This document shows, piece after piece, positions 1 through 64,000 of a stretch of DNA of 64,000 bases. Numbering within the stretch: position 1 is the first letter of the stretch; the number at the start of each line of letters is the position of its first letter. Source of the DNA: Ignavibacteria bacterium (GTDB taxonomy: Bacteria; Bacteroidota; Ignavibacteria; Kapaibacteriales; Kapaibacteriaceae); assembly GCA_013204605.1 (NCBI GenBank), contig JABMNI010000041.1:1-64000 (forward strand). The letters are read 5' to 3'. Below the pieces are notes generated by a model. It made no database searches. It had not been told where the DNA came from and worked only from the letters and a program-made list of their open reading frames with translations. The translations under genes and the position numbers were made by a program.

Positions 1-75
1 TACGAATTACGATTTACGATTTACGAATTACGAATTACGATTTACGAGTCCCGAGCGCGACGAGGGACGAGCTAA
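1..75. repeat. Heptamer array (TACGAWT)n followed by GC-rich hairpin-like GTCCCGAGCGCGACGAGGGAC
   Basis: Read directly: tacgaat tacgatt tacgatt tacgaat tacgaat tacgatt tacgag, then tcccgagcgcgacgaggga; related blocks near 14.4, 39.2, 46.0, 51.4-51.66 and 60.05 kb. Confidence 0.85.
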
Positions 76-155
76 TTGCTAATTGAATTTGATGATTTGG
101 TCATTTGATGATGCCAATCTTAATATCCAATGTGAAATTGCTAATTGCTAATTGT

Positions 156-404
156 CTACTGCGGTATGATTTCGTACGGCGACAACTCGTCATTAATCAC
201 CAGTGGCACCTTGCCGTGTGGTGTTTCAAGAATGACGGATTCGGTGCTCTCCATGCCCCCAAGCATGTCGGACTCGTGCTGAAGTTCGGCAATCCAGTTG
301 TACAATGCGGATGACACAGCCAGCTCGTGAGGGGGCTTACCATGTTCGTTTGCGTATCGTTCAACCGAAGCAAAAACTTCATCAAATGCATCAAACCAGT
401 CCAT
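156..404 (-). CDS. Small hypothetical protein (82 aa)
   Basis: ORF MDWFDAFDEVFASVERYANEHGKPP...; plausible coding composition, no family recognised. Confidence 0.45.
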   Translation of the reverse strand: MDWFDAFDEVFASVERYANEHGKPPHELAVSSALYNWIAELQHESDMLGGMESTESVILETPHGKVPLVINDELSPYEIIPQ

Positions 405-648
405 TTTTCCTACTTTTTCTATGTAAAAATGGCAAAACGCCAGACCACATACAACAACCTCGCAAGCGCCCCGAAGTTACCCATGAGTTATTAACACACA
501 GCCTGGGAGAGCCCCTTTTACCATTAATTCGCGTTTTTTCCATATTTTAACACTCTTTTCTCGGGCCCTAAACTTGTTTCAATAACCTTTAGCGACGAAT
601 GCGATGCGGAGGGCCGCGCAAAGTAATTCGTTTGGTTCGGAGTATTAC

Positions 649-2901
649 ATGTCGGAACAGACAGAAGATCAAAATGAAGTTACACAGGACAGTTCAGCCG
701 ATACGGCGAACGATGCGCCTGAAGTAGCTGTGGAAGTGGTGGAAGAAGAAACAGTTGCAGTACCGGAAGCTCCGGTAGCGGTGGCTGAAGAAGTAGTTGA
801 AGAACAAGTAAGCGCAGTTGAGGCTGTTGCAGCACAAACAACATTTGTTGAAGAGACATCGATGGAATCGATTGCTATGCGTGCTGCTCAAAAAGCAATC
901 AACACAAAATCTGCCATGGCTAAAATTCTCGAAGGGGAGTTGGATGACGTGTCGATGACAGATGATGCGTTTAGAAGCTTGTTCGATGACAAACTTTCAC
1001 GTGTAAAAGAAGATGAGATGGTTCACGGTACAGTGGTATCGGTAACCAAGGATGAAATTTTAGTCGACATCGGATTCAAATCACTAGGTATTGTTCCGCG
1101 CGCTGAATTTGTTGGTGCCGAGACTTTGTTACCGGGTGATGGCGTTGACGTATTTGTTGAGAAGATAGAAGATGGCGAAGGACGACTAATTCTTAGTCGA
1201 CGTCGCGCTGACTTCATGAAAACTTGGGAAGATATTCTTAAGCTTCATGAAACTCAGGCTATCACTCCTGTACACATTCTGCGTAGAATCAAGGGTGGAA
1301 TGGTTGTTGACCTTTTGGGTATCGAGGCCTTCCTTCCGGGATCGCAAATCGATGTTCGTCCGGTTCGTGACTTCGACGCATGGGTTGGAAAAACTCTCGA
1401 CGTTCGTGTAGTTAAGGTAAATCATCCTAGCGAGAACGTTGTTGTAAGTCATAAGGTATTGCTTGAAGAGCACTTGGCTGAACAACGCGGAAAAATTCTT
1501 GAGCTACTTGAGAAGGGTCTTGTACTTGAAGGTGTGGTTAAAGCAATCGCAGACTTCGGAGTATTTGTTGACCTTGGTGGTGTTGATGGTTTGGTACACA
1601 TCACAGATCTATCATGGGGTAGAGTTACTCATCCAAGTGAGATTGTTCAACTTGATGAGCACGTTAAAGTTGTGGTCCTTGAGTACGATGAGAATCGCAA
1701 ACGAATCTCGTTGGGAATGAAGCAACTAACACCTCATCCATGGGATCAGATTTCGGAACGTTACGAGCCGAACTCGACGGTATCCGGCAAGGTTGTTTCC
1801 TTGACTGACTACGGCGCGTTTATTGAAATTGAAAAAGGTGTTGAAGGCTTGATTCACATTAGTGAGATGAGCTGGACTCAGCACGTTAAGCATCCATCGC
1901 AGGTTGTGAGCTTGGGTCAAGTTGTTAACGCGGTTGTATTGAGTATCGACAAAGGCGAGCGCAAACTTGCCCTTGGTATGAAGCAACTCGAGCCTGATCC
2001 TTGGAACGACCTAACAGCTAAGTATCCGGTTGATTCAACGCACAAAGGTATTGTTCGCAACCTCACCAACTTTGGTGTGTTTGTTGAACTTGAGCCTGGT
2101 GTTGATGGACTGGTTCACATTTCTGACCTTTCTTGGACAAAGAAAATTCGTCATCCGGGTGAGTTTGTGAAGAAGGGCGACGAACTTGATGTTATCGTTC
2201 TTGCTATCGACAACGAGCACCGTCGGATTTCTCTTGGCCATAAGCAGATCAGCGAAAACCCATGGGATATCTTTGAGAACGAATTTGGTGTTGGCACCGA
2301 AACTGAAGGTAAAATCATTCGCATCATCGATAAAGGTGTGATTGTTGAACTTCCTCAGGGTGTTGATGGATTCGTTCCGGTATCACAACTTTCGTTCGCA
2401 CCTGTTCGGAACATTGCAGACTTCTTCAACCCTGATGATACGTTGATGATTAAGGTTGTAGAGTTTGATAAAGAGCAGAAGAAGATTGTTCTTTCCGCAG
2501 TTGAGTATTTGCGCGGTAGAGGTGCCGAAGAGATTGACGCATACAATGCGAAACACCCGGTTCCAAATGCTGACAAATACAATACGGACGGTTCGGCTTC
2601 AACTTCGACAACCATGGAAGATCTTGAAGATTCTTTCCCGGTTGAAGAATTGGGTCTGGACTATTCTGGAATTCAGATTCCCGACATCATTATCGACGAA
2701 GATGATAATGGTGACCGCGTTGTAGAACCAGTCAAAAAAGCTCCAAAGGCGAAGGCGAAAGCTAAAGTTGTCGCTGAGGCTCCGGCTGAAGTTGTTGCTG
2801 AGGCTGCTGCTGAAGTTGCTGCTGAGGCTGCTGCTGATGACGTAGCTGCTGACGACGCTCCTGCAGAGGATGCCGCTAGCACGGAAGAGCCAACAGCGTA
2901 A
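649..2901 (+). CDS. rpsA: 30S ribosomal protein S1, multiple S1 domains, Ala/Glu-rich C-terminal tail
   Basis: Repeated S1 motifs (GKVVSLTDYGAFIEIEKGVEGLIHISEMSW, GIVRNLTNFGVFVELEPGVDGLVHISDLSW); start chosen at MSEQTEDQ. Confidence 0.95.
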   Translation: MSEQTEDQNEVTQDSSADTANDAPEVAVEVVEEETVAVPEAPVAVAEEVVEEQVSAVEAVAAQTTFVEETSMESIAMRAAQKAINTKSAMAKILEGELDDVSMTDDAFRSLFDDKLSRVKEDEMVHGTVVSVTKDEILVDIGFKSLGIVPRAEFVGAETLLPGDGVDVFVEKIEDGEGRLILSRRRADFMKTWEDILKLHETQAITPVHILRRIKGGMVVDLLGIEAFLPGSQIDVRPVRDFDAWVGKTLDVRVVKVNHPSENVVVSHKVLLEEHLAEQRGKILELLEKGLVLEGVVKAIADFGVFVDLGGVDGLVHITDLSWGRVTHPSEIVQLDEHVKVVVLEYDENRKRISLGMKQLTPHPWDQISERYEPNSTVSGKVVSLTDYGAFIEIEKGVEGLIHISEMSWTQHVKHPSQVVSLGQVVNAVVLSIDKGERKLALGMKQLEPDPWNDLTAKYPVDSTHKGIVRNLTNFGVFVELEPGVDGLVHISDLSWTKKIRHPGEFVKKGDELDVIVLAIDNEHRRISLGHKQISENPWDIFENEFGVGTETEGKIIRIIDKGVIVELPQGVDGFVPVSQLSFAPVRNIADFFNPDDTLMIKVVEFDKEQKKIVLSAVEYLRGRGAEEIDAYNAKHPVPNADKYNTDGSASTSTTMEDLEDSFPVEELGLDYSGIQIPDIIIDEDDNGDRVVEPVKKAPKAKAKAKVVAEAPAEVVAEAAAEVAAEAAADDVAADDAPAEDAASTEEPTA

Positions 2902-2926
2902 AATCACCGCAAGTTGATTAGTAATT

Positions 2927-2962
2927 AGAGTCCTGAGCGTTTTGCTCAGGACTCTTTTTTTT
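2927..2962 (+). terminator. Rho-independent terminator after rpsA
   Basis: Perfect 12-bp stem AGAGTCCTGAGC / GCTCAGGACTCT, loop GTTTT, followed by T-run. Confidence 0.9.
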
Positions 2963-2975
2963 GTTCTGATTAGTT

Positions 2976-4271
2976 TTGAATGTTATGTTACAAGACCCCA
3001 ACAAAGAATTACTCCACCAATTGTTTGCCATGACGTTCCAAGGCATCAAGCCGGGATTGGAACGCATTCAACAAATGTTGCAGACGCTGAATAATCCACA
3101 CCTTTTGTTTCCCGTAATTCATGTTGCAGGTACAAACGGTAAGGGCAGTACAAGTAGCATTCTTGCTTCGGTTTTGCGAAGCGCGGGGTACAAGGTTGGA
3201 CTCTACACTTCACCGCACATCGTCAGCTTTAACGAGCGCATAAAAATCAACGCGGAAAATATTTCCGACTCCGACGTGGCACGCCTGGCAAGCCCCCTAA
3301 TGGAAGAAGCTAGACAGATTGGCGGAACATTTTTCGAGGTGACTACTGCAATGGCGTTTCAGTATTTCGCTGAGCAGCGCGTGGATGTGGCCGTGATTGA
3401 AGTGGGCATGGGCGGACGGCTGGATGCGACAAATGTGGTGGAGCCAATTTTGAGTGTGATCACGGCAATCGATTTAGATCACACGGAATATCTGGGGAAT
3501 ACCATCGCAAAAATTGCCGCTGAGAAAGGGGGCATTATTAAATGCGGAATTCCAGTTATCGTTTCGGAACAGTCGCCGCATCACCGAGCTGAGGTATATA
3601 AAACGCTCACCGACATTGCAGAAAAAATAAATTCGCAAGTGGTTTTTGCCGATGATGTAGTAAAGGTCGAAATCGATCACGTTCATCCCGATCTTAGCAT
3701 GAGTGTAAGCGTTATCGACGATGATTTTTTGCATTACTACAACGTAGATATTGCCGGTGCGCATCAGGCCGCAAACGTTGCGACAGTTTTGGCGGCGATT
3801 CCATTTTTGCAACGACTCTATTTCATAAACGCCGATCAGCTGCGTTATGGAATCGAGCATGTACGAGAGCAGAGTGGCCTGTATGGTCGCGTAACGCTCA
3901 TAAACAAAACGCCGACCACCGTGCTTGACGTTTCGCACAATCCTGCCGGCATTACAACATTGGCCAACACGCTGTCGGCCGCTGGCTATGTCACTCCGAA
4001 TTGGAACGTTGTGTTTGGCGCTATGCAAGACAAAGATGTCGCGGGCATGCTAAAAGCTGCAGCTGTTTTTGCCGGACATTTCCATTTGTGCACACCTAAA
4101 ATTGCTCGCGCAGCATCGGTTGACGAACTTGAAAAACTACTAACTGAATTCAGTTCAATTTCGTACACCGTTCACGCATCTGTCGCTGATGCATTTAGGT
4201 CAGCACAACTTGCCGGTCCAACTATTGTATGCGGATCATTTCACGTTGCCGACGAAGTTCTCACCTCGTGA
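2976..4271 (+). CDS. folC: Bifunctional folylpolyglutamate/dihydrofolate synthase
   Basis: VAGTNGKGSTSSILASVLRSAGYKVGLYTSPH, GMGGRLDATNVV Mur-ligase-type motifs. Confidence 0.93.
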   Translation: MNVMLQDPNKELLHQLFAMTFQGIKPGLERIQQMLQTLNNPHLLFPVIHVAGTNGKGSTSSILASVLRSAGYKVGLYTSPHIVSFNERIKINAENISDSDVARLASPLMEEARQIGGTFFEVTTAMAFQYFAEQRVDVAVIEVGMGGRLDATNVVEPILSVITAIDLDHTEYLGNTIAKIAAEKGGIIKCGIPVIVSEQSPHHRAEVYKTLTDIAEKINSQVVFADDVVKVEIDHVHPDLSMSVSVIDDDFLHYYNVDIAGAHQAANVATVLAAIPFLQRLYFINADQLRYGIEHVREQSGLYGRVTLINKTPTTVLDVSHNPAGITTLANTLSAAGYVTPNWNVVFGAMQDKDVAGMLKAAAVFAGHFHLCTPKIARAASVDELEKLLTEFSSISYTVHASVADAFRSAQLAGPTIVCGSFHVADEVLTS

Positions 4272-4348
4272 TAACCATGTACTCAGCACGCACTTACCAC
4301 GCACTCACCTCGTGATAACCAGGTACTCAGCACGCACTTACCACGCAC
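4261..4348. repeat. 44-bp tandem duplication spanning the folC stop codon
   Basis: tcacctcgtgataacc(a/-)tgtactcagcacgcacttaccacgcac-type unit at 4261 and again at 4305. Confidence 0.85.
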
Positions 4349-4359
4349 TCACTACACAC

Positions 4360-5619
4360 TCACCACGTAACAACTAACGCAAGCGCAAATAATACCGTAG
4401 CAACAATCTGAAGTTTAATGGTGTTCACATTAGCCTTCACCAGAGTTCTAAGCAAGATGTGTTTGCGCATATACGAGATAATCCATGCACCGTACATTAA
4501 GCTCACCAGTGCTGAGATGTTGAGAAGGGGCTTTCCATACATTAGCCCAAGCCACACTGTGACTGCAATGCTGAGCATCCAAAACATTGAGTAGAAAAGT
4601 ATGGCGCTCTTTTTTCCGAACGTTACGATGAGATGATTTTTTCCTGTAGAGGCATCGCCCTCTTCGTCGGGCACTTGATTAAGAACCAAAATATTTGTGG
4701 TTAGAAGTCCCGCCGGAATTCCAAACAAAAATGCTTCCCAAGAATATGCGGAAGTAAGAACGTAGTGCATTCCCATCGTAATTAACGGACCGAAGGCCAG
4801 TCCAATAACAATCTCTCCCAGACCATGCCTGGCAACCAGTCTGATGGGCGGCGCGGTGTAAAAGAAGCCCAGGAACAAACCAATGGTTCCTATCACAAGC
4901 ACTCCTGTGCCAACAACGCTGGTTAAATAGACGCCAATAACTAGTGCTGCAATAGCCAAACCAATGGCCACATTTCTAGTACCTTTTAAATCTATCAATC
5001 GCATTTCAATTGCTCTGCTGCCACCCGAATACTGCACAAAATATTTCGAGTTTGCAGCATCAGTTCCATTCTTAACATCGAAATAATCATTAAAAACATT
5101 GCTAGCCAAATGTAGGAATGCTACGCCCAGAATGGCAAGTATTGCATGTGTCCACACAATCGGAATTCCTACTACACCACTACTATATGCCAGTCCAATA
5201 AATGTCGGTGTCAACGCCGCGGTCAAAAACGGAGCTCTGGTGATAACTAACCACCGAATAATTTTCGTAGCAGTTTTAATTGGAACATCAACTACTTCAC
5301 TCAACTCCTCTGTTACGCCGCAATAACCAATTTGCACCCCGCCTTTAAACGTCGGTGAAATTCTAATTCGAGCACCGAATTCGTCACCGTTCTTTCGAAT
5401 AAAAACAGTGTCGGTCACATACTCGCCATCCTTCACCGCAGAAGTAAGCCACGTGTTCAAATTCTGAAGGACAATCTCGCCCGGCGAAAACAACGAAACG
5501 CGCTGCCTCGAAACAACCTCTTGTGCATTATACCCAAACATTGCCTCGGCACCCGAACTAAACGTTTCTATGATGCCTTCCATATCACACGTGATAACCG
5601 ATTTGTCTGCAGCCGCCAT
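4360..5619 (-). CDS. PAS domain fused to UbiA-family prenyltransferase (MenA-like)
   Basis: N-terminal PAS (DMEGIIETFSSGAEAMFGYNAQEVV...VFIRKNGDEFGARIRISP), then UbiA motifs ASNVFNDYFDVKNGTD and NQVPDEEGDASTGK with several TM segments. Confidence 0.85.
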   Translation of the reverse strand: MAAADKSVITCDMEGIIETFSSGAEAMFGYNAQEVVSRQRVSLFSPGEIVLQNLNTWLTSAVKDGEYVTDTVFIRKNGDEFGARIRISPTFKGGVQIGYCGVTEELSEVVDVPIKTATKIIRWLVITRAPFLTAALTPTFIGLAYSSGVVGIPIVWTHAILAILGVAFLHLASNVFNDYFDVKNGTDAANSKYFVQYSGGSRAIEMRLIDLKGTRNVAIGLAIAALVIGVYLTSVVGTGVLVIGTIGLFLGFFYTAPPIRLVARHGLGEIVIGLAFGPLITMGMHYVLTSAYSWEAFLFGIPAGLLTTNILVLNQVPDEEGDASTGKNHLIVTFGKKSAILFYSMFWMLSIAVTVWLGLMYGKPLLNISALVSLMYGAWIISYMRKHILLRTLVKANVNTIKLQIVATVLFALALVVTW

Positions 5620-5801
5620 GGCGTCTCCTGGATGAATGTTGATGAGATGGGTGCTAATATACTAAACTGACCCACTGGTCGGAAGTCTAATGTGGAAATT
5701 TATTAAATCTTGCCGGGGAACTTTTGCCGGGGAAGAAAATTGGGTTTCGTAGTTTTGTCCTTCATAATCCTTCCCCTCATAAACAAAATCTTCCCTTAAG
5801 A

Positions 5802-7328
5802 ATGCAAAAAACAGCGCTGTTATCCGTTTCAGATAAGACAGGAATTACCGAACTAGCAAAACACCTACATGACCTTGGATATCGCATAATGTCGACCGGT
5901 GGCACCGCAAAAGCGGTAAGCGAAGCCGGAATTCCGGTGGTTTCGGTGTCTACAATTACGGGCTTTCCTGAAATAATGAACGGTCGCGTAAAAACACTAC
6001 ACCCGAACGTTCACGGTGGACTGCTGGCAGTGATGGACAATCCGTCGCACGTAAAAGCTCTGAAGGAACATGGTATCGACAAAATAGATGTCCTAGTTGT
6101 AAATCTGTATCCGTTCGAAGCAACCGTGGCGAAGGCCGATGCAACACACGAAGAAGTGATAGAAAATATCGACATCGGTGGACCAGCCATGGTGCGCGCA
6201 GCAGCAAAAAATTATTTGCACACCGTTGTTGTCGTCAACCCAGATCGGTATGCAGAGTTGACAACCATGCTCACAAATAACGACGTACCAAAAACCACTC
6301 GTCTCAATCTCGCGCTCGAAGCGTTTGCGCACACCGCTCAATACGACGCACGTATCGCGCAGTATCTAACCACGTTTACAAAAAACGAAAACATTCGCGA
6401 GACTGCAATCCCCTTGCGCGTAGATCAACACTTGCGATACGGCGAGAACCCGCACCAAACTGCAACGCTGTACGGCGATTTCACAAAAATTTTTACACAA
6501 CTGCACGGCAAGGAATTGTCGTACAATAACATCATCGACATCGACGCCGCAGCAAAACTCTGCACAGAATTTTCACAGCCTGCCGTAGTAATCGTTAAGC
6601 ACACAAACCCTTGCGGCGTGGGCATTGCAGACACCCTCACCGACGCATGGCACAAGGCCTTCGCCACCGATACAGTAAGCCCCTTTGGCGGAATAGTTGC
6701 TGTCAACCGCGAAGTTGACAAACAATTCGCCGAAACAATTCACAGCATTTTTACCGAGGTTGTAATTGCGCCGAGTTTCTCCGCAGAGGCACTCGAAATT
6801 CTGCAAAAGAAAAAAGATCGACGTCTAATGATTTCAAACGGCGAACTACTTGCAAATAATTTTGGCAACGATTTCAAATCTGTGTCAGGGGGCTTTCTGG
6901 TTCAATCAACTGATGCGGCATTGTTAAATGCAGGCGCCTTAAAAGTTGTAACCGAGCGCAAACCAACTACTGATGAAGAAGCTGCCATGATGTTCGCGTG
7001 GACAATTGCAAAGCACGTAAAAAGTAACGCAATTGTATATGCCGCCGCCGATCGTACGCTTGCCATTGGTGCGGGTCAGATGTCGCGGTTAGATTCCGCT
7101 CGAATTGCCGTGCGCAAGGCTGCCGACGCTAACATCCCGTTAGACGGCTGCGCAGTAGCATCAGATGCATTTTTTCCTTTTGCCGATGGATTGCTGCAAG
7201 CCGCCGAGGCCGGTGCCACCTGCGTTATACAACCGGGCGGATCAATCCGCGACGAAGAAGTTATTGCCGCAGCTAATGAAAAGGGGCTTGCCATGATGTT
7301 CACTGGAATGCGCCACTTCAAGCACTAA
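5802..7328 (+). CDS. purH: Bifunctional AICAR formyltransferase/IMP cyclohydrolase
   Basis: MQKTALLSVSDKTGITELAKHLHDLGY; RYGENPHQTA; VKHTNPCGVG. Confidence 0.97.
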   Translation: MQKTALLSVSDKTGITELAKHLHDLGYRIMSTGGTAKAVSEAGIPVVSVSTITGFPEIMNGRVKTLHPNVHGGLLAVMDNPSHVKALKEHGIDKIDVLVVNLYPFEATVAKADATHEEVIENIDIGGPAMVRAAAKNYLHTVVVVNPDRYAELTTMLTNNDVPKTTRLNLALEAFAHTAQYDARIAQYLTTFTKNENIRETAIPLRVDQHLRYGENPHQTATLYGDFTKIFTQLHGKELSYNNIIDIDAAAKLCTEFSQPAVVIVKHTNPCGVGIADTLTDAWHKAFATDTVSPFGGIVAVNREVDKQFAETIHSIFTEVVIAPSFSAEALEILQKKKDRRLMISNGELLANNFGNDFKSVSGGFLVQSTDAALLNAGALKVVTERKPTTDEEAAMMFAWTIAKHVKSNAIVYAAADRTLAIGAGQMSRLDSARIAVRKAADANIPLDGCAVASDAFFPFADGLLQAAEAGATCVIQPGGSIRDEEVIAAANEKGLAMMFTGMRHFKH

Positions 7329-7371
7329 GCATTACTTGTTTTTCTGTATCACTATTCCTGAGTCAGAGTCT

Positions 7372-9885
7372 TTACTTCGCGTTTCTACTCGCCTCATGTA
7401 GCACGTCCAAATTGTGCTGCACTTTCCCATATACAGTGTCTTCCGGAAAGGTTGAATCGGTACCAATCTCACCCGCAGGATACCGCATCATAATCTCCAC
7501 TGCATCTTCTAACGTAGTAATTGGATAGATGAAGAATTTCTTTTTTCGGATAGCTTCAACAATTTCGTCACGTAGCATTATGTCTGAAACGTTTTGATAC
7601 GGTATTGCAACTCCTTGCGTGCCAGTTAGCCCCCTATCCATACAGACTTCAAAGAAGCCCGTAATTTTTTCGTTCACGCCACCGATTGGTTGCACGTCAC
7701 CTTTTTGATTTATCGAGCCTGTTATGGCAAAATCTTGTCTGATGGGAATGTTGGAAATCGCCGAAAGCAAGATGAGAATTTCGGCCACAGATGCACTGTC
7801 GCCGTCGATGCCGCCATACGATTGTTCAAACGCAATACTGGCCGTAAACGATATTGGTTGAGAGCGAGAGAAAAGCGATCGCAGTAGTCCCGATAATATC
7901 AACACGCCCTTAGAGTGGATGGCTCCACTCATATCAACCTCGCGCTCGATGTTCACGATGCCGGCGTTTCCGGCACTGACAGTAGCTGTGATGCGCGATG
8001 GTTTGCCGTATGCTACAATGCCGGCTTCGTATACAGTTAGTCCATTAATCTGACCCACTCGTTCGCCCTTGACATCGATTAGCAATGTCCCTTTTGTTAT
8101 CTCTTCGCGCATCTGTATATCCACGCTGTTGCTGCGCCACCTGCGTTGCTCCAACGCGTGTAAAACATGTGTACGGGTTACAATTTTGCCACCATTGATT
8201 TTTGCAAAATGAGAAGCCTCCCGAAAAACATCAGCAACGTAGCTGAATTGAAGCGAGATTTTCGATTTCGATTCCGAGTATGCCACGGCCCACTCTACTA
8301 TAGCTGAAGCGCCCGATGCATTACAGTGTAATAACGATTCCTCCTGCGCAAGCCGGTGAAAAAATCGACAATAGTTCTGCACCATTGTGACCGAAAGTTT
8401 TGCCGTATCATCGAATTGCGAATGCACCTTAAACATTTTATGAAAGTCTTCATCGGCCGCCCACAAGGCATCATAGATGCTCGGATCTCCAAGCAATATC
8501 ACCTTAACATTCACCTTAATCCATTCGGGATTTATTTGGTTAAGTTGCATTTGATTTTCGGGTGACTGTATCTCCAATCGGTTGTACAGTAGCACTTTCT
8601 TTAACGCATTCCAAAGCGTTGCATCAGCTAACAAATCCATTGCATTCAGAACAATGTATCCACCATCGGCACGCAACAAAGAACCCGCGCGAATATTTGT
8701 AAAGTCACTCACCACAAACCCGCTCGAGTCCATGCGCTTTTCGATCGTACCAAATAAACTCGCAAACGTTGGCGACGTTTCAACAAGGATCGGCGCCGTC
8801 TTCGTATCGTAGTTGTCTACAATCAAATTCACATAATGCTTTCGTTCAAGAACCTTGATCTGCTCATCTGCAACGGGATCCACCACACCTGCCTGTTGAG
8901 CAGAATACGCTTTGACGTATTCTTCCAAATGCCGCAACAAGAACGCCGTAACGCCCAACAAATATTGCTCAACTCGTTCGCGTGGAAAACTGTGTCGAAC
9001 ATCCGATAATACTGCATTTAGTAAAATCTCCACAGCAACTCGGTCATGCTTAGAAAGTTCGCGTTTGAAATTCGTCATTAGGCGCAACGACCTTCTACCC
9101 AAATCATTCAATTCGTCGCGGTGAATCGCATATTTTTTGCGAATTTTTTCAACCTCTTTCAGCGTAATCCCACCCTTCGCCAGCAATTCGTCCAGCTCAT
9201 CTGGTGAAAGGGGCTTTCCATCTACTAAGGGGAATATCTCGGAGCGCGTTGTGCCGTCTTCTTCCTGCAGTTGACCGAGCACGAAGCCCACCGGACGCAA
9301 CTTTGCATCGTACTCTTGCAAGAGGTCTTGCTCCAAGGTCTGATACCGCTGAATAATTTCTTTGCGTTTCGATTGAAATTGTTCCTCGTCGAAAAGCATT
9401 GGGATGCGGCGCTTAATCACGGTAAAGCAATCCGACATCATCTCCTTAAATACTCGACCTTCTCCAACATCAAAACGTAGCAACACCGGACACTCTGGCT
9501 GTTTAAAATTGTACACGTAGGCAAAGTCATATAACTCTTCAACTAAATGTTTGTGCTCATCCAAGATTTGCCTAACCGTTGTCATTCTTCCTGTACCAAC
9601 CACGCCAGAAGCCCAAATGTTATAGCCTTGACTTCTAATTTGTGCGCCCAAACGTATGGCTTCGATGGCCCTATCCTGTCCGACAATTTTATTGAGGGGT
9701 ATTAACTCTCGCGTCGTTTTAAACTTCACCCACTTTGTAGGACATACCCATTGTGCGTCTGCCGCAGTCAAAGGCACAAACTTTCGGAGCATGGCCACAG
9801 GAACCGCAGGCTTTGCAGTTTTCAGTCTTTTTTTCGAAGCTGTAGTAGGTGTTTTCTTACTTACATCAGAATTTTTCTTTGCCAT
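7372..9885 (-). CDS. Lon-like ATP-dependent protease (AAA_32 type)
   Basis: IVGQDRAIEAIRLG, ADGGYIVLNAMDLL, Lon Ser site GGIDGDSASVAEILILLSA; start taken at MAKKNSD because the listed ORF overlaps its upstream neighbour. Confidence 0.9.
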   Translation of the reverse strand: MAKKNSDVSKKTPTTASKKRLKTAKPAVPVAMLRKFVPLTAADAQWVCPTKWVKFKTTRELIPLNKIVGQDRAIEAIRLGAQIRSQGYNIWASGVVGTGRMTTVRQILDEHKHLVEELYDFAYVYNFKQPECPVLLRFDVGEGRVFKEMMSDCFTVIKRRIPMLFDEEQFQSKRKEIIQRYQTLEQDLLQEYDAKLRPVGFVLGQLQEEDGTTRSEIFPLVDGKPLSPDELDELLAKGGITLKEVEKIRKKYAIHRDELNDLGRRSLRLMTNFKRELSKHDRVAVEILLNAVLSDVRHSFPRERVEQYLLGVTAFLLRHLEEYVKAYSAQQAGVVDPVADEQIKVLERKHYVNLIVDNYDTKTAPILVETSPTFASLFGTIEKRMDSSGFVVSDFTNIRAGSLLRADGGYIVLNAMDLLADATLWNALKKVLLYNRLEIQSPENQMQLNQINPEWIKVNVKVILLGDPSIYDALWAADEDFHKMFKVHSQFDDTAKLSVTMVQNYCRFFHRLAQEESLLHCNASGASAIVEWAVAYSESKSKISLQFSYVADVFREASHFAKINGGKIVTRTHVLHALEQRRWRSNSVDIQMREEITKGTLLIDVKGERVGQINGLTVYEAGIVAYGKPSRITATVSAGNAGIVNIEREVDMSGAIHSKGVLILSGLLRSLFSRSQPISFTASIAFEQSYGGIDGDSASVAEILILLSAISNIPIRQDFAITGSINQKGDVQPIGGVNEKITGFFEVCMDRGLTGTQGVAIPYQNVSDIMLRDEIVEAIRKKKFFIYPITTLEDAVEIMMRYPAGEIGTDSTFPEDTVYGKVQHNLDVLHEASRNAK

Positions 9886-9922
9886 ATTTGATTTTTGATA
9901 GTCGGAGTTGTCTTCGCAATAA

Positions 9923-12751
9923 TTAGTTTCTGTTAGTCTGGTCTGTTTTCCAATCGGCAATTCGGCATAGTTCACTGTATGCACAAAAGTTGCAGACATT
10001 CTTTTCTGGCCGCACCGGATAGTATGTTGATGTAAGCAACTCTATTCCGTTTGGCACTGTACTCATCGCCTCGAGGAGCTGTGCCGACACGTTCGTCACA
10101 TCCATCGAGTCTTTCTCTTTATATACCCATTTTTCTCCCATCGCAATTTTTTGCGACGGTTCTTTGTCTGATTTTATCGACTTGCCAAACGTTCTATACA
10201 CCGCACCCACTGGCACGGTAGTAATGGCTTGTTTTTCAAACAACCACTTCACGCCCTCAAGATACAACGGCATTTGCGAAGCCTTGCCTTGCTTAATTAC
10301 ACTCCACGGTTTCACACCGTAGCCAGTGGTTTTGTAATCTACCACTATGAAAAACATCAACCCCTCGTGGACTAACGTGTCTACTCTATCTATTCGCATT
10401 CGCACGCGCTGGAGAGCCCCCTTACCATCAATTGGAATTTCGATATCTACATCTAATTCGAAAAACGTTGGACGGAATTTCGTGTCTCGCTGAATTTGAA
10501 TTTCTTTCATCAGCCAACGTCGCAACAGCCCGGCCCTTCCCTCATGGTCTAACAAAATCCGCTCTTCAACCGGTTCGTACAAATAATCGGTGCGATACGT
10601 TCGGCGCACCTCATTGTACACTTCAAGTAAATAATTGTACAACTTTTCCACGTCTTCCGTTGGCAACGTCACCTGATACTGCTCAACCTCGGTCAATGTT
10701 CGTGGCAATTTCGAGTCTGATTTGAGGAACGATTCGTAAAAACGCCGTGCAACATCGTGCATCATTGTACCACGCTCCAACGCCGACAACTTGTCTTCCT
10801 CTTCGGTAGTGTCTTCGAGTGCTAGCAAGTACTTTGCATAATACTTGTACGGACACGCGGTTGCCGTATCGAGTCGGCTCGGACTCAACGCTCGCTGCGT
10901 AACACTTGCATGACGTTCCAAGGCCTCAGCGCTTGAATCCGCATTTATCACCACAGCGTGTTGCCGTGCATTAACATCAAACGCAACGCTACCAACACCC
11001 ACCCTATCACCATCACCATCACTATCACCATCACCATCACTACCCACTCCGCCACCTAGCTCCGAGGTCACTAGCGCGAACGTCATTGTTACGTCGTCGA
11101 GAATTTTCCACCCACTTGGTTCGTCAACATTTACTAACGAATAACTCTCTTGAATCTGTGAAAAGTATTCCGACGGAAGCACTTCATCTTGATCCACTTT
11201 AAGTGGCCTACTACAAAACAGAAAGCCCCCTTCACAAACTGCACTCTGGATGTCAGCAAACATTTCGTGTTGCAATTGTGCATGCAAATCGGGCACGATA
11301 AACTCATCCACACCCTTGCCTTTTCTGCTCGGAAATTCGCCATCAACAAAACCAACCGCAAAAACATACTGCCACTTCTGCATTCGGAGCATGGACGGAC
11401 GCATGATTTGAATTCCGTTAAAGGGGCTTTGTGGCACAGCAACATTCGTGTTGCGCACTAACTCCCACCACCACGCCAGATGCTGCGCAGCATGCGCCAT
11501 GCCCCGCCGGTACTGGTGTGAATAGGTTTGGTAATTGGCAATCAGTCCGCGGATTGTTTCAAGCGTTCGGCTCTCAATTCCCCTGACGTTATGCAGGGCG
11601 GCTGTCGAATCTAGTGTTACAGAATTTTCAGATTCCTCGCACAACGTAAATGCAGGGAGTAACAACTCCGAAATGAATTTTTCTGCCGACATTATTTCGG
11701 CAACGTTTTCAATTGCTTCTTGAACGTGCTTTCTAATTATTCCGGCAATGCGCGTTTCCGACATTCTACGATCAACTTGGAAATTCAATGGAATCCCCGA
11801 GAACATCCCAAGTTCTTCAACTATGCTATCGTAATGTGAATTCTGAGGAAGCACAATGCAAACACTGTTCAGTTTTATCTCTGCTGAATTAGTCTTTATC
11901 CAAGCGAAGATTCGACGAATCTCCTCTTTTCTGCTCTTCCAATTTCGCAACACCGTCTTGAAACCTTTGCTTGAAGAATTTTCAGTTTCAACTTCAGTAT
12001 TGAAACTTTCTGTGCTCCATCCGCCGGCTGCAAACCACAGCTCAGCATCGGCGCTTCGAGTAGTATTTAGCGGGTCGTTGAGTAGTTGCACGCCTATCTT
12101 CCAGCCCTTAGCCGACAGTACGTGCAGCAATTCGCGATCAGTTTGCGACACTCCATGCGTTGCCATCATCACCATCATATTATACGTGATTTGCGATCGC
12201 TTTTCAAGTAAATAAAATTCAGATTCTTTCAACAACATTCCAATGGCACTGTATGATGCGTCTGCCGGATCGGAACCATAAAGCCCCTTAGCACTTTCGT
12301 AGTCATGCCATAACTTGAGCACTGCATTAAACTCGCGTTGACGTCGGGGAATATCGATATTACTCAGTAGCTCCTGCACTTTCGCGAACGGCAGACCCTC
12401 CTGCTTCCATCGGATAATTTGATTGACGTTTAGCAGGGCGCTGTGAAGTGAGTTCGAGTTTTGCGACGACTGCGCAAAAAGCAGTGCGGTTTCAGCCTTG
12501 CTCATTAGGCGAGCTCCTGGGTGGAGTTGGCGCAACATATCGCGCACAAACACGGCCAGCGTGCTTACGTACGGATGGCTTTGCGTTGGATGGTTGCGTC
12601 CGAAGATCCGTCGCAACTCCTGCACATGATGCATGGTTGGCACAATCAAAACCGTATCAACTCCGGCACTCGCAGCGGCAACATCAGCAAGCTTTTCGCA
12701 ACACACAGCGGTGCGAATATTTTCATTGTCGGAGCTAGTAACAGCTACCAT
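9923..12751 (-). CDS. PD-(D/E)XK exonuclease, AddB/RexB-like, with C-terminal Fe-S Cys cluster
   Basis: SPSRLDTATACPYKYYAKYLL, VVDYKTTGYG, VCNFCAYSELCR. Confidence 0.85.
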   Translation of the reverse strand: MVAVTSSDNENIRTAVCCEKLADVAAASAGVDTVLIVPTMHHVQELRRIFGRNHPTQSHPYVSTLAVFVRDMLRQLHPGARLMSKAETALLFAQSSQNSNSLHSALLNVNQIIRWKQEGLPFAKVQELLSNIDIPRRQREFNAVLKLWHDYESAKGLYGSDPADASYSAIGMLLKESEFYLLEKRSQITYNMMVMMATHGVSQTDRELLHVLSAKGWKIGVQLLNDPLNTTRSADAELWFAAGGWSTESFNTEVETENSSSKGFKTVLRNWKSRKEEIRRIFAWIKTNSAEIKLNSVCIVLPQNSHYDSIVEELGMFSGIPLNFQVDRRMSETRIAGIIRKHVQEAIENVAEIMSAEKFISELLLPAFTLCEESENSVTLDSTAALHNVRGIESRTLETIRGLIANYQTYSHQYRRGMAHAAQHLAWWWELVRNTNVAVPQSPFNGIQIMRPSMLRMQKWQYVFAVGFVDGEFPSRKGKGVDEFIVPDLHAQLQHEMFADIQSAVCEGGFLFCSRPLKVDQDEVLPSEYFSQIQESYSLVNVDEPSGWKILDDVTMTFALVTSELGGGVGSDGDGDSDGDGDRVGVGSVAFDVNARQHAVVINADSSAEALERHASVTQRALSPSRLDTATACPYKYYAKYLLALEDTTEEEDKLSALERGTMMHDVARRFYESFLKSDSKLPRTLTEVEQYQVTLPTEDVEKLYNYLLEVYNEVRRTYRTDYLYEPVEERILLDHEGRAGLLRRWLMKEIQIQRDTKFRPTFFELDVDIEIPIDGKGALQRVRMRIDRVDTLVHEGLMFFIVVDYKTTGYGVKPWSVIKQGKASQMPLYLEGVKWLFEKQAITTVPVGAVYRTFGKSIKSDKEPSQKIAMGEKWVYKEKDSMDVTNVSAQLLEAMSTVPNGIELLTSTYYPVRPEKNVCNFCAYSELCRIADWKTDQTNRN

Positions 12752-12873
12752 GCTTAGTTACGACCTCGATGTCGCGTATTTTTGTAGTTCATTATTAAAG
12801 TCGAAATCTGACATCGCTCACACCAAATAAATCCGTTCCATTTTTACACTCGCACGTTGCATCGTTTGACAAT

Positions 12874-13788
12874 ATGTTTTGCAACCGAGTCCGTAGCATT
12901 TTGCGTCGCAATAAATCCGCTACGCTCTTAGTTTTGCAACCTAATCAAACCGAGATAACTGAGTGTGTAGCGAGACATCACGATATCGCACAAACCCCGT
13001 GGTTGTTGAATTTACTGATTGCGTGTTGTCTGTGTTTGATTGCTACCTCATGCAAAATGGATTCTGTTCTCAACTCAACCGCAAAACTTGAAGTCTACAA
13101 ACTTTCCAATACAATTATCGCAGATTCACTTCGCACAGAGTTTGCTTTGCCATCGGGATCGGAAACGATATATGGATTTTACGTAAAACAACCCGATACA
13201 AATCGCATAGCCCCGCACCCCGTAATTATTTTTCACCATGGCGCTGCAGACGATCTGCAATATTATTGGCCAAGGGTAGAATTACTTTTTCAAGCGGGCT
13301 TCGACGTGTGTATTTACGACTATCGTGGCTTTGGAAAAAGTACGGGAAGCAGCTCCGAGCAAGGTTTGAAAACCGATGCGCAAACGGTGCTGAATTTTGT
13401 TAGGGGGCTTGCCACGACTGATACATCATTCATAGTGCACTACGGCTTTTCAATTGGCATCGTCAATGCACTTTATTCTGCTGCCGAATTGCATCAAGCG
13501 AAATCAGTCATTATCGAGTCAGGTTTTGCCGAAGGACGCATTGATGCAATTCACGGTGAGTTCGACAACGAAGAAACAATTTCCAATATCCACACTCCGG
13601 TTTTAATTCTCCACGGTCACGCCGACACTATTTTCGACTACACCCGAAACGCCGTCGAACTATACGATGCAGCAAAAAACCCCAAGCGCCTCATTGGCAT
13701 TCCAAATGCAAATCACGAAACCATCCCCGCAACCATGGGCACACAACAATACTTAGATTTGATAACTGTTTTTGTAAGGGGCTCATAG
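12874..13788 (+). CDS. Alpha/beta hydrolase family lipoprotein/membrane protein
   Basis: VIIFHHGAADDLQYYWPR, YGFSIG nucleophile elbow-like, catalytic NANHET. Confidence 0.75.
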   Translation: MFCNRVRSILRRNKSATLLVLQPNQTEITECVARHHDIAQTPWLLNLLIACCLCLIATSCKMDSVLNSTAKLEVYKLSNTIIADSLRTEFALPSGSETIYGFYVKQPDTNRIAPHPVIIFHHGAADDLQYYWPRVELLFQAGFDVCIYDYRGFGKSTGSSSEQGLKTDAQTVLNFVRGLATTDTSFIVHYGFSIGIVNALYSAAELHQAKSVIIESGFAEGRIDAIHGEFDNEETISNIHTPVLILHGHADTIFDYTRNAVELYDAAKNPKRLIGIPNANHETIPATMGTQQYLDLITVFVRGS

Positions 13789-13789
13789 A

Positions 13790-14377
13790 ATGTTTACAGG
13801 ATTAATCGAAGACGTAGGCGAAGTTGTGGAAATGGAAACCGCTGCAGACAGCGCAACGTTTACCATTCGTACAATACTTACCGACATAAAAGTAGACGAT
13901 TCCATTTCCGTGAATGGGGTCTGCCTAACCGCCACCGCCGTAACAAGCGGTACGTTCCAAACCACCGCCATTAAAGAAACACTCATCAAAACCACAGCGG
14001 GCAAACTAGTAGTGGGCTCGGCAGTAAACCTAGAACGCGCCATGCGAATTGGAGATCGCCTCGGTGGCCACATGGTGTTGGGTCACACAGATTGCACTGG
14101 TACCATCACCTCCATTGTGAGCAATTCCCAGGGCAAAGAATTCTGGATCTCCTTCTCACCGGAATTCCGCAAGTGGCTCATCCCCGTCGGTTCGATATGT
14201 GTTAACGGCGTATCACTCACCATTGCCGAACTAACCGATACTACTTTCAAAGTAGCAATCATCCCCCACACACTCCAGCTCACAAACCTGGGTTTGGTTG
14301 GTGCGAATGATATGGTGAATCTGGAGTTTGACTCCATGGCAAAACACGTTGAGTCAATTATGAATTACAAATTATGA
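13790..14377 (+). CDS. ribE: Riboflavin synthase alpha chain
   Basis: MFTGLIEDVGEV; two lumazine-binding repeats SVNGVCLTATAV / CVNGVSLTIAEL. Confidence 0.97.
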   Translation: MFTGLIEDVGEVVEMETAADSATFTIRTILTDIKVDDSISVNGVCLTATAVTSGTFQTTAIKETLIKTTAGKLVVGSAVNLERAMRIGDRLGGHMVLGHTDCTGTITSIVSNSQGKEFWISFSPEFRKWLIPVGSICVNGVSLTIAELTDTTFKVAIIPHTLQLTNLGLVGANDMVNLEFDSMAKHVESIMNYKL

Positions 14378-14447
14378 ATTACGAATTGTGAGTTTCAAGT
14401 GCTCGTAATTCGTAATTTCTTATGTCGTAATTCGCAATTCGTAATTC

Positions 14448-14864
14448 CTAATTGACTAAGAAGTTCATGGTTACGACCATTCCGTCGGCAGTCCTTTTAA
14501 AATCTGAAACATCAGAAAGACTGCGGATGAGGAAGACGCCACGGCCGCCTTCGCGGAGGACGTTTTCGGGGAGGCGCGGGTCGGGGACGTCGTTCACGTT
14601 GAAGCCGGCACCGCAATCAGATACACAGATTGAAATTTGATTTTCAGATGAAAGAACTTCGATGGAGATTAGTTTTTCGCTGTCGAAATGGTGGGCGTGA
14701 ATAATGGCATTATTGACGGCTTCGGTTACGGCTACAAGGAGGTTGTGGTATTTATCGAAGGATAGATGCGCAATGGTTGAGATTGAACGTAGGAAAGGAT
14801 CGACCATGGTTATGCCTTCGGGGTTGCTCTGCATAACAAGGGTATTTGATTCGGCTACGTTCAT
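14448..14864 (-). CDS. Stand-alone HATPase (anti-sigma/RsbW-like serine kinase)
   Basis: VAVTEAVNNAIIHAH, VSDCGAGF, GGRGVFLIRSL. Confidence 0.85.
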   Translation of the reverse strand: MNVAESNTLVMQSNPEGITMVDPFLRSISTIAHLSFDKYHNLLVAVTEAVNNAIIHAHHFDSEKLISIEVLSSENQISICVSDCGAGFNVNDVPDPRLPENVLREGGRGVFLIRSLSDVSDFKRTADGMVVTMNFLVN

Positions 14865-14907
14865 AAGAAGTGTAAAATATAGAGAATTCGAGTGTGTCGG
14901 CCTGAAC

Positions 14908-16914
14908 CTACAGGTTGACTTTTGCCTGTAGCAGGACGTTGGGAAGCTCGCGATATCCGGTGACGTTAACTGTTTGAAACTCATACCAACCGCTTAATGA
15001 AAACGTGGAACCGCCGGCAGTGCGGTATCGGATTGAAGTTTCGGGCGCCCAGAAATGCACCGAGTTGATTAGCGACGGTAGCCCTTCCACGGTCTGCAGC
15101 GTATGTTGCTGCAACGTGTACAGCCGCACGCCAAACCCCACATCCCAAATGTTTTGTCCAACGCCTTGCATCCATGGCGTGGTGACGGCATCGCGTGCGG
15201 TTGACCCAATTGTAGTGAAGGCCAAAAATTTTATGAGATATTCGAGATTGTTCGTTTGTGGAATTTCTGAAAAACTTGCGGGTAACAGAGTGCCCCTTTC
15301 AAAATATCTTAGCAGCAACTGAGTTTCGGTGCGGATGTGCTGCGTGAGGAAAATCTTGATGGAATCGCGGTAGGAAATTTGGCGGAAACTGTAGGAGCGG
15401 ACGCTGGCGCCTTGACCCTCGAAATCGTAGATGGTGTAGTTGGCCAGCACTTCGAGTTGCGGCTGCATGATGAGCGATTTGCCGGCAATACGCACAAAGG
15501 GCGACAGCCGAATAACAGTGTTCTGATTGTTTAGAGCACTGCGTAGTGATTTGAGAAAAACCAAGTGGCCAAATTGATACGCGGCCGAAACGCCGGCGGT
15601 TAGCACCGACGAAATGCTACGGGTGTACCGTAATGATGCGAGGGCGGAAATTTCATCTCGATCATCATCATTTAGGGGGCTTGGGGTGTCGTATTGGAGT
15701 AGCCACCAGCTCCACTCGGCTTGCAATGTATCGTGCTCTGAAAACCGATGTTCGGCACGAGCCAAGAACCGAGTGCGCACGGTATTATTGTCGCGCTGGA
15801 ACTCCTGCGCCCGAATTTGTGCGAAGTCGGTTGGAGTGATGTTATAAACCTGCGAAACACTGTTCTGTTCGTTGCGGCGGTACACAGAAGCGCCAGTCAT
15901 AAGACTGGTGCTCAACGAGGTGTATGTAACAGATCCCTCAAAATCGAGCAACAATTCGCCCAGCTCACGATTTACGGCTGTAATTGTAGCTGTTTGAATG
16001 TCCTCCTTATACAGCCTACCAATCCGGTTGGATTGCACGCTGCCTAGCCCCCTTACGGAGAAAAGTGGCGACAACACATAATCCAGATTCCCCGAAAAAC
16101 TCACGCGGTTTTCGTTGCGCGCCTCCACTGCAAGTTGATTTTGCGTGCCCGAAATGGTTGTGAAATATGCCCGCTCCAGGGCGCCGTAGTTACCAGAAAT
16201 AGAAAACCTCGAGCCATCGGCAATGGTCCGCGAAGCCCTGGCGTCGACATCAAAATCGGTGTTAATCCGCAAGGCGTCCATTTTGTGCCAGTCGGCAAAT
16301 ACCTTGCCCGACATGTCCCATTGCTCCAAATCGGCGTGGTTTAGGACCGCTTGACCCGACAAAAGTGGACCCGTGCTGATTACTCCCAACTGGGTGGTTT
16401 GCTCGAGGCCGCCAAATGCTTCCGACCAAAAATCCTGGTCGGGTGCGTATTTCATGCCCACGGCGCCACCTATGCGCTGTAAACTTGACAATCCCAAACT
16501 CCTCGAATCTCTCGAAACCAGCCAAGTTTGCCTAAAAAATGTGGAAAGGGGCTCAGAAATCGGGTAGGAAAATTCACTAAACAGCGCCTCGTCGTCCCGA
16601 ATTGCCGTGTTTAACGTCCGAAATGCCGATCCGCGGTACACATTGCTCAATCTGAACGTTCCTTCAAACACCGGCACCTCAATATCCGCATTCCCTATAA
16701 AAACAAAGGTGTTAGCTATTTTATCAACGCCGAATTGTAAGGCATCCGACAACTGGCCGCGTGGCTGACTGAACAAAAGCTGGGATTCTTGTGCAAAACT
16801 CGATGTAACAAATGCCAGAATAACGGGTATATAGCAACACATACTAAACGCAACAGCAGCAAGGCGTACAGCCGACTCACTAATCGCGAAATATTTATTT
16901 TTAGTATGTAACAT
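14908..16914 (-). CDS. Outer-membrane beta-barrel protein
   Basis: Signal sequence, alternating aromatic/hydrophobic strands, C-terminal strand GYRELPNVLLQAKVNL. Confidence 0.7.
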   Translation of the reverse strand: MLHTKNKYFAISESAVRLAAVAFSMCCYIPVILAFVTSSFAQESQLLFSQPRGQLSDALQFGVDKIANTFVFIGNADIEVPVFEGTFRLSNVYRGSAFRTLNTAIRDDEALFSEFSYPISEPLSTFFRQTWLVSRDSRSLGLSSLQRIGGAVGMKYAPDQDFWSEAFGGLEQTTQLGVISTGPLLSGQAVLNHADLEQWDMSGKVFADWHKMDALRINTDFDVDARASRTIADGSRFSISGNYGALERAYFTTISGTQNQLAVEARNENRVSFSGNLDYVLSPLFSVRGLGSVQSNRIGRLYKEDIQTATITAVNRELGELLLDFEGSVTYTSLSTSLMTGASVYRRNEQNSVSQVYNITPTDFAQIRAQEFQRDNNTVRTRFLARAEHRFSEHDTLQAEWSWWLLQYDTPSPLNDDDRDEISALASLRYTRSISSVLTAGVSAAYQFGHLVFLKSLRSALNNQNTVIRLSPFVRIAGKSLIMQPQLEVLANYTIYDFEGQGASVRSYSFRQISYRDSIKIFLTQHIRTETQLLLRYFERGTLLPASFSEIPQTNNLEYLIKFLAFTTIGSTARDAVTTPWMQGVGQNIWDVGFGVRLYTLQQHTLQTVEGLPSLINSVHFWAPETSIRYRTAGGSTFSLSGWYEFQTVNVTGYRELPNVLLQAKVNL

Positions 16915-16994
16915 TTTTTACTTGCGTTGTCTTTACCAAAGAACTAAGTTTGGCACAGTCTTGGGAGTGGCTTCTCAGGAATAACATATAATAT

Positions 16995-18194
16995 ATGTCA
17001 CAATCACCCCGCACAATATTACTGCTAGATGCAGATTCTGCACGCGCAATTGACACCGCGCAGATTTTGCTGCAGCATAGCGTTTCGGTTTTAATGGCCA
17101 ACGATGTTGCTACGGCGCAGCAATTGGTCAGGCACCACCGTCCAGGCGTGGTTGTGCTAGATGGCGGATTTCTATCCATCAAGGACCTTCGCGAAAAACT
17201 TTTCATCCACGGTTTGAATGTTGATACACCGTTTGTAATTCTTTCGCCGGACCGCGAACCACTTGCAGAAACCAACGTTCCGTACGCAATTATTTCGCGT
17301 CCGTTAACCGATGCCGGCATTACATCCTTACTTGCCATACAGGGTCTGCCCGTTCAAGGTGAAATTCCTCCAATTGTAACTCCATCGCAAACGCAGCCTT
17401 CGCTGTTGTAAGCGTTACCACACGAATATCGCACTCCTTTAACTGACATCATTGGCCAAGCTTCATTTTTGCACGGTCATGCGTCAGATTGTCCTGCCGA
17501 AGAAATCCGAGAAGTCAGTGCCGAAATCTTATCTGCCGCACGCCGGCTGCTCCGCACTACGGATAACTTTTTGATGTACGCGCAAATTGAGACGCTATCA
17601 GATAGCCCCCTACATATCGAGCGGATGCGTCAGTGCACATCGGTCGAGCCCGCGGGCATTATGTACGACGTGGTTGTACAAAAAGCGTTGGCCCACCAAC
17701 GTCAGCAAGACGTATCTATGGCGCTCGACATCGAAGGCGTGCCTATTGCTATTATGGAGCAGCACCTCGACAAAATCACTTCGGAGTTAGTCGAAAACGC
17801 GTTGTACTTCTCGCGTCCGGGCACTCCAGTTACCGTCACCGCCACACCAAGCAAATCGGTATTCGGACTAACTTCCGGTAACGATGGCGCGTATGTTTTT
17901 TATCCCGACTCCGTTGTTTCTAGCATAGAGAACGATGACCTTGGAAATGAAATCCAAGTTTCCATCTATCCCAACCCTTCCAATCACTTGTTCACCATCG
18001 ATCTAACCGGTACAGGATTCAACCCTGCAGAAACAATCATAACCTTATTCGATGCCCAAGGAAAAAAGATTTTTGAAAGGTTTCCAACGAACATTCATAA
18101 TCAATTTAGCGTTGAAGGACTTCACAAAGGTTTGTATTTGCTTCATATCGACAATCAAACAACCAAAGCCGTTAGAAAATTGCTCGTTGACTAA
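16995..18194 (+). pseudogene. Receiver-histidine kinase hybrid interrupted by an in-frame stop and fused to a T9SS C-terminal sorting domain
   Basis: Receiver ORF 16995-17411 and downstream ORF share one frame; across the TAA at 17409-17411 the reading is QPSLL*ALPHEYRTPLTDIIGQASFLHGH (HisKA H-box), then HATPase N-box ELVENALYFSRPG...NDG, then YPNPSNHLFTIDL...GLYLLHIDNQTTKAVRKLLVD (T9SS type A CTD). Confidence 0.75.
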
Positions 18195-20704
18195 TTGAGT
18201 ACGAGCATGGGCTCGCAATGTATGCCAGTGTTTGTTGAACAAACTACATAGTAGGTTCCGTTTTGCAAGTCCGACACATCCACTACTATACTACCTTCGT
18301 TTCCAACGCTAACTGAGTTTCCATCAATCGGTAACTCTCGCACGGTGCGTCCTAGGTAGTCGACCAATTTTAATCTCACCTGCGAAACTCCTTGACCAAG
18401 CGCACTAAAATTTACGAATCGAATGCTCGCGCTATTCGAAACCGGGTTAGGTGAAACACTTAATTTGAATTGAGTGCTTAGATCTTTCTCATTTTCATCA
18501 ATTGATGTTAAAAGCGATCGAACGTAAAGCCCTTTGTCAGTTGACACCCATAGCTGTTGCCGTGCATCAAGAGCTACACCAGAGATTCTCGTATTAAATG
18601 GAGTCACGGATTTCTCTTTCCATGACAGACCATTATCTACCGATACAAGGATAGCTTTGTCTGAGCTAGCCACGATAACAGCAGGAGCATGATCAATCGA
18701 CCATGAAACATTGCTAGCTAATTCAAGGTTGTAGGATTCAGTATGTACCGATTTCCAAGTGCCACCGTTATCGGTAGATCGAAGCAAGTACCAGTTATCC
18801 CACCTGAACTGTCCCTTATTCGACCAAACATCCCAGGTAGGTCGGGATGCCCAACATAGCAAAACATTGTCGTCAACTTGCACTACGTTCTCAATCCATG
18901 TAAGGTCAGCAGGTACGTTTGATTTTGCCCACGTAACGCCATCATTATCTGTTGTCCAAATGCCACCTGGAACTGAATCCTTCAACTCACCATCCTTTGA
19001 AATAACATACCCTCTATAACCAATCACTATTCGGCCACTGCTTAAGGGTATAATCGATGAAATAGCAGGTTTAGAAGTAGCTTCTTTATAAGCATCGGGA
19101 ACGTCTGACCAGGTAGTTCCTTCATCCTCAGACATAAACAGCTTTCTAAAGCCAGCGTACAATACATTTTTTGATGGCTGGCTGGCTGCTGAAATCGTGT
19201 CCTTACGAATTGCTCGACTATTGTGCCCCTCAATCGAAAACAAACCATTACTTCTAAAGCTAAACAGGCCAAAGTCAGAAACAGCCAGTGGCGAATTTCC
19301 GATTTCGAATCTACTTCTTGATTCAGGAGTCGAGGTTAGGAGTTTTGCATATTTCATCCAGTATGGGCTACTACCATCGTCACCAATAGTCAGAACATCC
19401 CCAAGGCTCGACAATGATAGTATACTACTGTCACGGCGTCGCACTGACAAAAACTCACGTGGTCTTTGGGGCTGTCCGTCCGCTGAGTAGCACTTCCCTG
19501 TGGGCTGCAAAACACCACGTTCAAGATCTACTTTATTCAGCATCGTTGAAACACCAGTGGATAGTAACTCTTCTCCATTCCACAATAAAGAATATAGCCT
19601 AGTTCCACTCACAACAACTTTTGATTGGCCCGTTTTAACGTTAAAAAGAACGGTGTTGTTAATACTCTGAAGCCCCTCTGTGTGACTATACTTCATAACA
19701 ACCGAGTCACCCTTCACAGCAAAACCACCGGGCCCCCTGTTCACTGCACTCACACGTGTTTCAAGAGGCAAACGGTAAGCTGTAAATGAACTTCCAGTTG
19801 CTACAACTACGTACCCTTTGTCAAGCGCCATAACAACTACGGAGTCATTTATTCTTACCAAATAACTGCTGACGTTTGAGACATCGATTTTGGGGAATGG
19901 AATGGCTGCTTCACTAGGCACATCTAACTCGTTCAAGTACACCCACGAATCACTTTCACTTGCCCTACGAGCAAGGCCAACTATCAAATTCGTGTTTGAG
20001 CCAGCCAACGAAACGGCACTGCCTTTTTCTAAAAATTCAGTATAACCTACAGAAGTAGGCAAGCTGTTTGTCGCTTCCCAACGCTTTGTTTCTAGATTCA
20101 ACCAGTGCCATGATGAATCCGCTTGAGCAAACGCGAAAAATCCTTTGGTTGGGTTATAACTCGTAGATAAGAAATGCGCCGTTTGTCCCCGATACGATTT
20201 CAAAGAATCTGGAATCGGCGCGCGAACCCAAGTAACACCACGATCTGTTGAATATGAATCCAAAATTGCGAACGCATTTGGTTCGAACCCTCTGAAATTG
20301 TTACCGTCAGCTATTCCTCCACCAACGTTTTGACTATCCAAATCTTCAAAAGTCAACACCCTAGGTGAATCGGAGGGCTTCGTGAATAGGTACGTTGTAC
20401 CTCTAGTCTCAGTAGCGAATGTTCCTCCTGAAATAATCCAAGTGCCATCTGCCAACCACGCATTTTGATTGCTTGCCACTATCCTTTTGAAAGACGAGTC
20501 CGGCAAGAACTGGTGCATTTCATCTGGTGTTGATCCCTTGAACAATCCAAATCCCGTTGTCACTGTACCCCACGTAGCATGCCACCTACAATATTGCCCA
20601 TCAAATACTGAAGAATATTCTGTCCACCAATAGTCTGGCAATGGTTGCTGTGCTTGCGTAACGATGTTTAACGCAAAGAACATTGTCAAAATCAAGATTT
20701 TCAT
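18191..20704 (-). CDS. Secreted BNR/photosystem-stability-factor-like beta-propeller protein with T9SS sorting domain
   Basis: Signal peptide MKILILTMFFALNIVTQAQ; repeated TDNGGTW/SVDNGLSW; C-terminus SPNPVSNSASIRF...NGTYYVVCSTN. Confidence 0.8.
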   Translation of the reverse strand: MKILILTMFFALNIVTQAQQPLPDYWWTEYSSVFDGQYCRWHATWGTVTTGFGLFKGSTPDEMHQFLPDSSFKRIVASNQNAWLADGTWIISGGTFATETRGTTYLFTKPSDSPRVLTFEDLDSQNVGGGIADGNNFRGFEPNAFAILDSYSTDRGVTWVRAPIPDSLKSYRGQTAHFLSTSYNPTKGFFAFAQADSSWHWLNLETKRWEATNSLPTSVGYTEFLEKGSAVSLAGSNTNLIVGLARRASESDSWVYLNELDVPSEAAIPFPKIDVSNVSSYLVRINDSVVVMALDKGYVVVATGSSFTAYRLPLETRVSAVNRGPGGFAVKGDSVVMKYSHTEGLQSINNTVLFNVKTGQSKVVVSGTRLYSLLWNGEELLSTGVSTMLNKVDLERGVLQPTGKCYSADGQPQRPREFLSVRRRDSSILSLSSLGDVLTIGDDGSSPYWMKYAKLLTSTPESRSRFEIGNSPLAVSDFGLFSFRSNGLFSIEGHNSRAIRKDTISAASQPSKNVLYAGFRKLFMSEDEGTTWSDVPDAYKEATSKPAISSIIPLSSGRIVIGYRGYVISKDGELKDSVPGGIWTTDNDGVTWAKSNVPADLTWIENVVQVDDNVLLCWASRPTWDVWSNKGQFRWDNWYLLRSTDNGGTWKSVHTESYNLELASNVSWSIDHAPAVIVASSDKAILVSVDNGLSWKEKSVTPFNTRISGVALDARQQLWVSTDKGLYVRSLLTSIDENEKDLSTQFKLSVSPNPVSNSASIRFVNFSALGQGVSQVRLKLVDYLGRTVRELPIDGNSVSVGNEGSIVVDVSDLQNGTYYVVCSTNTGIHCEPMLVLN

Positions 20705-20721
20705 TTTGTGGTTCCTCTTAA

Positions 20722-21443
20722 TTATGGAGTGCAGCATGGTAAGCCTCCCAGTTTGCAACATTCGTCGAAATAAGTATTGCACTCGCCAGTACAAGCCGTG
20801 TTATCGCCCTCACAAACAGTACGTTGAAAACTACAGCAATCAACTGGAGATGTTCTGCAGTATCGTCTTTCAACAAAACAATGTCGGGCACAAGAGTTAT
20901 CACATGCATAGTAACAAAACGGAGCGTCGTAATGTTTATCCAAACATTTAGGTAGGGCTAGAATATGGCAGTAAACATTGTTGTTCGTAAGATTTGTACA
21001 TGTGTTACCAATGCCGCAATTCGGAAGGGTCACACCCAGAATGTTGTTGCAACAAAGATCAGTGCCTCTTATGATTGCTTGGTAAATAGCAGTCAAGCCT
21101 TGGTTTTTCAATTCCTGGGGAACACATATCCGTTTAATCCAAGTAATCGCATTTACACCATAATTACAATCCAGCCCTCCACCGGCAGTGCATGGGTTAT
21201 CGATTAGTGTCGAACTAGAAGCATATTGCGTACACATCCAAACAGAAGCAGTATAGTTAGTCCCCGCAAAACATATCGTAAAATCCGTTTGCACACCTTC
21301 ACAATCGCAATCCAATGGCATTTGTTTTGGACACTGATCTATAGGATACTCACATTGTGCTTTCGCATCACTGGCGGTTAACCCCAACATAACCAATGAA
21401 AGGACTAGCAGAGAGAGAGAGAGAAAAAAAAAACCTTTTTCAC
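20722..21443 (-). CDS. Cys-rich secreted protein #1; start out of frame with body (putative phase-variable)
   Basis: Mature part QCEYPIDQCPKQMPLDCDC...CCKLGGLPCCTP (about 29 Cys in ~224 aa); upstream in-frame FFFLSLSLLVLSLVMLGLTASDAKAQ is a signal-peptide core encoded partly by T10 and (CT)n; GTG AAA AAG (MKK) is off by one frame. Confidence 0.65.
21410..21433. repeat. (AG)7 plus A10 tract inside the signal-peptide coding region (reads T10(CT)n on coding strand)
   Basis: agagagagagagag + aaaaaaaaaa read directly. Confidence 0.9.
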
Positions 21444-21549
21444 ATAAACCTCACCGTTTAACTGAAAGAAAATTTAATTTCAGTAATAATACGTGATTTT
21501 GGGAAAATGTCAAGAAATTGTTTTCACACCACTTCGAGTTTTGCAAACT
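21436..21549 (-). promoter_or_regulatory. Duplicated promoter/leader block, copy 1
   Basis: tttttcacataaacctcaccgtttaactgaaagaaaatttaatttcagtaataatacgtgattttgggaaaa..., near-identical to 24711-24823. Confidence 0.85.
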
Positions 21550-21558
21550 CTGGTTCTC

Positions 21559-23973
21559 CTATCTATTCAAATACACCTTGCCAGTTACTTCACCACATGC
21601 TGTAGACAGCGTGTAACAGATCAATCCAGTAAGGTTATGAGGAAACAAAGCCTCTATTCTATCGCTTGAAGCAATTCCTTTACCTGTGTGCACTAATTCA
21701 CCGGCATACGTGTAAGCCTTAATGGAGAATGACCGATCGGTACAAGACGGGAAGAGATTTGCACCCTCCGTGTTTTGAGTTGGCTCATCCTTGATCGACG
21801 TAAAAATAGTTGGAGTGTACTTGTACAAACTTCTGTTAGTTCCGAAAAAGTATATGTCACTACCATCCACTGCAAAACCCTGGATACGGTACGGATTACT
21901 CCAATTCGACACCGCAGAGCCATTCCAATTTTTGCATCCATCAGTACTTGTAAATAGCAAGGAGTATTGGTAGAGCATTAAGGTTCGCTCCTCATTGCGA
22001 TCCACTTGTTGCACCAACAAACTTCCGGGATCCACGGGTTTGCCATTCAAGCTCCACTTCATGCGCTCAGCGCTCCACGCTGATGAATCTGCATTGAAAG
22101 AACAGAAGTAATTCACCACGGGATCAAACAAATTTGTAGATCCGCGAGTTCCCAACATGTAGGCAATCTGATTTTTCAAATGAAGATCGTACCCGGTATG
22201 TGGAAGAAAAGTCCGCACTACAACTGGGACTCTGGGCAAAATACTTACAGATCCATCATCAAACAACTCGAATACTTCCAGTGTATCCGGGATGCGATTA
22301 GTTTGGGTTCTTTGTTTATTTAACAAGCTCACTCGTAGCAGTACCTTACCGTTCTCCAACTTATCAATCCCAATTAGTCGGTATATAATTGAATCTTTAT
22401 AGTCAATCTTTGGCAACACCCATGTTGTCCCATTATCGGTAGAAATCAATGGAGCAAAAAAGCCCCATCTCGATGATGAAAAATCACTACTACTTGTTGC
22501 GGCAGCCAGCAATCCGGAATTGGTGCGAATTAATGTACCGACGTACTCTACCTTAAAGTTGTCGATACGGACCGTTTGTTCTTGCCAACTGCTCCCCGCA
22601 TCAGAACTTGTTGCATAATGATTGTCATTGGAACTTCCACTCAGGAAGAGAATATTGCCTTGTTTATTCAATACTGTGTATCCAGTTTCAAACGTAGCTA
22701 AAGTGTCCTCTTGGCAATTCACTTCAGCAACGTTACTTAGTCTCAACACAGAGCATGACACTGGAGTATCAAATTGACCAACCACCCTGGTATTTAATAC
22801 AAGAAAAGAACCTTCATCAGACTTTATTGCGCCACGCCATTCATTCTTGAAACTTCGAAATGTTCCCAGTGAATCTATCTCGAAATTTCCGATAGCCGAT
22901 TGCACATCTTGAAACCGCCACGATTCACCACCATTACGTGTATGATGAATTGCAATGTTTTGTCCATTGAATTGAGAGCCACAAAACACAACACCATCGG
23001 TGTCATTTAACATTACCACGCCAATTGCAGGAGTTGCGGGGTATAGGGACTGATAGTTTCCGTCTACTAATTTGTCTGTCAATAGTGCCTTGTTCCAAAA
23101 AGCCCCGCCATTGACGGATTTTGCGACAATCTGAAAGTAGGCATTATCACTCTCTTTCTTCCACAGATTTCCGCAAACATAAATTCTCCCAGAAGAATCC
23201 ATGGAGAGCTTTCTAAATGTATCGTCGCGCTCAACTCCATCCGCGTACGGGTAAGGAGTAGGTGGAATTAGATGATATACTTGATCCCATGTTTTTGCGC
23301 TATCTATTGACCTAAATACACGCCCTAGCGCACCACAAAGTAGTACCACGCTATCAGAAACAACTAATGCACTTGTAATGTGCATTGTGTCCAAGGGTGC
23401 AGGTCCATCAAACCACGTTTTCCCGGCGTCTCTCGAAAACATACTCTTCCCATGCTGACCAGGTACTGCAATTACGTCTCCCTTCATACTTAGCGAACCG
23501 CAAACAAAGTCAGACTTGTTTTGCACCACTCTCCATTCGTTAGTTGCACTACTCAACACAAGTATTTTGCCGTCGGTAGTGGCAACTACAATTCCATCTG
23601 GATGAGCCTGAACTCCTGAAATACTGGAGCTAACTGGTGCATTGATTGACTCCCAAATATTCGCGTTCTTAGGTCGCCTCCACACGTTTCCACCCTCACC
23701 AGCAGCCCACACGTCAACCTCGGTAACCAAGATTGACGTGATTTCGAATTGAACTGGCAAGCATTCCCATTCCCAAGTCATGCTACGATAGTCGTAGGTT
23801 CCTACGCGCCCAAACCCGCCACCAGCTATAACGTGAATTGAGTCGAGTTTTTCTGCGGCCATCAGATATCTGGCCCCATATTTACAAGGGAGTATCTCCC
23901 TCTGCACCGATTGTGCACTTAAAGTAGCGCACAGCAAAAAGTTAAATACTATTCCAACTAGAATTTTTTTCAT
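21559..23973 (-). CDS. Secreted BNR-repeat beta-propeller protein, T9SS CTD-like end
   Basis: MKKILVGIVFNFLLCATLSAQ signal; SRDAGKTWFDG, RNGGESWRF, STDNGTTWVLP; ends GEVTGKVYLNR. Confidence 0.78.
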   Translation of the reverse strand: MKKILVGIVFNFLLCATLSAQSVQREILPCKYGARYLMAAEKLDSIHVIAGGGFGRVGTYDYRSMTWEWECLPVQFEITSILVTEVDVWAAGEGGNVWRRPKNANIWESINAPVSSSISGVQAHPDGIVVATTDGKILVLSSATNEWRVVQNKSDFVCGSLSMKGDVIAVPGQHGKSMFSRDAGKTWFDGPAPLDTMHITSALVVSDSVVLLCGALGRVFRSIDSAKTWDQVYHLIPPTPYPYADGVERDDTFRKLSMDSSGRIYVCGNLWKKESDNAYFQIVAKSVNGGAFWNKALLTDKLVDGNYQSLYPATPAIGVVMLNDTDGVVFCGSQFNGQNIAIHHTRNGGESWRFQDVQSAIGNFEIDSLGTFRSFKNEWRGAIKSDEGSFLVLNTRVVGQFDTPVSCSVLRLSNVAEVNCQEDTLATFETGYTVLNKQGNILFLSGSSNDNHYATSSDAGSSWQEQTVRIDNFKVEYVGTLIRTNSGLLAAATSSSDFSSSRWGFFAPLISTDNGTTWVLPKIDYKDSIIYRLIGIDKLENGKVLLRVSLLNKQRTQTNRIPDTLEVFELFDDGSVSILPRVPVVVRTFLPHTGYDLHLKNQIAYMLGTRGSTNLFDPVVNYFCSFNADSSAWSAERMKWSLNGKPVDPGSLLVQQVDRNEERTLMLYQYSLLFTSTDGCKNWNGSAVSNWSNPYRIQGFAVDGSDIYFFGTNRSLYKYTPTIFTSIKDEPTQNTEGANLFPSCTDRSFSIKAYTYAGELVHTGKGIASSDRIEALFPHNLTGLICYTLSTACGEVTGKVYLNR

Positions 23974-23976
23974 AGC

Positions 23977-24718
23977 TCAATTCACACAGTTAACTACTTT
24001 GCAGTTGTTATAAATTGGGTCAGTACATGGTGGACCTTGCATCAGCCACGGTCCATCCCAGAATTGAACCTGACTTTGCGAACTCTTACAAAATGTGCGG
24101 ACTCTATAACAGCAACCGTTATTCAAGCAAGTGGTGAAACCTACAGACGCGTTTGCGTAAGGTGTAGGAGGCGGCAATGGGAACCAAGAGGCTTGAATCA
24201 ACATCAAATAAGTCGACCAAGAGATTGTAGGATCGTACGACTGCGTGGTGTGCCCGCCACCAGGGGTCTCCCACGTTATATAGGTTGCCATGCAATTTGC
24301 CACTTTGGAATAAATTAATGATACAGTTGAAGGACATGGACAACACTCTGGATCGGCTGTCCATTTAGCCATTTCTTTATTCGCAATAACCTTATAGATC
24401 CCGTCACGTAATCTCCCATCATTGATGGCAGCATTTATTGCATTTGCATCTGCACAGCCGGAAGGTGAAACGACTTCCATATTTACTGAATAGTCTAGCC
24501 ACTCTATTTGATTACACCTTGTCTGATAAGGCATGAAAACCTCAACAGAACACGGCGGAGAAGTTGAAATTTCCACAAATGCAGTCAAGGGATGATAGAC
24601 CCAAGGTTCAGCACATGGCGGCAACCCACCCCAATTGCAGCCTTCTTGGGCAGCAACTTGATTTGTCAGTGCACTAAGTAGAAATACCAGAGAGAGAGAG
24701 AGAGAAAATCTTTTTCAC
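23977..24718 (-). CDS. Cys-rich secreted protein #2; start out of frame with body (putative phase-variable)
   Basis: In-frame FSLSLSLVFLLSALTNQVAAQEGCNWGGLPPCAEPW...; GTG AAA AAG start is off-frame, and ATG in the body frame is followed at once by TGA. Confidence 0.65.
24689..24704. repeat. (AG)8 tract in signal-peptide coding region
   Basis: Read directly: agagagagagagagag. Confidence 0.9.
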
Positions 24719-24823
24719 ATAAACCTCACCGTTTAACTGAAAGAAAATTTAATTTCGGTAATAATACGTGATTTTTGGAAAAAGTCAAGAGATTTTTTAC
24801 ACCACTTCCAGCTTTGCAAACGC
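24711..24823 (-). promoter_or_regulatory. Duplicated promoter/leader block, copy 2, extending into the uvrD 3' end
   Basis: Near-identical to 21436-21549; includes ttacaccacttccagctttgcaaacg of the uvrD terminus. Confidence 0.85.
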
Positions 24824-27103
24824 TAGCATGAGTTGCTTGCGCTGCCCATTATTGAACATCACAGTTGCCTTGGCGCTTTGCTCTGATCCGCTCAAAGCCA
24901 TGATGGTGCCAATTCCAAACATGGGATGGTTTACCTGCTGCCCAACGGTGTAGCCGTTTACGGAGTCTTTGTTTGCCGGACGGATGGATTTTGGAATGGG
25001 GGCGTTGTAGCGCGGTGCCGAAGGTAACTGACTGTATGTTTCGCCCTCGGGCATTTGACTGAATTCAGATTGACGTTTAGGAGAGCCCCTTTCCCAAACA
25101 TTTTGGACAGCATGCGCCTCACTGTGCGGGGTGCGGTTGGAGTGATTCCCAACTACACAGGCGGGATCGATCTCGCCGATAAACATTGATGGTCGCGAAA
25201 AATTCATTTCGCCAAAACGGAACCGGCGCTCGGCATACGTGAGCACGAGGTGCTGTTTTGCGCGCGTAATTCCAACGTAAAATAACCGACGCTCTTCCTC
25301 GCGTTCATCTATGTCTTGCTCGGCCTTGGCCAGCGGGAACAGACCCTGTTCCATGCCGGCGATGACTACCATGGGGTACTCCAGACCCTTCGCGGCGTGC
25401 ATCGTCATCATACTTACTCGGTTGCCACCAGTCGCCTCATCGTCGGCATCCGATAGCAACGAAATCTGCTCGATGTATTGCGACAACGTAAGCGTCTCAT
25501 CAAACTCGTACTGCTCCTGAATGTGGCTGAGCAATCGGTCGATGTTATTCCAGCGGTCTTGGGACTCGTCGGTGTTTTGCAGACGGTACATATCGGCCAA
25601 CCCGGTTTGCGCCATAAATCTCTGAGCAACTAAGGCAGGGGGCTCGGTGTCGATATCAACTTGGTTGCGCGTTATGAGTTCAACAAAATTTTGCACCGAG
25701 GTTGCAGAGCGCTTTTGAATGCCAACTACATTCTCAGCAATTTTAAGCGTTTCGAATAATGTGGTATTTGTTTCAACGGCGTAGTCTTGCAGACGCTGCA
25801 TGGTAGTGTTGCCGATTCCCCTGCTTGGCTCGTTGATGATGCGCAAAATACTTTCGGTATCGGAAGGGTTCACCAGTACTCGCAGATACGCCAACGTGTC
25901 CTTGATTTCTTTGCGTTTGTAAAAGCTAACACCACTCACAATATGGTAGGCAACGTTGGCGCGGCGCATAGCATCCTCGATGAGTTGCGACTGTGCGTTG
26001 GTTCGGTACAAAACCGCAACATCACTTGCTTGAAGATTGCTTTCGCGCATCGCGGTCCGCACAACCTTCATAATGGTTTCGGCTTCTTCTCGATCATCTC
26101 TACAACCGAGCACGAGAATTTTTTCACCCTCGGCGTTATCGGTCCACAATTCTTTTTTCAACCGACCCGAATTATTCTTTATCACACTATCGGCTGCTGC
26201 AAGAATAGTTTTTGTACTCCGATAATTCTGCTCGAGTCGAACGGTTGTTGCCTTTGGATAATCCCTTTCGAAATCTAAAATATTCTGAATATCAGCACCG
26301 CGCCACCGATAAATACTTTGGGCGTCATCGCCCACCACACATAGGTTCCGGTACTTGCGCGCCAACAATTCCACAGCCTTATACTGCGCCTTATTTGTAT
26401 CCTGATACTCATCAACCATGATGTACCTGAAGCGCTCCTGTAACTGGTCAAGCACATCGGGTTGCTGCTGCAAAAGTCGAATCATATTCAGCAGCAAATC
26501 ATCGAAGTCCATGGCATTACTTCTCTTCAATCGCGCTTCGTATTCCTGAAAAATCTGCGCCGTCTGCTTTTCAATTACACTATTGGCTCCATTCGAATAC
26601 TGTTGCCACGATATCATAGCATTCTTCGCGGAACTTATTCTACCGCGCACTCCATTTGCCGGCAGCACTTGTTGCGAAATACCAAGCTGAACCATGATGG
26701 CTTTTACGGCCGACAACTGATCATCGGTATCGTAAATACTAAAGCTTCGGTTGTAGCCTATCAAATCTGCATATTGCCTGAGTATTCGTGCAAACACCGA
26801 ATGAAACGTGCCCGCCATTACGCCATACACCGTATCGCCCACCAGGTGTGTTATCCGCTCGCGCATTTCCTTGGCGGCCTTGTTCGTAAACGTCAACGCC
26901 AGAATACTCGACGGATGAATTCCCTGCTGAAGCAGATACGCAATTCTGAACGTCAGTACGCGCGTCTTTCCACTGCCCGCCCCCGCAATAATCAACACCG
27001 GACCCTCCGTTGTTACGGCGGCCTTGCGCTGATGTTCGTTCAATCCCTCTAGAAGTGATTCGACCGTATTTTTTGTAAGAGCAGATTGTGACAACATGTT
27101 CAA
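24797..27103 (-). CDS. UvrD/PcrA-family ATP-dependent DNA helicase
   Basis: IIAGAGSGKTRVLTFRIAYLL, ALTFTNKAAKEMRER, VDEYQDTNKAQY, TMHAAKGLEYPMV. Confidence 0.96.
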   Translation of the reverse strand: MNMLSQSALTKNTVESLLEGLNEHQRKAAVTTEGPVLIIAGAGSGKTRVLTFRIAYLLQQGIHPSSILALTFTNKAAKEMRERITHLVGDTVYGVMAGTFHSVFARILRQYADLIGYNRSFSIYDTDDQLSAVKAIMVQLGISQQVLPANGVRGRISSAKNAMISWQQYSNGANSVIEKQTAQIFQEYEARLKRSNAMDFDDLLLNMIRLLQQQPDVLDQLQERFRYIMVDEYQDTNKAQYKAVELLARKYRNLCVVGDDAQSIYRWRGADIQNILDFERDYPKATTVRLEQNYRSTKTILAAADSVIKNNSGRLKKELWTDNAEGEKILVLGCRDDREEAETIMKVVRTAMRESNLQASDVAVLYRTNAQSQLIEDAMRRANVAYHIVSGVSFYKRKEIKDTLAYLRVLVNPSDTESILRIINEPSRGIGNTTMQRLQDYAVETNTTLFETLKIAENVVGIQKRSATSVQNFVELITRNQVDIDTEPPALVAQRFMAQTGLADMYRLQNTDESQDRWNNIDRLLSHIQEQYEFDETLTLSQYIEQISLLSDADDEATGGNRVSMMTMHAAKGLEYPMVVIAGMEQGLFPLAKAEQDIDEREEERRLFYVGITRAKQHLVLTYAERRFRFGEMNFSRPSMFIGEIDPACVVGNHSNRTPHSEAHAVQNVWERGSPKRQSEFSQMPEGETYSQLPSAPRYNAPIPKSIRPANKDSVNGYTVGQQVNHPMFGIGTIMALSGSEQSAKATVMFNNGQRKQLMLAFAKLEVV

Positions 27104-27123
27104 TTTCTATTTTTTAAGGGGCT

Positions 27124-27585
27124 TTATGTTTTTGGTGAATCAGACTTCGTTGAAGAATCTGATGTTGTTGATGAACTAGTTTCTAATTTGTTTACAGATT
27201 TTTCAGACGCACCAGATGTTGATTTTGAAGAGTCTGTACTTGAAGATTTTTCACTCGTTTTTTCAGAAGATTTTTCTGTTGACTTCTCGCTTGAACTTTC
27301 ACCTGATTTGTCACCCGTTTTTTCAGACTTTTCACTAACGGATTCCTTGCGTCCGCCTTCCTTTTCCGACTTGGTATGAACATAGTCAGTAAGGTAGAAG
27401 CCCGCACCCTTGTAAATCACGCCTGTTCCACCGGTAATCTTGCGCGTGATAGCGCCTTTTCCCTTTACTTCCTGCTGGCAAACCTGCTCCGGGCAGGTGG
27501 TTAGTGCGTCATCCTTCATGGACTGGACAAATTCAAATGTGGCTCCGCATGTAGAGCATACATAGTCATACGTGGGCATGCGCAC
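27124..27585 (-). CDS. FmdB-family zinc-ribbon protein with Ser/Lys/Glu low-complexity tail
   Basis: MPTYDYVCSTCGATFEFVQSM; GTGVIYKGAGFYLTDY. Confidence 0.85.
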   Translation of the reverse strand: MRMPTYDYVCSTCGATFEFVQSMKDDALTTCPEQVCQQEVKGKGAITRKITGGTGVIYKGAGFYLTDYVHTKSEKEGGRKESVSEKSEKTGDKSGESSSEKSTEKSSEKTSEKSSSTDSSKSTSGASEKSVNKLETSSSTTSDSSTKSDSPKT

Positions 27586-27679
27586 CTATTATGTGACATT
27601 ATTCGAAAAAATATTACTGCGTTCAGCTTTCGCAAAACTACCATTCGCCCAACTAGTGCTTTACAAAGCAGGTTTACTG

Positions 27680-28669
27680 CTATTCTATGAAGCCCGTTTT
27701 CTTGTAAACTTTTCGCAAAACCTTGCGTGCACGACCCCGAGCTTTTTCTGCTCCATCGGCAAGGATTTTTCTCAGTGCTGCATCATCGGCTCGGATTTCA
27801 ATAAAGCGTTCACGTATCGGACGCACGTACCCGGCTATGGCATGCGCAACTGTTTCCTTGAATTCTGCATAGCCCCCTGACCCTTTAAATTCCTGCTCGA
27901 TTTCGGCGAAAGATTTGTTGTTAACAATGTGGTAGAGCGTCATAAGATTTGAAATTCCCGGACGTAATTTTTCATCGTAGATAATTTCGGTTCCGGAATC
28001 GGTAACGGCGCGTTTTATTTTGTTGATGATTTGTTCGTCGGTGTCGACCAGATAAATCGAATTTTTCTCGTTCGGATCCGACTTCGACATTTTTTTCGTG
28101 GGCTCTTGCAGACTCATAATGCGTCCGCCAACTTCCGGGATATACGGCTCGGGCACCGTAAACGTATCCGAGTACCGATGATTAAAACGTTCGGCCAAAT
28201 TTCGTGCAAGCTCGAGATGTTGTTTTTGATCTTCACCCACGGGAACCAGATCGGCGTTGTACACCAAGATATCGGCGGCCATTAAAATTGGATACGTGAA
28301 GAGTCCGACGTTTACATTATCAGAGTGGCGGTCAGACTTGTCCTTGAACTGCGTCATGCGCGAGCACTCGCCCATGCCCGTCATGCATGTAAGCACCCAC
28401 GCAAGTTGCACATGTTCGGGCACATGACTCTGGATGAACACCGTGCTTTTTTCGGGATCGATGCCCGCGGCAATGTACATGGCGGCTGCATCGAGGGTCC
28501 GTTTGCGCAGCATGGCTGGTTCTTGTCTGACGGTAATTGCATGCTGGTCTACCACGCAAAACAGAGAGTCGAATTCGCTCTGCAGCTTAACCCAGTTGCG
28601 CAGTGCGCCGGCGATGTGTCCAAAGGTTAACTCGCCCGACGGGGCCATACCCGATAGTATAGTCTTCAT
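27680..28669 (-). CDS. trpS: Tryptophanyl-tRNA synthetase
   Basis: SGMAPSGELTFGHIAGALRNW; KMSKS signature; start at MKTILSG. Confidence 0.96.
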   Translation of the reverse strand: MKTILSGMAPSGELTFGHIAGALRNWVKLQSEFDSLFCVVDQHAITVRQEPAMLRKRTLDAAAMYIAAGIDPEKSTVFIQSHVPEHVQLAWVLTCMTGMGECSRMTQFKDKSDRHSDNVNVGLFTYPILMAADILVYNADLVPVGEDQKQHLELARNLAERFNHRYSDTFTVPEPYIPEVGGRIMSLQEPTKKMSKSDPNEKNSIYLVDTDEQIINKIKRAVTDSGTEIIYDEKLRPGISNLMTLYHIVNNKSFAEIEQEFKGSGGYAEFKETVAHAIAGYVRPIRERFIEIRADDAALRKILADGAEKARGRARKVLRKVYKKTGFIE

Positions 28670-28715
28670 AACTGCAAAGCTAACACCCAACGCGCAATGC
28701 CGTATTTTCGACGCC

Positions 28716-29270
28716 ATGAAAAGCCCCCTAAAAATATTATTCTTCATACTTGCTATGGTTTTGTGTGTTCCAGCAAGCGCGCAAGAGGAGCTAGGCAAGG
28801 TGAGCGAGCAGTCGTCATCGTGGTCGATGATCGGATTTGATCGCACTTGGGTCCCGCAGGAAAGGGGCTTCCCCAATGGTGGATTTGGATTTACAACGTT
28901 TCAAAGTTTGAACGATCCGCGCACAATTTGGCTAGGTGGGGGGCTACGGGGAACGGGCGTTCACCGGCGCGATGCGCTGGCGCTCACCATGGGTCCAGGT
29001 GTTCAATTGCTCGGAACCTCGCGTCTGGGAGTTTTCGCATACGTCCAAGCCGGCATGTGCATTTCCTCCAGCAACGCCCTAACTGGATTCAGTTTTTTCA
29101 CCGACACGTCAACAACGTTTGGATTGACCTCCATAGGTGCCCTTGGCGGGAGCGTAGAAGCCTTTTCAAACGTTAAAATTTACGTCGCATTTATTGGCAC
29201 CTACTTTTCAAACGAGCACGGCTACACCCCGTACGGTCTACAGTTGGGTCTGACAATAGGAGGCAAGTAA
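28716..29270 (+). CDS. Hypothetical secreted/outer membrane protein
   Basis: Signal peptide MKSPLKILFFILAMVLCVPASAQEE; Gly-rich beta-strand-like body; TAATG overlap with next gene. Confidence 0.65.
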   Translation: MKSPLKILFFILAMVLCVPASAQEELGKVSEQSSSWSMIGFDRTWVPQERGFPNGGFGFTTFQSLNDPRTIWLGGGLRGTGVHRRDALALTMGPGVQLLGTSRLGVFAYVQAGMCISSSNALTGFSFFTDTSTTFGLTSIGALGGSVEAFSNVKIYVAFIGTYFSNEHGYTPYGLQLGLTIGGK

Positions 29271-30856
29271 TGATAGGATTTGGATCGTATCGAATCAACA
29301 CCACAAACGCCCAGCACGAACAAGCGCTCAAACTCGCACTTGCCAACGGCATAACGCTCATTGATACCAGCACCAATTATGGTAACGGACAAAGCGAACA
29401 ACTTATCGGGCGAGTTATAAACGCGAGAAATTCTGATGCGGGAAATTCTAACGCTGATAATTCTAACGCGAACATTTCTAACACGGAAAATTCTTACGCG
29501 GAAAATTCAGCGGTGCAAGTAGTTACTAAGGTGGGATATATTCAGGGCGACCTCCATGATTTTGCGCTAGCGCACGAGGCCATGGGCAACCCCTTTCAGG
29601 ACGTGGTGAAACTCTCCGACGGGCTCTGGCACTGCATTCACCCAGATTTTCTCGAGGCAGTTCTCGAGCAATCTTTTGCCCGACTTCAAACCCCGCACGT
29701 CCACGCCGTGTTGTTGCACAACCCTGAATATTTTTTGCAACTGGCGTTCAAAGAATCCAAGGATGTCGATGAATCCCGCACCGAAATGTACCGTCGCATC
29801 GCTCTTGCTTTCGAGTATCTGGAAAGTTTAGTTGTTAAGGGGCTTATCAGTGCGTATGGAATTTCGTCAAACACGTTCGTTGCCGATGCTCAAGCGTACG
29901 ATCATGTAAGTCTTGAGAAGTGCATTGAAATTGCACGTGCTATTGCAGAGACAAGTTCAAGTGATAGCGTGAGCTCAAACTCAAGCGAGAGTGCTGGGCT
30001 GGTTTCGAATAATAGCACAGCTGTTGGCGTGCAAAATACTTCCAGCTCGGTACATAATTTCAAGTACGCGCAATTCCCTTTCAATTTGTTGGAGAACGAC
30101 GCCGTGCTTTGCAAGAACCAATCCGACGGTACGATGTCTACATTGGATGTAGCTCGCGCCAACAACATGTTTGTCATGGGAAACCGACCTCTCAATGCAT
30201 TTGTCGATGGTGAGTTGATTCGCCTTGCAACACACGTGCTGCCGGGTCAGGAGAACATCGCCGACCTCAGCGATTTCGCACAAGAAATCGAAACCACAAT
30301 TCACGCACTCGAGCTTGTTGAGCACGAAGTCACACAAGATGTAATTCGAAATGCGAATGTAGATGCAGAGGAGCAACCAAAGGTTCACGAAGCCTTCCGA
30401 ATTGCCAGCGCCTTGTGTTCTGCGTGGAACACTTTTCAGGGCAAAATGCACTGGGAGGATGTTCGCCGCGCACATCTCGACACGCGCCTGCAGACCGTTA
30501 CAGAATACGTAGATCGAATGTCAGATCCGGCAAGCTTGTTATCCTACATCGAAAGTATTTCTGCCTTACTCGACCAACTCTCGCTTCTGTATACGGCAGA
30601 TGAAAATGAATCGCTCGATTCAATGCGCGAACGTCTAACGGAAATTTTTTCGCTGCCTTCAACCACGCCCCTTCAACACATTGCCATTCATGCTGTTAAT
30701 CACACGCAAGGTGTCGGCGCTGTCCTAGTTGGAATGCGCACCCCGCAATACGTACGCGATGTCCTGCAGTGCGCTCAGCTGCCACCATCAACTTACGATG
30801 AACAAACGTGGGAGAAAGTACGAGAAGCGTTGGTGGAACTGTCGGCGGAAGAGTGA
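29270..30856 (+). CDS. Aldo/keto reductase-like protein with NSNA-repeat insertion
   Basis: MIGFGSYRINTTNAQHEQALKLALANGITLIDTSTNYGNGQSEQLIG; 15-bp repeats at ~29424-29510. Confidence 0.85.
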   Translation: MIGFGSYRINTTNAQHEQALKLALANGITLIDTSTNYGNGQSEQLIGRVINARNSDAGNSNADNSNANISNTENSYAENSAVQVVTKVGYIQGDLHDFALAHEAMGNPFQDVVKLSDGLWHCIHPDFLEAVLEQSFARLQTPHVHAVLLHNPEYFLQLAFKESKDVDESRTEMYRRIALAFEYLESLVVKGLISAYGISSNTFVADAQAYDHVSLEKCIEIARAIAETSSSDSVSSNSSESAGLVSNNSTAVGVQNTSSSVHNFKYAQFPFNLLENDAVLCKNQSDGTMSTLDVARANNMFVMGNRPLNAFVDGELIRLATHVLPGQENIADLSDFAQEIETTIHALELVEHEVTQDVIRNANVDAEEQPKVHEAFRIASALCSAWNTFQGKMHWEDVRRAHLDTRLQTVTEYVDRMSDPASLLSYIESISALLDQLSLLYTADENESLDSMRERLTEIFSLPSTTPLQHIAIHAVNHTQGVGAVLVGMRTPQYVRDVLQCAQLPPSTYDEQTWEKVREALVELSAEE

Positions 30857-30984
30857 TGCCGGGTAACTATCCATCCCAACAAGCACCAGGCTCTTCGTAA
30901 ATTTGCATTGGGATTTTTGCATTGGCATTATGAATTGGCATTGATGATTGGCATTCTCAGATTTACACATTTCCACATTTACAC

Positions 30985-31632
30985 ATGATCCTCGCTCCGT
31001 CTTTACTCGCCGCCGATTTCGGCCACCTATCCAGTCAAATCGCCGAGTGCGAAGCAGCCGGAGCAGACATTCTGCATATCGACGTCATGGACGGACACTT
31101 TGTCCCGCCCATCTCGTTCGGCGTCAGCCTCATGCCGGCAATTCGCGCCGCAACCACATTGCCCCTTGACGTACACCTCATGGTCACCAACCCCGACCAC
31201 CACATCCCGCAATTTGCCGACGCCGGAGCCAACTGGATTTCCGTTCACGCCGAAGTATGCCCGCACCTCCACCGCACGCTCCAATCCATCCGCCAACGCG
31301 GATGTCGCGCCGGTATCGTGCTCAACCCCGCCACTCCCCTCACCTACGCTACCGAAGCCGCCGAACACGCCGACTTCATCCTCCTCATGAGCGTCAACCC
31401 CGGCTATGGCGGCCAAGCCTTCATCCCCTCGTTCTTCGAACGCTGCAGTTCTTTGCGTGAGAGTCTAAATGAAAAGGGGCTTTCCCACATCCAAATAGAA
31501 GTCGACGGCGGCGTAAACGCCTCCAACATCAAAGCCGTGTGCGATGCCGGAGCCGAAATAATCGTCAGCGGAAGCGGAGTGTTTAAAGGGGATATTGCGC
31601 AGAACATCTTACAGATTCGGGCAAATGTGTAA
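30985..31632 (+). CDS. rpe: Ribulose-phosphate 3-epimerase
   Basis: MILAPSLLAADFGHL, HIDVMDGHFVPPISFG, VNPGYGGQ. Confidence 0.97.
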   Translation: MILAPSLLAADFGHLSSQIAECEAAGADILHIDVMDGHFVPPISFGVSLMPAIRAATTLPLDVHLMVTNPDHHIPQFADAGANWISVHAEVCPHLHRTLQSIRQRGCRAGIVLNPATPLTYATEAAEHADFILLMSVNPGYGGQAFIPSFFERCSSLRESLNEKGLSHIQIEVDGGVNASNIKAVCDAGAEIIVSGSGVFKGDIAQNILQIRANV

Positions 31633-31661
31633 ATGTGGAAATCTGAGAATGCCAATGGCAA

Positions 31662-32039
31662 ATGCAAATGTGGAAATGCGTAAATCTGAGAATGACAATG
31701 ATAATTAGTCTTGAGGTCATTTGTTACCTACTGTTGTTGCTAGCATCGTTTGAATTGCTACCTAATATTGGCATTGAGCGGCACACCGTTGTTGCGATTA
31801 TCATGTCTGTGATTACGCTGTACTCATGGAATCGGCGATCAGTAATTCCCGCATTCAAAATGGTGAGCTTGGGCAGTTTGATATCCATGCTGGCGCTTGG
31901 ACTCATACCTTTGATGAGTTCAGTTTCCATTCCCATTTTTGTTTTTCTTTGTGTTGATGGTTTTGTGCTTGTAGTGTTCTTGGTGACGGTTGCAACAGAC
32001 ATTACAACAATGGTCGGCAGTAAGCCACTGGCCGAATAG
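31662..32039 (+). CDS. Small multi-TM membrane protein
   Basis: Hydrophobic helices (SLEVICYLLLLLASFELL, VFLCVDGFVLVVFLVTVA). Confidence 0.5.
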   Translation: MQMWKCVNLRMTMIISLEVICYLLLLLASFELLPNIGIERHTVVAIIMSVITLYSWNRRSVIPAFKMVSLGSLISMLALGLIPLMSSVSIPIFVFLCVDGFVLVVFLVTVATDITTMVGSKPLAE

Positions 32040-32080
32040 GATGCTTTAGCCGGCTGGGTAAGTCCTGCATGGACGACACA

Positions 32081-32212
32081 TTAATTCCGGTAGAACACTT
32101 TGCGCTCAACGTGCCCATCTTGCAAGCGGATGGTGGCGGCGTAGATGCCCTTCGGAGACTCGAGGGAGTTGTCGAGAATTACTTTACACTGTGTGCCATC
32201 ACATCTTGATTG
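32081..32212 (-). pseudogene. Orphan T9SS C-terminal sorting-domain remnant
   Basis: Manual minus-strand translation CKVILDNSLESPKGIYAATIRLQDGHVERKVFYRN*, preceded by TGA; too short for the ORF track. Confidence 0.55.
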
Positions 32213-32368
32213 TCACATTTTAGCCTCCTTCCAGCACTTATTCAGCGTATTAGCAAACACTTTAGGATTACAACGGCAGACTCCGGCAGAACGGCACTTG
32301 CGTTTCAGTCAAATTGACGGTGATATTTCTACTTACACTTACTGTTATCTATTTTTCCTATATTTGTT

Positions 32369-32707
32369 TTGAATATAACGTTTGATAACAACAAACTAGC
32401 ACGACTGGCCAACAACTTCAATAGATGTCAGAAGGAGATGGGTGCCTTTCGCGCAAAGCTCTTTCACAGACGCCTGGGCGATTTGTTGAACGCTGAAACG
32501 CTGGAAGATGTTCGATATCTCCCGGGCAAATACCACGAGTTGATTGGTGATAGAAAGGGTCAATGGGCTTGCGATCTCGATCAACCTTATAGAATGATTT
32601 TTGTACCTCACGAGAAGCCCGTTCCTACTAACCAGCATGGAGTTTCCGAATGGAATCAAATCAGGGGTGTGATAATCTTGGAGATTGCTGACTATCATGG
32701 CAAATAG
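32369..32707 (+). CDS. RelE/HigB-type toxin
   Basis: LGDLLNAETLEDVRYLPGKYHELIGDRKGQWACDLDQPYRMIF. Confidence 0.85.
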   Translation: MNITFDNNKLARLANNFNRCQKEMGAFRAKLFHRRLGDLLNAETLEDVRYLPGKYHELIGDRKGQWACDLDQPYRMIFVPHEKPVPTNQHGVSEWNQIRGVIILEIADYHGK

Positions 32708-33820
32708 TTGCTAATGGAAACGAATAATATGACAACGAAAGAGCACACATATAAACCACAAATAGCATTCCATCCGGGTGAAACCTTGCGGGAAAAACTG
32801 GACGAGATGAACATGGGACCCAAGGAGTTTGCTGTGCGCACTGGCAAGCCAGAAAAGACCGTGATTGCCATTTTGAATACCACGAGTAGCGTTACTCCCG
32901 AAATGGCAGTCAGATTTGAACATGTGTTGAAAATCCCCGCACATTTTTGGCTGAACATGCAACGCCACTATGATGAGTATGTAGCTCGTGAACGCCACAC
33001 CGCAACGCTGAAAGAGCAGTCCAATTGGGCAAGGGGCTTTCCCATTGCTGACATGGTAAAGAAAGGCTGGATTCCTGAGCGAACCACAATTTCTGAAAAG
33101 ACGCAAGAGCTACTGTCCTTCTTCAGCGTGAGCAACCACGAAGCCTGGGCGAACTACTATCTCAATCAAGAGTTGAAAGTAGCTTTTCGAATCTCGCTTG
33201 AACACGTGAAGGAGCCTCATGCAGTTTCGGCCTGGTTGCGCAAAGGCGAACTTCAGGCCGCGAACGTGAAGGTTGTTCCATACAATGAGCAGAAATTCAA
33301 ATCTCTGCTGCCGAAGATGAAGTCAATCATGTCCTCACCGCCAAACAACTTTTTTAAACAATTGCAGAGTCTGTGCCTGCAGGCAGGTGTAATCGTGGTC
33401 CACACACCGTGTATTAAAAACGCGCCTATCAACGGCTGCACTCGTTGGTTGAACCATGCACCCCTCATTCAACTTTCAGGAAGAAATAGTAGGAACGACA
33501 TCTTTTGGTTCACGTTCTTCCATGAGGCCGGACACATTTTGTTGCATGGCAAAAAGGACATATTTCTGGAGGATCTCGAGTACTCTGAGTGTGATGCTCA
33601 AAAGGAATATGAAGCTGATGAGTTTGCGAAGCGGTGGACGCTTACTACCGAGCAGGAATCCGAAGTTTTACTCCACATGCCCTTAACAGAAAAGGACGTA
33701 ATTGGATTTGCGAAAAAGTTCAAAACTCATCCAGCTATCATCGTAGGTAGACTTCAACGCAGTGGACACGTTCGCCGGTCGTTTGGTGCAAAGTTCTTTG
33801 TGCACGTGGAACTGGAGTAA
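32708..33820 (+). CDS. HigA-type HTH antitoxin fused to ImmA/IrrE-like metallopeptidase domain
   Basis: HPGETLREKLDEMNMGPKEFAVRTGKPEKTV (HTH); FFHEAGHILLH...EYEADEFA (zincin motif). Confidence 0.85.
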   Translation: MLMETNNMTTKEHTYKPQIAFHPGETLREKLDEMNMGPKEFAVRTGKPEKTVIAILNTTSSVTPEMAVRFEHVLKIPAHFWLNMQRHYDEYVARERHTATLKEQSNWARGFPIADMVKKGWIPERTTISEKTQELLSFFSVSNHEAWANYYLNQELKVAFRISLEHVKEPHAVSAWLRKGELQAANVKVVPYNEQKFKSLLPKMKSIMSSPPNNFFKQLQSLCLQAGVIVVHTPCIKNAPINGCTRWLNHAPLIQLSGRNSRNDIFWFTFFHEAGHILLHGKKDIFLEDLEYSECDAQKEYEADEFAKRWTLTTEQESEVLLHMPLTEKDVIGFAKKFKTHPAIIVGRLQRSGHVRRSFGAKFFVHVELE

Positions 33821-33846
33821 CCGTTGGGCGAAAGCTGAAAGCCGCG

Positions 33847-35067
33847 TTAATCGCCCTTCAACCTTGCATGACTGAGTTTTGCGAGTGTGAACACCAAAGT
33901 TAGAACTACCAGCGCCACCATGCCCCCTACAAAGAAGTATGAGTCTGGGTACCATCGCTGGATGGCACCGGCCAGTGGATAGGAGAAGGCCCACCATAGA
34001 TGCGACCAAGCAAAGTGGGCTCCGTATACTCTGCCTTGGATGGGCTTGGGAATGTGCAGTGCGATTAGTGTTTGCATGCTGACGTTTACTAAACTCTGTG
34101 CGGCTCCCGCTACAAACCAGGCTACCATCAGTATGGGCAACGTGAAAAGATTGGCAGGGATAATTACAAGAGAAACTAGTGTAGCGCCTGCAATGATTAT
34201 GGGAACTAGGTTGGTGCCATGGCGTAGCGATCCAAGCCAAAAGGCGGCCATTGTAGCGCCAATGCCGAGGGCCGACATTACCCAGCCGTATTGCGCCACT
34301 TGCAAATGCAAACTTCCTTGCACGTACCCTACCGTGCCCACAAGTATTAACGCGCCTGCTACGGATGCCCCAAGCTGCATGAATAGTGGAAATCGTAACT
34401 GCGTTTCTCCAAACAACAGTCGGGTTCCTGTTTTGATGTCAGACCAGTTACTTTGCTTTTTACTCTTCGAATCTGGTGATGCAAGTAGGGGGCCAGGCAG
34501 AGCAACAATTACTATTGCCGCAATGAAAAATGTGGCAGCATCGATAAAAAAGATTTGACGTAATCCGATGAACGCGGCCAAGGAGCCAGCAATGCCAGGT
34601 CCGAGGACGCCAAGTAATTGGTACGTAGATGCCGAGAGCGAAATTGCACGACCGTACATTATCTCGTCAGAAAAAACCAACGGTACCGTAGCGTTATACG
34701 TGGGCGTGAAGAATGCGTTGAATACGTTTAGCCCGAACATCAAAACATACAGTTGCCATACTTCAGTCACAAATGGAAACATGCAAACAATTGCCAATCG
34801 AACGAAGTGCGTGGTGGCGAGTATGTACTTCCTGTCAAATCTATCAGCCAACACTCCGGCATACGGAGCCACAAAAACAAAGGCTGCTACACGTAGTGTT
34901 AGAGCGATTGAAAGTATCTCTGCAGAATTCGATGGTGACAATTCGAATGCCAATAAGGCTAAACCAAGCCACGTTATTGCATCACCAAACAAGCTTACTG
35001 ACTGCGCAAAATACAGTTGCGCAAAAACCTTGTTCGATAAACTGCGAAAGACTTCGGGTAGCTTCAT
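33847..35067 (-). CDS. MFS transporter
   Basis: SVSLFGDAITWLGLALLAFEL; PYAGVLADRFDRKYIL; ~10-12 TM. Confidence 0.88.
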   Translation of the reverse strand: MKLPEVFRSLSNKVFAQLYFAQSVSLFGDAITWLGLALLAFELSPSNSAEILSIALTLRVAAFVFVAPYAGVLADRFDRKYILATTHFVRLAIVCMFPFVTEVWQLYVLMFGLNVFNAFFTPTYNATVPLVFSDEIMYGRAISLSASTYQLLGVLGPGIAGSLAAFIGLRQIFFIDAATFFIAAIVIVALPGPLLASPDSKSKKQSNWSDIKTGTRLLFGETQLRFPLFMQLGASVAGALILVGTVGYVQGSLHLQVAQYGWVMSALGIGATMAAFWLGSLRHGTNLVPIIIAGATLVSLVIIPANLFTLPILMVAWFVAGAAQSLVNVSMQTLIALHIPKPIQGRVYGAHFAWSHLWWAFSYPLAGAIQRWYPDSYFFVGGMVALVVLTLVFTLAKLSHARLKGD

Positions 35068-35082
35068 GTGCTCAATAGCCCC

Positions 35083-36351
35083 CTACACAGTTAGTGCGCC
35101 GATAGGTACAACGGAGATACCGTCGGTGGTTTGATAGTGATGACCAGTTCCAGTTAAAACAATCAGGGCCTTGGGTTCGCCTTTTTTTTCAAGATTGATT
35201 TTATCTCTGAATTTTATCAACGAACTGCTTGCTTCAACAACTCTGTCTGGACTCAACTTAATCTCGATAGCTATCCAATCACCGTTTCGTTTCTCCACAA
35301 TTGCATCAACTTCCAGGTTGTCGCTATCGCGGTAATAGGAAACCGTTGCGTCGTGTAATTGTGCATACACGAACAAGTCTCGCATTACTAAGTTTTCAAA
35401 CAACTGACCCAGAAATGAAGTATCTCGGCGCAACAAATATTCGTTTGTATCAGCCGCAGCAGTTGCAATTGATGGGTCGGCAAAATAGGACCGACGCGTT
35501 GTGCGCAGTCGCACCTTGGAACGAAGATGAGTGTTCCAAGCTGGCACCATGGAAATCAGCATCGATCTTTCCAATGCATCGATGTACGAGCTGACAGTTA
35601 TCTCTGATACTCCTGCTCGATCACCCACGCTTCCCACATCGTTTGCTATGGTTGCTATGTTCATAGCTGCTCCAACACCTCGTGACATCGACTGCAAAAC
35701 CGATCGAATTTTGTTTGGATCTCGAGACTTTGTTGTAGTTCCAATTTGTGCCACATCAATGCGAATCGACTCTTCAACGTAGTCTCTGATTGCGTGTCTG
35801 GCCTGCGAAGACGTTAACCCAATATGACTAGGCCATCCTCCTGTTAACACATGCTCGATGATATCGCCAAACTCCAATGCGCTAGTTCCCAATTCAACCG
35901 GAATACCATTCAACAAGTCACCAAAAGATACCGCATTGGTTGAAAGCCCTAACTCAAACAGCGTCAACGGCCACATTCGCAGTCGGCTAAATCTCCCAGC
36001 ACCTGAATGTCGTGTACTGTCTTTAGGCGGTCGTGCCGATCCCGTGAGAATAAACTGTCCCTTCATTCCACGGTCATCCACGGCCCTTCTAACCACGTTC
36101 CATATCTCCGGATACTCTTGCCACTCATCAATTAGGCGCGGTGTAGCTCCCTCAACTGCTAACCTAGCCACAAGTTCTCCTCCCGTATTTTTTGCCTTTT
36201 CTGTGTCAGCTCGAATTTCGCTTGCCGCAAACCTTCGCGCGGTAACGGTTTTGCCACATGCCTTTGGACCCTCCAATACTATCGCCCCAGCGTAGGTTAG
36301 CCGGAACTCAATCATCTGATCCACTATTCTCTTATGATAATTCTTGTTCAT
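35083..36351 (-). CDS. P-loop ATPase, AAA_14/DUF4143 family
   Basis: GAIVLEGPKACGKTVTARRFAAS, PRLIDEWQEYPEIWNVVRRAVDD, FILTGSARPP; C-terminal nuclease-like VDAIVEKRNGDWIAIEIKL. Confidence 0.9.
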   Translation of the reverse strand: MNKNYHKRIVDQMIEFRLTYAGAIVLEGPKACGKTVTARRFAASEIRADTEKAKNTGGELVARLAVEGATPRLIDEWQEYPEIWNVVRRAVDDRGMKGQFILTGSARPPKDSTRHSGAGRFSRLRMWPLTLFELGLSTNAVSFGDLLNGIPVELGTSALEFGDIIEHVLTGGWPSHIGLTSSQARHAIRDYVEESIRIDVAQIGTTTKSRDPNKIRSVLQSMSRGVGAAMNIATIANDVGSVGDRAGVSEITVSSYIDALERSMLISMVPAWNTHLRSKVRLRTTRRSYFADPSIATAAADTNEYLLRRDTSFLGQLFENLVMRDLFVYAQLHDATVSYYRDSDNLEVDAIVEKRNGDWIAIEIKLSPDRVVEASSSLIKFRDKINLEKKGEPKALIVLTGTGHHYQTTDGISVVPIGALTV

Positions 36352-36381
36352 CTGAATACAAACATACACAAACTGCGATCA

Positions 36382-36443
36382 ATACTATAGGATTTGCGGA
36401 ACTTATACTATAGGATTTGCAGTGTTTATACTATAGGATTTGC
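36382..36443. promoter_or_regulatory. Three exact 16-bp repeats (atactataggatttgc) at 23-bp spacing upstream of the DUF4143 ATPase
   Basis: Copies at 36382-36397, 36405-36420, 36428-36443. Confidence 0.9.
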
Positions 36444-36557
36444 AGAATTCTCAATATTTGGCTCTGATCACAAATTATCTGCATAACACTCTACAAAATC
36501 TGAGTCGACGTGGGGTTAGGTTCACCGAATCTTGGGGTGCACTACGTTCCACAAATC

Positions 36558-36701
36558 TTAACCGCTCATCGTGCAGTAACTAATGTTCTCTAAAAGATGA
36601 AGTGCTTTTTGTGAATTGGGGACTACAAGTCCGCGAGTATTAAGTAGTTCTAGTTGGTCAACCAGACTTAGTGAAGGCTTACAGTACTTCTTCTTAATCA
36701 T
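36558..36701 (-). pseudogene. Abi_2 (AbiD/F-like abortive infection) N-terminal remnant
   Basis: Manual translation MIKKKYCKPSLSLVDQLELLNTRGLVVPNSQKALHLLENISYCTMSG*, resembling the Abi_2 N-terminal pattern KPxLSxxxQxxLLxxRGLxxxxxxxAxxxLxxIxYYRLSGY, with the stop at the expected Tyr. Confidence 0.6.
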
Positions 36702-36796
36702 TGCTTTTAAGCAAAATGATTAGCGGAAAAGAAAAAGCTCACCCTGAGCGCGCTGTTCTATGGGAAGCGAGTTGAGCATGTTGGTTCAACTATACG

Positions 36797-37726
36797 TTAA
36801 AACTCACTCTGGTCACGTAATATCCGCTTCATTTCTTCGATCGTATGCCTCGGCAGATGTTTCCTAACCACATCCAAAAGCGCCAACGACAAATTCACAA
36901 ACTGTTCGCGCTGCTCGAGTGGAATCACTGCGAGCTGTTTCTTCACGGCATCCACATCGCCCCTTACCAACGGACCAGTCACATCGAAATCTTGATCCTG
37001 TTCGATGCTGACTTGAGCATTGTGAAGCGTGCGCTGCATGATAGGTATAAGGAACGTCTCGACTGGAATGCCGGCCGTGTTTGCAAGATTGCGCGCAAGG
37101 TGATAGGCTGCGTACGTGAAATTAGAGGCGGCCACGGCGACGGCGTGATAAACTAATTTGTCGGAATCGTTTTGCAGTTTCAATTGAAAAGGGCTTCCCG
37201 AGAGCATTCCAATAAAGTGTGAGGCGCGCGAATAATTTACGTCGGCGCAATGCACGCCCCATCCAATTCCAATCAGTGCATTTGGATGCGAGTTGTTGAA
37301 GGTTTGAAATGGATGCGCAGCTACGCAAATGGCGCCATGCTCACCGCACGGCTGCAAGACAGAATACGGCAGCGAACCGTTTACATGCATAACCATTACG
37401 CCTCGCAGCGTACTGGTTTTTGCGTCGGCAATTTGGCGGACAACTCTCTCGAGCACGTTGTCTTTTACAGCGATAATAATTGTCGTGCGTTGTGCGATAT
37501 CCCCAACATCTTCAACGCTACGATCACCAACACTCTCACCAACACCCGCACCAACACTCGCACCAACACTCGCACCAACACTCGCACCAACACTCGCATC
37601 GTGTGTCAACCAATCTGCAAAATCATTTTTGTTCAGGCCAATAACATCCAAACTGTTCAGTTTGCAATAAGAAAATATTGCACCACCAACCCGACCAATC
37701 CCGACAATTATTATGCGAGGTTTCAT
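36797..37726 (-). CDS. Rossmann-like/DUF2520 protein with SVGA tandem-repeat insertion
   Basis: IIIVGIGRVGGAIFSYCK; C-terminal HAVAVAASNFTYAAYHLA; 12-bp repeats at ~37526-37596. Confidence 0.8.
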   Translation of the reverse strand: MKPRIIIVGIGRVGGAIFSYCKLNSLDVIGLNKNDFADWLTHDASVGASVGASVGASVGAGVGESVGDRSVEDVGDIAQRTTIIIAVKDNVLERVVRQIADAKTSTLRGVMVMHVNGSLPYSVLQPCGEHGAICVAAHPFQTFNNSHPNALIGIGWGVHCADVNYSRASHFIGMLSGSPFQLKLQNDSDKLVYHAVAVAASNFTYAAYHLARNLANTAGIPVETFLIPIMQRTLHNAQVSIEQDQDFDVTGPLVRGDVDAVKKQLAVIPLEQREQFVNLSLALLDVVRKHLPRHTIEEMKRILRDQSEF

Positions 37727-39201
37727 GGCACTGGTTCCAACGTGTAGCCGTCCTTGCCATCCTTCATTACAAAACCATTTGACGCAATTTCATCGCGAAG
37801 TGCATCGGCATCGGCCCAACGTTTTTCAGACTTTGCAAGCCAACGTGCCGACGCAATTTTTGCAACGTGCTCTGGAATTTCAGCAAATATTTGTTCAGTG
37901 AATTCCCAAACGTTCAACACGCAATTAACTCCCCACAACACTTCAAGGTACTGCGTGGCCTGGCTGATGTCCAACTCGGCTATCATAATTTTTGGTAACG
38001 CAGAAAATAATTCCGCCAGCGCCCGCGGCATGTGAAGGTCTTCTGCCAAGGCAGTGTATACGCTTTGCTGCAGAAAAAGGGGCTCACCCAACACGCTGAT
38101 ATCAGAACCGATGTAAGATTTCAGATTTGTTTTTTTCAACAACTGCCAAATAAGTTGTTGTATGCGTATGCGAGTTTTGCCGGCAGCCACAACACCATCG
38201 AATGTGAAGTTTAACTTATTTCGGTAATGTCCGCTAATTAGCGAAAACCGCACATCACGAATGTCCAAGCCCCTTTCCAAAAGATCGGTAACTGTGTAGA
38301 AATTATTGAGCGACTTCGACATTTTTCCGCCGTCTACTTCCAAGAATTCTCCGTGGCACCAAAACGTGGCCTGCTCTACAATATGATAACCGGCGCAGCA
38401 CTGCGCTAGTTCATCCTCGTGGTGCGGGAAGCGGTTGTCTACGCCGCCGGTGTGCACATCGAACGGCAGACCCAACAGTTGTTTCGACATTGCAGAACAT
38501 TCAATATGCCAACCCGGACGGCCGGGAAGGTTCTCGCCAGCAACCGTGAAATCCCAAAACGGTTCGTTCCCTTTTCGAGCCTTCCAAAGCACAAAGTCAC
38601 TCACGGAATCGCGGTCATATTCATCTGCATCAATGCGAACTCCTTCGCGAAAGTTCTCCATATCCACGTGAAATATTCTGCCATACGTGTGAGTTTTTCG
38701 GTAAGCTGCAACATTGAAATACACCGAGCCCCCACTAACGTAACCGTACCCCGCATCAATAATTTTCTGCGTCAAATTGCGCATCTCGTCGATATAATCC
38801 GTAGCTCGCGGCATCGCTAAAAAATGTTTGCGCTCTATTCCCAATCGTGCAATATCATTCAAAAACATTTCCGAATAGTACTCCGTTAGCCTCCGCAAAT
38901 TCACCATCGAATCATCAACCTGCGCGCCTAATTCTTTTGGCCAACTTGAACTCCCCATCGCACTGTCGGCAATTGTTTTATCGTCGATATCCGTAATGTT
39001 CATCACCCAGCGCACCCCATAGCCCCCTACCACGCGCATCACGCGCTGCAGAATATCGGCAAACAAAAAGCTCCGCATGTTTCCTATGTGCGCAGTGTTG
39101 TACACCGTGGGTCCGCACGAATAAATGCTAATCTCCCCTTCGGTAAGGGGCTTCACCGGCTGCACAGATTTGGATAAGGCGTTGTATAAACTTACGATCA
39201 T
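37723..39201 (-). CDS. cysS: Cysteinyl-tRNA synthetase
   Basis: IYSCGPTVYNTAHIGNMRSFLFADIL; WHIECSAMS; KMSKSLNNF. Confidence 0.97.
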   Translation of the reverse strand: MIVSLYNALSKSVQPVKPLTEGEISIYSCGPTVYNTAHIGNMRSFLFADILQRVMRVVGGYGVRWVMNITDIDDKTIADSAMGSSSWPKELGAQVDDSMVNLRRLTEYYSEMFLNDIARLGIERKHFLAMPRATDYIDEMRNLTQKIIDAGYGYVSGGSVYFNVAAYRKTHTYGRIFHVDMENFREGVRIDADEYDRDSVSDFVLWKARKGNEPFWDFTVAGENLPGRPGWHIECSAMSKQLLGLPFDVHTGGVDNRFPHHEDELAQCCAGYHIVEQATFWCHGEFLEVDGGKMSKSLNNFYTVTDLLERGLDIRDVRFSLISGHYRNKLNFTFDGVVAAGKTRIRIQQLIWQLLKKTNLKSYIGSDISVLGEPLFLQQSVYTALAEDLHMPRALAELFSALPKIMIAELDISQATQYLEVLWGVNCVLNVWEFTEQIFAEIPEHVAKIASARWLAKSEKRWADADALRDEIASNGFVMKDGKDGYTLEPVP

Positions 39202-39279
39202 TATGAATTACGAATTATGAATTACGAATTGAGGATTAAGGATTGGCATTCTCACATCTACACATTTTCACATTGGGCT

Positions 39280-40533
39280 TCACACATTTTCTTCTCCTCC
39301 TACCCACACGCTCCACACATGGTTCACGCCAAAGTGGTACACTAGTGAACTATACGATGGCACATCATAAATTACGAGGTCAGCAAGTTTTCCAACTTCG
39401 ATAGATCCAACAGAATTACTCATGCGAAGTGCGTGTGCACCGTTTAATGTTGCAGCAACAATGGATTCTTCGATGCTCATGTGCATGTTGGCGCAGGCGA
39501 GCGATAGAACGGTTGACATGTTTTCAGTAAAGCAGCTACCCGGATTACAGTCTGTGGCGAGCGCAACAGTAAGCCCTTTTTCAATCATCTTGCGGGCGGG
39601 TGGGTACGGCAGACGCAGCGTATATGCCGTGCCGGGGAGTAACGTGGCAACGGTGCCAGCTGTTAGCATGGCGTCCATATCAGATTCGGTTGTGAACTCT
39701 AAGTGATCAGCACTAACGGCGCCAAGTTCAGCTGCCATTGCCGACGCACCAATGTTTGATATTTCATCTGCATGAACTTTAACCAAGAAGCCGAGTTTTT
39801 TTGCGGCTAACAAAATTCGTGTTGATTGTTCAACGGTAAAAAATCCAGCATCAGTAAACACATCTACAAACACAGCAAGATTATGCTCGGCAACTTTTGG
39901 AAGCATTTCGTTTATCAAGAGATCGACATACTCATCGGGGGCGTGTTTGAATTCAGGCGGTACATCGTGCGCACCCATGAACGTGGGAACTATGCGTGCC
40001 TCGTGCGTTTCACGCAACAATTCGATTGCTTCAAGTTGAGCTAACTCTGACTCGACGGATAATCCGTAACCGCTTTTAATTTCGATAGTGGTGGTTCCGT
40101 GCATCAGTGCCGACGTAGCAAGCGCTTCGGCAACATCATACAATTCTTGAACCGATGCTTCTCGCACGGCATTCATAGTGGTAAGAATTCCGCCACCTTC
40201 GGCTGCAATTTGTGTGTATGGAACGCCTTGCAGACGCCGTGCAAATTCGTCTGCACGATTGCCTGCAAACACCATGTGCGTGTGCGAATCCACGAAGCCG
40301 GGCATAACCGTCTGACCCGAACAATCAACGAACTCAACGTCATCGTTGCCCAAATGCAGATCCACAATGGCGGCATCAACATCATTGTTGCTTCCAACCC
40401 ATCGAATTTTTTCATCAAACAATATTGCGCCGTTGTTAATCACTCCAAGGTCTTGCATGGCCGCGCCAACCTTAAACAATTCCCCGTTTGCGTTTACAGT
40501 TACTAAACATTCAATGTTCGAAAACAACGTCAT
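39280..40533 (-). CDS. hutI: Imidazolonepropionase
   Basis: VMPGFVDSHTHMVFAGNRADEFARRLQG; KSGYGL; ATDCNPGSC. Confidence 0.95.
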   Translation of the reverse strand: MTLFSNIECLVTVNANGELFKVGAAMQDLGVINNGAILFDEKIRWVGSNNDVDAAIVDLHLGNDDVEFVDCSGQTVMPGFVDSHTHMVFAGNRADEFARRLQGVPYTQIAAEGGGILTTMNAVREASVQELYDVAEALATSALMHGTTTIEIKSGYGLSVESELAQLEAIELLRETHEARIVPTFMGAHDVPPEFKHAPDEYVDLLINEMLPKVAEHNLAVFVDVFTDAGFFTVEQSTRILLAAKKLGFLVKVHADEISNIGASAMAAELGAVSADHLEFTTESDMDAMLTAGTVATLLPGTAYTLRLPYPPARKMIEKGLTVALATDCNPGSCFTENMSTVLSLACANMHMSIEESIVAATLNGAHALRMSNSVGSIEVGKLADLVIYDVPSYSSLVYHFGVNHVWSVWVGGEENV

Positions 40534-40541
40534 GAATTTTC

Positions 40542-40889
40542 CTACGGTTTATGTTCTTTTCGGGAACGGGCTTTCTGGATCTGACGCTCCATGATCAAAT
40601 CCGCCAACATATCTGGCACGTCGGGCGGTAACGCTTTATTAAATACTTCATTTACTTTTTCTTCAGTAACATCAATTCGGTATAACACGGCAAATAATTT
40701 TTCAACATTAGTATTGAGCAGTTCTATTATTCTACTCACCAACTCTGCACGAATTCGCTCATACGTATCGGTGTTTACAATTTCGCCTTCGGCTTCATCG
40801 AAGTCTAAATCAAAAACTCGCGACACATGTTTCACCACCTGTTGCTGAATGTTTGCAGTTGCTTCATCGTCGTCATCAAAGAACATCAT
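40542..40889 (-). CDS. Hypothetical protein
   Basis: MMFFDDDDEATANIQQQVVKHVSRVFDLDFDEAEGE; start taken inside the listed ORF. Confidence 0.55.
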   Translation of the reverse strand: MMFFDDDDEATANIQQQVVKHVSRVFDLDFDEAEGEIVNTDTYERIRAELVSRIIELLNTNVEKLFAVLYRIDVTEEKVNEVFNKALPPDVPDMLADLIMERQIQKARSRKEHKP

Positions 40890-41964
40890 CAAGCCCCTTA
40901 TTCCGCATAGCCTGCACAATGCGTTTTACTTCTTGCGCCCTATCCTTTGGGCATACCAGCGTGGCATCGGGCGTTGCTACCACCACCATATCGCGTAGAC
41001 CCAACGTAGCGACGATGTGATTATCGCCGATGGTGTTTACAATAATCGACGATTCGGTGTCGACAGTTTCTGTCAATCCATACTCAACATTTTCGCCCGG
41101 TTTCAGCGTCCGCAATCTGTCTAACGAATCCCAACTTCCAACGTCATCCCACACAAACGTTGCCGGTTTTACAAAAACATTTTTCGCACGTTCCATTACT
41201 GCATAGTCGATAGAAATGTTTGGGAGCGCCAAGAATGCTTCGGCTTCCTTTTCATTTTCAACGGATTTGTAAAGTGTTGGAAGTGCTGTTGCAATTTCAG
41301 GCACGCATTCTTTCATGGCATTGAACAACGCGTTTGCGCGCCAAAAAAACATTCCGCTGTTCCACAAATATTCTCTGCCGCGCACGTAAAGCAAAGCAGT
41401 TTCTACATCTGGTTTTTCTTTGAAACTTTGCACGGTGCGGATATCGCCTTCTACCGCATTCCCAAAGTGAATATATCCGTAACCAGTTTCGGGGCGGCTG
41501 GGTGGGATTCCCAGCGTTACCAACGCATCTTGCTTTTCCGCAAACATCAATGCGATTTTTACATCTGTTCTAAAATTTTCTTCGTTGCCAATAAAGTGAT
41601 CCGCGGTCAACACCGCCATCGTAGCATCAGCTTGTTCACTTTGCGAATTCATTTGTTCGCGCTGTAAAATAATACTTGCCGCCAATGCCAAGCACGGAGC
41701 CGTATTCCGTTTGCCTGGTTCGGCAATTACATTCTCAGCGGGAAAATTCGGCATGGCTTCGATGATGGCCGGCTTAAGTACTTCACTCGTGATAATCAGA
41801 ATATTTTGTTGTGGAACCAGAGGTTCGATGCGATCAATTGCTTCTTGCAACATAGTTTTTGTTGTGCTTGTAAGCATCAACAATTGCTTTGGTTTTTTAA
41901 TTCTGCTGTAAGGCCAAAAACGCTCCCCAGAGCCCCCTGCCATAATTACTACATAGGATTTCAT
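40876..41964 (-). CDS. Mannose-1-phosphate guanylyltransferase
   Basis: VIMAGGSGERFWPYSRIKKPKQLL; VLTADHFIG; EKPDVETA; WNSGMFFW. Confidence 0.93.
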   Translation of the reverse strand: MKSYVVIMAGGSGERFWPYSRIKKPKQLLMLTSTTKTMLQEAIDRIEPLVPQQNILIITSEVLKPAIIEAMPNFPAENVIAEPGKRNTAPCLALAASIILQREQMNSQSEQADATMAVLTADHFIGNEENFRTDVKIALMFAEKQDALVTLGIPPSRPETGYGYIHFGNAVEGDIRTVQSFKEKPDVETALLYVRGREYLWNSGMFFWRANALFNAMKECVPEIATALPTLYKSVENEKEAEAFLALPNISIDYAVMERAKNVFVKPATFVWDDVGSWDSLDRLRTLKPGENVEYGLTETVDTESSIIVNTIGDNHIVATLGLRDMVVVATPDATLVCPKDRAQEVKRIVQAMRNKGLDDVL

Positions 41965-42959
41965 TTCGGTTGTAGGTGCTCCATAATCTGAATTGCATTT
42001 GTGGCGGCGCCCTTGCGCAGGTTATTTGCCACAACCCATAAATGTACGCCGTTTTTCACCGATGCATCCGTGCGAATGCGACCAACGAAAACTTCATCCC
42101 GGTCAGTCACAAATTTTGGCGTAGGATACAAATCATTTTGCGGGTCGTCCATCACCACAATTCCAGGCGAATTTTTCAACAGTTCTCGCACTTCGTTGGC
42201 GGTAGCTGGCTGTGTGGTTTCAACATTTACACTTTCGGCATGACCGCCCAACACAGGCACACGCACACACGTAACTGCAATTCGCAGCTCTGGAAGATGC
42301 ATAATGCGGCGCGTTTCATTCACCATCTTCAGTTCCTCCTCCGTGCTCTCGCCATTCATGAACGTGTGGAACACCGTGTTAAACGCAACCGTGTGCGGCG
42401 TAATTCGCGCCGTAGGTTCGCGTCCGGCTATTTCATCCGTCAGTTGTTGCACGCCTTTTTGACCCGCCCCACTCACCGACTGATACGTGCTAACCACAAC
42501 GCGCTCGAGTCCAAATTTTTCTGCAAGGGGCTTTAGGGCAACCACCAATTGAATAGTCGAGCAATTTGGATTGGCAATGATCCCTTTATGAGTTGAAATA
42601 TCGTGCGCGTTTACTTCTGGCACTATAAGCGGCACGTTGGGGTCTAAACGAAACGCGCTGCTATTATCAATCACCACGCAGCCGGCATCGGCAAACTTCT
42701 GAGCATATTCCCTACTAATCGCACCACCCGCGCTAAACAACGCCACTTGCACGGTTGACGGATTAAATCCGCGCAAGGCCTGAACTGTAATGTTCAGCTT
42801 AGGTGCATCTACGTCAAACTCGCCATATTGAATGGTTTGTCCAGCCGATCTGTCCGAGGCCAACAGGCTAATATTTTCAGCCGCATACCCACGCTCGTAC
42901 AAGCCCTGCAGCATCGTGCGTCCAACCAAACCCGTAGCACCAACAATTGCAATCTTCAT
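41961..42959 (-). CDS. asd: Aspartate-semialdehyde dehydrogenase
   Basis: IAIVGATGLVGRTML; NPNCSTIQLVVAL; TYQSVSGAG. Confidence 0.97.
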   Translation of the reverse strand: MKIAIVGATGLVGRTMLQGLYERGYAAENISLLASDRSAGQTIQYGEFDVDAPKLNITVQALRGFNPSTVQVALFSAGGAISREYAQKFADAGCVVIDNSSAFRLDPNVPLIVPEVNAHDISTHKGIIANPNCSTIQLVVALKPLAEKFGLERVVVSTYQSVSGAGQKGVQQLTDEIAGREPTARITPHTVAFNTVFHTFMNGESTEEELKMVNETRRIMHLPELRIAVTCVRVPVLGGHAESVNVETTQPATANEVRELLKNSPGIVVMDDPQNDLYPTPKFVTDRDEVFVGRIRTDASVKNGVHLWVVANNLRKGAATNAIQIMEHLQPK

Positions 42960-43007
42960 AGATGCGAAATTACGGAATGCAGGAACGCACCGGGTGCAAT
43001 TGCTTAA

Positions 43008-43310
43008 TTACAGATCCTGTGTTTTCCTCACTACGAAATTCATCTCAATCAAGTCTGTACCCAAACGCTGCGAAATTCGGGCCAGCACCCTGAGAGTTGG
43101 GTTTGCGTTCGATTGAATGAGCGCCGTAACCTGCGCCTCGGTCAATCCGGTCTTCTCTGCCAACTGTTTTTGATTCAGTTTTTGTTCGCCCATCACCTCT
43201 ATTAGTCTAGTGGCAAGTTTGTGTTGCCATGTCCAATATTTCCGATCGTCCGGCTGCACGCTGGCAAGAATTTTTTCGTAAATGCTCATAATTGTGCTCC
43301 TACAATTCAA
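43008..43310 (-). CDS. XRE-family HTH antitoxin
   Basis: LIEVMGEQKLNQKQLAEKTGLTEAQVTALIQSNANPTL. Confidence 0.85.
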   Translation of the reverse strand: MNCRSTIMSIYEKILASVQPDDRKYWTWQHKLATRLIEVMGEQKLNQKQLAEKTGLTEAQVTALIQSNANPTLRVLARISQRLGTDLIEMNFVVRKTQDL

Positions 43311-43800
43311 ATGTCAATTCGTCAACATCACTTACCACTAAAACACCACTACTATCAATGCCAACAACCCCGAAATCTAATCTGGTTTCTACCTGCCTAG
43401 CTACTTTCGAAATGAACAACGCATCTTTCAACAACTCTGGCCATTGTTGTATTGAGACATTCTTGGTTTTCAGACCGCCCGATCCAATCAGCATCGTCGT
43501 CGCTTTCGAACCCAGATAGCAGCACAATAATCGTGCAGGACAATACGATATTGGGTTTGAAAGTATTCCGTTGTGCTTGTACATAGCGTAAATACCTGGA
43601 CTCATCTCAAACCGCAATCTATCTGGACTGATATACTCCAACGTCAACAAATATTCAATAAACGTCACCAATTGTTGAGCAATACTTGGGTTCAAATGGT
43701 AAAGCTTTTCAAGAAACTGATCAACCAATACCACTCCGTCGCATTCGATGGCATACAATACAACTATCCCTCTGCGCCACAATTTGATTTTTATTTCCAC
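43300..43800 (-). CDS. RelE/Gp49-like toxin candidate upstream of the HTH gene
   Basis: LRFEMSPGIYAMYKHNGILSNPISYCPARLLCCYLGSKATTMLI; overlaps the HTH ORF by 11 nt, toxin-first order. Confidence 0.6.
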   Translation of the reverse strand: MEIKIKLWRRGIVVLYAIECDGVVLVDQFLEKLYHLNPSIAQQLVTFIEYLLTLEYISPDRLRFEMSPGIYAMYKHNGILSNPISYCPARLLCCYLGSKATTMLIGSGGLKTKNVSIQQWPELLKDALFISKVARQVETRLDFGVVGIDSSGVLVVSDVDELTFEL

Positions 43801-43942
43801 GTGTGTTCTGAGTCATTACAATATAATATAATTTTCAACACAAATTGCCCCTGTTGAGTGGGGAGTATCATTGCAAAGCCGTGCATACGGAGCCGTGTAA
43901 TGTGACATTCCTACACTCACAAACTTCAACGACGTCCTATTT

Positions 43943-44674
43943 TTGCACATGATCCTTCGCTTACTATTATTTTGTTCCCTGCTGGCGCTTCCCCTGCACG
44001 CCCAAGACTGCACCAACCTACCCTTCGAGGTGCAACTTGCCCACGACGTAAACCATTGGGGGGGCAGCGGATTCCATTCCGCATCGGGCGTTGTGAGCGA
44101 TGCCCTTTTGCCCCTTACCATAGGCGTCCCCGTCATGCTGGTAGCGTATGGCGCGCTGGAGATGCAAATTTTTGAGGGGGCTGAGGGGTACCGTCACAAA
44201 TACGCGTTTCAGTCCGGACTCGAAATTGCATCGAGTTTGGTGGCGGCCTATGGCACGGTATTCATTGCTAAGAAAATCTTCGGCCGTGCTCGGCCCTACC
44301 AGGAACACCCCGATTGTATCACGAACTACCGCGATGATGCCTATGGGTCCTTCCCCAGCGGCCACAGCGCCGGTTCGGCCGCTCTGGCCACCTCGCTCAG
44401 CCTTGCCTATCCCGAGTGGTATGTAATTGCCCCAAGCGTGGCCTACGCCCTGTACACAGGCTTCTCCCGAATGCATCTTGGAATGCACTATTTAAGCGAT
44501 GTTGTAGGGGGCTATGCAGTTGGGGTCGGAGCCGCCGTGGTGGTCCATTTACTTCGAAATCATTTTTTCCCATACGAAGGCGAAGGAATGGCCACCAACA
44601 CTCAACAAAATTTTCCACGTCTTGCCGTGCTGAATCCGTACCAGCCGGTGTTTGCCGTTACGATCCCGTTTTAG
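43943..44674 (+). CDS. PAP2-family phosphatase
   Basis: KKIFGRARPYQE, SFPSGHSAGSAALA, SRMHLGMHYLSDVVGGY. Confidence 0.93.
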   Translation: MHMILRLLLFCSLLALPLHAQDCTNLPFEVQLAHDVNHWGGSGFHSASGVVSDALLPLTIGVPVMLVAYGALEMQIFEGAEGYRHKYAFQSGLEIASSLVAAYGTVFIAKKIFGRARPYQEHPDCITNYRDDAYGSFPSGHSAGSAALATSLSLAYPEWYVIAPSVAYALYTGFSRMHLGMHYLSDVVGGYAVGVGAAVVVHLLRNHFFPYEGEGMATNTQQNFPRLAVLNPYQPVFAVTIPF

Positions 44675-44682
44675 ATTTCTGC

Positions 44683-45150
44683 GGGCGACGCATGCGTCGC
44701 CCTTACTCGGGGATAGGTTGCGTGTAACAGCATCGTCATTAACATTTTCACATTTTTACATTTTCTCATTGGCATTCTCATATTCGCACATTTACACATT
44801 GGGCTTCCCTCCCGGCTATTTTCTCCGGGCGACGCATGCGTCGCCCCAACTTGAAGATAGTTTGCGTGAATATGTTCGAAAAGAGAACTTCGTTTTTACG
44901 TCACATTATTTATTGCAGATTACGCATTGGCATTGGCATTCTCACATTTTCACATTTTCACATTTACACATTGGGCTTCGCTCCCGGTTATTTTCTCCGG
45001 GCGACGCATGCTCGCCCCAACTTGAAGATAGTTTGCGTGAATTGGTTCGACAAAGTAACTTCGTTAACACACTACATTATAAATTGTTGATTGGCATTGG
45101 CATTGGCATTGGCATTGGCATTCTCATATTTACACATTTACACATTTGAC
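44683..45150. repeat. Intergenic composite repeat, three units: 20-bp palindrome + spacer + CACATTTN/GGCATT arrays
   Basis: GGGCGACGCATGCGTCGCCC at 44683-44702 and 44827-44846, imperfect at ~44999-45017; ttggcattggcattctcacattttcacatt blocks between them. Confidence 0.9.
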
Positions 45151-45161
45151 TTCCCCACATT

Positions 45162-45950
45162 ATGAAGATAGCTGCCGTTCAATTCACCCCTGAGTTCAAA
45201 AACGTTGACAAGAACGTTCAGCATATTCTTGATCACGTTGTGAACGCACAATCGGATTTGGTTGTAATGCCGGAACTGGCCACGTCGGGATACTTCTTTT
45301 TGAGCGCTGCCGAGGCGGCGCCATACTCGCACGAAACAGATAGCCCCTTCATAAAAAAATTAGAGTCCGAAGCGGTTGCAAACAACACGGTGGTGGTGTG
45401 TGGATTTATCGAGAACAGCAACGGGGTTTTGTATAACAGCGCGGTGGTGGTGGGCAAGGGAGTTGCAAAATACGTGTACCGCAAAACGCATTTGTTTTAC
45501 AAGGAGCATCAAGTTTTTGAAAGGGGCGATACGGGATTTGGTGTGGTGAATATTCCGCATTTGGATTGCAATCTGGGCGTGATGATTTGTTATGACTGGC
45601 GGTTTCCGGAGTCGGCGCGGACGCTGGCGTTGCGCGGTGCCGATGTGATTGCGTGTCCCTCGAATCTTGTTACCAACATCTGGCGGATGGCCATGCCAGT
45701 GCGCGCGCTCGAGAACAAGGTGTACTTGGCGGTTGCTAATCGCGCGGGTACAGAATCGAACGACGGCGAAGAAGTAACGTTTAACGCTGATAGTGTGATT
45801 TACGGTTATAACGGCAGCGTGTTAAACCAAGCGTCTACCACTGATAACATGGTAGTTGTGGCCGACATCAATCCATCTGAAACGCGCGACAAATCGTTTA
45901 ATGATGTGAATGATATTTTCAAGGATCGAAGGCCGGAAATATACGAATGA
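45162..45950 (+). CDS. Carbon-nitrogen hydrolase (nitrilase superfamily)
   Basis: MKIAAVQFTPEFKNV; PELATSGYFF; GVMICYDWRFPESARTLALRGADVI. Confidence 0.93.
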   Translation: MKIAAVQFTPEFKNVDKNVQHILDHVVNAQSDLVVMPELATSGYFFLSAAEAAPYSHETDSPFIKKLESEAVANNTVVVCGFIENSNGVLYNSAVVVGKGVAKYVYRKTHLFYKEHQVFERGDTGFGVVNIPHLDCNLGVMICYDWRFPESARTLALRGADVIACPSNLVTNIWRMAMPVRALENKVYLAVANRAGTESNDGEEVTFNADSVIYGYNGSVLNQASTTDNMVVVADINPSETRDKSFNDVNDIFKDRRPEIYE

Positions 45951-46035
45951 CAATTAGCAATTAGCAGTCCCGAGCGCGACGAGGGACGAGAGGGACAATT
46001 AGCAAGTAACAACTTGCAGTCCGGAGTGAAACGCG
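45950..46035. repeat. Intergenic ATTAGCA heptamers + GTCCCGAGCGCGACGAGGGAC
   Basis: caattagcaattagcagtcccgagcgcgacgagggacgagagggac; shares core with 49-73. Confidence 0.85.
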
Positions 46036-46150
46036 AGACGAACAGTAAATTCCGAAAATTGAACCCTTGTTTCCTAGGTTGAATTGGTCAGACACGTTCA
46101 CGATAGTCGGAAAGGAACTGATTCAATCGGCCCGTCACCGTCAGGGTACC

Positions 46151-47404
46151 CTACTTCAACAAAACAACTCCCTGAGAAACCGCGGCATTTAAACTGCTCA
46201 CCACCACTCGATACATTCCTGGTGGAAGGGGGCTTAACTCCACCGCGAATGTTCTGCCTACGAACGTTGTATGCATCGATGTTTGTCCAAACATATCAAC
46301 AACTGAAATGGTGTGTTCCTGTGCGCCATCTTCATCCAACGTGATGGTAAGGGGGCCAACTGTCGGGTTTGGATGCATGGTGATTTTTCCTGAGTGTGGG
46401 AGTTCCTGAACAGAAACGGGAACGGTTCGTCTGAGAATCACGCGCTGGTTACCAACGGCAACAATTGTGTTGCCGGAGATGGCAATGTCGTTTATCGGTT
46501 CGTACAAAATTCCGTCATAATCCAACTCCCAGGTAAATCCGCCATCTGTTGTAAGGTAGATATCTCCTTGATTGTCGCCCGCAAATCCATGCAATTCATC
46601 GGCAAAGGCCATCGCCGTTATCGTGTATGGCAACTCGGTCTGGGGCTCATGCCAGGTAAGACCCGAGTCGGAAGTAAAAGCAATATTCTTTGTGAACGAG
46701 GCAGATTTGTAACGATTACCACCGACCCATAGATGGTGTGGCATTATGGCCTCCAGCGCGTTAACCCGGAAACTTGACGATATCTTGTTCAAATTTGGTG
46801 GGAATATGTACTTCTTCCCATACTTCATCATAACCTCTCCCCCTACGCCTGCAATAGACTGAGTCCAACCACCAAAAAATGCAATGCTGTCACCACGAAC
46901 AATTAGAGTTTCACAATATGAACAACCACCTATCTGATTAATCCATGTGGCACCGCCATTTGTGGTGTATGAGTACACAGCGCCTGCGGGACCCAATACA
47001 TGTCCGTAGAGTTCACTATTAAATCCGATGCCCACGGCATACGACCTCGTTCCGTCACTCGCTAGCACCCTGTGCACACTATCCCACGTCATGCCAGCAT
47101 CGGTGGTTTTGAATACATATTCACCGGCAACATACCCCGTATGAGCAGTGGGAAAACTCACCGCATGAAAGCTCTGCCCCTTGGCTTCTTTAGGTTCGAT
47201 CTTTAGCCACGTTCTCCCTGCGTCCGTTGTTCTAACTACAAAGGGTCCACCAACTGTATAACCCGTATCGGCATTTACAAAGTCAACATCTGTCAGATCA
47301 ACTCCGTCACAAGGGCACAAGAGCCTTTCCCAAACAGCGTTTTGAGCTCGGGCCAAACTTATTAAAGCGAGCATAGCTAATACAACTGAAATAAAGATCC
47401 TCAT
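46151..47404 (-). CDS. Secreted YCF48/BNR-like protein with T9SS sorting domain
   Basis: Signal peptide; TTDAGRTW, TTDAGMTW, TTDGGFTW; MHPNPTVGPLTITL...LPPGMYRVVVSSL. Confidence 0.85.
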   Translation of the reverse strand: MRIFISVVLAMLALISLARAQNAVWERLLCPCDGVDLTDVDFVNADTGYTVGGPFVVRTTDAGRTWLKIEPKEAKGQSFHAVSFPTAHTGYVAGEYVFKTTDAGMTWDSVHRVLASDGTRSYAVGIGFNSELYGHVLGPAGAVYSYTTNGGATWINQIGGCSYCETLIVRGDSIAFFGGWTQSIAGVGGEVMMKYGKKYIFPPNLNKISSSFRVNALEAIMPHHLWVGGNRYKSASFTKNIAFTSDSGLTWHEPQTELPYTITAMAFADELHGFAGDNQGDIYLTTDGGFTWELDYDGILYEPINDIAISGNTIVAVGNQRVILRRTVPVSVQELPHSGKITMHPNPTVGPLTITLDEDGAQEHTISVVDMFGQTSMHTTFVGRTFAVELSPLPPGMYRVVVSSLNAAVSQGVVLLK

Positions 47405-49722
47405 CGCACCACCTGTAATACTGTGGATACGGTATGGCTACCAGTGCTTAGTACACATATATACAAACCTGCTGGTGTTTGGTCCAATTCGATTTGTAGC
47501 CGATGAACGCCCGAAGGATAGTTTACATTCTCTATTAGCACGCGATGAACACGCCCAAGTTGGTCGCAAAGCACAAAACGCACTGACTCTGCGTTCCGGA
47601 GTGAAAACCATAACACACCTTCATCTTGTACTGGATTGGGTGCTACGAATAACGTCGGTGCTGAGGACGCTAACTCGGGAGAAACAGCCCCAAGTTCTTG
47701 GCCTGCACTGCCATTTGAAACAACAATAGGTACTCTTGGAAAAAAGTCAGTACATGGGTCAGCAATTGAGGCTCTGAAGGAACAACCATCTCGTGCTCTA
47801 AACCCATTTTTCAGTCTCACCCTATCACCGGCAATGTAACTCAGCGTCGCCCCGGACTGTACAATGTTTTCATTGGCATTTCCGCAAACCTTTCCTGCCG
47901 TTATCCTGTGAATTGCCTCAAGCAACGTTTCAGTTGATTGGCTTGTGTATGTTGCACACCGTACAAAGTCGTAGCCAACATTATTCGCGTAGACACCTAC
48001 GGCTTTCCATGCCTCCTTAATCTGCGTAACATCTCCTGAGGTCAGCTCACTATTCAGAACTAAATCATTTGCTGCTTCCAAACTCCCGATACGTGCGTCC
48101 ACGAAGTTTGACCATGGACCTAGGTAGTCTGAAAGATTCCGAAATGCAACCTTTGCTGCTTTTTCCTTTCCAATCCCGGTAACTGAATACGTGGCGGTGC
48201 TGCAACAATGGTTATTTGTTCCCGTGTGCGTACCCGACTTAGCAAGCAAGGTGAACCATCTATTTTGAACCCCGGCACGGATATGATATCCAGGGTCTTC
48301 TTCTTGAATTGTGCTCCAGTATGTTCCACAGTATGTATCGGGGTGTTGCTTCGCATTCGGGTTTACCATGTTTCGCTGGTTGGCCGTCGTCAGACATTCT
48401 TCTCCCATAATATAGTCTTCACAGTCGTACTGGTTGCTTTGATCATACAGACCCTTTGCATAGCACTCAACCATACTGCCAAAAATATCTCCAAAGGACT
48501 CGAATAGCGCGCCAAATTCACCAACAGGACCAGAAGTTGGAATATCGGCGACTTCGTAGCTGATAGCATGCGTCCATTCATGTCCAATCACGTCTAGCGC
48601 TGTGCCCCAGTCAATAAAAACGTCTGGGTACTCTTCAGGGTCAGGGACAACTATGCATTGATAGTTATTATACCAGTTAAATTGTGACCGTCCTCCTAAT
48701 AACTGCAACATGGGTGACCCATTATTATCATATCCATCATATTTTTGTTCTTTATGGAAATATTCGTAGGTCATCATGGCGGACCAATGCGCCTGTACAT
48801 ATGGATTTAGGGCATTGTCATCCGTCCATTCGAGATCAGCATGAGATATTTCGGTTTGCGTTGGATTTGTGAGGATATGAGCATCAATACTACGTGTTTG
48901 AATATATGTAGCGTTGCAATAATCTTCGAGTATATAATCACTACCAACTAGCTTCACATTTATGATTTGCTCACCGTTAAACAAGGTGTTGGCATTTGCT
49001 TTTGGATTGGTACATCCAGTACTGTTGCGAACGGCTTTCACAATTGAACCATTAATTGCATCCACAAACATATTGTATTGGCCAATTGGTCGAACGGTTG
49101 CAATTGGTATTAGATAGGCTAAAACAAGATTAGATCCCACAACATCTTGATTGTCATTAACCCGTACGAAGGCTAGTTCCGGTTCTGGATATTGCGTGAC
49201 TGTCGTGTCATTCAGTATACGTTTAACAAAGAGTTCTTCTGCCCGGTCAAGAAAGGCAGGCGTGCCGTGTGGCACAGCACGAATGGCTCGTTCAAGAGCT
49301 TGTTGCCTTGTTAGATTTGGCCAACCGGAGAGGCCTAAGCTGATAACGATCCTGCCATTAGCTTTTACGGCTCTGCCGTTCTTCTCATGGACGATAAACA
49401 TGGCATCTTGAATTGGGACGCCATCGTGATATTGCTTGTATCGGTAATGAGTATACCCATATCTGTCTTGAGTAACCCGTAACAGTCGCATCTCATCAGT
49501 TGAGGTTAGCCCAAATAGTGGTCCGTAGACCTCAAACACACGCTTCCCTGAAATGTTCACGTTGTCTTTGAAACGTACCCATCCGCTAGGGTGTACGATA
49601 TTGCATATCTCTGTTACATTCGGGTCAAGCTGAGCATGAAGCGACCTTGGTACAGAAAAAACAACCAGTGGAACTATTAAGAGAATACACCGGCTGAACG
49701 AAACCGAAATTGCTGTACTCAT
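47401..49722 (-). CDS. Thermolysin-like (M4) metalloprotease with T9SS sorting domain
   Basis: DVIGHEWTHAISYE zincin motif; GEFGALFESFGDIFG; APNPVQDEGVLWFSL...TPAGLYICVLSTG. Confidence 0.92.
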   Translation of the reverse strand: MSTAISVSFSRCILLIVPLVVFSVPRSLHAQLDPNVTEICNIVHPSGWVRFKDNVNISGKRVFEVYGPLFGLTSTDEMRLLRVTQDRYGYTHYRYKQYHDGVPIQDAMFIVHEKNGRAVKANGRIVISLGLSGWPNLTRQQALERAIRAVPHGTPAFLDRAEELFVKRILNDTTVTQYPEPELAFVRVNDNQDVVGSNLVLAYLIPIATVRPIGQYNMFVDAINGSIVKAVRNSTGCTNPKANANTLFNGEQIINVKLVGSDYILEDYCNATYIQTRSIDAHILTNPTQTEISHADLEWTDDNALNPYVQAHWSAMMTYEYFHKEQKYDGYDNNGSPMLQLLGGRSQFNWYNNYQCIVVPDPEEYPDVFIDWGTALDVIGHEWTHAISYEVADIPTSGPVGEFGALFESFGDIFGSMVECYAKGLYDQSNQYDCEDYIMGEECLTTANQRNMVNPNAKQHPDTYCGTYWSTIQEEDPGYHIRAGVQNRWFTLLAKSGTHTGTNNHCCSTATYSVTGIGKEKAAKVAFRNLSDYLGPWSNFVDARIGSLEAANDLVLNSELTSGDVTQIKEAWKAVGVYANNVGYDFVRCATYTSQSTETLLEAIHRITAGKVCGNANENIVQSGATLSYIAGDRVRLKNGFRARDGCSFRASIADPCTDFFPRVPIVVSNGSAGQELGAVSPELASSAPTLFVAPNPVQDEGVLWFSLRNAESVRFVLCDQLGRVHRVLIENVNYPSGVHRLQIELDQTPAGLYICVLSTGSHTVSTVLQVVR

Positions 49723-51097
49723 CGCATGGATTCCCGAATTTGGTCAATCTCACGTTTGAGGGAGTTATTCTGCTCAGATAATCTGATAACGTAGAGCGTC
49801 AGTTGTTCAATTTTTTCTAAAAAAGTTGCTTGTAGCTTGCCAAGCAGAACCCCATGTTCTGCTACTTCTGACTGATTTGGAATTCCAGGAAGGTGTTTGT
49901 TCTTATATATATACTCTTTCAATTCATCTATTGCCATAAGGTTATAGTCTTCGCTAAAAACGTAATCGGGCCACCAACCTCCAGTTCGAACAGCAATTTC
50001 TTTTGTCAAGATCACACCGTCTACATGCAACTTGTGAGAAAAATTTGCCGTTAGTTGATCGTCGTTATAATTTTCACCTATAATAACATCACCCTTTACT
50101 TGCAGTCCGCCCCCTGCTAAATTCGAATGTGCATCACCATACCCTACTACCAATGTCCCTGCATTCGTTAGCTTAATCAACTGGGAGTTATCCGAGTTAG
50201 TGATCCTCAAGGCATTTGTCGCACCTGTATAATCTTGCGTCTTGATAAAGAGTCTTGTCCCAGTTTCCGGCGTACCACTACCGAATGCGTAGATTCCGTT
50301 GCCGTTGGAATCGTAGTATAAACTCAATCCATTAAACGTTCCAGATGGCTCTTGAAAATCCACTGCTCCGTCAGCGCTTCCAGTACCACCTAATCCCAAT
50401 CGCACCTTACCGTTGCTGGCAAAATCGAGTACTGAACTGTATCCATTGTTAATTCGCTTCTGATTGTTCGAACCGTCAACGTAGACATTGAACCCGAAAA
50501 AGTCGTTGAACGAACCAACATGAAACGTCAGCCGTGGACCTATTTGCAACAACTCCTTTGGATCTACACTCGCAATTCCAACGTGTCCAATGTCGATGAT
50601 CCGCATTCTTTCCGCATCTGCGCCGCTATTCGGCGATGTCGTCGCAAACCGTATCATCGAACCAGGATCGCGAGTGGTAAGAATCAGGTTGGCGGTTGTA
50701 GAATCAGAGACACCCACGGCAATTGAAAAATCATTGAGAGTTTCGAGTGTAGTATTTTGAAACCCACCACGATACAAACTTAAAGTTGTATGAAAATCAC
50801 CAGCACATATCGGACTCAGTGCTGGACCATTCGAGCTGAACCTTAGAGATGGCTGACCACTCTCCAATAGATGCAGAGTAAATGGCTGCGTATAGTTATT
50901 TGCGCATGCACAGCCATTCGCATTGTCTGTAATCCTTACCCGCTGGCCAATTCTATCCCCATTTATTACACCCGGATTACAGTTTTGTGACCTAGCTACC
51001 CCATGAATACAAAACAGGCTTATTATAAGAACCGCAACTATGTTATCACGTCTGGATAGGTAACTACGTCGAGAGAGAGAGAGAGAGATTTAATCAT
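49719..51097 (-). CDS. Secreted tail-fibre/cell-wall-anchor-like protein; start out of frame with body (putative phase-variable)
   Basis: Body frame extends upstream to ...RRDNIVAVLIISLFCIHGVARSQNCNPGVINGDRIGQ...; ATG ATT AAA TCT at 51097 is off-frame because of (GA)9 length; C-term KNKHLPGIPNQSEVAEHGVLLGKLQATFLEKIEQLTLY. Confidence 0.65.
51071..51088. repeat. (GA)9 tract near the translation start
   Basis: Read directly. Confidence 0.92.
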
Positions 51098-51583
51098 AAA
51101 CACCTCAATGTTAAAAACTTAAACGCAGTATTTATACTGAATTGACAACTATACTAAATTTTTTTTTTAAAGCAAGTGAGTTTCCAAACAAACTCGAAAT
51201 ATCCTTAATCTATTGACTACTTATAGGAGTAGTGCATCGACAACCTGAAGGTTTTGCCAGATAATTCTAACTGGATACAAACTCGAAATCATATGTTCGC
51301 TGTTTATATGAACAGTAGCAATTTTGGTCGCCACCATCCATCGTAACGCATAATAGATCAACTAGCTAGGTCAATCCAATTTTCTGCAAATCGCCGAGCT
51401 AAAATGTGCAGTTAGCTGTCCCGAACGCAGCTAGGGACGAACTGGACCATTAGCAATTAGCATTCTCAGATTTCCACATTTTCACACTAGGTTTCTTCCC
51501 GGTACATCCTTCCCGGTAATTTTTCTCCCGCCTATTTCTTGGGCGTATTTTGTAGTTCGTAAATTGAGCGCGACTCGTAATTG

Positions 51584-51660
51584 TTTTTTCGTCCCTCGTA
51601 GCGCTCCGGACTCGCAATTCGTAACTCGCAATTCGTAATTCCTAATTCGTAATTCGAAAT
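51584..51660. repeat. Intergenic heptamer array (TAATTCG)n with TCGTCCCTCG.. block
   Basis: cgtccctcgtagcgctccggactcgcaattcgtaactcgcaattcgtaattcctaattcgtaattcg. Confidence 0.8.
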
Positions 51661-51665
51661 TGTTT

Positions 51666-53033
51666 ATGAACTTTTCAAGCATCCATCACATCCACCTAGT
51701 CGGCATTGGCGGCATTGGCATGAGCGGCATCGCCGAAATTCTGCTTTCGCAGGGGTTCAAGGTGAGTGGTTCGGATTTGGCGCGTAGTGATGCTACTGAC
51801 TATTTGCAGCAGATTGGGGCCACGATCTACATTGGACACAGCGAAGAAAACGTACACGGCGCCGAAGTTGTGGTGTACTCGAGTGCTGTAAAGCCCCTTT
51901 CAAATGTTGAAACTGTGTATGCTACCGATAAAAAAATTCCGATTATCCGGCGCGCCGAAATGCTGTCGGAAATTAGTCGGCTTAAGTATTGTCTGGCGGT
52001 GGCGGGCACCCACGGCAAAACCACCACCACCAGTATGTGCGGGTTGATAATGATGCAGGCATCGCTCGACCCAACGGTGATTGTGGGAGGTAGGTTGAAG
52101 GGGCTGGGTGGTACCAATGCGCGGCTGGGCAAGGGCGAGTGGATTGTGCTGGAGGCAGACGAGTATGACCGGTCGTTTTTGCAGCTGCTGCCCACGATTG
52201 CGCTGGTTACCAATATCGAAGCAGACCACCTGGATATTTATTCGGATTTGGATGATATTAAGGGGGCTTTTGTAGAGTTTACAAATAAGGTTCCGTTTTA
52301 TGGGACGGCGTGCGTGTGCTTGGATGATGCGGGCGTACGCGACATTTTGCCGCTGATTAAGCGCGTTGTGGTGACCTATGGGATGTCGCCACAGTGCGAT
52401 GTACGCGCGACCGATGTAGAATTCGATAAGAATTCGGCCACATTTATGTTGAATTATCATGGCGAAGAATTAGGCACAATTCATTTGAATGTTCCCGGTG
52501 ATCATAACGTGCGTAATGCGCTTGGCGCTTGTGCAACGGCCTTGCAATGCGGCATTTCTTTCCAGGTTATTCATGATGCTTTGAAGCTGTTTACGGGAGT
52601 GTACCGGCGGTTTGAGTTGATTGGTGAGCGCGATGGAGTGATGATTGTTGACGACTATGCGCATCATCCTACCGAGATTAAGGCCACGCTTCAGGCAGCC
52701 CGCGAAGGGTGGGACCGACGCATTGTGGCCGTGTTTCAGCCCCATACCTACACAAGAACCAGAGATTTATATAAAGAATTTGCACTTTCTTTCGACGATG
52801 CAGATATTATGGTAATTACCGACGTTTATCCCGCCAGAGAAGCGCCAATTGAGGGTGTTTCGGGACAGCTCATTGCCGATGCAGCAAAGGCTGCAGGGCA
52901 TAAGTCGGTACTATACGTGCCGCAACGTTCAGACGTGGCCAAAGCACTGCGTCCGCTGCTTTCCAGCAACGATTTAGTGCTTACCATGGGTGCCGGCGAT
53001 GTGTGGAAGATAGGACAAGAACTTCTGAACTGA
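51666..53033 (+). CDS. murC: UDP-N-acetylmuramate-L-alanine ligase
   Basis: HLVGIGGIGMSGIAEILLSQG; GTHGKTTTTSM; VDDYAHHPTEIKATL. Confidence 0.97.
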   Translation: MNFSSIHHIHLVGIGGIGMSGIAEILLSQGFKVSGSDLARSDATDYLQQIGATIYIGHSEENVHGAEVVVYSSAVKPLSNVETVYATDKKIPIIRRAEMLSEISRLKYCLAVAGTHGKTTTTSMCGLIMMQASLDPTVIVGGRLKGLGGTNARLGKGEWIVLEADEYDRSFLQLLPTIALVTNIEADHLDIYSDLDDIKGAFVEFTNKVPFYGTACVCLDDAGVRDILPLIKRVVVTYGMSPQCDVRATDVEFDKNSATFMLNYHGEELGTIHLNVPGDHNVRNALGACATALQCGISFQVIHDALKLFTGVYRRFELIGERDGVMIVDDYAHHPTEIKATLQAAREGWDRRIVAVFQPHTYTRTRDLYKEFALSFDDADIMVITDVYPAREAPIEGVSGQLIADAAKAAGHKSVLYVPQRSDVAKALRPLLSSNDLVLTMGAGDVWKIGQELLN

Positions 53034-53075
53034 CTATTTTTGCCCTCTGCTCGTCAGTGACGAGCCTTAAATTCA

Positions 53076-55214
53076 TTGTTTCCGAAACACTCAGAAATGC
53101 TCATGTTGAACAGACTCAATCCAAACGCGGTTGTACTTGCCATTTTATGCATTGCCTGCACCCAGATGTTTGCACAGAAGAAAACGAACAAAACAAGCAG
53201 CCCAGTTGTTAATAGTTTCGATGCCCTTGTGTTGGCTACCGTTGGTTCAGAAAAAGTAATGTATGCCGATGTAGAACGGGCGTTTCAGAAAAACATGACC
53301 CGGCGCGACACTAGAATGTCGCAGGTGCCAAAAGATACCGCAATGGACTTCCTTCGGCTATACACAAACTACCGTTTGAAAGTTGCTAGCGCCAAAGAAC
53401 GCGGAATGCACAAAGATTCGGCCGTGATGGCCGATATCGAGAACAACCGGCGTCTGCTTTCGGAAACGTTTTACTTCGACAAAGTAGTGGCTGATGCTCG
53501 CGTAACTGAGCTGGCCAAACGTCGCACGCAGGAATTGCAAATCGGAATCATTCTTTGCGCAATTCAAAACACCGAGACAAAATTGTGGGATACCGTTGGC
53601 AGCAAGCGGAAAGCCGAAGACATTATTAAGCAGCTAAGCAACGGTGGCGATTTTCAGAAAATTGCTCGCGAACAATCCGACGATAAAGAAACCGGCAGCA
53701 ACGGTGGAATGCTTCCGTGGATTTCTGGTGGCTCCATCATTAAAGCCGTCGAAGACGAAGCCTATTCACTTCCCGTTGGCAAGCACAGCGCCAAGCCCGT
53801 CGATTCTCGCTTTGGATTTTTCATCGTAAAAGTTTTCAATCAGGTTCCGCGTACGTCAGTGAAATTCCGTCACATCCTTTTGCAAGCGAAAGACGGACGC
53901 GACAGCCTTGCCACTATGGCGCTTGCCGATTCGCTGGTCAAGTTGTTAAGATCGCCTAAGGCAAAGCAAAGGGAGCTTCTCAAATCTCGTGGCATCACAA
54001 CTGAAGGCGACGCATTTACCGAAGTAGCAAAGAAGTATTCAAACGATGAAGCTTCGGCTGAGAAAGGGGGCTATCTGGGTTCGTATTATTCACGTTCAGG
54101 CGGTCTAGAAGCAAACGGTACAAGATTACTTGCCGAGTTTGAACACGGTGTGTACGGATTAAAGGACGGCGAAATTTCTGACAAGGTCAAAACAATTTTC
54201 GGCTGGCATATTATTATTCGGGATTCAACAAAAATTCCAAACGAGTTAGTAGAACGCGATGTAGCAAAGCGTACGTACCGCAGGCTTTACTTCGAAGAAG
54301 ACAAACGCGCTGTATACGACTCACTTAAAATGGCATACGGTTATCAATGGGACGCAGCAACGTTTAAAGCGTTCATGAATACGATCGATACTACAAAAAA
54401 CACGCAAGACACTGCTTGGTGGAAGGTTGTACCAACTGACTTAGCCACACGTTCAATATTCAACTCGCCTAAGAAAAAACTCACCGTAAACGACTTCACA
54501 GATTCGCTACGCCGCAGAATGGATATGCGGGGCTACACCCTCAACCGATCGGGAATGGAACGTGCGATTAATAAGTTGTACGATGCCGAAGTGCTTGATC
54601 AAGCTACTTCCGTGTTAGAAAATAAATACCCCGACTTCGCTGCGCTAATGCAAGAATTTTACGATGGCATTTTGCTTTTTAAAGTTGAGGAGCAAGAAGT
54701 GTGGAGCAAGTTGAAATTCGATACTGTCGATGCAAAAGTGTTCTATGAGTCAACCAAATCACGATGGATTTCGGAACCTAAATATCGATACTCAGAAATC
54801 TACGTTCTGCAAGATTCGATACTCAACGAAGTACAACGAAGATTAAAAGCCGGTGAAAGTTTTGAGTCGGTAGCTGCGGCATACACCCAGCGCGATGGTG
54901 CACGCGACAAAAACGGATCCATGGGAGCACAGTCTCCACGCACTTCCAAAATCGCCCACGTGATCGAATCCGAACGACCATCCATCGGTTCCGTGAGTGC
55001 TCCAATTTCTATTGATAAGGGGCATAGTGTTTACCGGTTCGACGGACCTGAAGCACCTCACGTGAAATCTTTCGAAGAGGCCTTACCCGAGCTTGCACCT
55101 GCATATCAAGACGCCTTGCAAAAACGACTAACCGAGCAATGGCTTTCCGACGTGCGTAAACGCAATCCCGTTGTAATGAACGAAGCAAACATTCAGACTA
55201 TCTGGGGTAAATGA
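53076..55214 (+). CDS. Periplasmic parvulin-type peptidyl-prolyl isomerase
   Basis: Two PpiC-like domains (GGMLPWISGG, SVKFRHILLQ...KGGYLGSYYSRSGGL). Confidence 0.9.
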   Translation: MFPKHSEMLMLNRLNPNAVVLAILCIACTQMFAQKKTNKTSSPVVNSFDALVLATVGSEKVMYADVERAFQKNMTRRDTRMSQVPKDTAMDFLRLYTNYRLKVASAKERGMHKDSAVMADIENNRRLLSETFYFDKVVADARVTELAKRRTQELQIGIILCAIQNTETKLWDTVGSKRKAEDIIKQLSNGGDFQKIAREQSDDKETGSNGGMLPWISGGSIIKAVEDEAYSLPVGKHSAKPVDSRFGFFIVKVFNQVPRTSVKFRHILLQAKDGRDSLATMALADSLVKLLRSPKAKQRELLKSRGITTEGDAFTEVAKKYSNDEASAEKGGYLGSYYSRSGGLEANGTRLLAEFEHGVYGLKDGEISDKVKTIFGWHIIIRDSTKIPNELVERDVAKRTYRRLYFEEDKRAVYDSLKMAYGYQWDAATFKAFMNTIDTTKNTQDTAWWKVVPTDLATRSIFNSPKKKLTVNDFTDSLRRRMDMRGYTLNRSGMERAINKLYDAEVLDQATSVLENKYPDFAALMQEFYDGILLFKVEEQEVWSKLKFDTVDAKVFYESTKSRWISEPKYRYSEIYVLQDSILNEVQRRLKAGESFESVAAAYTQRDGARDKNGSMGAQSPRTSKIAHVIESERPSIGSVSAPISIDKGHSVYRFDGPEAPHVKSFEEALPELAPAYQDALQKRLTEQWLSDVRKRNPVVMNEANIQTIWGK

Positions 55215-55227
55215 TATTAACTCACTC

Positions 55228-56541
55228 TTGATTAACTCGCTCTTAAAAAGTCCGCAACGCTTGTTTTTGTGTGCCATGGCAGTTCTTGCCCCATTGCTGG
55301 GGAGCGCTACTCTTGTTGCGCAAGAATCTGTCGAAAAAATCATGGCCGTTGTAGGCAAGGAGATAGTTCTCAAGAGCGACGTTGAGGGTCAGCTAGAGGT
55401 ACTCGCATCCAGAAATCCGGCAATCGATAAAGCAGATCCGAAAATTCGTCAATTCGTTTTGGATCAACTTATTAATGAGCGCTTGATCATGACAAAGGCT
55501 CAAGAGGACACTGTAGAAGTTTTAGAAGAAGACATAACGCAGCGAATGGAGTATCAAATTCAATCGATGGTTCAACAGTTTGGATCGGAGAAACGGATTG
55601 AAGATTTGTACGGAATGTCGATGAGCAAGGTACGCCGAGAATTTCGCGACGAAATCAAGAAGCAACTTCTCGTTGAAAAAATTCGGAACATTCATTTTGG
55701 GAATGTAAAAGCAAATCGTTCAGATGTTGAAAGTTTTTACGAGCGTTACAAGGACTCAATTCCGGAGATTCATCCGCGTATCGACCTTTACCACATAGTT
55801 CGTTATGTACGCGCATCGGACGAACAAAGCAAGGATGCCTTCGACCTTGCAATTCGCGTCCGCGATTCGATTATGAAGGGCGGCAACTTTGCCGAGTTCG
55901 CTAAAAAATATAGCGGCGACCCAGGATCGGCCGTTCACGGTGGCGACCTAGGATTCGTTGAAAAAGGAAAGTTCGTTCCTGCGTTCGAAGCTTCGGCGTA
56001 TGGCTTGCAGCAGAATGAAATTTCTCACCCAGTCGAGACCCCGTTCGGCTGGCACGTTATACAACTGATAGATAAAACTCCCACGTCAATCAATTGTCGG
56101 CACATTTTGTTTAAGGTTGGACAGTCAGAAAGCGATCGTAACAAGGCACGCGAGGCACTTAACGAGATACGAGATAGTGCAAAGGCAGGCAAAGATTTCG
56201 AGGAGCTAGCTAAAACTTTCAGCGACGAAAAAGAAACCCAAGGTTTCGGCGGTTCTATGGGTCAGATTGAGTTAGAAAGACTTCCCGAAGACATGCGAAA
56301 AACCATCGAGGCTTTGCCCGACGGAGGCGTGAGTGAACCTATGCCCTATGCGGCCGATCCAACGAAACCCGGCTACCACATAATGTTCCGGAAGTCACTA
56401 ATTCCTGCACACCAGGCCAGCCTAGAAACAGATTACAAAGCCATTGAACAAATGGCAACGTTCGAGAAAAAACAGCGCCTAGAGCAAGAGTGGATTGTTC
56501 AATTGCGCTCAACCCTGTACTGGGAACAACGCGACAAGTAA
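55228..56541 (+). CDS. SurA-like peptidyl-prolyl isomerase
   Basis: EKIMAVVGKEIVLKSDVEGQLE; HGGDLGFVEKGKFVPAFEASAYGLQ; NCRHILFKV. Confidence 0.92.
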   Translation: MINSLLKSPQRLFLCAMAVLAPLLGSATLVAQESVEKIMAVVGKEIVLKSDVEGQLEVLASRNPAIDKADPKIRQFVLDQLINERLIMTKAQEDTVEVLEEDITQRMEYQIQSMVQQFGSEKRIEDLYGMSMSKVRREFRDEIKKQLLVEKIRNIHFGNVKANRSDVESFYERYKDSIPEIHPRIDLYHIVRYVRASDEQSKDAFDLAIRVRDSIMKGGNFAEFAKKYSGDPGSAVHGGDLGFVEKGKFVPAFEASAYGLQQNEISHPVETPFGWHVIQLIDKTPTSINCRHILFKVGQSESDRNKAREALNEIRDSAKAGKDFEELAKTFSDEKETQGFGGSMGQIELERLPEDMRKTIEALPDGGVSEPMPYAADPTKPGYHIMFRKSLIPAHQASLETDYKAIEQMATFEKKQRLEQEWIVQLRSTLYWEQRDK

Positions 56542-56600
56542 ATGCCGGGGAATTTTAGCCGGGGAGATATCATTAACTTTGGGGCTTCAACGGAGTTCAC

Positions 56601-57620
56601 ATGAAAATTTTGAGACGTATTCTGTGGTCGCTTTTAGGCTTAGTTGTAGCCGTAATGATAGTGGGATTGTTTTTGCCTTCGCAGGTAAGTATCGAGCGCT
56701 CAATAGTGGTAAAAGCTGATGCAGCCGAGGTGTACGATTTGATTGCCAACCCCACCAACTTCAGCAAATGGTCGCCATGGCACGAAAAAGATACGGCCAT
56801 GGAGATTACATTTTTTGACCCACTTTATGGCAAGGGGGCTGGGTATACGTGGAAGAGTGAGGTTAGTGAAGTAGGCTCCGGACGGTATGAGATAATCAGC
56901 GTTGATCCCGGCAAGCAGATAGATGTGGAGATGAATTGGGACGAAATGGGTCCGTCGTTCGCAAAGTATATTATTACGCAAGATCCCGCCGGAAGCAAGC
57001 TCGTATGGACGTTCGAAAAGGATATGGGCAGTTGGCCTCTAATGCGCTGGATGGGTTTACTAATGGACCCTATGCTAGGATCGGACTATGAGAAGGGTCT
57101 GGCTAAATTCAAGACCGTCATTGAAAAAGCCCCCAAGGCGCACGTAGCCAGTATTTCGGAGCAGCAATTTCCCGGAATGGACATACTTTCAGTTACCAGC
57201 ACCATTAATCCGCGCCTGATTGGTTCAACCTTGGCCAAGAGTTACGGCGCTATTATGCAAAACATGGGCTGGCACAACCTAACAATGATGGGCAGCCCGA
57301 TGGCAATCTATCACACATGGTCGCCTTCAAAAACCACGATGGAAGCGGCCGTTCCCGTGGCATTAATGCCTGTGAGCGCTGGCAAAATGGACCTGGGCGG
57401 CGAAGTTATTGTCGGTCAAATGAAACCCGGCGCGACGGTCGTTGCGGACTACTTCGGACCTTACGAGCGCACCGGAATGGCACATGATGCACTAGCAAAC
57501 TGGGCCATCAAGAACGGGAAGCAATTAATGGATGCGCCGTGGGAGATCTACGTCACAGACCCAACAACCGAGCCCGACCAAAGCAAATGGAACACCAAGG
57601 TTTGCTATCGGGTTAAGTAA
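56601..57620 (+). CDS. SRPBCC (polyketide cyclase-like) + GyrI-like domain protein
   Basis: SIERSIVVKADAAEVYDLIANPTNFSKWSPWHE; C-terminal GyrI-like ...PWEIYVTDPTTEPDQSKWNTKVCY. Confidence 0.85.
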   Translation: MKILRRILWSLLGLVVAVMIVGLFLPSQVSIERSIVVKADAAEVYDLIANPTNFSKWSPWHEKDTAMEITFFDPLYGKGAGYTWKSEVSEVGSGRYEIISVDPGKQIDVEMNWDEMGPSFAKYIITQDPAGSKLVWTFEKDMGSWPLMRWMGLLMDPMLGSDYEKGLAKFKTVIEKAPKAHVASISEQQFPGMDILSVTSTINPRLIGSTLAKSYGAIMQNMGWHNLTMMGSPMAIYHTWSPSKTTMEAAVPVALMPVSAGKMDLGGEVIVGQMKPGATVVADYFGPYERTGMAHDALANWAIKNGKQLMDAPWEIYVTDPTTEPDQSKWNTKVCYRVK

Positions 57621-57631
57621 TCGAAGTAACT

Positions 57632-58189
57632 TTGCACGTGGCAAATCCATTCAGTTCTGCATCGGTTAAAACATTTTCGGTCCTTTTTGCACTTGGAGGC
57701 ACCATTTGGTTGGGTGCAACCATTGCAAGAACCGCAATTGGTTTTGATGTTTTTGAAGGGGGCTCTCTGATTTTCAAGGAGTGGCAACCTGTAGAAGTAA
57801 GACTGCATGTTATCTGGTTGTTCTCCATGTTGGGCGCACTTACTGGATGGTCGTTCCTATTGGCCACAATTGGCGCTGTTGGCAACCTGTTTTTATTGCG
57901 TCAGCATACCAAACAACACGGTTGGATAATGATGGCCGCCATCATGTTTTTGCTCATGTTACCCGTCCAAATGTACCTATCGTGGCAAGATTTCCATCTG
58001 TGGCGATTGTTCGATCCGTATACCGGAATGCCCCTTGCCAAGACCGATGAAATATTCAGTGTCTTTTTAATGCGCTACACAAACGTGCTTATTAACGTCG
58101 CAACCGGCATGCTTGTCCTGATGGGCGTAACGCTGGTAATGGTGTTAGCGGCACGACCGCTAAGCAAATGTGAGAATGTGGAAATTTGA
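57632..58189 (+). CDS. Hypothetical integral membrane protein
   Basis: Several hydrophobic segments. Confidence 0.6.
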   Translation: MHVANPFSSASVKTFSVLFALGGTIWLGATIARTAIGFDVFEGGSLIFKEWQPVEVRLHVIWLFSMLGALTGWSFLLATIGAVGNLFLLRQHTKQHGWIMMAAIMFLLMLPVQMYLSWQDFHLWRLFDPYTGMPLAKTDEIFSVFLMRYTNVLINVATGMLVLMGVTLVMVLAARPLSKCENVEI

Positions 58190-58440
58190 GAATGACAATG
58201 TGGAAATGCAAATGTGAGAATGTGGAAATTTGAGAATGACAATGTGGAAATGCAAATGTGTAAATGCAAATGTGTAATTGAGTAGATATGTAAATGAGTA
58301 GTTATGTAAATGAGTAGATATGAGAATGCCAACAAAACGTTTCAAAGCTCCTATCCGCAAGTAGGGGCGACGCATGCGTCGCCCGAGTTGTCCCCAAGAA
58401 AACCCAATGTGTAAATGTGGAAATGTGGAAATGTGAGAAA
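58165..58440. repeat. Intergenic octamer/hexamer array with 20-bp palindrome at 58365-58384
   Basis: aatgtgagaatgtggaaatttgagaatgacaatgtgg... and GGGCGACGCATGCGTCGCCC. Confidence 0.9.
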
Positions 58441-58751
58441 TGAAACCCGATAAAATTCTTGAAGAGTTATACGCGTTGGCAAAGAGCCTTGGATATAGTG
58501 TTCATCGCGAGCCGGGAGCCTTTAAGGGTGGGGCATGCATTGTGCGCGAACAGAAACACATCATCATAAATAAGTCGATGCCGCTCGAAGCATCGTCAGT
58601 TATACTTGCACGCGCGCTGTGCCAACTCGACGTTGAAGGAATGTTCATCAAGCCCGCCGTGCGCGAGATAATTGATCGCGAAAGAAAATGGGCATTGTTG
58701 AACCCAGACGTTATGTTCGAACTCGATGGCGCCAAAGAGGTTCAAGAATGA
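58440..58751 (+). CDS. Hypothetical protein, ATGA-overlapped with era
   Basis: MKPDKILEELYALAKSLGYSVHREPGAFKGGACIVREQKHIIINKSM. Confidence 0.75.
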   Translation: MKPDKILEELYALAKSLGYSVHREPGAFKGGACIVREQKHIIINKSMPLEASSVILARALCQLDVEGMFIKPAVREIIDRERKWALLNPDVMFELDGAKEVQE

Positions 58752-59821
58752 CATCCGAATTAAATTCAGAGTCGACGGGAACGCCCGAAACACAAGGCAC
58801 AGAAGAAAAGTCAAAAAGGAAGAGTGCATCAGTTGAGCCTGATAAGAAAAGTGCATCTGTAATATCTGATAAGAAAAGTGCAATTGGAATGAGTGAATCG
58901 AACGAGGCGGTTAGCGCGTCTGGCATGGCGGTGTTCAAATGTGGTCAGGTGGCAATTGTTGGACGCCCTAACGTTGGCAAATCCACGCTGATGAATACCA
59001 TTCTCGGTGCTCACTTAAGCATTGTTACGCCAAAGCCGCAGACCACGCGCAAGCGCGTGTTGGGAATTCATTCGGCGAATGACACGCAGATGATTTTTAT
59101 TGATACACCAGGAATTTTGAAACCGCGGTATAGAATGCAGCGGACCATGATGGAATATGTTCATCAAACGCTTCAGGAATCCGACGTGGTGTGTGTGATT
59201 ATCGATGCGGTGCGAGGTTTGGAAAATAAAAGTTTCATCGATCCAATGATCGACGAAGTGTTGGTTGGAGTAACAACGCCAATAATCTTGGTGATCAATA
59301 AAATGGACGCTATAAGTGTGCCCAGCTTGATCCCGCCGCTCATCGAAGAAATGCGCGTTCGAGGTGCCTTTGCGAAGGCCGTGGCTGTGAGTGCACTTGA
59401 GAATAAAGAAGTAGACGCACTGCTTGAAATTCTTTCTGGCTACATGCCGGAAAGCCCCTTTCTATATGATGCTGACCAATTGAGTTCCCTGCCTGAGAGA
59501 TTTTTTGTTGCTGAACTTGTGCGCGAAGTAATTTTCGAACGCTTTAAAGATGAAATCCCCTACTCCACCGATGTAACGGTAATTGAGTTTAAAGAACGCG
59601 AACGAGGCAAGTGGCTAATTGCGGCCGATATCTACGTGGAGCGTGACACGCAGAAGGCCATCATAATTGGCAGTGGAGCTAGCGCGTTGAAGGATGTTGG
59701 AATGGCCGCACGGCAGCGCATAGAAGCACACCTTGGTGCACAAGTATACCTTGAGCTGTTCGTTAAGGTGCGAGCCGACTGGCGGAACGATCCTGCGCAG
59801 CTGATGAACCTCGGCTATTAA
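58748..59821 (+). CDS. era: GTPase Era with repeat-containing N-terminal extension
   Basis: VAIVGRPNVGKSTLMNTILGAHLSIVTPKPQTTRKRVLGI; N-terminal KKSASV/KKSAIG repeats. Confidence 0.95.
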   Translation: MTSELNSESTGTPETQGTEEKSKRKSASVEPDKKSASVISDKKSAIGMSESNEAVSASGMAVFKCGQVAIVGRPNVGKSTLMNTILGAHLSIVTPKPQTTRKRVLGIHSANDTQMIFIDTPGILKPRYRMQRTMMEYVHQTLQESDVVCVIIDAVRGLENKSFIDPMIDEVLVGVTTPIILVINKMDAISVPSLIPPLIEEMRVRGAFAKAVAVSALENKEVDALLEILSGYMPESPFLYDADQLSSLPERFFVAELVREVIFERFKDEIPYSTDVTVIEFKERERGKWLIAADIYVERDTQKAIIIGSGASALKDVGMAARQRIEAHLGAQVYLELFVKVRADWRNDPAQLMNLGY

Positions 59822-59950
59822 GAGAATGTGCAAATGTGTAAATGTGAGAATGCCAATTGGATTATGTGAAAATCTGGAAATGCGATGCGTTCCTATCTTC
59901 GAGTAGGATGCGTTCCTATCTTCGAGTAGGAGCGACGCATGCGTCGCCCG
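59822..59950. repeat. Intergenic octamer array + duplicated cctatcttcgagtagga + palindrome
   Basis: tcctatcttcgagtaggatgcgttcctatcttcgagtaggagcgacgcatgcgtcgccc. Confidence 0.88.
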
Positions 59951-60106
59951 CGTATTGAACGCCCCATGCGTCGCCCTTCCTCCCCGCATCCTCGCGTATC
60001 GAACCTGTCGCCGGTGAGACCAGATACCGGCTGTTTCGCCCCCAATTCGTAATTCGTAATTCCTAATTGATCATTGGCTGGCTTAGAAACCTTATTTTCG
60101 TAGTCT

Positions 60107-60895
60107 ATGCCTTTTAAACTCATGCCGATGTCCCGTTTTGTGCTGCTTCGTTTAGTAGTGCTTCGTATTGCGCCGCTGTTTGCCGTTGCTTTTCTTGTTG
60201 CGTGTGGCACTTCGGAGAAAAGTCAGCAACAGCAAACCGTCGAGGAAGTATACACGTCGGCTATGGCCAACTATAACGATGGCGACTGGAACGCGGCGAT
60301 TTCGCAGTTCGACATTATAAAACTGCAGTACCCGGCAAGTCAGTTTGCCGATGATGCGCAGTATATGTTGGCAGAAATTAATTTCAAACGAAGTGAATAC
60401 ATTATTGCCGCATTTAATTACAGTATGGTGCGCCGCTCGTATCCAACTAGCGATTTAGCAAAGCCGGCCATGTATAAAGCGGCCCTGTGTTACAACGAAA
60501 TAGCCGGTCCGCCGGATCGCGATCAAGAATACACACGCAAGGCAATCCAAGCATTTTCGGAGTTTCAGAGTGTGTATCCGGTAGATAGTTTGGCATTGGA
60601 ATGCGTGGTTCATATCCACGAATTGCGCTCGCGTCTCGCGGAACGCTACATGATTGTAGCCGAGCATTACGTTACAACACGTTCGTTGAAGTCGGCACTC
60701 ATCTATTACGACGCTGTAATGGATGAATACCCTGATTCGAAGTGGTACGAAATGGCCGTGGTAGAAAAAGTTCGAACGCAGTTAGCAATGAAAAAAATTG
60801 AGGAAGCTCGCGCGACTGTGACGGTGTACAGAAGAACAGTGAAGGACCCAAAACTTGCATCTCAAATGGATGCACTCGAGAAAGAAATACCATGA
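60107..60895 (+). CDS. bamD: Outer membrane assembly lipoprotein BamD
   Basis: Lipobox LVACGT; TPR-like YNDGDWNAAISQFDIIKLQYPASQFADDAQYMLAE. Confidence 0.9.
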   Translation: MPFKLMPMSRFVLLRLVVLRIAPLFAVAFLVACGTSEKSQQQQTVEEVYTSAMANYNDGDWNAAISQFDIIKLQYPASQFADDAQYMLAEINFKRSEYIIAAFNYSMVRRSYPTSDLAKPAMYKAALCYNEIAGPPDRDQEYTRKAIQAFSEFQSVYPVDSLALECVVHIHELRSRLAERYMIVAEHYVTTRSLKSALIYYDAVMDEYPDSKWYEMAVVEKVRTQLAMKKIEEARATVTVYRRTVKDPKLASQMDALEKEIP

Positions 60896-61374
60896 TGAAG
60901 CCCCCTGCAGAATCGACTGTTATAATGACGGAGTTAGTGCTGCCGAATGATACAAATCAGTTGGGCAACTTATTGGGAGGACGCTTGATGCACTGGATTG
61001 ACATTGCGGCGGCTCTAAGTGCGCAGCGGCACGCCAGCAAGGTTTGTGTTACGGCATCGGTAGATGAAATTAGTTTCAACGAACCAATCAGACTGGGTCA
61101 TGTAGTTCACATTAGGTCTGTGGTAACCCGCTCATTTCGCACATCGATGGAGGTGTTGGTGGAAGTTGAACGTGAGGATCCATTGCACGGATCACGCGCC
61201 CACACTTCAACCGCCTACTTGACCTTTGTGGCAATCGATCAGTACGGCCGACCGCTTCCGGCAAATGGAGTGGACCCTCAAACCGAAGATGAAAAAAGAC
61301 GCTTTGAAGAAGCTTCCATTCGTCGAGAAGCACGATTGCGTGAACGCGAAGCAATTTCTGAGCGGAGGAAATGA
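60892..61374 (+). CDS. Acyl-CoA thioesterase (hot-dog fold)
   Basis: NDTNQLGNLLGGRLMHWIDIAAALSAQRHA. Confidence 0.9.
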   Translation: MMKPPAESTVIMTELVLPNDTNQLGNLLGGRLMHWIDIAAALSAQRHASKVCVTASVDEISFNEPIRLGHVVHIRSVVTRSFRTSMEVLVEVEREDPLHGSRAHTSTAYLTFVAIDQYGRPLPANGVDPQTEDEKRRFEEASIRREARLREREAISERRK

Positions 61375-61379
61375 ATTCT

Positions 61380-62692
61380 TGAAAGGGGCTAAACCAGGAT
61401 TCATTTTTTCAATGTTGTGTGTGTGTGTAGTTTTCATTGTTACACCTCAGATTTCAAGTAGCACCGACGTAGCGTTGCGCTTCATTCGGAGCTATGGTGC
61501 AAACAATGAATTGTTGCCACCCATTGTTTCTCTGGGTGGAGCCTCGGAAGATGTTCAAGGCTACGTTTCGGAGTTTGCAACAGTAGAATTTGATTTACGA
61601 AGCAACAATTATCCAAACGTATACGCGCGGTTGATTCATTGTCAGACGGATTGGACGGAGGATCAGAACGCGTTTCTTTCCGATGTAACTAATCGCACAA
61701 CCCTTGTGGACTGGAAGCTTGCGCCATCGCGAAGCACGTATTACACACATCGCGGAAAAATTCAAATTCCAAACGTTCAAATGCAACTTCGCTTTGCCGG
61801 CAATTGGAAGGTGAGAATTTTTGATATGGATGGCGATATCGTATTAGGTGAGGCAAAGATTTTCGTTGTGAAAGAAATGGCATCTGTGAACGTAAATTTT
61901 ATGACTGATTTTTACGAGCCAAAGGCAAAGGTTTCTACCATTGCACTAACGCTGGAAGCCATTGTTAGATCGGGCCGTGGCACCACGCTAATTGATGGCT
62001 ATCAACACTCAACAGTTTTTTATCGTAATCACAGATGGAACGAACCGTTCATGGTGTCATCGAAATATTCCGAAGAAGATAATCCGCCAAGTACAACAAC
62101 AGGCACGGCAGGAATTCTCAATGCGGGAAAAGTTTTTCGCATTGCGAAAATTCCGGCGGAGAATGAATATCGAGTTCTGGATTTAACCAACCTTGCAATG
62201 TATCCGTTTACGGGTCAGCCGGTGCGAATGCCGCTCTCGGATTTGCGCCGCAATGGAATGTTCATTCAGCGCGCCGATGATGGTGCCATGGTAACAAGTA
62301 CCGTGAGCGGTGTGAATGATGAGTATGTTCCGATAGAATTTCTGCTTAACCCGGACCCCGGAGCCCCCTCCGAAAATGATGTTTTTGTGTCTGGCTCGTT
62401 TAATCAGTGGAAGCCAGATAGGACGTGGATGATGTATTTCGATGAGACACTTAGGTTGTATAGGCTGCGTCAGTGGGTGCGCCGCGGACGCCACAACTAC
62501 ATGTATGCAACGGGCCGCGTGAATGCCGACAACGGATTGGTGGATAATTTGTCGTACGAGGAAATGGAAGGAAATACGGCCAGCGCTGGTATTGGATACC
62601 TTGCTTTTGCCTATTATCGCATTCCTGAATATGGTGGTTACGACGCAATAATTGGCGTGACTGCATCTAACATTTATTTATCGAACAGATGA
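61380..62692 (+). CDS. DUF5103 / T9SS plug-like protein
   Basis: [35 protein letters not shown]; start uncertain (listed ORF begins upstream inside the thioesterase gene). Confidence 0.75.
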
Positions 62693-63723
62693 GAGACCGA
62701 AACAATCCTGAACTAGGCACGGCGAAAAACGACGACGAAGTGGAAGCCTCGTTGCGGCCACCTACGTTTAGTGAGTTTACCGGCCAAGATAAAATTGTAG
62801 AGAACTTAAAAATATTTATTGCTGCTGCGAAGAATCGTGGCGAAGCATTAGATCACGTTTTGTTGACGGGTCCGCCGGGACTTGGCAAAACCACGCTGTC
62901 GCACATTATTGCACGCGAGCTCGACGCACGCATTACAATGACGTCGGGTCCGGTTCTTGAAAAACCAGGCGACCTAGCCGGCCTACTCACCAACCTCGAA
63001 GAAGGCGACATTTTATTCATCGACGAAATTCACAGACTGAGTCCGATAGTTGAAGAATATTTATACTCAGCGATGGAAGATTTCAGATTAGACATCATGA
63101 TCGACTCCGGCCCCGCAGCCCGTTCAGTTCAGCTCACCGTTCCACGTTTCACCCTCATTGGCGCCACAACGCGCCAGGGTTTGCTCACTGCGCCACTGCG
63201 TTCTCGCTTTGGTATCACCAACCGCCTCGACTATTACAACGCCGAAGAATTATGCGGCGTAGTCCAACGCTCGGCAAGATTGTTGGGTGCCGCTATTGAA
63301 TTGCAAGGGGCTATGGAGATCGCGAGAAGATCACGTGGAACACCAAGAATTGCAAACAGATTGTTACGCCGCACTCGCGACTTTGCCGAAGTAAAAGGTG
63401 ATGGCGTAATCACAAAAAAAATTGCCGACGTTTCGTTAACTGCGTTAGACGTGGATGAGTATGGATTGGATGAAATGGACACCCGAATCTGCATGACGAT
63501 AATCGAAAAATTTGGTGGTGGTCCTGTTGGTTTATCAACTATCGCTGTTGCAGTGGGTGAAGAGTCGGGCACAATTGAAGAAGTGTACGAACCATTTTTG
63601 ATTCAGCAAGGTTTTATTCAGCGCACTCCACGAGGGCGCATCACAACGCCTCTTGCCTACCAACATTTTGGCATCCAACGTCCACCAGCTGCCAGCGGAC
63701 TTTTTGAGCAGGAATCATTATGA
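62689..63723 (+). CDS. ruvB: Holliday junction DNA helicase RuvB
   Basis: [60 protein letters not shown]. Confidence 0.98.
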
Positions 63724-64000
63724 GAATTACAGCCGTTAAGCGCAAGTACACCGTTGTAAAAACTTTTGTGTTCATGAATGTTTTATTCGTTTGTGCATTC
63801 GCCGTACTCAGTTCCGCCGCATGTTCCTCTGCGCAAAAAATGGAGGGCACTGAAACGCAAGACTCAAGCACCACAAAGCCCCTTGCCGACACTGCAGATG
63901 CTGTTCAAAAAAACACTGGGACTGATGCCGCACCCAAGAAAAAAAAGTCAGAAACGACTGAGAAGGCGCATAATATTTTAGGTAGGGCTACTCGGTTAGT
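63720..64000 (+). CDS. Lipoprotein-like protein, truncated by window end
   Basis: [39 protein letters not shown] lipobox; runs off the window. Confidence 0.55.

What the first reader, a model, noticed from the sequence alone, without database searches (positions are those of the whole stretch)
24689..24720. Second phase-variable-like Cys-rich gene with the same architecture and also out of frame
Body frame: TGA AAA AGA TTT TCT CTC TCT CTC TCT CTG GTA TTT CTA CTT AGT GCA CTG ACA AAT CAA GTT GCT GCC CAA GAA GGC TGC = FSLSLSLVFLLSALTNQVAAQ|EGC. The GTG AAA AAG start is off-frame, and the ATG that is in the body frame is followed directly by TGA. Gain of one GA unit (or loss of two) would give MKKIFSLSLSL... 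in frame. Two paralogous loci with the same defect at the same repeat argue for a switch rather than two random mutations.
Basis: partly seen in the sequence, partly recalled or inferred. Interest (0 to 1): 0.85.

Follow-up and report, generated by a model that had tools for sequence, protein, structure and literature searches.

The report
Repeat-tract on/off switch for secreted protein
A run of CT repeats inside the export-signal part of a gene for a cysteine-rich secreted protein is currently the wrong length to be read through, and the same arrangement at different lengths in related genes and species shows that it is very probably a genetic on/off switch of the kind known from Helicobacter, found here in a lineage where no such switch turned up in my literature search.

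Summary
A (CT)8 tract (24689-24705, minus strand) sits in the signal-peptide codons of a 16-Cys secreted protein. The GTG start gives a 14-residue peptide; the body frame is open for 237 codons but has no start. The whole 2.69 Mb genome has only three (CT)>=6 tracts. All are in this window, at the 5' ends of secreted ORFs, and out of frame, in two different phases. Two paralogues elsewhere in the genome carry an octanucleotide repeat at the same place. In a complete genome of another genus the only three (CT)>=6 tracts lie at the start of its three homologues: n=11 (frame open), n=13 and n=18 (closed). In another family, an orthologous pair differs by one CT unit (one open, one closed) with dN/dS 0.2. 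This supports slipped-strand ON/OFF phase variation, mechanistically like Helicobacter oipA/hopZ but in unrelated proteins. The switched gene heads a conserved two-gene cassette (Cys-rich protein plus ~800-aa propeller-like secreted protein). One correction: A and B share the 5' switch module (92% DNA) but not the protein body, and are not in the same off-phase. Switching itself was not observed; no reads were available.

The parts
24689..24705 (-). (CT)8 tract (17 nt) in the signal-peptide codons of gene B: the proposed switch, currently out of frame
   Evidence: one of only three (CT)>=6 tracts in the genome
24674..24718 (-). short ORF now read from GTG: VKKIFSLSLSGIST, ends at TAG (24676-24674)
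24718..24720 (-). ATG directly followed by TGA, in the body frame; overlaps the GTG start two bases on
24721..24800 (-). shared 5' module: TTGACT-16-TATTAT promoter-like site (24788-24761) and GGTGAGG Shine-Dalgarno-like sequence; 92% identical to the 5' region of gene A
   Evidence: the promoter scan as a whole is not above chance (9 found, 9.5 expected)
23977..24688 (-). body of gene B: rest of signal peptide (cleavage likely at VAAQ|EGC) and 16-Cys mature protein; no Pfam, NCBIfam, PHROG or PDB match
21559..23973 (-). partner gene of B: 804-aa secreted BNR/beta-propeller-like protein, starts 3 nt after B's stop (TGA GCT ATG)
21410..21424 (-). (CT)7 tract of gene A, preceded by a T run; start GTG 21443, out of frame (phase 2)
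20722..21409 (-). body of gene A: 29-Cys secreted protein of a different family from B
18191..20704 (-). partner gene of A: secreted protein with Sortilin/BNR repeats and type IX secretion C-terminal domain
51071..51088 (-). third CT tract (18 nt), gene C; start ATG 51097, out of frame (phase 2)
49719..51070 (-). body of gene C: secreted, weak tail-fibre-like match (PHROG 18345); a distant homologue in G040 also has a 38-nt CT tract at its start

Best explanation
It is a simple-sequence contingency locus. The promoter and start codon are constant. A CT tract in the signal-peptide codons gains or loses units by slipped-strand mispairing during replication, and each change moves the frame. In one phase of three the start codon reads through into the secreted Cys-rich protein; in the other two translation stops after about 10-30 codons. 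(CT)n reads as Leu-Ser repeats in all three frames and never as a stop, so any in-frame length still makes a plausible export signal. Because B's stop lies 3 nt before the start of its ~800-aa partner gene, the partner's translation is probably switched too. The product is probably a surface or secreted structure whose stochastic exposure diversifies the population. Shown: tract position, frames, length and unit differences among relatives, purifying selection on a closed copy. Inferred: slippage as the mutation, actual switching in cells, coupling to the partner, surface role.
For: (1) Only three (CT)>=6 tracts in 2.69 Mb, all at 5' ends of secreted ORFs on the sense strand. (2) Paralogues of B on C39 have (CTGCGCCT)n or (CTGTGCCT)n, 8-nt units, at the same place, and these are the only such arrays in the genome. 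(3) G005, complete genome of another genus: its only three (CT)>=6 tracts are the starts of its three B homologues, n=11 open (278 aa from ATG), n=13 and n=18 closed. (4) Orthologues G036 (27 nt, open) and G027 (29 nt, closed) differ by one unit; body dN/dS 0.20 over 384 codons. (5) All three phases occur; A and B share the 5' module yet are in different phases. (6) About one third of classifiable loci are open (4 of 13), as free drift predicts. (7) Body ORFs stay intact and keep their cysteines.
Against: No length heterogeneity within one population has been seen. MutS1 is present in G000 and G005, which should repress dinucleotide slippage, and 7-9 units is a modest length. All three window copies are closed. 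The C39b octamer copy is in frame but has ATA where its paralogue has ATG. Homologues in G019, G004 and G120 have no repeat.
Confidence: 0.85

Rival explanations
1. Decayed genes: the tracts are neutral remnants and A, B and C are permanently off pseudogenes.
For: All three window copies are out of frame; C39b has lost its ATG.
Against: Bodies are fully open with conserved cysteines; a closed orthologue in another gene family is under purifying selection, dN/dS 0.20; open alleles exist in G005 and G036; tract position is conserved over genera.
Confidence: 0.06
2. The body is translated anyway: start at a non-ATG codon, TGA read as an amino acid after the ATG, or frameshifting / transcriptional slippage on the tract.
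For: In B the ATG-TGA lies in the body frame; A has a T run next to the CT tract.
Against: TGA ends 13 of 31 ORFs of 300 aa or more in the window; in A the body is in the third frame, not the ATG frame; C and C39a need other changes; no ATG, GTG or TTG lies in the body frame between the last stop and the tract in A or B; relatives have an ordinary ATG with Shine-Dalgarno-like sequence in the open allele.
Confidence: 0.05
3. The CT run is only a by-product of Leu-Ser-rich signal peptides, without selection for switching.
For: (CT)n codes for Leu-Ser; signal peptides favour such residues.
Against: Only three tracts exist per genome in G000 and G005, and four of these six fall in one homologous family; an octamer replaces the dinucleotide in paralogues; most copies are out of frame, which protein-level selection alone would not allow.
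Confidence: 0.04

Closest known systems
Helicobacter pylori oipA (hopH), hopZ, babA, sabA: CT-dinucleotide phase variation in the 5' (signal-peptide) coding region (PMC10564699, PMC3960876)
   Same: Same unit (CT), same place (5' coding region; for oipA the signal peptide), same frame logic, several loci per genome, surface or secreted products
   Different: Unrelated proteins and a distant lineage; two-gene cassette with a propeller-like partner; some paralogues use an octamer instead; MutS1 is present here; no switching data
Neisseria opa genes, (CTCTT)n in the signal-peptide codons (from general knowledge)
   Same: Repeat inside signal-peptide codons switches an outer-surface protein family ON/OFF
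   Different: Pentamer unit, unrelated beta-barrel proteins, many more copies
Homologous Cys-rich genes without repeat in G019, G004, G120
   Same: Same protein family and same two-gene cassette
   Different: Ordinary start and signal peptide, no repeat, so presumably not switched in this way

Membership tests
Simple-sequence-repeat (slipped-strand) phase-variable gene | Tandem repeat with a unit not divisible by three inside the 5' coding region or promoter | tested here: met
   (CT)8 at 24689-24705 in signal-peptide codons
Simple-sequence-repeat (slipped-strand) phase-variable gene | Otherwise intact gene that one unit change brings into frame | tested here: met
   Body open for 237 codons; phase table
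Simple-sequence-repeat (slipped-strand) phase-variable gene | Repeat number varies between related alleles, with open and closed states | tested here: met
   n=11, 13, 18 in G005 with one open; G036 open versus G027 closed, one unit apart
Simple-sequence-repeat (slipped-strand) phase-variable gene | Repeat number varies within one strain or population at high frequency, reversibly | not testable with these tools
Simple-sequence-repeat (slipped-strand) phase-variable gene | Expression follows repeat number | not testable with these tools
   Needs reporter or proteomics
Helicobacter Hop outer-membrane protein family | Sequence homology to Hop proteins / outer-membrane beta-barrel domain | tested here: not met
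   No Pfam or NCBIfam match for A, B or C; no PDB sequence match for family B
Type IX secretion cargo (partner of A) | C-terminal Por_Secre_tail domain | tested here: met
   18191-20704: PF18962 27.1 bits, cut-off 27; the NCBIfam version is below its cut-off
Type IX secretion cargo (gene B and its partner) | C-terminal Por_Secre_tail domain | tested here: not met
   No such match in B or in 21559-23973

The most novel reading that the evidence does not exclude
A lineage-wide set of switch modules: a promoter-start-repeat segment is joined to unrelated secreted-protein bodies, and selection for switching is strong enough that the repeat unit itself has been replaced (CT by an octamer, or the reverse) in paralogues, while the same position stays repetitive over genera. 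This would be an independent counterpart of the Helicobacter/Neisseria adhesin switches, controlling a two-gene Cys-rich plus propeller-like surface system.
Probability: 0.45. Interest if true: 0.68.

Novelty: new member of a known kind. Interest (0 to 1): 0.56.

Why it matters
Repeat-driven phase variation is known mostly from host-adapted pathogens. Here it marks, in a lineage for which I found no work on such switches, an uncharacterised secreted Cys-rich protein family with a conserved partner, which tells where this lineage needs surface diversity (phage, predator, host or partner contacts). It also makes two general questions testable from reads alone: how fast short dinucleotide tracts switch where MutS is present, and why paralogues swap repeat units.

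Tried and rejected
TGA read as an amino acid: rejected (stop use; A's body is not in the ATG frame). A and B as full paralogues: rejected for the bodies, accepted for the 5' module. Naming the organism and finding named homologues with genome contigs: two scans found no relative, so the organism is given only as a lineage whose secreted proteins carry type IX sorting domains. Structure prediction of A and B from single sequences: mean pLDDT 33-37, not used. Rfam on the window: nothing. Promoter scan: the two matching sites lie at the same place before A and B, but the scan as a whole is not above chance. In the order-wide scan most tracts outside secreted ORFs are intergenic or, in G093/G094, in a repeated element without a long ORF. 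A G14 tract before the A-family homologue in G017 has no clear start codon in any frame, so it was not counted.

Full report
What is there. On the minus strand, gene B begins ...GGTGAGGTTTATGTGAAAAAGATTTT(CT)8GGTATTTC.... The likely start is GTG at 24718, 5 nt after GAGG. It yields VKKIFSLSLSGIST and stops at TAG 24676. The frame that codes for the body (FSLSLSLVFLLSALTNQVAAQ|EGCNWGG...) is open to 23977, but its only ATG ahead of the tract (24720) is followed at once by TGA, and no ATG, GTG or TTG lies in frame between that TGA and the tract. One unit more or two fewer would join start and body.

More than chance. Runs of (CT)6 are expected 0.01 times per window by dinucleotide shuffling; three places have them, and there are no others in the whole 2.69 Mb assembly. 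All three (A 21410, B 24689, C 51071) are on the sense strand at the start of ORFs whose body begins with the rest of a signal peptide, and all are out of frame: A and C in phase 2, B in phase 1.

Relation of A and B. About 110 bp of 5' DNA, from the promoter-like site to the tract, is 92% identical, yet the bodies are unrelated. So a switch module is shared, not a whole gene. Since the module is shared but the phases differ, the two tracts have changed length independently.

Paralogues with another repeat. Family B has two more members in the genome, on contig C39 (36-39% identity). Their signal-peptide codons carry octamer arrays, TCTGCGCC x4.8 and TCTGTGCC x3.6, and these are the only such arrays in the genome. 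The first is out of frame with its ATG. The second is in frame, but ATA stands where its paralogue has ATG; whether ATA works as a start there is unknown. Eight, like two, is not divisible by three, and both arrays read without stops in every frame. In the order-wide scan the octamer is found in only two further genomes: once in frame in the signal peptide of an unrelated secreted protein (G038) and once between genes (G102).

Relatives. G005 is a complete one-contig genome of another genus. It has exactly three (CT)>=6 tracts, each directly after ATGAA of one of its three family-B genes: 22 nt (open, 278 aa), 26 nt and 36 nt (both closed). The first two genes are recent duplicates (99% identical in the aligned mature part) that differ by two units. 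Among 127 genomes of the order, 29 (CT)>=7 tracts were found in 18 genomes. Eleven have a CT-sense ORF of at least 100 aa directly downstream and, as far as inspected by eye, the N-terminal sequence looks like an export signal. They include the orthologues G036 (27 nt, open) and G027 (29 nt, closed); their 384-codon bodies differ with dN/dS 0.20, so the closed copy is not a decayed gene. For scale, 8.3% of random strand-specific positions in the window meet the stricter criterion (ORF of at least 100 aa downstream, under 40 open codons upstream) that 8 of the 29 tracts meet in CT sense and 3 in GA sense. The order-wide enrichment is thus moderate; the decisive evidence is the complete coincidence in G000 and G005.

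Cassette. In all four cassettes of this genome, and at the homologues in G005 (three), G019, G004 (two) and G120, the Cys-rich gene is followed on the same strand by a gene for a secreted protein of about 780-840 aa. Most partners of family B are related to each other by BLAST, some only weakly; the partner of A shows no BLAST match to them but also has BNR repeats. B ends TGA-GCT-ATG into its partner, so a frame-closed B probably also lowers the partner's translation (inference). Homologues in G019, G004 and G120 have the cassette without the repeat, so switching is an added property, not part of the protein's basic design.

Mechanism. Slipped-strand change of tract length with frame-dependent read-through is the simplest account. 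Open loci are 4 of 13 that can be classified (open: the 22-nt copy in G005, G036, G033, G038; closed: A, B, C, C39a, two in G005, G027, G113, G051), close to the third expected for free drift. A caution: MutS1 is present in G000 and G005, so dinucleotide slippage may be slower than in Helicobacter; octamer loops are generally thought to escape mismatch repair (general knowledge), which might explain the unit swap (inference).

Known counterparts. CT repeats in the signal-peptide region of H. pylori oipA, and at the 5' end of hopZ, babA and sabA, act in this way (PMC10564699, PMC3960876). The present genes work like these but are not members of that protein family: no match in Pfam or NCBIfam (A, B, C), PHROGs (A and B) or PDB sequences (family B). 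Literature searches combining phase variation with Kapabacteria, or with Flavobacterium and repeat terms, found no paper; only open-licence papers were searched, and the lineage name was my guess.

Noticed in passing
window 51071-51088 and 49719-51070: A third CT tract of the same kind before a secreted, weakly tail-fibre-like protein; a distant homologue in G040 also has a 38-nt CT tract at its start.
   Followed up: partly
L021 1888-1925 and 6522-6550 (contig C39): Octanucleotide arrays in the signal-peptide codons of two paralogues; the second has ATA at the place of ATG.
   Followed up: yes
L115 (G017:C98), just before 24571-25185: A G14 run in the signal-peptide region of an A-family homologue, without a clear start codon in any frame; perhaps another switch type.
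   Followed up: partly
window 1-47, 14356-14453, 39200-39238, 44742-44972, 51612-51661, 58164-58442: Many arrays of 7- and 8-nt units (ATTACGA, CATTTTCA, AATGTGGA and the like), mostly between genes.
   Followed up: no
L112 (G011:C28:58063-58625): An A-family homologue split over two frames away from any simple repeat: a plain frameshift or sequencing error.
   Followed up: no
G093 and G094 (L078, L089, L093, L095, L097, L094, L096): CT tracts of 14-38 nt inside a dispersed repeated element without a long ORF.
   Followed up: no

Follow-up and report, generated by a model that had tools for sequence, protein, structure and literature searches.

A repeat at the head of a probable three-gene operon

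On the minus strand of the window (the whole stretch of DNA that was analysed, 64,000 nucleotides), a gene for a secreted tail-fibre-like protein, ORF1, is followed by genes for an M4 (thermolysin-like) protease and a propeller protein (Table 1). ORF1 has a weak match to a PHROG tail fibre (E 1e-4) and homologues in its own genome and in related genomes; its AlphaFold model has a mean pLDDT of 34 and is usable only in the C-terminal coiled coil. The protease has both its catalytic and its alpha-helical domain above the cut-off, with the HExxH motif present as HEWTH. The T9SS sorting domain of the propeller protein has a below-cut-off counterpart in the protease (19.8 bits) and is absent from ORF1, where it was also searched for. 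The genome encodes the T9SS component SprA, with SprA_N above the cut-off on contig C42; together with the sorting domains, this suggests a member of the Bacteroidota group.

As noted in the initial annotation, the genes overlap by 4 nt at both junctions (ORF1/M4, 49722/49719; M4/propeller, 47404/47401), and both overlaps are of the ATGA type; there is no clear Shine-Dalgarno sequence 5′ of the protease ATG. The same order, ORF1, M4 protease and third gene, is found in G004, a single-contig genome from another genus of the same family, with an ORF1 homologue that is 44% identical. This conserved order supports an operon. Because the G004 genes carry no repeat, the operon exists independently of the repeat, and switching is not general to it.

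Table 1. Repeat tracts and neighbouring genes in the 64-kb window
Feature	Position	Strand	Basis or state
ORF1 ATG start	51095..51097	-	GAGG (Shine-Dalgarno-like) precedes; with 8 units this ATG opens the long frame
Tract 3, (TC)9	51071..51088	-	Signal-peptide codons of ORF1; OFF as assembled
ORF1 mature part, 423 aa, secreted tail-fibre-like, C-terminal coiled coil	49719..50990	-	PHROG, homologues, codon constraint
M4 (thermolysin-like) protease, 773 aa	47401..49722	-	PF01447 48.1 bits, PF02868 96.3 bits
Propeller protein with T9SS sorting domain, 417 aa	46151..47404	-	PF14870 60.2 bits, PF18962 30.8 bits
Tract-2 leader, TTGACT-16-TATTAT	24690..24800	-	Copy at tract 1, 21415-21523
Tract 2, (CT)8 after TTTT	24689..24705	-	In the signal peptide of a Cys-rich protein; OFF as assembled, open with 6 or 9 units
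Secreted Cys-rich protein of the tract-2 unit, starting at GTG 24718	23977..24718	-	
Propeller-like protein, 804 aa, second gene of tract-2 unit	21559..23973	-	Weak BNR-type matches; resembles G004 propellers
Tract 1, T10 then (CT)7	21410..21433	-	Signal peptide of Cys-rich protein; OFF
Secreted Cys-rich protein of the tract-1 unit, 29 Cys, starting at GTG 21443	20722..21443	-	
Propeller with T9SS sorting domain, 837 aa, second gene of tract-1 unit	18191..20704	-	PF18962 27.0 bits, at cut-off

Frame arithmetic of tract 3

Tract 3, which TRF delimits as in Table 1 with 100% matches, begins 9 nt past the ORF1 ATG, the minus strand reading ATG ATT AAA (TC)9 GAC GTA. Its unit size is not divisible by three, and it lies inside the 5′ coding part of the gene. 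As assembled, with nine units, the ATG opens a peptide of 19 aa (MIKSLSLSLDVVTYPDVIT, then a stop); the coordinates and peptides that had led to the start being described as out of frame were re-derived and are correct. Re-translation at 5-13 units yields 456, 458 and 460 aa at 5, 8 and 11 units, respectively, and only 9-21 aa at every other count. The loss of one unit does open the ORF1 frame, as had been proposed; minus one unit or plus two gives 458-460 aa including the signal peptide. The ON frame encodes a typical signal peptide; the OFF frame does not.

The open frame had been described as an ORF of 382 aa. The frame holds; the size is that of a mechanical ORF from TTG50867 and falls short of the signal peptide and a further 41 mature codons. 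Over these 41 codons, 5′ of the TTG, ORF1 has 68% protein identity to a paralogue on contig C83, with nucleotide mismatches of 9/9/29 by codon position. Such codon-level conservation between the signal peptide and TTG50867 means that the real ORF1 protein starts further upstream. It argues against TTG50867 as a constitutive start, and the 41 constrained codons contradict in-frame translation from that TTG, which the initial annotation had named as the outcome that would speak against a switch.

Two further units with tracts in signal peptides

Tracts 1 and 2 each lie in a gene for a Cys-rich protein, and behind each of these genes a propeller-type gene (800-840 aa) starts within 17 nt. A search of the tract-2 propeller detected no T9SS sorting domain. 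Tract 1 would be ON with a CT count of 6 or 9, or with T11 in place of T10. The leaders of tracts 1 and 2 are 92% identical over 109 nt, have a TTGACA/T-16-TATTAT promoter-like match in common and have no other copy in the genome; the Cys-rich proteins behind them have no detectable relationship to each other. With leaders so alike and proteins unrelated, leader and repeat look as if they had been duplicated as a cassette. The tract-2 protein family also takes in three (CT)n genes of G004 and two genes with octamer repeats on contig C39, and the tract-1 protein is related to a gene with a G10 tract on contig C47.

In relatives, the tract-1-type gene has an upstream run of T11 (L133:63-73) or T10 (L134:1391-1400; genomes G017 and G009), a possible further length-variable tract.

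A candidate slipped-strand switch

We consider it very probable, from frame arithmetic and comparison with paralogues and relatives, that (TC)9 is a slipped-strand contingency tract placed in the signal-peptide codons of ORF1, the gene that leads a three-gene operon. TC units gained or lost in replication would shift the reading frame of ORF1: with 5, 8 or 11 units a secreted tail-fibre-like protein of 456-460 aa would be made, and with other counts translation would stop after 9-21 codons. The repeat would encode (Ser-Leu)n in a tolerant, cleaved N-terminus, so that unit changes would leave the mature protein unaltered. The slippage itself, in living cells and within one population, is what we infer; the frame switch of ORF1 is strongly supported by the exclusive placement of the tracts, by convergent repeats in paralogues and by unit-sized ON/OFF differences between near-identical copies.

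First, pattern searches of the genome (2,693,137 bases in 86 contigs, one assembly) find runs of (CT)≥6 just three times, at 21410, 24689 and 51071. Each of these lies in the window, on its minus strand, and all three sit 9-20 nt after a start codon, in signal-peptide codons. Dinucleotide shuffling predicts 0.01 CT runs of 12 nt per 64 kb, against eight overlapping matches in three tracts seen; the numbers expected in 2.69 Mb are ~1e-3 for runs of at least 15 nt and ~1e-5 for 18 nt. The placement of all three tracts at gene starts has p ~4e-5 if ~3% of strand positions fall in the first 75 nt of a gene, a rough figure based on one gene every 1.1 kb, and this p is only a guide because tracts 1 and 2 have their leader in common and are not independent. 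The shuffles and the genome-wide run counts led us to reject a chance origin of the tracts. All three are OFF as assembled (probability ~0.3 under random frames), so expression of the genes is unproven.

Second, paralogues in the same genome carry other repeats at equivalent positions. The C83 paralogue of ORF1, 64% identical to it, begins in (CCACT)≥9.4, a repeat that reaches the contig end, is unique in the genome and occupies the place equivalent to tract 3. Contig C39 encodes two tract-2 paralogues with (TCTGTGCC)3.6 and (TCTGCGCC)4.8 at the equivalent signal-peptide position, and the doubled octamer has no other occurrence in the genome; of this pair, C39b is OFF and would open to 252 aa with one octamer fewer. 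On C47, a homologue of the tract-1 protein lies behind G10. With CT, CCACT, octamers and G10 among the paralogues, each of three protein families has at least two repeat kinds among its members.

Third, tracts of (CT)11-18 are found at homologous genes of relatives, and their lengths differ between ON and OFF states at homologous loci in G004 (copies a and b) and between G035 and G026. In G004, three (CT)n genes of the tract-2 family have 13, 11 and 18 units, that is OFF, ON and OFF, and a propeller-like gene of about 800 aa comes after each. Copies a and b encode proteins about 90% identical, with tracts of 26 nt (OFF) and 22 nt (ON), and their start regions are nearly identical except for four nucleotides of the tract. 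The G035 and G026 orthologues share 91% identity over 523 nt and have tracts of 27 nt (ON) and 29 nt (OFF), respectively.

Across the class, ATGA with (CT)8 following within 26 nt is found in 13 of 394 genomes, compared with 4 for a reversed control. Of the 16 loci that were translated, 12 are open to 269-512 aa in one phase, and most of these start with a hydrophobic signal or as a lipoprotein; ON as assembled are three of the 12, close to the one third given by random frames. A CT tract is not diagnostic by itself, since many (CT)n tracts in order-level genomes (for example, G034 and G076) are not followed by a long ORF. The (TC)7 gene of G003 was dropped as evidence, its frame being broken again downstream.

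The distant genome G247 has three similar secreted-protein genes with (CT)8, (CT)9 and (CT)10 in the signal peptide, all OFF (L152, L159, L163); judged by its tracts and frames, it is a second multi-locus case in the class.

Other repeats in the genome

The neighbour of C39b, C39a, is in frame (L113, about 1415-1440) and has ATA where C39b has ATG; either its start codon is mutated or a GTG within the repeat serves as start. Tracts of G10-G12 are present on C47 (L182, C47:17600-20700), C72 (L183, C72:21800-24800), C75 (L184, C75:56000-59000) and C64 (L185, C64:1-3000). Those on C72, C75 and C64 are 11-12 nt long and may be promoter-type switches; the C72 and C75 tracts have the context TTTGGAAA..G11TAA in common, which also occurs in G009 5′ of an ORF1 homologue (L080:1344-1354). 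Poly-G at contig ends (G58 at the end of C18, L186; G12 and G18 at the starts of C56, L187, and C79, L188) probably represents sequencing or assembly artefacts.

Short tandem or scattered repeats also lie in the window at 44742-44972, 45090-45147, 51461-51661, 58164-58442 and 59825-60068. These intergenic repeats are of the ACGAATT, CATTTTCA and AATGTGGA types and include the stretch just upstream of tract 3.

Reach of the proposed switch and alternative explanations

In the OFF state, lost translational coupling or polarity would also lower the protease and the propeller protein. Such co-switching is plausible from the ATGA overlaps and the gene order kept in G004, and we give it about even chances. 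Only just short of even, in our estimate, is the alternative that ORF1 alone is switched and that the protease and propeller genes use their own expression signals at any tract length. A promoter-like match directly behind tract 3 (51049-51022, minus strand) would allow the downstream genes to be expressed independently of the tract, and the occurrence of the same three genes without a repeat in G004 agrees with this. However, the overlaps at both junctions and the lack of a clear Shine-Dalgarno sequence at the M4 ATG favour coupling, and a promoter and terminator scan over the operon returned no more matches in total than shuffled sequence, which holds for the promoter-like matches of the region as well.

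It is very unlikely that the out-of-frame tracts are simply read through by programmed transcriptional or ribosomal slippage, with some full-length protein in every cell and no genetic switch involved. The out-of-frame state of all three tracts in the assembly would fit such read-through, as would the T10 of tract 1, a slippery sequence, but relatives have in-frame alleles of these genes (G004b, G035 and G139). Moreover, the repeats differ (CT, CCACT and octamers), and octa- and pentanucleotides are not usual slippery sites for the ribosome or RNA polymerase; the offset needed also varies, from plus one unit at tract 2 to minus one at tracts 1 and 3. Least probable of all is that ORF1 is a decaying pseudogene or its frame break an assembly error: there is only a single assembly, in 86 contigs, with the C83 repeat at the end of its contig, but the 423-aa mature frame is intact, its differences from the paralogue in the stretch compared fall mostly on third codon positions, ordinary reads easily span an 18-nt run and the architecture is found again in single-contig G004.

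Relation to known phase-variable systems

Most known cases of phase variation driven by repeats come from host-adapted pathogens (Neisseria, Haemophilus, Helicobacter and Campylobacter), and Bacteroidota are known for DNA inversions. The Neisseria opa genes have (CTCTT)n in the signal peptide and resemble the genes described here in placing a frame-shifting repeat in the cleaved signal-peptide codons of a paralogue family. They use one repeat unit throughout, whereas paralogues here have CT, CCACT, octanucleotides or G-tracts.

A close parallel is oipA (hopH) of H. pylori, in which CT repeats in the signal peptide turn the gene ON and OFF by slipped-strand mispairing (PMC10564699). Like oipA and the other (CT)n-switched Hop adhesins, the genes here have a CT repeat in signal-peptide codons that sets the frame ON or OFF. 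Unlike them, they do not encode Hop outer-membrane proteins: a Pfam search returned no family for ORF1 or either Cys-rich protein, and no Hop outer-membrane domain. In addition, ORF1 is the lead gene of an operon that also encodes a protease and a T9SS propeller, and the repeat unit varies among paralogues. A 2025 review assigns DNA inversion to Bacteroides and repeat-driven switching to other, mostly pathogenic, groups (PMC11868660). Bacteroides offers phase variation of surface functions in a T9SS-bearing (Bacteroidota-type) group, by inversion (PMC11868660) where repeat length would act here. A full-text literature search, of incomplete coverage, found no report of repeat-driven switching of T9SS cargo. 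The mechanism is known, of the H. pylori OipA type; the novelty lies in the lineage, in the mixture of repeat units reached by convergence and in the repeated placement before propeller genes.

A slipped-strand switch at ORF1, together with tracts 1 and 2 and their relatives, would add candidate repeat switches to a T9SS-bearing class, acting on secreted Cys-rich or tail-fibre-like proteins and on their propeller or protease partners, and these candidates are testable in existing metagenome reads. That unit size varies among paralogues points to switchability itself being under selection. On the sequence evidence, bacteria of this group probably turn sets of secreted proteins ON and OFF at random, as Helicobacter and Neisseria do. 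More tentatively, and at rather less than even chances, the lineage may possess a phasome for T9SS-linked secreted modules, in which at least three unrelated protein families carry varied frame-shifting or promoter repeats (CT, CCACT, octanucleotide and poly-G) at the same position, and operons of a first protein plus a propeller or protease would be shuffled population-wide.
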